Origin: a virus
Reading direction: 5' to 3' (one strand)
Virus record (IMG/VR): IMGVR_UViG_3300021960_000229
Span: 1 to 36,481 of that record
Length of the DNA: 36,481 nucleotides
Shown one piece after another: positions 1 through 36,481 of the stretch. The position numbers and the translations under genes were made by a program. The notes beneath the pieces were generated by a model. That model was not told where the DNA came from and made no database searches. It worked only from the letters and a program-made list of their open reading frames with translations. Each line of letters opens with the position of its first letter. Within the stretch, counting starts at the first letter, position 1.

Positions 1-706
1 CTTCACTATCAACATATACAATAGAATCATCTTCTCCAAATCTTATAGTAGATAGGTACTCTCCGTCATCTCCTAATCCTACTGGATATGAGTGAACTAT
101 AGCATCTTTACCTAAATTTACTTGAGCTGAAATATCATCTTCAGATTCTTTAATTGGCTGCTGCTCACTGTATACCCTTTCTTTTTCAAAGTCAGGAACT
201 TGAGATGCGTCTACTACATAGCCATCTTTAAGCCATACTTGTGTTTGTAAGTTGTAATCAAAAACGCTTGAATCCGAAGCACCATCTTCCGAACCTGATG
301 TAGAGCCATCCGTATCCGAAATTTTTTTTTTACCGTATTTTTGCTTGAAATCGTTTACAAGAAAATTAATATCATCAGAAGACTCGTTATTAGATTCCAT
401 TTGAATAACTATACCGTCTAATTTAACTCTGTCTTCCTCGGACAGCATTAAATCTTTAGAATCAACTTTAGCATCTTCAGCGTTTTTAGTAAGAAGATTC
501 ATTCTTTCAGTAGACTCAGAAGATAGCTCCCCATTGTTGTAAGCATTCATTAATTCTTCATCGTTGCTAAAGTCTTCTATTTCTGTTTTTTCTTCAGGCA
601 CTAATGGAGTATCTATACCGCTTTCTTTTCTAGGGTCTCCCTCTGGAAGTGATTTAATGTACTCATTGTATTCTCTTAATCTTTTTTCTTCTTCAGTCTC
701 TTCCAT
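1..706 (-). CDS. acidic virion/cargo-like protein (C-terminus cut by window edge)
   Basis: Open frame from an ATG at 706-704 running off the left edge, about 235 residues seen. It starts MEETEEEKRLREYNEYIKSL and is very rich in Glu, Asp and Ser, with a low-complexity SDTDGSTSGSEDGASDSS stretch near residue 130. I recognise no catalytic domain. Its ATG overlaps the TAA of the upstream gene by one base, so the two are translationally coupled. Position downstream of the muzzle and two other long proteins is where crAss-like phages encode the large cargo proteins packed in the virion; that role is inferred from position and composition. A run of ten A residues on the coding strand (322-331 in plus coordinates) encodes three lysines and is a possible slippage site. 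Confidence 0.75.
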   Translation of the reverse strand, partial: MEETEEEKRLREYNEYIKSLPEGDPRKESGIDTPLVPEEKTEIEDFSNDEELMNAYNNGELSSESTERMNLLTKNAEDAKVDSKDLMLSEEDRVKLDGIVIQMESNNESSDDINFLVNDFKQKYGKKKISDTDGSTSGSEDGASDSSVFDYNLQTQVWLKDGYVVDASQVPDFEKERVYSEQQPIKESEDDISAQVNLGKDAIVHSYPVGLGDDGEYLSTIRFGEDDSIVYVDSE

Positions 707-2496
707 TAGTAATTGTATTTATTCCTCATGTTTGTCTTTTTGTTTTCTAACTCTTCGTCAGATAAATTAGAGTTTATAGAATCGTGCTCTTTGTTTAGTT
801 TTTCTGCCATATCTACAATAGACTTGAACTGAGCTAATTCTTTGTTTGTAAACATTTGACTCAAAGGTACTAAAATTTCAGTTGTTTTATCCTGCTTTGT
901 TAGTAAATCTTGTAGTTGTGAGAATGAGTCCCTATCCTCTTTAGGTATTTCATTTAAGGTTTTTAAATACTGTTCAGAACTCATAGGAATATTTGACTGA
1001 GCCTTAGCCAATGCGTAAGGAATAAACTTAACATTAGGGTCTCCAGACTCTATCTGTTCTTTAGTTGCTACTTGATTTGTAGATATGTCTACTGGCTGTA
1101 TCCTTACGTTATCAGTAACAACTCTAAAACTTTTGTCTTGAAGTTTTTCAAATCCAGCTACAGCTCTAGGAAATATAACCCCAGGCTTTAAAACTAAAGT
1201 TTGTAGAGTTTTAGGATTATTAAGATTAGCCTCAGAATAAGCTAATGTTGTTATAGGTGTTGCTGCTCCTCCATCCACAATAGCAGTATAATTTGATAAT
1301 TCTCTGAAATCATCTGAAGCTAAAGAACCTGCAAAGTAATCCTTAGATTTGCCTCCCCCAACAAAAGAACTTACTGGTTTAGCTGGTCTATATGACCTTC
1401 CTTCAGACCATCTATCGTACAGCTTATCTTCTGCGTAATCAGAAAATGTTTGGCCTCCATATCCAGGAGCATCAGGTTTTCCTGTAATTTCTAGTATTGC
1501 GCTTTCAGTAGGGTCTGAATTTCCTTGAATCTCATCAAGATACATTATAGCTATTTCATTAATAGCTCCTACACTATTTTCATTAGAATAACTTCCATCA
1601 GTTTTTAATTGTATTAATCCTTTTATTTGTTCTCTAGCTGATAATTCACCCTCTTTATTTATTTTACCAGTTTCAGGATTAAAACCTCCACTTAAAACTT
1701 TTACAGAATTGGTTATTCCTCCTAAATAGTCTATTGGTTTTGGAGCTGATATTAATTCAGACTTTTCAAAGTTTAATTCAGGAATCTTACTTACAGGAAC
1801 CCCATTATATTCAGCTTCATTTTTACCAAAATCAAATCCATTTGGGTCTAAGGAGTCTATGTATTGTCTCCTCTTTTCAAATTCATATACATCTGAGTCT
1901 ACTGTAGAGCCGTCAGAATTATGAGCTACTATTCTTTTCCCATCCTCATCAATTAGATAACCATCATTATCTAATATATAATCTCCTGATTCTTCATCTT
2001 TCATTGGTGATTGCTCTCCAAATAAGTAAAAGTAGTCTTGGCCATCACTTGCATTTGAACTAGCTGAAACAACATCTTCAGGAGTCAACATCTTAGGAAC
2101 TTTTTTTAAAGAATCTATATCGTACAATAAATTTCCTTTTTCGTCATAAGGATTTTGAACAGAAGTACTTAAAAACTCATAGGCTTGAGCCTCTCCACTA
2201 GAAAACTTTCCTAAATCTATTATCTGTCTCTTATAATCCTCTATGGTAGCATTTACCTCAGGCTCATCATATCTGCCAGCCATATCAACCTCATATTGAT
2301 TGAGCTTCTCAAGGAGATTTTTTCTTATATTCATATAAGGCTTATCAAACTCTCCAGTAACCTTACTTAATTTTGGTTTAGGAGTTTTTCTTGAATTATC
2401 CAAACCATCATTAAGATTAGAGTTAGCCTTTTGTTTGTTGACTATTTCAGCAAACTTAGGAGTTTCAGCTGCCTGATAATAAATATACTTTGACAT
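706..2496 (-). CDS. cargo-type virion protein, unknown function
   Basis: A 596-residue soluble protein starting MSKYIYYQAAETPKFAEIVN. It has no signal peptide or membrane segment, a charged middle, and short Asp/Gly-rich repeats near residues 170-195 (DGYLIDEDGKR). I cannot assign a known fold. The gene lies in the run of overlapping genes downstream of the muzzle: its ATG at 2496 overlaps the previous stop codon by one base, and its own stop overlaps the next ATG. In crAss-like phages this slot holds cargo proteins stored in the head and tail barrel and ejected with DNA. That is the best guess from context; sequence alone does not prove it. Confidence 0.7.
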   Translation of the reverse strand: MSKYIYYQAAETPKFAEIVNKQKANSNLNDGLDNSRKTPKPKLSKVTGEFDKPYMNIRKNLLEKLNQYEVDMAGRYDEPEVNATIEDYKRQIIDLGKFSSGEAQAYEFLSTSVQNPYDEKGNLLYDIDSLKKVPKMLTPEDVVSASSNASDGQDYFYLFGEQSPMKDEESGDYILDNDGYLIDEDGKRIVAHNSDGSTVDSDVYEFEKRRQYIDSLDPNGFDFGKNEAEYNGVPVSKIPELNFEKSELISAPKPIDYLGGITNSVKVLSGGFNPETGKINKEGELSAREQIKGLIQLKTDGSYSNENSVGAINEIAIMYLDEIQGNSDPTESAILEITGKPDAPGYGGQTFSDYAEDKLYDRWSEGRSYRPAKPVSSFVGGGKSKDYFAGSLASDDFRELSNYTAIVDGGAATPITTLAYSEANLNNPKTLQTLVLKPGVIFPRAVAGFEKLQDKSFRVVTDNVRIQPVDISTNQVATKEQIESGDPNVKFIPYALAKAQSNIPMSSEQYLKTLNEIPKEDRDSFSQLQDLLTKQDKTTEILVPLSQMFTNKELAQFKSIVDMAEKLNKEHDSINSNLSDEELENKKTNMRNKYNY

Positions 2497-3584
2497 TATT
2501 TTTTAAATTTGAATTTAGGTTTATAGGAGCCTCCACTCATATACTTTTTAGCAAGCTCAGAGCTCATCTTTTCTTGAACAGACTCAGGAAGACTTGAAAA
2601 GCCTTTCATCTTGCTAGGAATTTTTCCGCTATCTTTATACATAATTCCTTTCTTAGCCATTTGCTCTTCAGCTTCATTTTCCATGTGTTCTAGGTCCTGC
2701 TTTTCAAACCTATCAAATAACATAGCCATATGATTCATCAATCCTTTCTCATCACCATCTTTCACTAAGTCTTGCATTTTCTTAGTATCTTCAGGGTTAA
2801 ATATAGACTCACCTCCAGTAAGCTCTCCTACTTTCTCTCCATCCTGCTCTACATCAGAAACTCCACCCTTATCCATAATATCTATAGGATTTTTATCGTG
2901 GTCAAATTTACCTCTACTAACTTGAGGCTTTCCTTTTTCAGGAGTTATCATTCCTTCTTTAGCAACAGCAAGTGATGCTCCACCAGTAGCCGCAGCCTTT
3001 ACAGCCTCTTTACCTACCTCATATGCGTCTTCACCAGCAGAAACAAAAGCTTGTTGTTTAGCCATTCTAGCTGCTAATGCTGAATCCTTAGATTCTTTTA
3101 AAGATGTTTGCATTCCTTTTAGTTCTTCCGTAGCTAATCCTCTTCTAACCACATCTTGAGAGCCTTCTTCAGAAGCTTTAGCTTGTTGAGCTGAAGTCAA
3201 AGCAGCTTGAGATTTATCCATAGCAGCCAAGTCAGCTGATTGTCCAGAAGCTAGTATAGCAGAAAGGCCAGCCATTGCTGATTTAGCTCCACCTTTTTGA
3301 GCAGCACCCATTGCTGTAGCTTCAGTGGTTTTTTGAGCCTCTTGTTTAGCCTCAACTAAACTTTGTGATATTGGCTCGTCAACCATCTTTTGAAGAGTGG
3401 TAGAACCTTTCATTTGAAGTGAGCTCTTATCGAAAGCATCTATATCAGACTGAGTTTGAGCAGCCTTTTGTTCAAATTCTTTTTGAAGTTTACCAGCCTG
3501 TATACCTCTTACAACATTACCTCCGATACTGTACTTAATCTTTGGTCTGTATTTCTTTTTAGATTTCTTGTTAGATTTTTTCAT
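2496..3584 (-). CDS. internal virion/cargo-like protein, Ala/Lys-rich
   Basis: A 362-residue protein. It has a very basic N-terminus (MKKSNKKSKKKYRPK), a long Ala/Gln/Ser-rich segment predicted helical (about residues 30-210), and a C-terminal region containing VGELTGGESIFNPEDTKKM near residue 255, followed by a Lys-rich tail. GGE-[SF]-[IV]-x-N/P-x-E/D motifs of this kind recur in internal virion and tail-associated proteins of Bacteroidota phages. A TATATTTG element lies 13 nt upstream of the ATG, so the cargo genes may have their own promoter in addition to read-through from the muzzle. A packaged or ejected protein is inferred; the alternative is a tail-barrel lining protein. Confidence 0.7.
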   Translation of the reverse strand: MKKSNKKSKKKYRPKIKYSIGGNVVRGIQAGKLQKEFEQKAAQTQSDIDAFDKSSLQMKGSTTLQKMVDEPISQSLVEAKQEAQKTTEATAMGAAQKGGAKSAMAGLSAILASGQSADLAAMDKSQAALTSAQQAKASEEGSQDVVRRGLATEELKGMQTSLKESKDSALAARMAKQQAFVSAGEDAYEVGKEAVKAAATGGASLAVAKEGMITPEKGKPQVSRGKFDHDKNPIDIMDKGGVSDVEQDGEKVGELTGGESIFNPEDTKKMQDLVKDGDEKGLMNHMAMLFDRFEKQDLEHMENEAEEQMAKKGIMYKDSGKIPSKMKGFSSLPESVQEKMSSELAKKYMSGGSYKPKFKFKK

Positions 3585-3597
3585 TTCTAAATTTTTA

Positions 3598-3605
3598 CAA
3601 ATATA
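3598..3605 (-). promoter_or_regulatory. Bacteroidota -7 element (TATATTTG)
   Basis: TATATTTG on the minus strand, 13 nt before the ATG of the 362-residue cargo-like protein and between it and the muzzle gene. It fits the TAnnTTTG -7 consensus. No TTG stands 17-23 nt upstream, so it would be a weak or incomplete promoter. Confidence 0.4.
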
Positions 3606-3610
3606 ATAAA

Positions 3611-6600
3611 TTATTCTTCACTAAGCTCGCTTTTAGAGTTGTTAGAATTAACACTATATATCTCTATTGGCTTCTTAGTCCTCTTAGTTAAAGTAACATT
3701 CATAAAGTTACCTTTCATTCTATCCCCTTCAGCTTCTCCTGACTTAATAACATAGGCAAAACTGCTTGTTAATGCTGAGTTTGCATTTGATGTCAACGTA
3801 TATGTGGTAGCTCCTATTGATTGTATAGTTCCAATTAGAGTGTGACCACCTTCTTGACTAAAATATATATTATCTCCTACATTAACTCCATTATTTGGAG
3901 TATCCGCTAAAGTAACAGTAGTTGAATCTACAGCTGTAGTTATGTTTCCTAGTCCAAAAAACTCACTATTACCAGGTTCTCCATCAATATCTCCAGTAGC
4001 AAAAGGAATGTCAGAATACAATAATCCTTCTTTTCTATTGTATGTGGTTTTATCTATACTAGTAGAAGATAGATTTGTATCTAATGTCGTGTCGTATGAT
4101 GTCTTAGTTCCAGAGTTAACTCCATCAGCAGTAGTATCTTCAGCAAAAGTACCATCCACAGTTAGAGATTGATATGTTTTTACTTTATTAGGTAATCCAT
4201 TAAAAGGAAACTTTAATTTAGTTTCAAAAGTTTCACCATAAAATGTAGAGTGGTCTGAGCTTGAGTCATGATGCCATAACTCACCATCTTTAAAAGAGAA
4301 AAATCTTCTATTTATCTTACCATACATCTCTGGCTCATAACTATGAAAAGAAGTCCACCTTTGATTTACTTCTGACCACACTATAGTATCATAAGGAGCG
4401 GTAATAGTGTAGACAGGTCCTTGCTCTTCAGGTTTTTTCATTTTTGCTTCCCATTTAACATTGTCATTGTCATATCTATTATTATCTGTATAAACTCTAG
4501 GAAATGTAATAACATATTCATTGTGCTTAGGATTATAAGCTCCTAATATTCTAAAGGAATAGTTTACTAAATTAAATTGCTCTGGTATTTTGTGACTTAA
4601 TGGCTCATCATACCAGTTACTAATATTATACGTAAATCCTGCTGTAGGATTTGCCTCTCTATACAACTCCGATTTATCTCTAAAATAGTCTAACATGTTA
4701 ACTTTAGATATAGGTTTAAGCTCATTACCTTTTAATCTTAAAACAGCACCTTTCTTTATGTCTACCCAGTATAATATATTCCCATTAAAATCAAAAGACT
4801 CAGGATTTTTACTTATACCGTAGTGCTCTGAAAAAGCTATAGAATTTCCTAGTACATTAGAAGATAATCCTACATTTGCGCTACCATCAGCATTAGTTAT
4901 AATATCTTTATTTATAGAAACCTTATAAGTCCTATCTTCCTGTATGACAACCATGTCAGTATCTCTAGAATGTATTTTTTGTATTGAGCCATCAGCCTTA
5001 TCTAAATCAGAATAACTAAACAATTCAAAAGTGCTTAGACCATTATAATTTACATCAGGTTGAAAAGGTTCAGAATAAGTAATACTAGATTCCTTCAATT
5101 CTTCTCTAGCGTAAGGATTGAATACATTTGGCCTACCTATGTTTATGTGATTAGTAGGATAAAAATCATTCAAATGATAATCTTCTACAAAAGAAGTGGT
5201 AAATCTAAGCCCTTCAGTATCGTTATTAGAGTTTCTCATTATTCTCCTTTTAAAGAATACATCACCCTCATCAAAATATCCTCTTGCTGGAGATACCCCA
5301 ACTACTTGAGTGTGAGTCATTCCTCTATGAGCTCTACTATTTTCATGAGCATTAGCTATAGTGTGTTTAAACCCAAACTCATAATAAACTCTAGTTGACT
5401 CATCTTCAGACTCTTTCAAAGGTCTGTATATTTCAAACAAACCATCACCAAAAAAGTTTTGAGTTGAATTTGAAGTTGAAACATGGCTATAATTAGCTCC
5501 ACTAAGACTTTCTATACTGTCTATAGTTATAAAGTATCCTTGCTCTTCTAAAGGTTCTCCTAGTTCAGTTGAGCCATTATAAAGGTCGTATCCAGTAATA
5601 GCAACATCTATATATACGTCTGTATGAGCAGTTGGCGTATCGTAATTCCAAGGAGAGGTTATAAACCTTATTCTATCCCCATCAACATAACTATAATCTA
5701 TTAATGGATTGTTTTGAGTTCTATAAGAGTCAGGAGAACCTTTTAAAGATTGTAATGATAAAAATATTCTAGACTCTCCAGTAGCTGGAATTGTTGATGT
5801 AAAAGCTCCAGGACATATAAACTGTATAAACTCATCAACAGATGTATTCTTAGAATATGCCCAACTCCAATACTTAGCCCACACAGGAGGCTGATGATTT
5901 ACCGACCAGTCTATTCTGGCCTTTCCGTAGTTGTTGCTTTGACCAGGATTTATAGATTCGTCAGCATTAAAACCTCTTTCACTAAAAAATTTAACATAAC
6001 ACTTAGATGTTCCATTTTCGCTATCTATAGCTACAGTAGAATTTCTTCCTTTTCCGTCATAATAAATTATTCCAAAGTCGTGAAAAGCACCAGCTTTAAA
6101 GCTACCAGACTTTCCGTCTCCACCGCCAACACCTATAACCTCCATAGCAAAAGTGTTGTCTTTATTTGCTCCGCTCAACTGTGGGTCTTCATTAGCGAAT
6201 GTAGGGTTATTAAAGTTTAATGATATACCAGCTTTTTTGCCACCACCGTTAATTATCTCTGAATTATTTTCTGGATAAACATGCTCTTCAACACATATTA
6301 ATCTAAATTTTCTACCGCCACCTCCTTGAGGAACTTCATCAATATCAATAAAACTATTTTTAGTATTTGATATAAGAGGCAATACTAAAATCTTTTTTTC
6401 TGTATCAACGTAAGGACCATGTAACCATGCGTAGTCTCCATTGTCAGGCTTATCCGATATAGAGGAGTATTTTGAATAGGTTGCTCCTAATTGCTCAGCT
6501 ACATAAATCATTTGTTGGTCTAATCCAGAAGCATCATCGGAAAAATCTATTCCAGAAGATGCGGTGTTTATTGATTTCTGAATATCAATTATATGTGTCT

Positions 6601-8275
6601 TACTATCTTGAACTTTATCTCTTGTAAACGTATTACCTGGATTTTGAACTCTGCAAGCAAATCTTGCGCTAGCATTTATGTTTACTATTTGATTTTCAGA
6701 AGTCTCAATATCACCGTAGTAAAAAGCAAATGTTATTTGAGGGTATCCATTAGTTCCTCCAGTGTTAGTTCCGCAAAAAGAACTTTGTCTTGCTCCGATG
6801 GTGTCATTACCTGGATATTTTACTAGTTGATTTATTTTATATGTTTCTTTATCGGTTCCATGACCATCTTGACCATTGTCATCTCTGTTGTAATTTGCAG
6901 CTACATTGAATTGTCCACCATAAGGACCGTATTGATGTCTAGATTGATATGATGAATTATAAGGGCCTATTACAATATTTATGTTCGAGTCGCCCTCTTC
7001 AAGACCTTTACTAGAAATCTCCCAAGTCTTAGATGCGTCCTGAGCCAATCCTACTAAATTAGAAATAGATGTGTTTTTTAATGTTATAGAATGAGGACTA
7101 CCACTAGTAGTTCTATCGGCATAGGCACTAGATTTTTGGTTATCAATATTACTACCACTCCATCCTCCTGAAAGTTGTCCTGAGCTATTTACAGTCCAAC
7201 CAGGATATATTATTGCTGAAAGCTTATCTGAACTAGTAACACCTCCATATTTTGGTTGAAGCTCAACATCTATACTTTCTACATCAAATCCCTCAAGGTA
7301 ATTTGCGTATGAAATTCTATTATCAGATATTAATGTTTGAGTTCTGGCTCTCTTAGGAACATTGTCGTAAATCTTTGCTATATCATTCTTGTCAGCAAAA
7401 GGATATATCTTGTCATTAAAAAAACTAAAATTAAGAGACTCTTCATTCAAAAATTTATCGTAATCATTCTTCACCTTAGCTATTACAAAGAAATCACCTC
7501 TATTACCCTGCTTGTCTACATCAAAATCTTTACATATTCTAGCGCAAAGCTCTATGTATTCTACCTGATGATTTCCAGCTATATACCTTATATTTATAAT
7601 ATTATCTGAAGAAGCATCATAGTTCAAGTTAGCAACATTAGATTTCATATCATCAGTATGAGTAGCGTCACTTATTCTACTCCATTCTGTTACTTGCTTG
7701 TCGTAAAAATGATACCTATACCTAAATTGAAATGACTTTCCAAATATGTTGTTTTTCTTTATAGAAGAATTTGTATCAAAAGACACCGAAGGTTTTGTGT
7801 ATGGAGGTCTCTTTTTAACCTCTACGTACTGTCTTTTAACATCTCTAGTTCCTTGATAGGGATAGTTATTTACGGCTCCAGCATCATTAGGAGTATACAT
7901 AGAATACGGATAATACTTATCAGGTTCAGCCTTCATTATTTGAGATGAAGCCTCAACATATCCATATTGATTTATGACCTTCATTGACTCTTTAGACTTA
8001 ACCACATTTATTTCTTGAGGTTCACCATATCTATCAGAAGTAAAGTAAAGAATGTCTCCTATTTTATTTATTTCTGTTATTAAGAAGTTTTCTCTCCATA
8101 AAAACAAGTTATCTGATTCAGACATACAGTCTCTAAATATTTCAGAAACTGTATCTGTTATTAAATCGTATTCTAATATATAGTGGTCTAAAAGATTAGA
8201 GAAAACAAAATAATACATTTTATCTTTATGTGTGTCCTCATATGAACCAATACATTTGTGAATTTCTCTAGCCAT
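3611..8275 (-). CDS. muzzle/tail-nozzle protein, large C-terminal part
   Basis: A 1554-residue protein starting MAREIHKCIGSYEDTHKDKM, with YYFVFSN and HYILEYDLITD following. CIGSYED..YYFV..ILEYD is, as I recall the family, typical of the N-terminal third of crAss-like muzzle proteins (the T7 gp12 nozzle counterpart), but there it sits well inside the protein and not at residue 8. The remainder is beta-rich with many Tyr, Asn, Asp and Gly residues and no membrane segment, as expected for a hexameric tail tube/muzzle. The upstream ORF 8279-8908 supplies the missing N-terminus and is in the same frame, separated only by TAG-AAA before this ATG. The protein may therefore be made as a separate chain or as the main part of a read-through product of about 1765 residues. 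Confidence 0.8.
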   Translation of the reverse strand: MAREIHKCIGSYEDTHKDKMYYFVFSNLLDHYILEYDLITDTVSEIFRDCMSESDNLFLWRENFLITEINKIGDILYFTSDRYGEPQEINVVKSKESMKVINQYGYVEASSQIMKAEPDKYYPYSMYTPNDAGAVNNYPYQGTRDVKRQYVEVKKRPPYTKPSVSFDTNSSIKKNNIFGKSFQFRYRYHFYDKQVTEWSRISDATHTDDMKSNVANLNYDASSDNIINIRYIAGNHQVEYIELCARICKDFDVDKQGNRGDFFVIAKVKNDYDKFLNEESLNFSFFNDKIYPFADKNDIAKIYDNVPKRARTQTLISDNRISYANYLEGFDVESIDVELQPKYGGVTSSDKLSAIIYPGWTVNSSGQLSGGWSGSNIDNQKSSAYADRTTSGSPHSITLKNTSISNLVGLAQDASKTWEISSKGLEEGDSNINIVIGPYNSSYQSRHQYGPYGGQFNVAANYNRDDNGQDGHGTDKETYKINQLVKYPGNDTIGARQSSFCGTNTGGTNGYPQITFAFYYGDIETSENQIVNINASARFACRVQNPGNTFTRDKVQDSKTHIIDIQKSINTASSGIDFSDDASGLDQQMIYVAEQLGATYSKYSSISDKPDNGDYAWLHGPYVDTEKKILVLPLISNTKNSFIDIDEVPQGGGGRKFRLICVEEHVYPENNSEIINGGGKKAGISLNFNNPTFANEDPQLSGANKDNTFAMEVIGVGGGDGKSGSFKAGAFHDFGIIYYDGKGRNSTVAIDSENGTSKCYVKFFSERGFNADESINPGQSNNYGKARIDWSVNHQPPVWAKYWSWAYSKNTSVDEFIQFICPGAFTSTIPATGESRIFLSLQSLKGSPDSYRTQNNPLIDYSYVDGDRIRFITSPWNYDTPTAHTDVYIDVAITGYDLYNGSTELGEPLEEQGYFITIDSIESLSGANYSHVSTSNSTQNFFGDGLFEIYRPLKESEDESTRVYYEFGFKHTIANAHENSRAHRGMTHTQVVGVSPARGYFDEGDVFFKRRIMRNSNNDTEGLRFTTSFVEDYHLNDFYPTNHINIGRPNVFNPYAREELKESSITYSEPFQPDVNYNGLSTFELFSYSDLDKADGSIQKIHSRDTDMVVIQEDRTYKVSINKDIITNADGSANVGLSSNVLGNSIAFSEHYGISKNPESFDFNGNILYWVDIKKGAVLRLKGNELKPISKVNMLDYFRDKSELYREANPTAGFTYNISNWYDEPLSHKIPEQFNLVNYSFRILGAYNPKHNEYVITFPRVYTDNNRYDNDNVKWEAKMKKPEEQGPVYTITAPYDTIVWSEVNQRWTSFHSYEPEMYGKINRRFFSFKDGELWHHDSSSDHSTFYGETFETKLKFPFNGLPNKVKTYQSLTVDGTFAEDTTADGVNSGTKTSYDTTLDTNLSSTSIDKTTYNRKEGLLYSDIPFATGDIDGEPGNSEFFGLGNITTAVDSTTVTLADTPNNGVNVGDNIYFSQEGGHTLIGTIQSIGATTYTLTSNANSALTSSFAYVIKSGEAEGDRMKGNFMNVTLTKRTKKPIEIYSVNSNNSKSELSEE

Positions 8276-8281
8276 TTTCTA
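8276..8281 (-). other. single in-frame TAG separating the two halves of the muzzle
   Basis: Reading leftwards, the 209-residue ORF ends ...GTA GGT AGA TAG, followed by AAA and then the ATG of the 1554-residue ORF, all in one frame. Only one stop codon interrupts an otherwise continuous frame of about 1765 codons. TAG is an ordinary terminator elsewhere in the window (for example 20554-20556 and 29927-29929), so genome-wide recoding is unlikely. The site may be a suppressed or leaky stop, or a gene split with reinitiation. Confidence 0.7.
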
Positions 8282-8908
8282 TCTACCTACGTTAAATTGT
8301 TTATTAAAAAAATTAAAATTTCTAGACACCTTATTGTTGTCAACATCAGCTCCAAAAACATTAATATTTAAAGAATCTCCATCGTTAGTCAATAAAAAAA
8401 CTAAACAAGGTAAAGATAATGAACTTTTAGATATTCCTTTTTCAGCGTACTTTACATCAACACCCCTAGAAAGTAGTTCTACTGCATTTTTTTCAACAAA
8501 TCCTGCCATCCATTTTTTTAGCTCCTCTACGTCATTAAGATTTACTGAAGAGTATGAGGATTTATATGAGCCTCCCAACATGTCAAAATTAAAATCTAAG
8601 CTTCCAGAGGGTAAAGAGTCAGGTAAAAAATAAACTACACTTTTAGGAACATCTCCTCCATGACCAGAGTCTGCATGCCCATTGAAAATACCATCTCCAA
8701 CATATAATATAGGTGATTTTTTTCCATTAAAGTTAAAAGTTATTTTTGTGTTTCCTGGTATATTCTGAATAACACCTATGCTATTTGAGTCAGAAGACTG
8801 ATTTCTTATATTTAAAGAGTCAACATAGTCTCCCTCTTTCACAAATCTTTCGTCAGAATCTCTATCTAGTCCCCCTATAAAAAGTTTCTTTTCCTGCAAG
8901 CCAGCCAT
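8279..8908 (-). CDS. muzzle/tail-nozzle protein, N-terminal part
   Basis: A 209-residue protein beginning MAGLQEKKLFIGGLDRDSDE, then RFVKEGDYVDSLNIRNQ and GVIQNIPGNTKI. The GGL(N/D)xDxxxRFxxxGDYxDxLNIR...NIPGN signature matches the N-terminus of crAss-like muzzle/nozzle proteins, where it is followed directly by the CIGSYED segment found here at the start of the next ORF. Residues about 60-205 look like an extra alpha/beta insertion. The ORF ends in a TAG in frame with the next gene, two codons before that gene's ATG. It follows the ring protein gene after 4 bases. I read it as the first domain of the muzzle, whether as a separate subunit or a read-through product. Confidence 0.7.
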   Translation of the reverse strand: MAGLQEKKLFIGGLDRDSDERFVKEGDYVDSLNIRNQSSDSNSIGVIQNIPGNTKITFNFNGKKSPILYVGDGIFNGHADSGHGGDVPKSVVYFLPDSLPSGSLDFNFDMLGGSYKSSYSSVNLNDVEELKKWMAGFVEKNAVELLSRGVDVKYAEKGISKSSLSLPCLVFLLTNDGDSLNINVFGADVDNNKVSRNFNFFNKQFNVGR

Positions 8909-8912
8909 TTAA

Positions 8913-9641
8913 TTATAATTTAGGAGATTGCTTAAATGCTTTTCTAGATGTTTGAAGTGCCTCAGATTTATTAAATGAGTTCATTCTAGCTCTAGCCAAT
9001 CTCTTTTGGTTATAAAATTCTTTTCTAGCTAATTGTTTTTCATTAGCGTTTATACCTCTTTTTCTCTGTATTGATTTCCAGTATACAAATGAAGCCAATG
9101 CCTCCTGAGCGAAAGTGTGAACCTGAATATTATCGCCAGTAACTCCACTAGAGCCATCCGATATATATTCTAATATAATTTTATTCAAATCTCCAGAAAC
9201 AGAAGAAAACTCTATAGTGTCTCCATCTAAATTCTCTCTATAATATCCATTAGAATTATTACCTCCACCAAAACCATATCTAGCATAAATACCATTATCT
9301 ACATTGTCATAATAGAGACTGTCGTCTCCATCATCAGAAGAAACTGCACCAGTTGTAAGGTTTAATTTTTCTTTTCTTCCTAGATATTGCAACTCTCCGT
9401 TTGAGCCTACTACAGATATACTTACGAATTTAACGTAATCTCTTGGAAGTGTAATAGTGTTAGTAGATGAATTAACAGTTATCTCAACAGCTTTAACCAT
9501 TCTTACAGTATCAAAGTTTAATTCTTTTAATCCCTTTAATCCTATATTGTAGTATCTTAAAAATTCAGCCTGAGTGTTTTTTCCTTCATCAACTAAAAGG
9601 CCATTTACTACCTCTTCTAAACTAACAAATTGTGCGCTCAT
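8913..9641 (-). CDS. ring/tail tubular (gp11-like) connector protein
   Basis: A 242-residue protein starting MSAQFVSLEEVVNGLLVDEG. It has an N-terminal helical segment (FLRYYNIGLKGLKELNFD, about 28-45), a central beta region with TITLPRDYVKFVSISV, a Gly/Asn-rich loop, and a helical C-terminal part (about 165-242: FAQEALASFVYWKSIQRKRG, RARMNSFNKSEALQTSRKAFKQSPKL). This helix-beta-helix layout, with the LP.DYv.fv motif, is typical of adaptor and tail tubular proteins of podoviruses and of ring proteins in crAss-like phages. It sits between another ring-like gene and the muzzle, with 1-4 base spacings, so it probably forms a dodecameric ring joining portal and muzzle. Confidence 0.7.
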   Translation of the reverse strand: MSAQFVSLEEVVNGLLVDEGKNTQAEFLRYYNIGLKGLKELNFDTVRMVKAVEITVNSSTNTITLPRDYVKFVSISVVGSNGELQYLGRKEKLNLTTGAVSSDDGDDSLYYDNVDNGIYARYGFGGGNNSNGYYRENLDGDTIEFSSVSGDLNKIILEYISDGSSGVTGDNIQVHTFAQEALASFVYWKSIQRKRGINANEKQLARKEFYNQKRLARARMNSFNKSEALQTSRKAFKQSPKL

Positions 9642-9642
9642 A

Positions 9643-10266
9643 TTATCCTATGTTATTGTTTTTATAATCCTCTTCAGCTCCCTTCATCAATGTAAACACA
9701 TCTACTAAGTTTTTAACTATAGTGGCTTCCATGTCGGCAGGAATTGGGTAGGTACCTGTATCAGATAAACTACTAGAAGTAGCAATATAAGCAACACTAA
9801 CAGTTGCAGAAGTATCTTGATATAAGTATAATTCATTTCCCTGAACATACCAGAACTTTTTATTAGTACTAGTTACTGTATTGTGATATAAAGGATTATT
9901 ATTAGTGGAAGAAGTACCTCCACCATAAGGCATTCTAATGTATTCGTTAGAACTTGAATAAACTCTAACTATACCCATATCGTTAGGTAATGTTATTGGT
10001 TGACTAGGCAACTCTACCTTATTACTAGTTACTGATAAACTTGAATCTACAGTAATAAAGTCTCCAGTTATTTCTAATTCGGCTTTATTAGTCGTTGTGC
10101 TTTTAGTGTAAAATCTATCTTCTATTAATTGCCTTACTAGACTGTCTCTTTCCTGGTCAACTAAAACCATTATTTCACGAATGTCTATCCTTGTATCATC
10201 TGATACATTACCACCCTCAATTATTCTTTGAACCTGTTCAGCTATTTTTCTTCTTGTAGTTGCCAT
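9643..10266 (-). CDS. ring/adaptor protein of the head-tail connector
   Basis: A 207-residue protein: N-terminal helices (IAEQVQRIIEGG..., EIMVLVDQERDSLVRQLIEDRFY, residues about 8-50), a beta-rich middle with the LPNDMGIVRVYSS segment near residue 95, and a short C-terminal helix (DMEATIVKNLVDVFTLMKG, about 177-196). The plan is the same as in the flanking 213- and 242-residue proteins, which makes three successive adaptor-type proteins, as expected for the stacked rings of a crAss-like tail. The gene is two stop codons (TAA TAA) downstream of the previous gene and in frame with it. Which ring it forms cannot be told from sequence. Confidence 0.65.
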   Translation of the reverse strand: MATTRRKIAEQVQRIIEGGNVSDDTRIDIREIMVLVDQERDSLVRQLIEDRFYTKSTTTNKAELEITGDFITVDSSLSVTSNKVELPSQPITLPNDMGIVRVYSSSNEYIRMPYGGGTSSTNNNPLYHNTVTSTNKKFWYVQGNELYLYQDTSATVSVAYIATSSSLSDTGTYPIPADMEATIVKNLVDVFTLMKGAEEDYKNNNIG

Positions 10267-10269
10267 TTA

Positions 10270-10911
10270 TTATTGTTCTTTAGATGATAATCCAAAACTA
10301 GCTCCAAAAGTTACGACATCTTCATCTCTTAAACTAACACCAACGTATTCAGCTATTTTATGACAAATATCTTTATGTGTGCTTGATGGTAGAGTTAATC
10401 CTTGAGCGTCAGCAGCTGAACCGTTATATACAGGAGCACCGTTAACAATAGTATAGGTCCACTTAGGAGCAGTAGGTTCTTTTATGTAAGACATAGTTAC
10501 AGTCCCACTAGATGCTGGTGTGCTTCCGTTATTATATATTTTAAATCCACTATTAATCATAACTGCCAATGGATAAGTTTGTGATGGAGATACTATACTA
10601 CTATCAACTCTATACTGTAATTTTTCAAGACCTATAAGTTCAACAGCGTTACCTCCTATTTCAAGACTAACAAAATGGAGAAATCCAGCAGGGTAAGTCC
10701 AAGACGGAGAGCTATAAGCTAAAGTTCCTACATTCACAACAGGAGCTAAGTCATCTAAATTTTTATGAGAATTTCTCTCCTTAAATTTCTCCTCTATAAC
10801 ATCTAATTGAGCCCTAGTTGCAGCTAAATTAAACTCACTAGGCTTAATAAAACCTCTTTGGTCTTTGTTAGCTATGAACTGAATAAATCTATATACCTCG
10901 TCTATTGTCAT
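10270..10911 (-). CDS. ring/adaptor protein of the head-tail connector
   Basis: A 213-residue protein starting MTIDEVYRFIQFIANKDQRG, with helices at residues about 1-45 (FNLAATRAQLDVIEEKFKE), a beta-sheet middle (SWTYPAGFLHFVSLEI, ELIGLEKLQYRVDSS) and a C-terminal helix with HKDICHKIAEYVGVSLRDED near residue 185. In crAss-like phages, proteins with this kind of start are connector/ring components. It is the first gene after a minus-strand terminator and has its own well-spaced promoter (TTG-19 nt-TATATTTG), so the ring, muzzle and cargo genes form a transcription unit that can be expressed separately from the capsid genes. Confidence 0.65.
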   Translation of the reverse strand: MTIDEVYRFIQFIANKDQRGFIKPSEFNLAATRAQLDVIEEKFKERNSHKNLDDLAPVVNVGTLAYSSPSWTYPAGFLHFVSLEIGGNAVELIGLEKLQYRVDSSIVSPSQTYPLAVMINSGFKIYNNGSTPASSGTVTMSYIKEPTAPKWTYTIVNGAPVYNGSAADAQGLTLPSSTHKDICHKIAEYVGVSLRDEDVVTFGASFGLSSKEQ

Positions 10912-10932
10912 TACGTATGATGAATTTCATAG

Positions 10933-10962
10933 CAAATATAACAAAAAAAAGAGAGATACCAA
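10933..10962 (-). promoter_or_regulatory. promoter for the tail (ring/muzzle/cargo) operon
   Basis: On the minus strand, TTG (10962-10960), a 19-nt spacer, then TATATTTG (10940-10933), 21 nt before the ATG at 10911. Both boxes and the spacing fit the Bacteroidota consensus TTG-N17-23-TAnnTTTG. The TTG lies in the apical part of the terminator hairpin at 10951-10973, so the promoter and the upstream terminator overlap. Confidence 0.75.
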
Positions 10963-10973
10963 TGGCACCTCTC
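10943..10973 (-). terminator. rho-independent terminator after the 299-residue protein gene
   Basis: Minus-strand RNA GAGAGGUGCC-AUU-GGUAUCUCUC forms a 10-bp stem (two G-U wobbles that pair only on this strand), followed by eight U. It lies just downstream of the stop at 10996, ending the capsid-region transcript before the tail operon starts. Confidence 0.85.
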
Positions 10974-10995
10974 CTTATTAAAAATATAGTTTATA

Positions 10996-11895
10996 TTAAT
11001 TGTATCTAGAAAGCTGAGCTTTTATCTGATAAAGTATAGGCTCACCATCAACAGTTAAGCATAATTCAGCTAAATGGTCTAAAGGTTTAATACCCATAGG
11101 AACATTAGAAACAAGCTGCTTCGTGTCTCCTATAGTCCAGTTAATTCTATTAGACTCCATCTTTAATATTTTGTATTCAGAAGCTTTCAATATCAGTTCT
11201 TTCATTTCGGTTAATGGACTGTCTAATCCAGCGATAAACCCTGAAGGGTCTTTTTCAGCTAGCATTTTCATGTCATAACGAATCTCATCAGTTGAGTTCT
11301 TAACATTAACTCCAAGAACTTTAGCGTAACCAACTAACTTATCTAAAGACATAGTTAATACAGTTGTCACAGCATCCATTTCCATTCTACTTCTTTCCAA
11401 TCTCTCTTTAGCTTTCTTTTCAGAGTCTTCTAAACCAAAAGAAGGAGCAGATGATGAAAGTCTATTAGGATTGTTAAGATTTGCATTACACAAGTCTAAG
11501 TATTTTTTAAGATTAGGATTTGTGTATTCTACAATTAAAAACCCATTGTTAAATGTTATAGGAGTTTTTGCTAGAAGTTCTTTGTCCTGCTCATCAACAA
11601 ATATAGACCTCTGACCTTTAATGTATCTTATAGCTCTCTGAGTTCCTGACTCAGGGTCAAAAATTACATCTTCAGCCTTTAACATATATACGATTGGATA
11701 TTTATCCGCACCTGTTCTTGAGTCTTTATCTCTTGATATTAATTTATAAATAGAGGGCTTTCTACTTACTTGATTACCAAAGCTTGGTAAAGGTTTAGAA
11801 ACTACTGGAGCCTCTTTGATTGGTGTTGATTCTACAACTGGAGTATCTACTACAGGAGTCACAACATTTGATTTTTTTACAGTTTTACGTGCCAT
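10996..11895 (-). CDS. conserved connector-region virion protein, unknown function
   Basis: A 299-residue protein. Residues 1-45 are Pro/Val/Lys-rich and probably disordered (TPVVDTPVVESTPIKEAPVV). A beta domain at about 48-125 (IYKLISRDKDSRTGADKYPI, then IRYIKGQRSIFVDEQDKELL) is followed by a helical domain (about 150-250) and a short beta C-terminus. I do not recognise a named family. It lies between the tandem capsid-decoration genes and the ring genes, with a terminator on each side, and is thus a single-gene unit fed by read-through or an unseen promoter. An auxiliary capsid or head-completion role is an inference from position. Confidence 0.6.
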   Translation of the reverse strand: MARKTVKKSNVVTPVVDTPVVESTPIKEAPVVSKPLPSFGNQVSRKPSIYKLISRDKDSRTGADKYPIVYMLKAEDVIFDPESGTQRAIRYIKGQRSIFVDEQDKELLAKTPITFNNGFLIVEYTNPNLKKYLDLCNANLNNPNRLSSSAPSFGLEDSEKKAKERLERSRMEMDAVTTVLTMSLDKLVGYAKVLGVNVKNSTDEIRYDMKMLAEKDPSGFIAGLDSPLTEMKELILKASEYKILKMESNRINWTIGDTKQLVSNVPMGIKPLDHLAELCLTVDGEPILYQIKAQLSRYN

Positions 11896-11925
11896 TTTTG
11901 TTATTATTAAATTAAATTAAAAATT

Positions 11926-11957
11926 AAAAAAAAAAGAAGGAGGGGTTAACCTCCCTC
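11926..11957 (-). terminator. rho-independent terminator after the capsid gene block
   Basis: Minus-strand RNA GAGGGAGG-UUAACC-CCUCCUUC gives an 8-bp stem (one G-U pair that works only on this strand), followed directly by ten U (11935-11926). It lies 12 bases after the stop of the last of the three tandem virion genes. Confidence 0.9.
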
Positions 11958-11969
11958 TAATTAGAGTTA

Positions 11970-12371
11970 TTAAGATGCGACAGCAGCGACACCAATAGCA
12001 CCTACCTCAGCAATGTGAGTAGATACATATTGCAAATCTCTATCATCAGCAACATTAAGGAATTTATTTTTAGAGTGACAAGCAACATTAAGTTGTTTAG
12101 TCATGTCTTCAATAAAATCTTTTGGCGTTGAGCCAGCTTTTAAGCTTATTACAACAGCATCAGATACAACTACTCCATTTGTAACGTAGTCAGCACCATC
12201 GTGCATTTGCATAGACTTAAAATACATTTTTACTTTATTTACACCAGAAGCAGCAGTTGCTTCGTAACCAGCAAAAGAAGACAAAGGAAAAAGACATGAG
12301 TCGTTTTCAGCATCGTCATTAGCTACGGTTGGCTGTGTTCTAAAGTAGAGATATAGTTCTTCGTTATACAT
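11970..12371 (-). CDS. small capsid decoration-like protein, paralog 3
   Basis: A 133-residue protein starting MYNEELYLYFRTQPTVANDD. Shared with the next two upstream genes: an N-terminal aromatic beta strand, the (F/Y)PLSSF(S/A)G motif (FPLSSFAG here, about residue 27), (Y/F)FKSM..(H/Y)DG, a (V/I)x(S)D.V(V/I)xxLxxxxxxKD/E segment and a short C-terminal beta strand ending in small residues. Three adjacent homologs after the MCP suggest small virion surface or vertex proteins. The function is inferred from position. It is the last gene before a strong terminator. Confidence 0.65.
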   Translation of the reverse strand: MYNEELYLYFRTQPTVANDDAENDSCLFPLSSFAGYEATAASGVNKVKMYFKSMQMHDGADYVTNGVVVSDAVVISLKAGSTPKDFIEDMTKQLNVACHSKNKFLNVADDRDLQYVSTHIAEVGAIGVAAVAS

Positions 12372-12389
12372 AATATTAGTTTTTAAAGA

Positions 12390-12770
12390 TTAAGAATTAA
12401 CAGCACTTACGTCTATAGACTCAACACTAGTTATTTCTGAAAAACAGTATTCACCAGTTACATCATCACCAAGAACAATCATACCATCTCTATCGGAAGA
12501 AAAAGCATTAATAACACCTTCCATAACCTCTTTATGAGTGTTTACAGGAAGGAAGTTTAATACAACCTCATCAGAATGAACTACAGCATCTCCAGTGTTA
12601 TCAAAACCATCATAGTTAGTCATAGACTTAAAAAATAATGATAATTTACCATCATCAGAAGGAGCTGCTCCAGAAAAAGAGCTCAATGGGTAGCAAGCAG
12701 AGTCAACAGTAACTGCATCGTCATCACCTACCGCAGCAACGGCTCTTATATATACAAATTTATTTTCCAT
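12390..12770 (-). CDS. small capsid decoration-like protein, paralog 2
   Basis: A 126-residue protein (MENKFVYIRAVAAVGDDDAV), homologous along its length to its two neighbours: YPLSSFSG near residue 28, LFFKSMTNYDGFDNTGDAVV, then HSDEVVLNFLPVNTHKEVMEG, and an SxDVSAVNS-like C-terminus comparable to the TVAAANS end of paralog 1. It is acidic and lacks membrane segments. The spacers on both sides of it that separate the paralogs are exactly 18 nt long and similar in sequence, which points to tandem duplication of gene plus leader. Confidence 0.7.
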   Translation of the reverse strand: MENKFVYIRAVAAVGDDDAVTVDSACYPLSSFSGAAPSDDGKLSLFFKSMTNYDGFDNTGDAVVHSDEVVLNFLPVNTHKEVMEGVINAFSSDRDGMIVLGDDVTGEYCFSEITSVESIDVSAVNS

Positions 12771-12788
12771 AATATTTATTATTTAAGA

Positions 12789-13445
12789 TTAAGAATTAGC
12801 TGCTGCTACAGTTATTGTTCCAACACCGCTGAAAAGCTTACCTACTGAGTCTAAATCATCAGGATTATCATCAAAAGAAATTAATCCGTCATTACCATTA
12901 GCAGAATTAATCTGCTCTATGATAGCCTGCATAGCATCTCTATGAGTATTAGCTGTTTCTAAATCAAGAATAACTTTATCAGAAATAATTAAAGCATTTG
13001 CTCCAGCATCACTTCCATCAAAGTTTTTAGCTGATTTAAAGTATAAGGTTAAAGCAGAGTCTCCAGATGGTTGCATTCCAGCAAAACTAGATAAAGGAAA
13101 ACTAAATGAGTCAGTCTCAGAAAGAGCTAAGTACTGAATAGAAACAGCAGCAGTTACAGCTGTAGTACCACTACTTGTAGCAACTACCAAAGCAGAAGCG
13201 TCAGCAGAAGCATTTATTGCATCTCTCATAGTTTCTGCCGTTTGGTCATCACTAGTTCCAATAGCTACAGTTATAGATTTACCACTAACAGTAACAGCTG
13301 AAGTAGACTCATCTCCAGACTCAACAATAGTAAGAGCAATCTCTTGTCCTATAGGACCTCCAGCTACAGCAGTTAAAGTAAGCTCTCCTTCAGTTACCGC
13401 AGCTTTAGTAGCAGTTTGAAAGAAAAAATATTTTTTAGCATTCAT
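12789..13445 (-). CDS. capsid decoration-like protein, paralog 1, with inserted beta domain
   Basis: I start this gene at the ATG 13445-13443 (MNAKKYFFFQTATKAAVTEG), which aligns with the starts of its two paralogs. A longer frame to 13496 exists but would translate through a stable hairpin. The 218-residue protein carries the shared scaffold (FPLSSFAG, LYFKSAKNFDG, THRDAMQAIIEQIN). Between its first strand and that scaffold it has an extra region (about residues 15-90: GGPIGQEIALTIVESGDEST, VTVSGKSITVAIG, MRDAINASADASALVVATSS). That insert resembles a small beta domain common in phage tail and sheath proteins. It is probably exposed on the virion; the binding partner is unknown. Confidence 0.7.
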   Translation of the reverse strand: MNAKKYFFFQTATKAAVTEGELTLTAVAGGPIGQEIALTIVESGDESTSAVTVSGKSITVAIGTSDDQTAETMRDAINASADASALVVATSSGTTAVTAAVSIQYLALSETDSFSFPLSSFAGMQPSGDSALTLYFKSAKNFDGSDAGANALIISDKVILDLETANTHRDAMQAIIEQINSANGNDGLISFDDNPDDLDSVGKLFSGVGTITVAAANS

Positions 13446-13471
13446 AATTATAGTATTTAGTAGACTATATA

Positions 13472-13493
13472 GTGGGCAGCCGAAGCCACCCAC
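13472..13493 (-). other. UUCG-capped hairpin in the MCP/decoration intergenic leader
   Basis: On the minus strand GUGGGUGGC-UUCG-GCUGCCCAC forms a 9-bp stem (two G-U pairs) with a UUCG tetraloop. No U-tract follows, so it is not a standard terminator. It lies 26 bases before the chosen start of decoration paralog 1 and 19 bases after the MCP stop, and could tune expression or protect a processed mRNA end. Confidence 0.75.
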
Positions 13494-13512
13494 CATTAAG
13501 TCAGATTATTAA

Positions 13513-14931
13513 TTATGATTTTTTGATAAGCATGTAGCGATTAGCTGCATAACCTTCAAATCCTCTTTCGCAACGGTAGTGTGATTTCAACACATCCTCA
13601 GTATTAGTTTTATTCTGAAGAACAGCAGAACCAGTTAACCAGTGCTCCATGTCTCTTGAATAACCATTAGCTGCTTTGTAACGTATTCTCAATGAAGGAA
13701 TAGCATCACCACTTTTAGCATCTTTCTGAGTATCCATAGGAATAATCATACCATATCCATTGTACTTTTGACCAGTAGCACCAAGTAATTTTGGGTGGTT
13801 GAATAAGTCATAAGTTTTCTTGTGGAAAGTATAACCACCACGAGTAAACGAATTGAAACCTAAGTTCAACGCCATATCCTTGTTGTTTTGGAAAGTACCG
13901 TAGTTAGCACCACCAGCAGCATAAGCTCCTTGAGCAGCTAACAAGTCATCAATATCTAAAGATAAGTTAATACCAGCGTAAAGAGCATTCTCTTTAGCAC
14001 CTCTGTACTTGTCTAAAGACTTAACCATAGCATCAAAGTCAGCCATAGTAATAGAAGAAGCTCCTAAGTCCATAGACTGTCCTTTGTTTTCGATAAATGG
14101 TAATAAACCTTCAGTACCTCTTAAAGTAGAGTTAGAGTATGCAGTACCATCTAAAGTAGAAGATGTACCTGTTAAGTTAGAGTTGTTGATAGCTTGACCA
14201 AGAACCATCTGAATCTCAGAATAATCCTGGAATCTTTGGTAAGTATCAGCTTCACCTTTTAAGTACCATAAGTATCCAGAACCCATTTCTTCGTTATCTA
14301 CTTTTACATAAACTACGTTAGTAGCTTCTGAACCAGTAACCTCGAAAGATTCTTTGATAATTTGTACTTGGTTTTCATAGTGATGTAAGCGTGGGCTTAA
14401 TCCTACTGGCTGAGCAGAACCTTCTGCAAAAGCATTACCAATGATTACAGCGTTTACATCTACTGAACCAGCATTAGCTGAAACAAAACCACCTGAAGTT
14501 AAAGGATAGATAGTTGCAGAAGCTTCATCAGCCTTAGCCTGAACATAAACTTGAGTACCATCTTCTAACAACATAATATCACCTACTCTTACAGCAGGAA
14601 TACCTGAAACTAAAGAATCACCTTGAATAGTGATTTCTTCAACTGTAGCAGCAGATGCAACAACAGCAGAATCAAATTGGAATTTTACATCATTGTGTAA
14701 GAAAGCTTCTTCGTAGTGTTCGAATTTAGTTTGAGAAGTTGGAGCCTTAGCACCCATTAACTCAAGAAGGCCAGTAATACCCTGACTTCCATATCTTTTT
14801 ACTAACTGCTCAGAAACATCTCTTTTGTGCAAGTTCGCTGTTGTCAACGCACTTACGTAGTTATCGTTAGTAGCTTGTGCAGTTGCCGTAGGCTTTAGCA
14901 CCATGCCACTAGGAATTGAAACATTTGACAT
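13513..14931 (-). CDS. major capsid protein (HK97-fold, crAss-like)
   Basis: A 472-residue protein, close to the usual crAss-like MCP length (just under 500). It starts MSNVSIPSGMVLKPTATAQA. A segment near residues 70-80 (TKFEHYEEAFLHND) has the aromatic/acidic pattern of the E-loop region. The middle contains QIIKESFEVTGSE, and the C-terminal part has RYMLIKK, in the area that closes the HK97 A/P domains. Codon choice is notably biased toward frequent codons, as in highly expressed genes. It lies between the scaffold-like gene upstream and the decoration genes downstream. Identity is from position, length and composition; no protease gene is seen near it. Confidence 0.85.
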   Translation of the reverse strand: MSNVSIPSGMVLKPTATAQATNDNYVSALTTANLHKRDVSEQLVKRYGSQGITGLLELMGAKAPTSQTKFEHYEEAFLHNDVKFQFDSAVVASAATVEEITIQGDSLVSGIPAVRVGDIMLLEDGTQVYVQAKADEASATIYPLTSGGFVSANAGSVDVNAVIIGNAFAEGSAQPVGLSPRLHHYENQVQIIKESFEVTGSEATNVVYVKVDNEEMGSGYLWYLKGEADTYQRFQDYSEIQMVLGQAINNSNLTGTSSTLDGTAYSNSTLRGTEGLLPFIENKGQSMDLGASSITMADFDAMVKSLDKYRGAKENALYAGINLSLDIDDLLAAQGAYAAGGANYGTFQNNKDMALNLGFNSFTRGGYTFHKKTYDLFNHPKLLGATGQKYNGYGMIIPMDTQKDAKSGDAIPSLRIRYKAANGYSRDMEHWLTGSAVLQNKTNTEDVLKSHYRCERGFEGYAANRYMLIKKS

Positions 14932-14963
14932 TTTTAAAAAATTTAGTTATTATTAATTATTAA

Positions 14964-16070
14964 TTATCTATTCCACATAGAACTTCCTTTATATATCTGT
15001 TCAGAAACTTGCTCAAGGATTGATTTAGAACCTTGAACATCTTTTTGTTCTGGAGTAAATGATGGGTTTTTAATCTCGTCAATAACCTGCTCGGTTCCTT
15101 TTGACCTATACTGATTAGCCACTGCTCTAACTATAGCGTCGAAGTTATCTCTAACGAACATATCCATAGCTAAAGTATCATGGTCCCAATTACCCTCAGA
15201 GTCAATATACTTGTCAAAGTAGTTATCAAGATTACCAGCTGTTTCTTTTGCTGAGCTTTTCTGTTCATCAGATAAAGCATAAGTAAAGACTTCGCCAGAA
15301 TCATTAATATCAAACTCTATAGACTCAACAGAATCAACTTCAGAGGACATGTTTTCTATAAAAGCTTGTTGTAGTTGCTGCTCTTCTTCAGAACTATAAT
15401 TACCCTCTTGAGGCATCTTATATGAGTCCTGAGTTTCTAGCAACTCTTTACGAGCTATAGAAGCATCCTTTTTCAGCTGAACTGATTGAGGAGTAATCTT
15501 TCCTTCTTCCTGCTCCGAAGATTTGTATTGAGATTCGAAATAAACATCAATTTCCTCTTTGGATAAGTCTGGATTATTAGCTCTCAAATACTCTTTTACA
15601 ACATTGTCATTAGACATTTCGTTATAATCAACTGTTTGAGTTCTTAAAAAATCATTAACAGAACGACCTGTTTCCCTAACAAACTTGTCCATTGCCTCTA
15701 ACTGCTCGTTAGCGTAGCTGGACTCATTTTTTGGAGAATCAGATAATTCATTAAACCTATCAACTAATTGCTCTATAGATTCAAAATCAGAGCCTAGTTG
15801 TTGATTTAATTCAGACATGTAGTCAGAAGTAGAATCTGAACTTTCAATATTTAAAGAACTTTCTTCTTGTGCGCTTGAAGACTCAATAGGAGCCTTTTCA
15901 GCGGTTAAGTCAACCACCTGTGCAGGCTCTTCCTGAAAAGATGATTGTTCTTGTTGAGGTTCATTAGTGGTTAAGTCTACAATATTTGACTCTGTACCAT
16001 TGTTTGGAGTTACAACCTCGCCTCCAAAAGCACCAGCGATTAAATCGCCTATTCCTTTATTCTCTTCCAT
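14964..16070 (-). CDS. scaffold-like capsid assembly protein
   Basis: A 368-residue strongly acidic protein between portal and MCP, the usual place for a scaffold. Residues 1-85 are low-complexity, rich in Gln, Glu, Ser and Thr (TNEPQQEQSSFQEEP), with repeated VDLT segments near residues 26 and 48. Residues about 85-345 are mostly helical, with charged heptads (YMSELNQQLGSDFESIEQLV, ELLETQDSYKM, EEEQQLQQAFIENM). A disordered acidic N-terminus, long helices and a short C-terminal helical end (SILEQVSEQIYKG) are typical scaffold features. No catalytic protease motif is visible. A TATATTTG element lies 30 nt upstream of the ATG. Confidence 0.65.
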   Translation of the reverse strand: MEENKGIGDLIAGAFGGEVVTPNNGTESNIVDLTTNEPQQEQSSFQEEPAQVVDLTAEKAPIESSSAQEESSLNIESSDSTSDYMSELNQQLGSDFESIEQLVDRFNELSDSPKNESSYANEQLEAMDKFVRETGRSVNDFLRTQTVDYNEMSNDNVVKEYLRANNPDLSKEEIDVYFESQYKSSEQEEGKITPQSVQLKKDASIARKELLETQDSYKMPQEGNYSSEEEQQLQQAFIENMSSEVDSVESIEFDINDSGEVFTYALSDEQKSSAKETAGNLDNYFDKYIDSEGNWDHDTLAMDMFVRDNFDAIVRAVANQYRSKGTEQVIDEIKNPSFTPEQKDVQGSKSILEQVSEQIYKGSSMWNR

Positions 16071-16100
16071 ATTATTGATATTTAATTAAATTTATTTTTG

Positions 16101-16108
16101 CAAATATA
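16101..16108 (-). promoter_or_regulatory. Bacteroidota -7 element (TATATTTG)
   Basis: TATATTTG on the minus strand, 30 nt upstream of the scaffold-like gene and just after the portal stop. It matches TAnnTTTG, but no TTG box at the proper distance is visible. It may raise scaffold and MCP expression above that of portal and terminase. Confidence 0.4.
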
Positions 16109-16133
16109 GTTTATTTTAATTATAAAGAGTAAT

Positions 16134-18530
16134 TTACTCTATAATTTGTGGTAAAATATTATCAGGGTTATCTATAGGGCCTCTTTTATCTTTTCTCTGC
16201 TCAATCATTTGAGACTGATAGTAAGCACTTTTCTCTATAGAACCCTCTCTAGAACTACCTAAAGCCTTATTAGCTTTTTCCTTTACACTTCCACTAATTT
16301 GAAGTTCAGCCATTCTTCTCTCATGCTCTGCTTGGGCAAAATTGTTTTTAAGCTCATACTCAGCTTGAAGAAGTTGCATCTTAACATTTAAGTCTGATTG
16401 AGAACCAGCTTGGTCTACCTGCATCTGAGCCTGCATCTCCTGCTGCTTAGCTTGAGAAGCCGCTGCTATAGACTGCTGTTGTTGAGCAGCATTAGCTTCA
16501 GCGTTCTTCTTAGATTGTTCAGACACCTCTTCTTGATACTTCTTTCTTCTTAAAACAAGCATTTGATTAGCCAACTTATTATTAACTACAGAACGTATAG
16601 ATATAGCATCCTCTAATCTCAGTTCTTTTTGAGCTAAAGACATTTGAATGTTTTGCTCTAATAATTGTTTTTCAGATTCATCTGGTGCCACCTCAATAAA
16701 TATACCGAAGTCATATAAAGAAACCTCTTTAGTTAGCTCTATGTTTTTCATAGTTGTCTCTCCTAAAGCACTGATATATCCTCTTAATGGCTTATCGTAT
16801 TTTAATAAATCCTGAAGCCTCATAGATACTGACTGCCCAGTTCTTTTAATTATATTAAGGTATCCTTGATTTATAAATCTAGTGGCATTATTAGAAGCTG
16901 ATAAAGCTAATTTCTGAACACCTACTAGTGCGTCAGAAGAAGGTTTAGATGCGTCTCTTGCTTCATTGACTCCAGTTACGTCTCTAATCATCTGTAAATT
17001 GTGCTGATATATATTTATCAGCTTGCTTATATCATTACCTATACCGTTCTCTAATTCAACGATAGGCATTGATTGAGTCTGATTACCCTCATCATCAGTC
17101 CTTCTGAAATAAATATTACCAGTCTGGTCAAATATTTCCTGAAGTTCAAGAGGAGTAAAATTACCACCGTCTCCTTTAGATACATTCTCCAATGAACCAA
17201 TTTCAAAAGCAGCACCCTTTGGTCTAGCCTTAGCTAAAAGCTGTTGCATCTTTAAGTGAGCTAACTGTATTTGGTCAGCAAAAGGTAGCATTCTCTCAAC
17301 TAAAGATATATTTCTTCCAGACCTTATATTTGGAGTATAAATTATATACGATAAATTAGTCTCTGATAGATTAGACTTAGGTCTCATCATATTCTTAGCT
17401 AATCCGTAATCAAATATATAATCACTTCCTACAATATATTTACCAGAAAAAACAGCTTTAACAGTGTTTTGAACAACTTTTCTTTTTTCATTTTGTTTTA
17501 TCTTTTTGTTTACGCTTCTCCTGTTTAAAGAATATCCTCCAAACTTATTTATCTTCTTTTCGTATTTTAAGTAATACGAACTCATAAACTCAGCATCTAA
17601 TATTTCTATAGTGTATCCATCATACTCGTCAGAATATTTATTTGTTTCTGAACCAAAACCAGTAGATGAATTATAGTTAGATGATTTTTTTCCGTAAGTA
17701 GTAGCTATATCCTTATACTCTTCATCAGTAAATTGACTTCCAGCCATTTGCTTTAACTCAGATATAGTAACCTTGTAAACCTCCCCAGCATGCTGAATGT
17801 TTTTAAAGTCAGGAGAAGAACTACCAGATGTAACCAAGTTGATAGGGTCTACATATTTTATTTTAACTCCACTAGATGGACATATTGATGTTTTAACAGC
17901 GCCTTGCCCGACAACAATTAAGTCTCTTAAAATTCTTCTTTTTGTTTCTTCAAAATCATTTTTCTGAGTAACAAACTTTATCCCTTCTTCTAAGGCTATT
18001 TCATGAGACTGCTTATAACTAAGCTGCATATATAAATCAAGTTCTTCACTAGACTCAGGAACAAATCCTTTAGGGTTGTAGTCCATTTTAGTGACCTCTG
18101 TAAGCTCAGCCAAGAAATCTTTGTTAATCATCTTTAACATTAGATTGTTCTTTTCCTTTATCCTAATGTCTTCAGATATATTATCAACAGCTTTAGCTTT
18201 TATCTCTAAATCTTGATTAGATAAATCACCAACTATAACATCAACAAACTTTGGTATTATGCTTACAGGTGTCCAATCTATATTCATGAATGAAGTATCT
18301 CCTTCAACATCTAATAAGTCTTTGTACTTAGAAACATCCTGAACTCCATCTGAATATTTTCTTGATGTATTCATGTTTCTTCTTCTTAAAGAGTAGGTCG
18401 ATTCACCAGACTTCTTGAAGTCGTAATACATTGTTTTAAAGTACTGAATACCGTAATCATCAGACTTTTTTTCTTCATTACTCACGAAAGGAGTAGGGTA
18501 TCCTCCTATTGTTTCAAACTTAATTTTCAT
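16134..18530 (-). CDS. portal protein (crAss-like)
   Basis: A 798-residue protein directly downstream of TerL with a 4-base ATGA overlap. The length fits crAss-like portals, which are longer than most. An N-terminal helical/wing region is followed by a conserved core (NISLVERMLPFADQIQLAHL, about 395-415; a long helix; GVNEARDASKPSSDALVGVQ, about 515-535; NATRFINQGYLNIIKRTGQS). GVN.ARD is characteristic of this portal group as I know it. Residues about 655-760 form a Gln/Ala/Glu-rich coiled coil (NAEANAAQQQQSIAAASQAK), as expected for a barrel or crown extension. The portal forms the dodecameric DNA channel and docks the terminase and the first ring protein. Confidence 0.85.
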   Translation of the reverse strand: MKIKFETIGGYPTPFVSNEEKKSDDYGIQYFKTMYYDFKKSGESTYSLRRRNMNTSRKYSDGVQDVSKYKDLLDVEGDTSFMNIDWTPVSIIPKFVDVIVGDLSNQDLEIKAKAVDNISEDIRIKEKNNLMLKMINKDFLAELTEVTKMDYNPKGFVPESSEELDLYMQLSYKQSHEIALEEGIKFVTQKNDFEETKRRILRDLIVVGQGAVKTSICPSSGVKIKYVDPINLVTSGSSSPDFKNIQHAGEVYKVTISELKQMAGSQFTDEEYKDIATTYGKKSSNYNSSTGFGSETNKYSDEYDGYTIEILDAEFMSSYYLKYEKKINKFGGYSLNRRSVNKKIKQNEKRKVVQNTVKAVFSGKYIVGSDYIFDYGLAKNMMRPKSNLSETNLSYIIYTPNIRSGRNISLVERMLPFADQIQLAHLKMQQLLAKARPKGAAFEIGSLENVSKGDGGNFTPLELQEIFDQTGNIYFRRTDDEGNQTQSMPIVELENGIGNDISKLINIYQHNLQMIRDVTGVNEARDASKPSSDALVGVQKLALSASNNATRFINQGYLNIIKRTGQSVSMRLQDLLKYDKPLRGYISALGETTMKNIELTKEVSLYDFGIFIEVAPDESEKQLLEQNIQMSLAQKELRLEDAISIRSVVNNKLANQMLVLRRKKYQEEVSEQSKKNAEANAAQQQQSIAAASQAKQQEMQAQMQVDQAGSQSDLNVKMQLLQAEYELKNNFAQAEHERRMAELQISGSVKEKANKALGSSREGSIEKSAYYQSQMIEQRKDKRGPIDNPDNILPQIIE

Positions 18531-20554
18531 ATTCTTTTAGAAATTATTCCAGTATTTTTATATTTCTTAACAAACTGATTCATGTTAAATGTTTGTTCTT
18601 TTTTTGGCTTTATGTATTTCTGTGAGCCCAGCAAAGCTATACTAGAAGCTACAGTAGCATCATATTTAGTTCTATTATCTATTTCAAACTTACTCCAATC
18701 CTCTAGTAGATTATTAAAGTAACACTTTCCTATTTCACCAGTTTCTTGATTTATTCCAACGTGGTCATAAACATAAGATGAAACAGCTTCAGCTTGAGCA
18801 GCTATAACAGAGGCTCCTGTACTAGGAATACCTTTTGTCTTTTGAGCTCTACTTGATGAAGTGTGAGTTGACTCTGGTCTATCCATTAGGTAATTGTTAT
18901 ATCCTCTTCGTTCAAAATACTTTATAATCCCAACCTTGTTATTCTCTACAAGTATTTGGCAGCCGTAAAAATAACACATTTTTATCATATCTTCATAAAA
19001 AATGTCAGCTTTCGGTGGTCTGTGTATATATTCACATACAAAAACATTAGAAAAGTCGTCTCTCATTGAGAATTTTTTATATACGTATGCTGCTGCATCA
19101 GACCTTCTTCCGTCAGTTGTAGTGTCGTGGTCATAAGGGTCACAACCTGCAACTACCTCAATATCATTACCTGGAAAGACTCTTCCATTATTGGTTGTTT
19201 TATTGTTTCTTCTATCTTCTGGGGGTATCCAAGCTATAGTAAACTTGCCATTTTTTCTAGGCTGCCATATAACCTCTGAGTCTTCAACTCCTCCCTTCCA
19301 AACAAAATCTCCATTAACGGTCATTCCTTTAGATGCGTTATTATAATCTATCTGTTGATAAATCCTCTCCACATCAAATATACTATTGTTAACGTCACTT
19401 CTAAAGGCTTCATCAATACTAAATGGCCTTTGTCTTTTTTCTTCAGAAAGCTTTGAAGTATTATTTTTATATGAAGACCTTATGTTATCTAAAAACTCCT
19501 TAGCTCCAATTTTCTTGTCTATAAATTTAGATTGCTCATTATCGGGAGTGTCTACTACAGACATGCCGTACTCATCAATAAATCCTTCATATCCATCATA
19601 AGCTGGAGTAAAGTATTGATACAAACCTGAACGAGTTCTTCCGTTAGCATCTAAATCATTAGGGTCGCTATCATTCCATAAGTTCTTGAAGTTTTCACCT
19701 CCAGATTTTGACAATTCATTAACCGTTGAAGGCATAAAACATTTACCTATTATTTTATCTCCTAGTGTTAGGCATGAGCGAACAACCTCCCAGTTCTTCT
19801 CTACATTAGCGTCAACCCACTTACCTGCCTCATCACACAAATACCTAACTAACTTAACGGAGTCATATGAGTTTTCCTTAGTGTTTCTCCAGTCAATCTT
19901 TGAGTTAAGTGCTTCAGACTTAGTTACAGTCTTAAAGTTCTTGCTTATCTTTTGTCCTGGCTGATTAAAACTTAAAGTAGACTTAGGATTGTCAGAACCA
20001 TCAATTATAGGCTGAAAGAAAAATGGCAAATTCCTAAACATATAAACCATCTTGTCAGTAAACAATGATTTAGCATCCGCACCAGTTTTGCTAATAATAC
20101 CCCCATGAGCATTGTAATTGGCTGTAACCTCATATAAAAGCATAGCAGCTCCTTTGTAAGAGGCTCCCTCTCTTCTGTGCTTAACCATAACCATTCCAAA
20201 ACAATTAGGGTCTTTAGAGCAGTATTCCCAGAAAATATAAAATCTTCTATCTCTATCTCTATATTGAGGGTATCCTATATCTAATTTACACCAGTTTAAA
20301 TAATAATAGTGCTCTCCAGTTATATATGTAGGAACACCATTATTCATGAACCAAACACCGTTGGCTCTCCTATCAAACTCTTGATTAATAAAGTCAGCGT
20401 ACTTTGAAGCCGTTTCAGGATATAATCCAGAAGGCATTTCTGTTCTTCTCCACTTTTGTTTTTTCTTTGGAAGGTCTGAAAATAATATATCTTTCTTTTT
20501 CGGCTCCTCAGGAAGCTGAATCTTAATTCCAGATATTTCTTCAAATTTAGGCAC
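18527..20554 (-). CDS. terL: terminase large subunit (packaging ATPase-nuclease)
   Basis: A 675-residue protein with both TerL domains. ATPase: a Walker A-type KHRREGASYK at residues 125-134, and a Walker B LVRYLCDEAGK at 235-245 with D241 and E242. RNase H-like nuclease: GCDPYD with D472, ILVENN with E537, and KYDATVASSIALLG with D632, giving the expected acidic triad. The N-terminus has a conserved YYYLNW segment near residue 85. The start codon is GTG and overlaps the TAG of the upstream small gene by one base; the stop overlaps the portal start. It packages phage DNA through the portal. This is among the safest assignments in the window. Confidence 0.93.
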   Translation of the reverse strand: MPKFEEISGIKIQLPEEPKKKDILFSDLPKKKQKWRRTEMPSGLYPETASKYADFINQEFDRRANGVWFMNNGVPTYITGEHYYYLNWCKLDIGYPQYRDRDRRFYIFWEYCSKDPNCFGMVMVKHRREGASYKGAAMLLYEVTANYNAHGGIISKTGADAKSLFTDKMVYMFRNLPFFFQPIIDGSDNPKSTLSFNQPGQKISKNFKTVTKSEALNSKIDWRNTKENSYDSVKLVRYLCDEAGKWVDANVEKNWEVVRSCLTLGDKIIGKCFMPSTVNELSKSGGENFKNLWNDSDPNDLDANGRTRSGLYQYFTPAYDGYEGFIDEYGMSVVDTPDNEQSKFIDKKIGAKEFLDNIRSSYKNNTSKLSEEKRQRPFSIDEAFRSDVNNSIFDVERIYQQIDYNNASKGMTVNGDFVWKGGVEDSEVIWQPRKNGKFTIAWIPPEDRRNNKTTNNGRVFPGNDIEVVAGCDPYDHDTTTDGRRSDAAAYVYKKFSMRDDFSNVFVCEYIHRPPKADIFYEDMIKMCYFYGCQILVENNKVGIIKYFERRGYNNYLMDRPESTHTSSSRAQKTKGIPSTGASVIAAQAEAVSSYVYDHVGINQETGEIGKCYFNNLLEDWSKFEIDNRTKYDATVASSIALLGSQKYIKPKKEQTFNMNQFVKKYKNTGIISKRI

Positions 20555-20838
20555 TACTTCTTAGCGTATTTTTCTACAAAACCAGCTGAAAATGCTTTCT
20601 CTTCTTCAACCTCATCAGATTCTTCTTCTCCATTAATTTGACTTTCAATCTTTTTAATGGAAGATAATATCTCTTTAGCGTCAAGAAAACATTCTTTCTT
20701 AGCCTTCATAGCGTTACGTCTTTTATCATCTTGTAACTCTTCGTCTAGAGGTCTTTTAATTTCTTCAACAAGTATTTCGTAAGCCTCCAAACCAGCCTGC
20801 ATAAGCTCTTCTAGTTTTTTGTTTACATCTATACTCAT
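20554..20838 (-). CDS. small helical protein, candidate small terminase subunit
   Basis: A 94-residue, almost entirely helical, charged protein (MSIDVNKKLEELMQAGLEAY, then AKEILSSIKKIESQINGEEE) with a Glu-rich linker and a FVEKYAKK tail. It lies immediately upstream of TerL with one-base overlaps on both sides. Position, size and helical character fit a terminase small subunit, but I see no helix-turn-helix motif, so this is a positional guess; it could be another small packaging or chaperone partner. Confidence 0.45.
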   Translation of the reverse strand: MSIDVNKKLEELMQAGLEAYEILVEEIKRPLDEELQDDKRRNAMKAKKECFLDAKEILSSIKKIESQINGEEESDEVEEEKAFSAGFVEKYAKK

Positions 20839-21416
20839 TATTCTACGACAGCTAATATATCTATGTTTCGCATTCTTAGGAGCTCCTTTCCTTCTACAGT
20901 CATCTGATACTCAGAGTTTTCTGAGAATATAATCTCATCATCTAACTTTGCTCCGTAATCTATAATCTCATTATTTGCGTGTCTCAAATAACCTCTAAGC
21001 TCTTCTGCTTCTATGTCGGTCTTTATATATATACCAGATTCGGTTTTATAATTTTCTTCTGGCTCTTTTTTAGGCTCAACAAAACACCAGAAGTTCTGCA
21101 TAATAATCTCTCCGTCTCTCACAGCACAATATACTTGTCCAGCATCAACCTGAAGAATGTTATTACCATCTTCATCTTCTGTTATTTTGTTTTTTTTATC
21201 CGATATAAAATGATGAAAGTATATTCTGTCTCCAACTTTTACATCCATTGAGTCGCTAGTTAAATTTTCTGGTATAACAACAACTTCTCCATACTGCCTA
21301 GTATGATTCATTGGGTCATAACTGCTATCAAAGTATATGTCTACACCATTTATATTTACAGTATCTTCCTCTAATTTATCTACTTTTACTAAAAATCTAT
21401 CTTTAATTAATTTCAT
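20838..21416 (-). CDS. phage GroES-like co-chaperonin with two Cpn10-type halves
   Basis: A 192-residue protein. Residues 1-115 look like a Cpn10 domain: MKLIKDRFLVKVDKLEED, YGEVVVIPENL, VKVGDRIYFHHFI, then GQVYCAVRDGEIIMQNFWCF. Residues about 120-192 repeat the pattern: TESGIYIKTDIEAEELRGYL, IDYGAKLDDEIIFSENSEYQ, and LLRMRNIDILAVVE, which matches the usual GroES ending (R..DILAv). Single-domain GroES is about 95 residues, so this is a tandem form. Phages such as T4 encode a GroES substitute (gp31) to fold their MCP with host GroEL. Location beside the terminase/capsid genes suits such a role. No mobile-loop sequence can be identified with confidence. Confidence 0.7.
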   Translation of the reverse strand: MKLIKDRFLVKVDKLEEDTVNINGVDIYFDSSYDPMNHTRQYGEVVVIPENLTSDSMDVKVGDRIYFHHFISDKKNKITEDEDGNNILQVDAGQVYCAVRDGEIIMQNFWCFVEPKKEPEENYKTESGIYIKTDIEAEELRGYLRHANNEIIDYGAKLDDEIIFSENSEYQMTVEGKELLRMRNIDILAVVE

Positions 21417-21417
21417 A

Positions 21418-21702
21418 TTACATTATATTATATTCACTTCTATCTTGTATGTCAAACTCTATTGATGTAGGTTGAGAGAAAAACCTTTTCCAAGGCTTAG
21501 AATAACTCTCTCCGTCTCTTTTGACGTAAACATCATATACAACTTGTTGATGCTTATACCAAGCAGCCTCATCCTGTATTATAGCTGTTACCTCTAACTG
21601 ACCTCTCATCATTGTTTGACCAACAACATAAGTCAATCCTTCCTTCATGTCTCCTATAGTAATCTTTCTAATTATAGGTTTTATGTCTTCTACTAACTCC
21701 AT
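21418..21702 (-). CDS. small conserved phage protein, unknown function
   Basis: A 94-residue protein beginning MELVEDIKPIIRKITIGDMK. It has a beta-rich composition (GLTYVVGQTMMRGQLEVTAI, VVYDVYVKRDGESYSKPW) and no transmembrane segment or known motif. It overlaps the upstream DUF1599-like gene by 10 bases and ends one base before the GroES-like gene, so it is cotranslated with them. I do not recognise a family. Confidence 0.6.
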   Translation of the reverse strand: MELVEDIKPIIRKITIGDMKEGLTYVVGQTMMRGQLEVTAIIQDEAAWYKHQQVVYDVYVKRDGESYSKPWKRFFSQPTSIEFDIQDRSEYNIM

Positions 21703-22007
21703 GAGGATGTATATAAAGATTGATATTCTTCATGAGTATCAGAATCAGAATCTTTAATCATAGCTACTTTGAGTAATATTAAGTATCCTATAATATCATT
21801 TACAGTGTCTTCTGTCTGGTCATTTATACCTTTGTTTTTTATTCTCATCAATTTATCATCTAGCCTAGCTGAGATATTTTCGATAGGGGAGCCCTTAGCA
21901 AATATGTTTACTGGATTAGTCGCACTATCTCCGTAGGCTCTGTTTTTTTCGATTAGCAAATCTATTACAGATGTACCAACCTCCTTAATAAGGTCTTCTG
22001 TTTTCAT
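21693..22007 (-). CDS. DUF1599/nucleotide-modification-associated domain 1-like protein
   Basis: A 104-residue protein with KNRAYGDSATNPVNIFAKGS at residues 21-40, RLDDKLMRIKNK at 48-59 and EDTVNDIIGYLILLKVAM at 66-83. The order KNxxYGxSx..P..IF, RxxDKLxRI and EDTxxDxxGYxxL is that of DUF1599, a MazG-like all-helical domain common in phages and linked to nucleotide metabolism or base modification. The Asp and Glu residues would coordinate the metal. It heads the group leading into GroES and TerL. Its stop is a double TAG. The substrate cannot be deduced. Confidence 0.75.
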   Translation of the reverse strand: MKTEDLIKEVGTSVIDLLIEKNRAYGDSATNPVNIFAKGSPIENISARLDDKLMRIKNKGINDQTEDTVNDIIGYLILLKVAMIKDSDSDTHEEYQSLYTSSWS

Positions 22008-22044
22008 TTTGTTTATTTAATTTAATTAATAATTAGAGTATATT

Positions 22045-23379
22045 CTACTCTGTAACTAGTCTACTTATTTTTTGATAAGAAACTATAACTGAAGCCACAG
22101 AAGCTCCTGTAGTAGGAGCAATACCTATATATGGCTTTAAATCAACATCGTTAGTTAAAGCATTTGATTTTGTTGTAGAACTAGAAGCCAATGCTCCACC
22201 TGCTGTAGCAGTGGTTACTAATCCATACTGAATTTCATTAACATAAATGCTTATTTGTCTGTTTGCGTCTATACTTATTTTTAACCTAAACAAATCATTA
22301 GTATTCCAATCTATGTTTAAATTAGTTATATAGTCAGTTCCGCCAACACTATATATAAAGTGAAAATGAGCATTGTCATTTAATGTATTTGTAGCGCCTT
22401 TTACAGTATCGTTGGAACCAAAGTAAAAATAAGCTTGGTCAGCATCAGTAGAATAATCCCAAGCATTTGTTAACTTTAATCCTGCCATAAAACCAAAGTT
22501 CAAATAAGAAGTTGACAATATAGAGCACTCCCATTCAATTTGATTTTCTGTTCCAAAGCCAACATTATTCCATGCGGTTTGATTAGTATCTGTATGAGGT
22601 TGAAGTATAACATCATCACCAAGAGCTCCTGCTGTCTCTAAAAATATACCTGAACCTATATATATTGAAGGGTCAACAAAAGCTACTTCGCTATCTGTTG
22701 TATTTGTTCCAGTAATTTCAAAATCTAAGTTTTTAGTAAAGCCTATACTTGAATTTATACCAGGCAATCTATTATAATACTCCTTTAAAATATATCTATT
22801 AGGTGATTCATAAATATGTCCAGCAACTTCTAAACTTCCATCTACAGTAACTTTATTGTTAGTGGTATCTACAGTGAATAAATTGTTTACATCAAATGCA
22901 GATGTGTTAGAAGCTAAAGAAAATTTTACTGTACCACTATTACTTCCTACATGTAAAGAATGTGAAGGAGTGTCGTTATTTATACCTACGTTAGTAGCTT
23001 TAGCTATAATACTACTTGATGAGTCTTTAACATATAACGAAGTATCATTACCAGAAGAAGAACCAGTAATATCACCCATTTTGACATTAAAGTTAGAAAG
23101 AGTGTCTCCAATATAAAATTGGTCATGACCTACTCCGTCTTCAACTAAAACAGGCTGAGAGACATTACTAACTATATGTAATTGTGTCGTGGGAATTTCT
23201 ATTCCTATGCCAAAATAACCATTTTTTATAGCAGCTGAATCAGTCCCTAAACTTAAACTTGTTTTTACACCCTGGCCATCCTCTATTGTTCCAATAGTTG
23301 AGTTTATACCAGTATCAGCAGATGTTTTTAATAAAGTCTGAAATGTTTCGCTTATATTTTTACCTTCTAAAGTAGACAT
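22045..23379 (-). CDS. fiber protein with lectin-like C-terminal domain
   Basis: A 444-residue protein. The N-terminal third has fiber-repeat elements (NGYFGIGIEIPTTQLHIVSN, ATNVGINNDTPSHSLHVGSN, VDTTNNKVTVDGSLEVAGHI) of the same type as in the 1556-residue fiber on the other strand. Residues about 215-440 form a beta-rich domain that reads like a concanavalin/jelly-roll fold (IEWECSILSTSYLNFGFMAG, AYFYFGSNDTVKG, LFRLKISIDANRQISIYVNE). It is the first gene of the leftward operon, with a good promoter at 23402-23433. It is a head or tail fiber used in glycan binding; which of the two cannot be decided. The stop is TAG, followed four codons later by TAA. Confidence 0.75.
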   Translation of the reverse strand: MSTLEGKNISETFQTLLKTSADTGINSTIGTIEDGQGVKTSLSLGTDSAAIKNGYFGIGIEIPTTQLHIVSNVSQPVLVEDGVGHDQFYIGDTLSNFNVKMGDITGSSSGNDTSLYVKDSSSSIIAKATNVGINNDTPSHSLHVGSNSGTVKFSLASNTSAFDVNNLFTVDTTNNKVTVDGSLEVAGHIYESPNRYILKEYYNRLPGINSSIGFTKNLDFEITGTNTTDSEVAFVDPSIYIGSGIFLETAGALGDDVILQPHTDTNQTAWNNVGFGTENQIEWECSILSTSYLNFGFMAGLKLTNAWDYSTDADQAYFYFGSNDTVKGATNTLNDNAHFHFIYSVGGTDYITNLNIDWNTNDLFRLKISIDANRQISIYVNEIQYGLVTTATAGGALASSSTTKSNALTNDVDLKPYIGIAPTTGASVASVIVSYQKISRLVTE

Positions 23380-23401
23380 ATTTAATAAAATTAATTATCA
23401 G

Positions 23402-23433
23402 CAAATATACAATAAAATACTTAACTTTGCCAA
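23402..23433 (-). promoter_or_regulatory. leftward promoter of the fiber/terminase/capsid operon
   Basis: On the minus strand TTG (23433-23431), 21 nt, TATATTTG (23409-23402), then 22 nt to the ATG at 23379. Both boxes match the Bacteroidota consensus. It overlaps a rightward TAACTTTG element in the 72-bp divergent intergenic region. Confidence 0.75.
23422..23429 (+). promoter_or_regulatory. rightward -7 element (TAACTTTG)
   Basis: TAACTTTG fits TAnnTTTG and lies 22 nt before the ATG at 23452 of the winged-helix gene. No TTG is seen at the proper distance. It sits inside the spacer of the leftward promoter, so the two divergent promoters would compete for polymerase. Confidence 0.5.
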
Positions 23434-23451
23434 AACAATTAAATTCAATCA

Positions 23452-23778
23452 ATGCCTAATCCTGGATACCTAAAAAACTATAGGCCAGTACTTTATTACT
23501 TTAGAGATGCTTACGGTCTTTCAGTAAATGAATTAGAGTTCCTTTTTCATGTTTACGATATTAAATATTTTAACTACACCTATGTTGTTAGAAATTTTAG
23601 AGCCTCAGATAGATTCGCTTCCTCTAAAGTTCCTAGATTAAATAAGTTAGGTTATTTGTTTATATACTTAGAAAAAGCACACGATAGAGAAAGAAGATTT
23701 GCTATATCACAAAAAGGAAAGCTATTAGTTAGTAGATTTTATAGAGTTCTTGAGGGAAAAGAAATCGTTTATAGATAA
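23452..23778 (+). CDS. winged-helix DNA-binding protein (MarR-like)
   Basis: A 108-residue protein: helix 1 RPVLYYFRDAYGLSVNELEF, helix 2 LFHVYDIKYFNY, recognition region VVRNFRASDRFASSKVPRLN, then KLGYLFIYLEKAHDRERRFA and ISQKGKLLVSRFYRVLEGKE. The pattern L..L...Gyl.......R.RRFaiSqKGk.lv..fY is the wing and last helices of a MarR-type winged helix. It stands alone at the start of the rightward unit, next to the divergent promoters, so it may regulate them. The host-like regulator role is inferred, and a structural role is possible because neighbours are virion genes. Confidence 0.65.
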   Translation: MPNPGYLKNYRPVLYYFRDAYGLSVNELEFLFHVYDIKYFNYTYVVRNFRASDRFASSKVPRLNKLGYLFIYLEKAHDRERRFAISQKGKLLVSRFYRVLEGKEIVYR

Positions 23779-23784
23779 TTTTGT

Positions 23785-23792
23785 TATATTTG
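23785..23792 (+). promoter_or_regulatory. -7 element (TATATTTG)
   Basis: TATATTTG 24 nt upstream of the ATG at 23817. It matches the Bacteroidota -7 box. No convincing TTG lies 19-21 nt upstream, so strength is uncertain. Confidence 0.4.
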
Positions 23793-23816
23793 TATGAATT
23801 TTAAAAAAATAATAAC

Positions 23817-24206
23817 ATGGCATTAACAGGAACAAAATACCAAGAATTTTCACTTGGTCAATACGGTTCTATATATTTAAAAGCAGATGGCTCTAAGGTT
23901 GACTTAAATGGAAACTCAGCAAATAGATACGTTGCTGGAATAACATTTTTAGAAGAAACTACTTTTCAAGCTCTAGAAAATATGGGCGGTGTAACTAATT
24001 CTATAAGCACAGTTGATGGTGAAGATGAGACAGGAGATACATTTGGTGCGGTAACAGATTTAACTGACACTGGAGAATCTTTAATAATTACTACTTCTCA
24101 CACTTTCCCTGCTGGAGTAACAATATTTGGAACCTGGGACTTTGTTGAATTAAATGGCGGCTCTTGCATAGTTTATCTAGCACCTAGAGCTACGCCTGTA
24201 AGTTAA
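23817..24206 (+). CDS. small virion-like protein, unknown function
   Basis: A 129-residue beta-rich protein: MALTGTKYQEFSLGQYGSIY, LKADGSKVDLNGNSANRYVA, FLEETTFQALENMGG, then TFPAGVTIFGTWDFVELNGG and CIVYLAPR near the end. It has no signal peptide or membrane segment. The terminal half (HTFPAGVTIFGxWxxVxLxxGxxIxYL) resembles a short jelly-roll or decoration-type domain that I have seen in small virion proteins of marine phages. It precedes the lysis-like genes and the big fiber in one rightward unit. Virion or fiber-accessory role is inferred. Confidence 0.6.
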   Translation: MALTGTKYQEFSLGQYGSIYLKADGSKVDLNGNSANRYVAGITFLEETTFQALENMGGVTNSISTVDGEDETGDTFGAVTDLTDTGESLIITTSHTFPAGVTIFGTWDFVELNGGSCIVYLAPRATPVS

Positions 24207-24217
24207 TATTTACAGCG

Positions 24218-24457
24218 ATGGCCACAACAGCTCAAGAAATAGCTTTAATGAAACAGAGGATGGATAACATGGATAAGAAGTTAGATAAGATGGATGAAAA
24301 GCTAGATATGCTAACTAGAAATCTTCTTGACCCTGACAATGGAGTAACAGCCAGAGTTAACCAAAATACTTCCGCTAGGAAAACTCTATCTAGAGCTATG
24401 TGGATTATTTATGGAATTGTAGCTACCGCATTAGCTAAGCTGTTTTTCGGACAATAA
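24218..24457 (+). CDS. XhlA-like coiled-coil/membrane protein (lysis accessory)
   Basis: A 79-residue protein. Residues 1-40 form a coiled coil (MKQRMDNMDKKLDKMDEKLD), followed by a short linker (NLLDPDNGVTARVNQNTSAR) and one membrane helix at about 58-76 (RAMWIIYGIVATALAKLFF). This is the architecture of the haemolysin XhlA family, small proteins that accompany phage holins and endolysins. Its stop overlaps the start of the next gene by one base. No endolysin is seen nearby, so a role in lysis is probable but unproven; such proteins can also sit at the base of fibers. Confidence 0.65.
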   Translation: MATTAQEIALMKQRMDNMDKKLDKMDEKLDMLTRNLLDPDNGVTARVNQNTSARKTLSRAMWIIYGIVATALAKLFFGQ

Positions 24458-24672
24458 TGAAAAAAGACTTTACTATAAGTATCGGTAATATAATATGGAT
24501 TATCGGTATTATATTTACTATGGGAATAGCCTATAGTCAGATAGGTCAACTTGATGAAGACATTGTTGTTTTAGAAAGAAGGTTAGAAAAGAAGATAAAG
24601 GTCATCAACGAGCTTGATGAGAAGATAAATAAATTAGAAATAGAGTTAGCTAAGTTAAATTCTTGTAAATAA
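24457..24672 (+). CDS. membrane-anchored coiled-coil protein, spanin- or holin-like
   Basis: A 71-residue protein: MKKDFTISIGN, one membrane helix (about 11-29, IIWIIGIIFTMGIAYSQIG), then a charged coiled coil to the end (LERRLEKKIKVINELDEKIN). One N-terminal anchor followed by a periplasmic coiled coil is the plan of inner-membrane spanins. It is cotranslated with the XhlA-like gene. No embedded outer-membrane lipoprotein partner is visible. It lies immediately before the fiber gene (6-base gap). Confidence 0.55.
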   Translation: MKKDFTISIGNIIWIIGIIFTMGIAYSQIGQLDEDIVVLERRLEKKIKVINELDEKINKLEIELAKLNSCK

Positions 24673-24678
24673 ATATTT

Positions 24679-27600
24679 ATGTCAAAGATAACAAAAATAT
24701 CTAAAATAAAAGAACTAGCTCCGTTAGAAGCTAGCTTAGTTTTCGAGAAAGTGAGAAACGACGAAGGTGCTACAATACCTGTGGGTACACCTGTATATTC
24801 TAAGGGAGAAATTGGAGCTAGCGGAAGAATAAAGGTGGGTATTGCTGATGCCTCTGATTCTTCTAAAATGCCAGCTATTGGTATTACAAATTCAGAATTA
24901 TCCACTAGTGGAGATGGACAAGACGGTACAGTAACACTAATGGGTGTTTACAATACAAACATTTCAGGCTTTAGTGGTGTTAGTGAAAATGACATTGTAT
25001 ATGTAGCCGTAGGTGGTGGTCTTACTATTACAAAACCTACAGGCGTAAACTTAATACAAAACGTAGGTATAGTTTTAAAAACAAACGGCACTATCATACA
25101 AGGTTTAGCGGTTACTTGTATTGGTAGAACTAACGACGTACCTACGCCACTATACATTGACCACGCTAATCAACGTGTTGGTATTGGAGCTACTAGCCCT
25201 CAAGAATTATTGCATCTTGAATCAACCGAGCCGATAATAAGATTCGATGATACAAATTCAGGATTGCACTATTTAGTAGGTCAAGTTGGAGACTCATTTG
25301 TATTCGATACGAATAACTCGACTTACGCTAGCTATAGCTTTGATTCTGCCGTCGGCATAGGCACTACTACTCCAACTAGCAAGCTTCACGTTGTTGGTGA
25401 CGCTAGAATACAAGGTAATCTTACTGTCAACGGCACGTACACTCAAATAGATACAGACGTAAACACTACAGAGCAATGGCTTGTTACAAATGACGGTACA
25501 GGCCCTGCTGCTGTAATAAATCAACTTGGTAGTCAAGATATATTTGACGTTCAAGATGATGGTACTAGCGTGTTTTATATTGAAGATGGTGGTAATGTTG
25601 GTATAGGGACTACTAGTCCAAGTGAAATTCTTCACTTAGAGTCGACTGCTCCAAAAATAAAACTTAGCAATAGTCAAGCTCCCACAGGATATTTCACCAC
25701 GCTAGAGCAAAATTACTCGTACAATGGCCCTTCATTTGCCATAAACAGTGTGTCTGGAGCTACAACAAGAATATTACTTGGAAGATATGCTAACAACGTA
25801 TCAATTTTACCTACTGGAACTGGAAACGTTGGTATTGGAACGACAAATCCTAGTCAAAAATTAGACGTTGCTGGTAGTGTTGCAGCAGACACTTTTGTTA
25901 GTATACAAGGCATAGACACAGGTAATCCTAGCGCGGAAATTGACGAGCTAAGAGTTAGTGGTTATGGAGTTTTAGGTAGAAGAAACTCTGGAGTATATTT
26001 AAGTAATGAAGCTTCTGGTCCTTTGTTTTTTGGAACTGGAGGAAGGCACGCTGTATCTACTAGAATGACAATTGATTCTTCTGGCAACGTCGGTATTGGA
26101 ACAACGTCTCCAAGCTATAAGCTAGATGTTAATGGAGGCGGCGTAAGATTATCAAGTTCAAACTTTCATGTTTATTACGGCAGTTATGCTGGGTCTTGGG
26201 CTAGAGGTTATTTAATTCAAAATTCAGACGCGTCAGACCAATACGGAATTACTGGTGAATTTGACAACGACTCGTTTGAGGGGTTAAGAATAGGTAAGTA
26301 TGTCTACGACGACAAGGGTATATTTATAGAAAAAGACGGCAACGTCGGTATTGGAACGACAAGTCCTTCGGGTAAGCTACATATTAGTAGCGGAGGCTCT
26401 CCAAGTATAATTATACAAGATACCGACGGCACAGACCAATACGCAACTATAAACCATAACAACGGCTCTAATCAATATATAGCTAGAAATAACACTAGCA
26501 ACGGCCAGCATATTTGGTTTGGTCAAACAGGCCCTAGTAGTTTTAATGAGCGTATGCGTATTGATTCTTCAGGCAACGTCGGTATTGGAGATAGTACACC
26601 TACTAGAAAACTTACAGTCAATGGAGATATAGGACTTGCTAATAATGGTAAATTATTTTTATGGGATAGTCACGACGTAAATTACCTTCAATACTACAGG
26701 TGGGAGTTAAATTCTAGTTTGACAGCATACATAAATAACTCTGGCTCTGGAGGAGTTGCTTTAAAAACAGCTGGAAATACTAGGTTGCACATTGATAACT
26801 CAGGTAACGTTGGTATTGGTACGAGTAGTCCTAGCTCTACATTAAATATAAACGGAGGAACTGGAGGTTTATCTACAGGTTTAACTTTTGGTGATGGAGA
26901 TACTGGTATATGGGAGTCAGCTGACGACGTGTTAAGATTTAGTACTGTTTCAAATACAAGAGTTCTTATTGACGCCTCTGGCAACGTCGGGATTGGGACT
27001 ACATCGCCATCCTATCCACTTCACATTGCTACCGAAAGCCCAACACCTGCGGTTTATATTAAAAACAATGATAATAATGCCAATGGGTTAGTTGTTGCAG
27101 CTGGTAACGGTGGAGGTGGTACAAATACAATTTTAAGTTTAAGAGACAAAAATGACAACCCGAAATTTTCAGTTATTGAAAACGGCAACGTTGGTATCGG
27201 GATTACTAGTCCAAATAGATTATTACAAGTTGTTGGAAGCTCAGCAACCTCTGGAATTTCAACTGGAACATCTACATCGCCAAATAGTGCCGAGTTAACC
27301 GCAAACGGAACTAATTTTGCAGCATATTTATTAGGTCATAGTTTTTTAGCTTTTGGGACAAATCATTTAAACCTTGGTGCAACTGCATCTGAAAAAATGC
27401 GTATTGATTCTTCTGGTAACGTCGGGATTGGTACTACTAGTCCCGCGTACAAGCTAGATGTTGTAGGCGGAGGATTGAAAACTACAACAGCGACAGGTAA
27501 TAGAATTGCTTATTACGACGGTAGCGGCATCAACGCTTACGGCGGAACTAGCGGTTATGCTATTAGTAACTACACTGGAGACCTTAACATAAGACAACAC

Positions 27601-29349
27601 ACTAACGATGGCGATATAATATTTCAGTGTGACGACGGTAGTGGAGGTTTAGCTACTTATCTAACTATTGATGGAAGTAACGGGTACACTGTAGCTACCA
27701 AACAAATTAGATTTAACGATAATGTTACGGCTAAATTTGGTTCTGCTGGCGATTTGTCAATATACCATAACGGAACTGATAGTGTTATAGATAATTATGT
27801 TGGTGATTTTTATATATCACAAAAAGCAGCTGATAAAGATTTAATATTTAGAGCTGATGATGGTTCAGGTGGATTTGAAACATATTTCTTTCTAGATGGT
27901 AGCGCTAGGCAGACGGTGTTTCAAAACAATTTAAAGCTTGAGGATAATTATCAACTTAGATTAGGTAACGCTGACGACTTAAGCCTATTACACAACGGTA
28001 GCAACTCGTTTATACATCACAACGGAGCTGGTAGTTTATATATGAAAGCTGACACTGGTAATATTGAAATTATAAACTATACTAACGACGCTGACATTGT
28101 GCTACAATCAGACGATGGTTCAGGTGGTGTTACTCCTTACTTAACTTTAGATGGTAGTGAAACTAAAACTATAGTTAGTCAAACTATGGAGTTTCAAGAT
28201 AATGTTAAACTAGCTATTGGAAATAGCGAGGACTTAACTATAGACCACAATGCTACTAACAGTAGAATCATGAACTATACTGGAGATTTAAGAATAGTAA
28301 ATGCTTCTAATGATAAAGATATAATTTTTGAATGCGACGATGGCTCTGGAGGTGTAACCGCCTACTTAACTTTAGATGGCTCTTCTAGTTACACTAAAGC
28401 GCATAAACATATATTATTTGAAGATAACGCCAAGGCTATGTTTGGAACTGGCGGAGACATGCAGATACTGCACGATGGTAGCAACAGCTATATTTCACAA
28501 AATGTAACAGGCAATCTTTATATCGAGAACAACGCCACAGATGGCGATGTTGTGTTCAGGTCAGACAACGGTAGTGGTGGATTAGCTACTTACCTTCAGC
28601 TCGACGGAAGTAGCGTAAGAACAAGAGCGTTTAAAGATGTTAACTTCGACGATAACGTTCAAGCAACGTTTGGAGCTTCTTCAGATTTAAAAATATACCA
28701 CGATGGTAGTAATAGTTATATAAAAGATAGCGGAACTGGTGCTTTAAACATTTCTTCTAATCAATTAAATTTAAACGCAAGCAATGGTGAGAATGGAATA
28801 CAAATAAACGAAAATGCTGAAGTAAAGATAAGACACAACAACATTGTTAAACTAGCAACAACATCTACAGGCGTTGAAGTTACAGGTGACATAGCTGTAT
28901 CTGGTAGTGTGCAAAAACAAATATCTACGTCTACACATACTATTAACTTTGGAGCTGCGGGTAGTTCAACACAAAACTACTTTTTACCATTTGTACAGCA
29001 AGCAGAACAAGCAGCGCCGAACAATACGCATCGTATGGTTGTTCCTTATGATGGTATTATAAAAAAGGTAATAGTGCATTCTAAAGTAGCTTTTGGTAGC
29101 TCAGCAGCTGTTAGATACCATAGAATAGACAATGGCAATACAACTGACTTTGCTAACGATGGTAGTACAGACGATGTTACAACAGATGTATCAAGAGACA
29201 TGTCCACAGCTTACACCGCTGGTGTGTTTAACTTTACCACTGGTAATACGTTCTCAGCAGGAGACCAAATAGCATTAAGCTTTGTTAGAGGCAACACTGC
29301 GTTAGGCGATGTTGTAATAACTGTAGTATATGAATATGAATTATTTTAA
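24679..29349 (+). CDS. giant repeat-built tail fiber/receptor-binding protein
   Basis: A 1556-residue protein. Residues 1-155 form an N-terminal attachment-type domain (MSKITKISKIKELAPLEASL, TIPVGTPVYSKGEIGASGRI). Residues about 165-920 carry eleven G-N-V-G-I-G-T-[TS]-S-P copies spaced mostly 60-85 residues, typical of trimeric beta-fibers. Residues about 960-1370 hold five ~76-residue modules with DIIFxxDDGSGGxxxYLxLD and (I/L)xHxGxxS. Residues about 1410-1556 (TINFGAAGSSTQNYFLPFVQ ... VVYEYELF) are a non-repetitive beta domain that probably contacts the receptor. No S74 chaperone domain is seen. Local G+C is distinctly higher than in neighbours, with NNC codons (AAC, GAC, GGC) preferred, suggesting separate origin of the gene. 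Confidence 0.88.
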   Translation: MSKITKISKIKELAPLEASLVFEKVRNDEGATIPVGTPVYSKGEIGASGRIKVGIADASDSSKMPAIGITNSELSTSGDGQDGTVTLMGVYNTNISGFSGVSENDIVYVAVGGGLTITKPTGVNLIQNVGIVLKTNGTIIQGLAVTCIGRTNDVPTPLYIDHANQRVGIGATSPQELLHLESTEPIIRFDDTNSGLHYLVGQVGDSFVFDTNNSTYASYSFDSAVGIGTTTPTSKLHVVGDARIQGNLTVNGTYTQIDTDVNTTEQWLVTNDGTGPAAVINQLGSQDIFDVQDDGTSVFYIEDGGNVGIGTTSPSEILHLESTAPKIKLSNSQAPTGYFTTLEQNYSYNGPSFAINSVSGATTRILLGRYANNVSILPTGTGNVGIGTTNPSQKLDVAGSVAADTFVSIQGIDTGNPSAEIDELRVSGYGVLGRRNSGVYLSNEASGPLFFGTGGRHAVSTRMTIDSSGNVGIGTTSPSYKLDVNGGGVRLSSSNFHVYYGSYAGSWARGYLIQNSDASDQYGITGEFDNDSFEGLRIGKYVYDDKGIFIEKDGNVGIGTTSPSGKLHISSGGSPSIIIQDTDGTDQYATINHNNGSNQYIARNNTSNGQHIWFGQTGPSSFNERMRIDSSGNVGIGDSTPTRKLTVNGDIGLANNGKLFLWDSHDVNYLQYYRWELNSSLTAYINNSGSGGVALKTAGNTRLHIDNSGNVGIGTSSPSSTLNINGGTGGLSTGLTFGDGDTGIWESADDVLRFSTVSNTRVLIDASGNVGIGTTSPSYPLHIATESPTPAVYIKNNDNNANGLVVAAGNGGGGTNTILSLRDKNDNPKFSVIENGNVGIGITSPNRLLQVVGSSATSGISTGTSTSPNSAELTANGTNFAAYLLGHSFLAFGTNHLNLGATASEKMRIDSSGNVGIGTTSPAYKLDVVGGGLKTTTATGNRIAYYDGSGINAYGGTSGYAISNYTGDLNIRQHTNDGDIIFQCDDGSGGLATYLTIDGSNGYTVATKQIRFNDNVTAKFGSAGDLSIYHNGTDSVIDNYVGDFYISQKAADKDLIFRADDGSGGFETYFFLDGSARQTVFQNNLKLEDNYQLRLGNADDLSLLHNGSNSFIHHNGAGSLYMKADTGNIEIINYTNDADIVLQSDDGSGGVTPYLTLDGSETKTIVSQTMEFQDNVKLAIGNSEDLTIDHNATNSRIMNYTGDLRIVNASNDKDIIFECDDGSGGVTAYLTLDGSSSYTKAHKHILFEDNAKAMFGTGGDMQILHDGSNSYISQNVTGNLYIENNATDGDVVFRSDNGSGGLATYLQLDGSSVRTRAFKDVNFDDNVQATFGASSDLKIYHDGSNSYIKDSGTGALNISSNQLNLNASNGENGIQINENAEVKIRHNNIVKLATTSTGVEVTGDIAVSGSVQKQISTSTHTINFGAAGSSTQNYFLPFVQQAEQAAPNNTHRMVVPYDGIIKKVIVHSKVAFGSSAAVRYHRIDNGNTTDFANDGSTDDVTTDVSRDMSTAYTAGVFNFTTGNTFSAGDQIALSFVRGNTALGDVVITVVYEYELF
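25171..27450 (+). repeat. eleven copies of the GNVGIGTTSP-coding repeat
   Basis: Copies near 25171, 25348, 25591, 25822, 26083, 26338, 26572, 26804, 26980, 27184 and 27415. At DNA level a nearly identical core (GGCAACGTCGGTATTGG) recurs, with the sequence in between diverged. Such near-identical cores would allow recombination and changes in fiber length. Confidence 0.9.
27570..28800 (+). repeat. five tandem ~76-residue fiber modules
   Basis: Each module carries the D-[DN]-G-S-G-G core, at about 27631, 27855, 28111, 28336 and 28564 (spacing 224, 256, 225 and 228 bases). It is followed by YLxLDGS and then (D)NV(K/Q)AxFGxxxDLxI(Y/L)H. Protein repeats are clear while the DNA is less conserved than in the upstream repeat set. 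Confidence 0.88.
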
Positions 29350-29566
29350 AAACATAGGAAAAGATAAATATAAACACGCTTTAGCAGGCATTATATTTGC
29401 GTTGATATTTACCAAAATGGGTATGTCACAAACTAATGTCTTTTTATCAGTATTAGCTGTAGGCATAGCCAAAGAAGTGTATGATTATTTAGATTACGGA
29501 TTATTTGATAAATGGGATGTGTTAGCTACAATATTTCCATTAATAGTATATTACATATTAAAATAA
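29330..29566 (+). CDS. small membrane protein, holin-like
   Basis: A 78-residue protein whose start overlaps the end of the fiber gene. Two ATGs (29330 and 29336) are possible; the second gives MNYFKNIGKDKYKHALAGII. Membrane helices at about 13-30 (KHALAGIIFALIFTKMG), 34-48 (TNVFLSVLAVGIAKE) and 63-77 (VLATIFPLIVYYIL). The DKxKHxxAG...KEVxDxxD...xxD pattern is found in a family of small membrane proteins often next to lysis genes in Bacteroidota phages. A holin function is possible; I cannot confirm it. Confidence 0.6.
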   Translation: MNMNYFKNIGKDKYKHALAGIIFALIFTKMGMSQTNVFLSVLAVGIAKEVYDYLDYGLFDKWDVLATIFPLIVYYILK

Positions 29567-29577
29567 ATTAAAATTAT

Positions 29578-29585
29578 TATATTTG
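29578..29585 (+). promoter_or_regulatory. -7 element (TATATTTG) 4 nt before a start codon
   Basis: TATATTTG followed by CATT and the ATG at 29590. In Bacteroidota, transcription starts a few bases after this box, so the mRNA would begin at or very near the ATG (leaderless). No clear TTG box is present upstream. Confidence 0.45.
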
Positions 29586-29589
29586 CATT

Positions 29590-29934
29590 ATGCAGAATTT
29601 CTATAATATAACAGATACTACAGCAACTACAATACTGCAAGAGTACAACGATAGCGGAAGACAAACTCCAGCAAAAGCTAATTACGAGATAATAATTTGT
29701 AACACTACTGATGGTGATACTACACTAAACTTATATTTAGATGATAGCGACTCTACAGTATCTAATGTTTATATTGTAAAGAATCACATTATGAGCTCTG
29801 GAGAAACAATAATCCTAAATAAAAGGGGAGTTCAGTTTCAAAGTAAATCTCTAGTTGTTGAGTTAACAGATGGTAGTGTTGATGTATCTATATTCTCATC
29901 ACTATCTATAGACACTAATAGTTCAGCTATTTAG
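29590..29934 (+). CDS. small beta-rich protein, unknown function
   Basis: A 114-residue protein, MQNFYNITDTTATTILQEYN..., with strands ANYEIIICNTTDGDTTLNLY, NVYIVKNHIMSSGETIILNK and SLVVELTDGSVDVSIFSSLS. The order (I/V)xVxNxxxxxxxxLxLYxxxxxxxxx(Y)(I/V)xxxxxI(P)xGxTxIL is common in small phage virion beta-sandwich proteins. No membrane segment. It ends the rightward unit and its last 8 bases overlap the end of the HNH gene on the other strand. Virion-associated role is a guess from fold pattern. Confidence 0.55.
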   Translation: MQNFYNITDTTATTILQEYNDSGRQTPAKANYEIIICNTTDGDTTLNLYLDDSDSTVSNVYIVKNHIMSSGETIILNKRGVQFQSKSLVVELTDGSVDVSIFSSLSIDTNSSAI

Positions 29935-30352
29935 ACTGTTCTTCCATATCTAAAAACCAAACAACTAAGTTTTTAGCTTCCTTACGCTTTCTTTTATATA
30001 TCCTTCTTTCTTCTTTACAGCCTTCACATCGACAACCATTTCTATAAGCTGTTACAGAGGGACAAGGCTTAGCTTTTTTTCTCCTGGCTTTAGAATAGTT
30101 ACATGATGCGTGAGAGAAAGCTATGTTGTCTAATCTATAGTATAAATCTACTGGGTCTTCTGAGTCTAACCAAGGAATTTTATGCTCTATAGTGAACTCA
30201 TCTATATTATCTATACTAGCTCCACACTGATAACACCAGCATATATCTAGTCTTTTGGCAAAATCATATAATATTGATTTACGAAGTCTATTGGCTGCTG
30301 TACCAGGATGTATACCTAACTGGTCTTTTTTCTTTCTCTCGGATTTTTTCAT
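29927..30352 (-). CDS. HNH endonuclease
   Basis: A 141-residue protein with the HNH core: CYQC zinc knuckle (C40, C43), FTIEHKIPW with E56/H57, and DNIAFSHASCNYSKA with N76, H81 and C84. The C-terminal CPSVTAYRNGCRCEGCKEER region is a second Cys-rich motif, found appended to many phage HNH proteins. It nicks or cuts DNA. It is the last gene of the leftward block and converges with the preceding plus-strand gene. It may be a free-standing homing endonuclease or a packaging helper; proximity to TerL is not close, so homing is somewhat more likely. The stop is TAG. Confidence 0.85.
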   Translation of the reverse strand: MKKSERKKKDQLGIHPGTAANRLRKSILYDFAKRLDICWCYQCGASIDNIDEFTIEHKIPWLDSEDPVDLYYRLDNIAFSHASCNYSKARRKKAKPCPSVTAYRNGCRCEGCKEERRIYKRKRKEAKNLVVWFLDMEEQSK

Positions 30353-30391
30353 GGGTCTAAGTTAGTAAAAAAAAATTACACTACCTAAACT

Positions 30392-30399
30392 CAAATTTA
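30392..30399 (-). promoter_or_regulatory. -7 element (TAAATTTG) upstream of the HNH gene
   Basis: TAAATTTG on the minus strand, 39 nt before the ATG at 30352, in the 80-bp gap between the Lys/Glu-rich gene and the HNH gene. It matches TAnnTTTG. No TTG at a suitable distance was found. Confidence 0.35.
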
Positions 30400-30432
30400 T
30401 TGGTTCTAGGATTGTATACTCTTTTCTTTTTC

Positions 30433-31146
30433 TTAGGCTCTTCTTTTTGCTTTAGACTTACCATCTACAGCTAATTTAGATTTAGATGATTTTTTTAATG
30501 TAGCTCTAGGTTTTGAGTCTAAATCAAGTTTCATTGACTTAACTTCCTTTACTTTTCTATCTAATCTAGATGGAGTATTAGAAACAGGCTGTTTTTTTTG
30601 TTTATCCCCTGAAACTTCTTCTTCGCCTATATCATCAAGTTTCACTTCATCTAACTCTTTAGATATACGTTTTCTTTCCTCTTCTTCACTAGTTACTAGT
30701 TTTGCTTTTTTAAGTTTTGGAGATGCTGTTGGTTTTAGAACAGGTTTTTTGGGTTCAATTTTTTCAACATTTTTTCTTTCTTCTTCAACCTTATCTTCTT
30801 CTTCAGAATAAGCTTTAGTAATCATTTGTGTATTGCTTACTTTTTCACCTGACTTTCTTTTAGCAAAGTAATCAGCAAGTTTTTCCATAGCGTTTTTTTC
30901 TTTTTCTTTTCCTTCACCACCACCAGCTTTAGTATCACCAGCTCCTACTCCCTCTAATTTAGATTGAGCCTCTCTACCTTCTTTTATAGCTTCACCAGCC
31001 TTAGTTCCTAAAAAACCAATGGGATTAACTATAGCTGAAACTATATTTCCTTTTCTTCTTTTTTTAGCTAGAGCCTTTTTTTCATCTTCAGTTAAAACTT
31101 TAGGTTTAACTTTACCGCTTTCATTATATTTTTTAAACTTTGCCAT
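30433..31146 (-). CDS. Lys/Glu-rich protein, possibly packaged, unknown function
   Basis: A 237-residue, highly charged low-complexity protein: basic N-terminus (MAKFKKYNESGKVKPKVLTE), Gly/Glu-rich region near residue 75, alternating Lys and Glu blocks (EEERKNVEKIEPKKPVLKPT), and a basic tail (KPRATLKKSSKSKLAVDGKS). A short hydrophobic patch occurs at about 34-50 (IVSAIVNPIGFLGTKAG). No known domain. The composition resembles nucleic-acid-binding or internal virion proteins. Its role is unknown. Confidence 0.6.
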   Translation of the reverse strand: MAKFKKYNESGKVKPKVLTEDEKKALAKKRRKGNIVSAIVNPIGFLGTKAGEAIKEGREAQSKLEGVGAGDTKAGGGEGKEKEKNAMEKLADYFAKRKSGEKVSNTQMITKAYSEEEDKVEEERKNVEKIEPKKPVLKPTASPKLKKAKLVTSEEEERKRISKELDEVKLDDIGEEEVSGDKQKKQPVSNTPSRLDRKVKEVKSMKLDLDSKPRATLKKSSKSKLAVDGKSKAKRRA

Positions 31147-31156
31147 TATATTTTAC

Positions 31157-31402
31157 TTATGAACCGCAATTTTCGCAGTCAGGGTTATCTATGTTACAGG
31201 TTGGTTGCTCTTCCTCTTCTAAGTCTTCTATCCAAGCATCAAAACCTATTTGATTTTTATCTTCACATTTGCATTCTTCATGAGGGCAAATAAATGAGCC
31301 CTTGCAACACTTGCAACTATCTTTACCGCAAGCACTATTTTTTATTTGTTCGTCATTCATATTTCTAGTATAGTCGTAATAATATTTAGATTTACTCTTC
31401 AT
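31157..31402 (-). CDS. Cys-rich small protein, probably metal-binding
   Basis: An 81-residue protein with ten cysteines. There is a central cluster at about residues 25-46 (CGKDSCKCCKGSFICPHEEC then KC) and a C-terminal CNIDNPDCENCGS. Between them lies an acidic stretch (WIEDLEEEEQPT). Paired CxxC and CxC spacing suggests two zinc sites or a metallothionein-like fold. The start overlaps the end of the upstream coiled-coil gene by 11 bases. No family recognised; role unknown. Confidence 0.65.
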   Translation of the reverse strand: MKSKSKYYYDYTRNMNDEQIKNSACGKDSCKCCKGSFICPHEECKCEDKNQIGFDAWIEDLEEEEQPTCNIDNPDCENCGS

Positions 31403-31631
31403 CAGGATATGTTATATTCCCAGTATTAATATCAATATCCATTTTACCGTATTCTTCCTCAAGCTTAGCACTAACATCGCTCATCATTTTATTGACTGAA
31501 CTTAGTTCGTTAAGTAACATATACTTTCTAGCTTCTAAGTTACCTACCTCTAATTTAATTTGATTTGTAGTTGAAACAATTTTTTGAATCTCCTTCAACT
31601 GTTCTTCTGTAATTTTTTCTGATTTACTCAT
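31392..31631 (-). CDS. conserved coiled-coil protein
   Basis: A 79-residue protein: one long coiled coil (EEQLKEIQKIVSTTNQIKLE, then LEARKYMLLNELSSVNKMMS, KLEEEYGK) ending in MDIDINTGNITYPDEE. A helix followed by a EEYGxxxIDxxxGxIT end is a small protein type I recall as frequent in marine phages near tail fiber genes. Function unknown; a multimeric tether or fiber accessory is possible. It is cotranscribed with its neighbours. Confidence 0.65.
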   Translation of the reverse strand: MSKSEKITEEQLKEIQKIVSTTNQIKLEVGNLEARKYMLLNELSSVNKMMSDVSAKLEEEYGKMDIDINTGNITYPDEE

Positions 31632-31643
31632 AATTTAGTTTAA

Positions 31644-32009
31644 TTAAAATTTATATAATTGATAATCTAGGCCCATAAAGCTATGAACCCCATTGCTTTC
31701 TATATTAACTGAATAAGACTTCCAGCCTCTAGGGTGGTCATATTCTAGTACCTCTGCTTCTGCATCTTTAGGCTCTAGGTTTTTCCATAAGACATCTAAG
31801 TGATACTTGTCAGAAAGTATAGGTGCTTTTGTTTGTTCGCCATCTTCGTTGTATTCACCTTGCTCTAAGACGATATAACCAAGTTTAACGATACAATGAC
31901 TGTGTGTTGGGTATGTGTTACCATCTTCATCAGTAGATACCCCTAAAGCGTTTATTTTGCTTTCTGCTTGTTCTAAGCTATCAAACTCGTATTTACCTAT
32001 CTTATTCAT
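31644..32009 (-). CDS. conserved marine-phage protein of the fiber region
   Basis: A 121-residue protein: MNKIGKYEFDSLEQAESKIN, then ALGVSTDEDGNTYPTHSHCI, LGYIVLEQGEYNEDGEQT, SDKYHLDVLWKNL, HPRGWKSYSVNIESNGVHSF and GLDYQLYKF. This arrangement (F.s...A..ki..LG...DE.G..YPTH.H.IV.LG.iv...) is familiar from uncharacterised small proteins in marine phages, often adjacent to tail fibers. It follows the adhesin gene by 104 bases. Possible fiber assembly or attachment factor; this is an inference. Confidence 0.65.
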   Translation of the reverse strand: MNKIGKYEFDSLEQAESKINALGVSTDEDGNTYPTHSHCIVKLGYIVLEQGEYNEDGEQTKAPILSDKYHLDVLWKNLEPKDAEAEVLEYDHPRGWKSYSVNIESNGVHSFMGLDYQLYKF

Positions 32010-32113
32010 TTGTAAAGATTTTTAAATTCTTTTATCATTTATGCTTTCTTATGTAAAGAAAATTACCCTTATTGATACTATAGGTGTATTTGTTACCCTT
32101 TTAGTCATAACTA

Positions 32114-34552
32114 TTAGCTTGTTAAATTTTCTAATTCTGTATCACTCAAAGCCTCATTAAATACTGCTAGTGCTTTGCATTTTCCGTAGAAGTCGTTACC
32201 ACTACCATCTCCTTCGTTAAATTGCAGCTTATTTAAAGCATTTGCACTAAATGTAGTTCCACTACTCTGTGTTGATACTTCTGTTCCATCAATATATAAA
32301 GCAAAATCATTGGCTTTCCATTTAAAAGCTACTTTATGAAAGTCAGTTATAGTTTCTGATGGACTAAAACTATGAGATGTAGAACCTTGTACTCCTGATG
32401 TATTTTCTATAAATGCTGATATTTTATTTGCTATGTTGTAGTATCTTATAATAACATAATTTGAATTTGTACCGTCACTTAAAGTTATATATCTATAAGA
32501 TTGGTCATCAGCCAAAGCAGCTATCTCTGCATATAACACACCTTCTGTACTATTTATTAATGTACTATTACCACTACCATTTAGTGTTTCTGTTGCTCTT
32601 GTAACTGTACTACCGTGTGTTGGTATGTATGATGTAGCGTAGGATAAGTTTTCTGCTTGTGCGCCCCATATAATTATCTCAGTTAAAGCGTTCGGCTGTT
32701 GAAATCTAAAATCTGTTGCATAAAAATTTGACTCTCCTGTTGAAGTTGTCGTTCCATTAACTTCAAATCTTTGCCATTCTTCTGTTATTGTAAAGTTGTT
32801 ATTACTATTATCACCATAACTACATAGATTTATTGTTCCTGTTCCACTAACAGTTCTTGCCCAAATAGTTCTTGTGCTTGTGCTTGATAAGTTTGGCACT
32901 CCTGCAAAATAAACAGTAGATGAACCAACAGTACCTGTAACCTTATAAGCATTTGTACTTCCATCAGGCGCAGCATAACCACTTTCTAAAGTAGCGTTAC
33001 TACTCGCCCACTCATCAAAATCCTCACTATAAGTGATAAGATTAGTAGAAGTAGGCTCTAACAACCAATGCCCATTATCTCCATTACTATCATAGTTTAT
33101 TCTAGCTAAATCTACATCTGTACTAAATGTAATGTCTTTTACTGATACGTTGTCTATTGAGCCGTTAAATGAATAACTCCTAAAACCAAAAGCAGATAGA
33201 CCATCTGTTTTAGTTATGTATTCTACATAAGTTCCACTAGAAGTTCTAGCTATGCCTGATGGCTGTTGTAATGCTGCACCTGTGCCTATTCTTAATGTTC
33301 CACTTGTATAATCTGTAATAGTATAAGTTACTTTTAAAGTGTCGCCTAAATTTAAAGAAGATAAACTCTGATAAGCTAAACTATCATTAGTGCCATCACA
33401 ACTTAATTTATTATCAGCTATACTCCAACCACCTGTTAAACTCCACCTATCGTTAGTGTCTACTTGTTGTACTGATATGTTGTCTATTGAGCCTTGAAAA
33501 CCTGTGCCAAAAGTACCTCTAAATCTTATTTGACCATCTGTTCCATCGTAAGTAAAATATACTTCTTTAGTTCCTATTGTAGTAGAAGTTTGTATATAAC
33601 CATTTATTGAAGTCCAAACAGAAATACTACCATTGTCAACACTTAGTATATCAAAAACAACTTTATAAGTTTTTCCGTTAGTTAATACTCCTTCTTGGAC
33701 AAGACTTTCATTATCAACTATATTAAAATTAGCTCTATCTGTTATAGTTATACCACTCCCTATCGTACTCCAACTTGTGCTTCCACTACTAAAATCTCCA
33801 TTAGTAACTAAATCATCACCCAACTCCTCAAAATCACCATTAAGTACTAATTCAGGGTCAGTAATACTTTGCATATCTTGTACTAAACCATCAGAGTTTA
33901 TTCTTGTAGCACTACTTGCTCTATCGAAGTCAAAGTCTGATGATACATCTACTACTGATAAGTTGTCTATTTGAAATTCACCAACAGCATCATTACAAAA
34001 TATTCTTATAGAACCATTATCTGCATTTGCAGTATAATAAACTTCATAATCTACAAATGAACTTGTAATGTTATCAGTAAATATTACATAACCATTTTGT
34101 GTTAATCTTAAATTTACGCCGCCACTTATATTTTTAGCTTTGAAAGTAACTTTATAGGTTTTGCCATTTACAAAAGAAATATTTTGACTTATATTTTCAG
34201 TATGCCAATTACCATTTTCTGTATTATTAGAATTTAAAGCACCATCTACAATAGTTGCGTAATCACCACCATTTACACTCCAATTATCTAAATTTGGAAA
34301 ATCTCCATCAGTAACTTCTTCATCACCTGTATAAGTCTTTACAGAGTGTACCCTTGCATCACTTGTTGCAGTAGGAGTAAGTAGTATAGATGCTTTGTCT
34401 AATATACCTGAACTGCTAATTCTAGAAACCTCAGACCTCGACTTACCATCATTTTCATAATAAGTAGAACGAGCTTTTAAGGCTCCAAATAATGAATCAA
34501 ACTGAGTATACGCTTTTTTAGCTATACCTATAAATACTCCTAATCCCAGCAT
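32114..34552 (-). CDS. large adhesin/tail fiber with carbohydrate-binding-like and LamG-like domains
   Basis: An 812-residue protein. N-terminus: short hydrophobic segment MLGLGVFIGIAKKAYTQFDS and conserved LLTPTATSDARVHSVKTYTG. Then three CBM-like beta domains: about 78-205 (DGDFPNLDNWSVNGG ... FQIDNLSVVD), 235-362 (NGDFEEL..., NGDFSSGSTSW ... GSIDNISVQQ), and 365-470 (WSLTGGWSIADNKLSCDG ... GSIDNVSVKD). The first two flank DFDRASSATRINSDGLVQDM, which pairs with a later ARINYDSNGDNGHWLLEPTS and TNLITYSEDF, a bipartite phage-adhesin motif. The C-terminus (about 650-812) is a LamG-like lectin domain (FHKVAFKWKANDFALYIDGT). Probably binds host surface glycans. Confidence 0.8.
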   Translation of the reverse strand: MLGLGVFIGIAKKAYTQFDSLFGALKARSTYYENDGKSRSEVSRISSSGILDKASILLTPTATSDARVHSVKTYTGDEEVTDGDFPNLDNWSVNGGDYATIVDGALNSNNTENGNWHTENISQNISFVNGKTYKVTFKAKNISGGVNLRLTQNGYVIFTDNITSSFVDYEVYYTANADNGSIRIFCNDAVGEFQIDNLSVVDVSSDFDFDRASSATRINSDGLVQDMQSITDPELVLNGDFEELGDDLVTNGDFSSGSTSWSTIGSGITITDRANFNIVDNESLVQEGVLTNGKTYKVVFDILSVDNGSISVWTSINGYIQTSTTIGTKEVYFTYDGTDGQIRFRGTFGTGFQGSIDNISVQQVDTNDRWSLTGGWSIADNKLSCDGTNDSLAYQSLSSLNLGDTLKVTYTITDYTSGTLRIGTGAALQQPSGIARTSSGTYVEYITKTDGLSAFGFRSYSFNGSIDNVSVKDITFSTDVDLARINYDSNGDNGHWLLEPTSTNLITYSEDFDEWASSNATLESGYAAPDGSTNAYKVTGTVGSSTVYFAGVPNLSSTSTRTIWARTVSGTGTINLCSYGDNSNNNFTITEEWQRFEVNGTTTSTGESNFYATDFRFQQPNALTEIIIWGAQAENLSYATSYIPTHGSTVTRATETLNGSGNSTLINSTEGVLYAEIAALADDQSYRYITLSDGTNSNYVIIRYYNIANKISAFIENTSGVQGSTSHSFSPSETITDFHKVAFKWKANDFALYIDGTEVSTQSSGTTFSANALNKLQFNEGDGSGNDFYGKCKALAVFNEALSDTELENLTS

Positions 34553-34558
34553 TATGTA

Positions 34559-34741
34559 TTACTTTTTCTTTTTAAGACGCATTCCGTAACCAGCCTTCTT
34601 GACCTTTCCGCCATCTTCAAACTTACCAGTCTTCTTTGACTTTTTAGCCATTTTCTCTCTGTAAGCTTTTCTTGCTTCTTCGTCAGTCATGACTTTCTTT
34701 TCAGTTTTTCCGACCTTTTCGTACTTCTTTTTAACTTTCAT
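34559..34741 (-). CDS. very basic 60-residue protein
   Basis: A 60-residue protein, MKVKKKYEKVGKTEKKVMTD..., with nearly half of its residues Lys or Arg, an acidic-basic helix in the middle (EEARKAYREKMAKKSKK) and ending GYGMRLKKKK. No known domain. The charge suggests nucleic-acid binding or a small virion component. A TATCTTTG element lies 22 nt upstream. Confidence 0.6.
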   Translation of the reverse strand: MKVKKKYEKVGKTEKKVMTDEEARKAYREKMAKKSKKTGKFEDGGKVKKAGYGMRLKKKK

Positions 34742-34762
34742 AATATAAATTATTTAAAGACT

Positions 34763-34770
34763 CAAAGATA
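34763..34770 (-). promoter_or_regulatory. -7 element (TATCTTTG)
   Basis: TATCTTTG on the minus strand, 21 nt before the ATG at 34741. It fits TAnnTTTG. No TTG box at the proper distance. Confidence 0.4.
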
Positions 34771-34789
34771 ATAAAAATATATCTTATGA

Positions 34790-35053
34790 TTACTTCTTGG
34801 TTGATTTTTTATTAGCTCCATTACGAGCCCTGTTTTTTGACTTGTCCTCAGGGACTATAGTGCCGTCCTTAGCGTGAGACATATCCTTACCGCCCTTGCC
34901 GTAAACGCCTGAGTCTCGCCTAGCCTTAACCAAGGCTCCACGATAAGCTCTCCTTTCTGGAGTACTGTGATACTTAGTGTCGTATTCCAGCTTCTTCTTC
35001 TTAGCTTCAGGATTTTCGTTGTAATACTTCTGAGTCTTCTTTAGTCTAGCCAT
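34790..35053 (-). CDS. small basic conserved protein with YHSTPERR motif
   Basis: I start at the ATG 35053-35051 (MARLKKTQKYYNENPEAKKK), giving 87 residues. The frame extends further upstream, but MARLKKTQKYY is the start seen in similar proteins of marine viruses, and a TATATTTG box lies 4 nt before it. Conserved: KLEYDTKYHSTPERRAYRGA, then GVYGKGGKDMSHAKDGTIVP and a basic tail. Proteins with Y-x-x-x-P-E-A-[KR] and YHSTPERRxYR are known in several marine viruses without a defined role. The charge suggests binding to nucleic acid. It is the first gene of the leftward block, next to the long noncoding region. Confidence 0.65.
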   Translation of the reverse strand: MARLKKTQKYYNENPEAKKKKLEYDTKYHSTPERRAYRGALVKARRDSGVYGKGGKDMSHAKDGTIVPEDKSKNRARNGANKKSTKK

Positions 35054-35057
35054 GAGG

Positions 35058-35065
35058 CAAATATA
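35058..35065 (-). promoter_or_regulatory. -7 element (TATATTTG) 4 nt before a start codon
   Basis: TATATTTG on the minus strand, followed by CCTC and the ATG at 35053. As at 29578-29585 the spacing would give a leaderless mRNA. No TTG box is recognisable upstream. Confidence 0.45.
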
Positions 35066-35451
35066 TAAAAAAATGGTGAGATACGTTGGGGTTGGGGATA
35101 ATATAGATATACACGCATACACAATGGAACACCCAATCCATTATCCGAAATGGGGTGGGCCACTAGATAAGCTACTCTAGTAATCCAACCATCGTTTTTA
35201 CCTAGCTCACTAGATAGCCACTAGGTTGTAGCCTAGATACTTAGACCTAGTACCACTAGAGAAAGGACTACCGAACCTAACCTAGCCCACTAGATAGGAT
35301 AAAGGTAGGGTATAGGGTATTTTACTAGAGAAGAACGTCAGATTTTACTGGTATACCTTTGCAAACCGAACACTAGAGTAGCCACTAGAGTAGAATACCT
35401 CGGTTGCTGAACACTTTCGTTTTCTCTCTAGTATTACTAGATATGGGAGAA

Positions 35452-35482
35452 CCCCTCACCCCTTTACCCCTTATTTCACCCC
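35452..35482 (-). other. four-tract G-quadruplex motif
   Basis: The plus strand has four CCCC tracts at 35452-35455, 35459-35462, 35467-35470 and 35479-35482. The minus strand therefore reads G4-N8-G4-N4-G4-N3-G4, a canonical quadruplex pattern in an otherwise AT-rich genome. It lies inside the noncoding region between the leftward and rightward arms. Confidence 0.7.
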
Positions 35483-35583
35483 TCAAACCTTAACCTAGTT
35501 TTCCTAGATAGGGAAAGTCTTCAAACCTCTTACAGCGAAGAACAAGAAATTTTACTAGAGAAGAAGTGAAAGTTTTTTACTTT

Positions 35584-35619
35584 TTGTTAGGACTATGTAA
35601 ATTTTTTTCTGTATGTTTG
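35584..35619 (+). promoter_or_regulatory. promoter-like site P1 (TATGTTTG)
   Basis: TTG at 35584-35586 and TATGTTTG at 35612-35619, with a 25-nt spacer, a little longer than usual. It is followed by TTTGTACCAACAAATC (35616-35631), which is nearly identical to the sequence at P2. Direction is toward the gene at 36457. Confidence 0.5.
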
Positions 35620-35907
35620 TACCAACAAATCGAACGAGGTTTGGGTGTAATTTTGAAATTTTGACTGCCTCTCTCTAGAGAGCTATCTAGTCCACTAGAT
35701 AAGCCACTAGAGAACGCAACCTAGACCACTAGGGAACAACGATAGCTAATCTATCTAGTACAAGTACAGACTCACTAGAGTAAAACATGGAACGCTACTA
35801 GAGAAACACTAGAGACAAATTATCGCCCCTATCTAGTAAACCGAATTTTGAGTAGGTTGAAAGTTAGAAAGTTACTAGGTTACAAGGCAAGAAAGTGTGA
35901 AAATAAT

Positions 35908-35950
35908 TTGCACACCTCAAAAATTTGACGTACATTTGTACCATCAAATC
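35908..35950 (+). promoter_or_regulatory. promoter P2 (TTG-N20-TACATTTG) with 16-bp box
   Basis: TTG at 35908-35910, 20-nt spacer, TACATTTG at 35931-35938: a good Bacteroidota promoter. The overlapping box TTTGTACCATCAAATC at 35935-35950 matches the one at P1 in 15 of 16 positions. TTTG...CAAA within the box is an imperfect dyad, a possible operator. The start of transcription would be near 35944. Confidence 0.65.
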
Positions 35951-36445
35951 AAGTGAACTGCTTTACTGATTACAAGTTCACCTCTGGCACGACACAAATC
36001 AGCTAGCTACCGATAGGTAGGCTCACGAGATAATTTTTATCGGGAGATGACTAGGCTTGGCAATCGAGAGATTCAATGGGAGAATTACACCCACTAATCG
36101 AGACCTTACATCAACGAGTATTGGATTCACTAGAGTAGTCATTGTAGGCGGTACTAGGGTTGGAAACCTAGGCTAAATTCTGACAAGAGCAAAAATCCCT
36201 GTAATTTTTTATCGTTTTAAGGGGTGAGTGTAAACGATACCAACCTATCAAGGGTGGGGTACATTTGAGATGTACCATAATATGAAGGCTCATATTAACA
36301 CATGATTGAGCATAAATAAGACTATGTGTACTATGTCGGTGGTAGCAAGAAATTGTGCGACTAACTACCAGAAACGGACTATTGTTCAGACAACAACAAG
36401 GGTACGTTGGGGGCATTCGTTTGCCCCTAGTCCACTAACTTAAAT
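35944..36445 (+). ncRNA. candidate large structured RNA or structured leader
   Basis: Perfect inverted repeats follow one another: GTGAACT 35953/AGTTCAC 35975; AGCTACC 36005/GGTAGGCT 36016 (GATA loop, one bulge); GATAA 36029/TTATC 36037; ATGACTA 36047/TAGTCAT 36136, enclosing AATC-GAGA-GATT at 36062 and TGGG 36077/CCCA 36090; CTAGG 36154/CCTAG 36167; AAAAAT 36191/ATTTTT 36204; TATCGTTT 36210/AAACGATA 36232; GGTACAT 36258/ATGTACC 36270; TAATATGA 36278/TCATATTA 36290; ACACAT 36298/ATGTGT 36324; TGGTAG 36340/CTACCA 36365; GGACTA 36376/TAGTCC 36428, enclosing two hairpins. The GNRA loop and G-U extensions favour the plus strand, as do the promoters. The 5' end, extent and function are inferred. 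Not recognised as tRNA, tmRNA or a named class. Confidence 0.55.
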
Positions 36446-36456
36446 TGAATTGTATT

Positions 36457-36481
36457 ATGAATTACGATAGACTTGATGAAT
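36457..36481 (+). CDS. start of a rightward gene (cut by window edge)
   Basis: ATG at 36457 opens a frame MNYDRLDE that runs off the right edge. It is preceded by an A/T-rich context (TTGAATTGTATT) without Shine-Dalgarno, usual for this genome, and by the long structured region. Too short to identify. It is probably the first gene of the other arm of the genome. Confidence 0.5.

Follow-up and report, generated by a model that had tools for sequence, protein, structure and literature searches.

The late/early junction and its promoters

The window analysed here is a virus record of 36.5 kb (36,481 nucleotides), a podovirus fragment related to crAss-like phages. It contains a terminase (phrog_6681) and a portal protein (phrog_6547) as podovirus/crAss-like markers, and it further encodes a crAss muzzle domain (a weak match), an SU10-type major capsid protein and a Cpn10 protein. 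The relatives of the terminase are found among Flavobacterium and Cellulophaga phages and are plentiful in IMG/VR, where the closest one is 98% identical. The source is a crAss-like phage of marine flavobacteria. Near the right end of the window, about 1.4 kb is free of genes between the mostly leftward (late) block and the ATG at 36459. The last gene of the late block on the junction side is a phrog_6437 gene (34790–35053, minus strand, 87 aa), by whose relatives the same junction can be recognised in related phages. Its small, basic protein also exists in the cyanophages Syn5 (gp50), S-CBP2 and P60, which belong to very different phage groups, with 45–58% identity between the cyanophage proteins and that of the window. 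The first rightward (early) gene starts with MNYDRLDE and is cut by the contig end (36459–36481, plus strand); a gene starting with MNYNEV is present in the early block of one related phage (L190). The half-kilobase stretch studied here, originally predicted to be a candidate new large phage RNA, is the right-hand end of this expanded late/early junction.

Related phages were found by scanning IMG/VR for GAAAATAATTTGCA-N17-24-TANNTTTGT, which gave four more phages (L177, L179, L188 and L190) besides G010. Each of the five has something in common with the window: a phrog_6437-type gene, the junction or other proteins. The order of phrog_6437 gene, conserved block, P1, P2 and early gene is the same in the window and in the five relatives. 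The conserved part of the junction (35054–35200, by alignment and blastn) probably includes the leftward promoter. Within it, the block at 35057–35120 (GCAAATATATAAAAA ... TGAGATA ... GGGATAAT) lies directly before the leftward phrog_6437 gene and is kept in all five relatives; this block is probably the leftward late promoter itself. Two early promoters, P1 and P2, are both present in the window and in the relatives according to the alignments, except that P1 of L190 was identified by eye outside the alignment. P1 (35567–35619, plus strand; GTGAAAGTTTTTTAC ... TATGTTTG) is the counterpart of the relatives' first early promoter. P2 (35897–35938, plus strand) consists of GTGAAAATAATTTGCA, TTTG at 35907–35910, a 20-nt spacer and TACATTTG at 35931–35938, and together with the extended upstream GTGAAAATAATTTGCA it heads early genes in all five relatives.

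Promoters of Bacteroidota have a -33 TTTG box and a -7 TANNTTTG box about 20 nt apart (PMC6847099). P2 agrees with this sigma-A type consensus (PMC6847099, PMC9723704) in its TTTG, its 20-nt spacing and its TACATTTG box. The promoter that had been claimed at 35908–35938 is therefore genuine, being a Bacteroidota-type match that recurs in five related phages. Because the -7 box sits at -12 to -5 (PMC9723704), transcription from P2 is expected to start near 35943. P1 and P2 may be read by the host polymerase or by a virion polymerase, which for phage phi14:2 was shown to transcribe early genes (reviewed in PMC10136315). A third TACATTTG box was observed at 36260–36267, within a hairpin (36258–36276); it lacks a -33 box and is followed by a TACCAT-like sequence, as at P1 and P2, and is possibly a degenerate third promoter copy.

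Length, composition and folding of the leader

The untranslated leader between the expected P2 start and the first early gene is about 516 nt long (35943–36458, plus strand) and corresponds to the flagged stretch. In the relatives, P2 is followed by a leader of about 30 nt and then by small AT-rich early genes. The 5' leaders of F. psychrophilum have a mean length of 65 nt and a median of 24 nt (PMC9723704), so the leader of the window is unusually long. The junctions of the five relatives carry the same late-side gene, conserved block, P1 and P2 as the window; in contrast, they are shorter and AT-rich, have leaders some tens of nucleotides long, lack an array of CTAG motifs and carry genes immediately behind P1 and P2. 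The G+C content of the stretch is 40.7%, versus 34.3% for the remainder of the window, 26–28% for the early genes of the relatives and 26–30% for their early genes and junctions together, which agrees with the earlier observation that local G+C exceeds that of the nearby genes.

The stretch does not code for protein, as had also been noted before. Candidate reading frames within it scored -0.2 to -0.6 per codon for the codon usage of the phage, where 39-codon pieces of real genes score +0.18 and wrong frames -0.42. A 39-aa frame at 36324–36443 is preceded by A at both -3 and -6, yet its codon usage is that of a wrong frame (-0.42 versus +0.18 per codon in genes), and an 82-aa antisense frame at 36168–36416 was dismissed likewise. 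A decayed gene was also considered, and six-frame peptides compared with the relatives gave nothing convincing. No intrinsic terminator was found from P2 to the first gene, nor after the hairpins, and transcription should therefore continue into the early gene. With an upstream promoter, no coding sequence and no terminator before the gene, the stretch has the layout of a structured 5' leader of an early operon, and it is probably transcribed rightward from P2, to judge from these signals.

No DNA homologue of 35941–36458 was found in the phage collection or in two sets of 20 and 16 related records. Scans with short exact patterns only (promoter and hairpin patterns in IMG/VR, one pattern in GTDB genomes) gave no homologue of the stretch either, and no contig with the flagged region was reached when closer relatives were sought via the tail protein, a 237-aa protein and the GTDB terminase. 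Two contigs that are 97% identical to the window (L012 and L013) align up to position 25137 only. A 36-nt match to 35917–35952 in two other genomes (G014 and G017) lies within coding sequence beside their homologue of phrog_6437; relative to this gene its orientation is reversed, and it was taken as chance. In Rfam, which holds the GOLLD, ROOL and OLE families (PMC12286853), nothing in the window reached the gathering score and nothing overlapped 35940–36458 at E values up to 5. The weak scores obtained, such as a hairpin ribozyme at 20.4 bits where the gathering score is 65, lay outside the stretch and were regarded as chance. The stretch is thus neither GOLLD nor ROOL, as the original prediction had already supposed. 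It shares with these RNAs a large noncoding stretch in a phage. GOLLD and ROOL, however, are usually found near tRNA islands and have folds supported by covariation (PMC12286853), whereas the window contains no tRNA gene and the fold of the whole plus strand is not beyond chance.

The five stems named in the original prediction exist and are perfect: 35953/35975 (7 bp), 36047/36136 (7 bp), 36210/36232 (8 bp), 36258/36270 (7 bp) and 36278/36290 (8 bp). The mini-hairpin with a GAGA loop also exists (AATC-GAGA-GATT, about 36062–36073). When stems of at least 6 bp with loops of up to 40 nt were counted, the stretch had 10, versus 3.5 ± 1.9 in dinucleotide shuffles, of which 1 in 100 reached 10. 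In ordinary windows of this phage, also 502 bp long, there were 5.2 ± 2.7 such stems, and 10 of 140 (7%) had 10 or more. The stem count is therefore high but not singular.

The folding energy of the whole stretch gave z-scores of -1.3 and -1.5 on the plus strand and -2.7 and -2.6 on the minus strand (two runs each against shuffled sequences). The 5' half (35946–36200) was at chance on the plus strand (z +0.5). In contrast, the gene-proximal half (36201–36458) was significantly structured and contained an excess of hairpins, with z-scores of -2.6 on the plus strand and -3.8 on the minus strand, beyond nearly all shuffles; these scores are somewhat flattering, since the boundary at 36200 was picked after a sliding fold scan. 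The scan agrees in confining the signal to 36201–36458. The original prediction had described back-to-back helices tiling the whole half kilobase. Its hairpin-rich 3' half is real, while the tiling was over-read for the 5' half; folding was no lower than in shuffled sequences for the whole plus strand and the 5' half, and was lower for 36201–36458.

Individual helices were predicted with very different probabilities in the plus-strand ensemble. Three abutting hairpins at 36258–36276, 36278–36297 and 36298–36329 had pair probabilities of about 1.0, 0.8–0.9 and 0.7–0.8, and the hairpin GGGGCA-TTCGTT-TGCCCC at 36410–36427, about 30 nt before the start codon, reached about 1.0. The 7-bp hairpin just past the expected transcription start (35953–35981) had a probability of only 0.2 in the ensemble of the whole leader, and hairpins at 36210 (0.02), 36340 (0) and 36010 (0) were not formed. 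The helix 36047–36053/36136–36142, which had been thought to close a domain (36047–36142), had a probability of 0.34–0.38, and the domain folded at chance (z +0.3), so this part of the prediction was not borne out. The candidate large RNA as a whole fared no better: on the plus strand it folds about like shuffled sequence, with its 5' half at chance, folding is as good or better on the antisense strand, and searches of related phages and Rfam returned neither homologue nor family.

The CTAG motif array

An array of 35 CTAG-centred motifs, ACTAG(A/G)(G/T)(A/T), extends from 35163 to 36171. It is enriched about tenfold up to P2, thinner beyond, and absent from the relatives. CTAG occurs 30 times in 35054–35940, where 3.1 copies are expected, and 35 times in 35151–36180, around both P1 and P2. 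Other 900-bp stretches of the window have at most 11 copies, and the loci of the relatives have at most 9 per 900 bp around their junctions. Gaps of 8–9 bp between the motifs are over-represented (7 versus 1.8, P 0.0016). Part of the array (36003–36171) falls within the flagged stretch, in its first half; the stretch as a whole has 6 copies in 518 bp versus 1.9 expected. Because CTAG is its own complement, the copies can pair with each other, and this pairing accounts for part of the helices in the first half, for example 36047/36136. The feature of the locus that departs most from the normal is this CTAG array, ahead of the hairpins, and most of the array lies outside the flagged coordinates.

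Noncoding CTAG-rich stretches were also observed elsewhere: a regular tandem ACTAGAGATCCTAGAT array in another phage contig (L203, 8617–8918), and a degenerate CCACTAGAGA array near helicase and structural-type genes (L212, 2208–2530).

Possible functions of the control region

The stretch is probably part of the early control region of the phage rather than a new giant RNA. We tentatively favour, at somewhat short of an even chance, that it is the downstream part of an expanded divergent late/early control region whose long, partly structured 5' leader acts in cis. P2 would start a rightward transcript at about 35943, which would cross the roughly 516 untranslated nucleotides before reaching the first small early gene (36459). 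In its first half this leader would be unstructured and carry the tail of the CTAG array; in its second half it would form a row of short hairpins, three of them abutting and one lying about 30 nt upstream of the start codon. The likeliest role of such a leader would be in cis on the early mRNA, by protection or processing, by attenuation or antitermination, or by control of translation of the first gene. The Bacteroidota-type match of P2, the colinear junctions, the noncoding nature of the stretch and the continuous path from promoter to gene are consistent with a cis-acting leader, as are the z-score of 36201–36458 and the pair probabilities of 0.7–1.0 of its main hairpins. Against it, the antisense fold signal is as strong or stronger, DNA palindromes fit equally, the relatives manage without such a leader, and the searches of phage and relatives' records and the exact-pattern scans found no homologue showing the hairpins under selection.

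Known systems offer partial likenesses. The structured 5' cis-regulatory leaders of F. psychrophilum (Flavobacteriaceae, PMC9723704) likewise place a partly structured untranslated leader between a Bacteroidota-type promoter and a gene; they belong to host genes with mapped transcripts, whereas the leader here is a predicted one of about 516 nt and lies in a phage. In put-type RNA, two stem-loops in the nascent early RNA make RNA polymerase read through terminators, and HK022 putR lies about 270 nt downstream of its promoter (PMC9378689). The adjacent hairpins predicted in the present leader would similarly stand in an early phage transcript, at a comparable distance of some tens to hundreds of nucleotides past the promoter. 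The put RNA (PMC9378689), however, measures about 70 nt, has just two stem-loops and works with the host polymerase of a lambdoid phage, and no sequence relation was seen, so the likeness is one of position only.

In another reading, the locus works at the DNA level: the palindromes, together with the CTAG array surrounding P1 and P2, would be protein-binding sites, and the hairpins a by-product of dyad symmetry. The binder may be a phage or host protein, either a repressor or early-to-late switch or one that serves replication or partition. The shared flank of the 35 motifs, their preferred 8–9 bp gaps, their placement around both promoters and their tenfold excess up to P2 argue for such sites, as do stems that are perfect Watson-Crick palindromes folding at least equally on the antisense strand. 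We nevertheless consider it rather unlikely, because the motif is sparser in the flagged stretch and absent from the hairpins at 36258–36329, the relatives share these promoters but have no array, and no candidate binding protein was identified. It is decidedly unlikely that the stretch is a drifted or expanded spacer, functionless except for its promoters, in which noncoding sequence replaced the small early genes that the relatives have after P1 and P2. The missing small genes, the shuffle-like fold of the whole plus strand, the 7% of ordinary windows that equal its stem count, and the lack of a homologue in the 20 and 16 related records are what such a spacer would give. However, its G+C of 41% is far above the 26–30% of the relatives, the opposite of simple decay to AT, the six-frame comparison with the relatives recovered no protein remnant, and 36201–36458 folds beyond nearly all shuffles. 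Phage genomes also seldom keep a kilobase of idle sequence.

The original idea, a new class of structured phage RNA that stands free and acts in trans, appears very improbable. A promoter directly in front, noncoding sequence, G+C above that of the surrounding genes and a hairpin-rich 3' half would suit it; the end of the stretch has no terminator, the 5' half and the proposed domain are at chance, the related phages lack the stretch, and no homologue (in phage records, relatives' records or exact-motif scans) or Rfam relation was found. It is also quite improbable that 36201–36458 is a lineage-specific structured RNA element and that, combined with the CTAG-site array surrounding P1 and P2, it constitutes a novel type of early switch among crAss-like phages.

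The stretch is a real and somewhat unusual noncoding leader that was over-read as a half-kilobase RNA, and the status of a giant phage RNA does not stand on present evidence. The interest of the locus is modest and lies mainly in the CTAG array and the conserved promoter pair. Early-gene control in crAss-like phages is poorly known, and this locus, where a promoter pair shared by the relatives sits in an unusual, expanded control region with a hairpin-rich leader and an array of CTAG sites, is a testable case for how such control regions grow and act.
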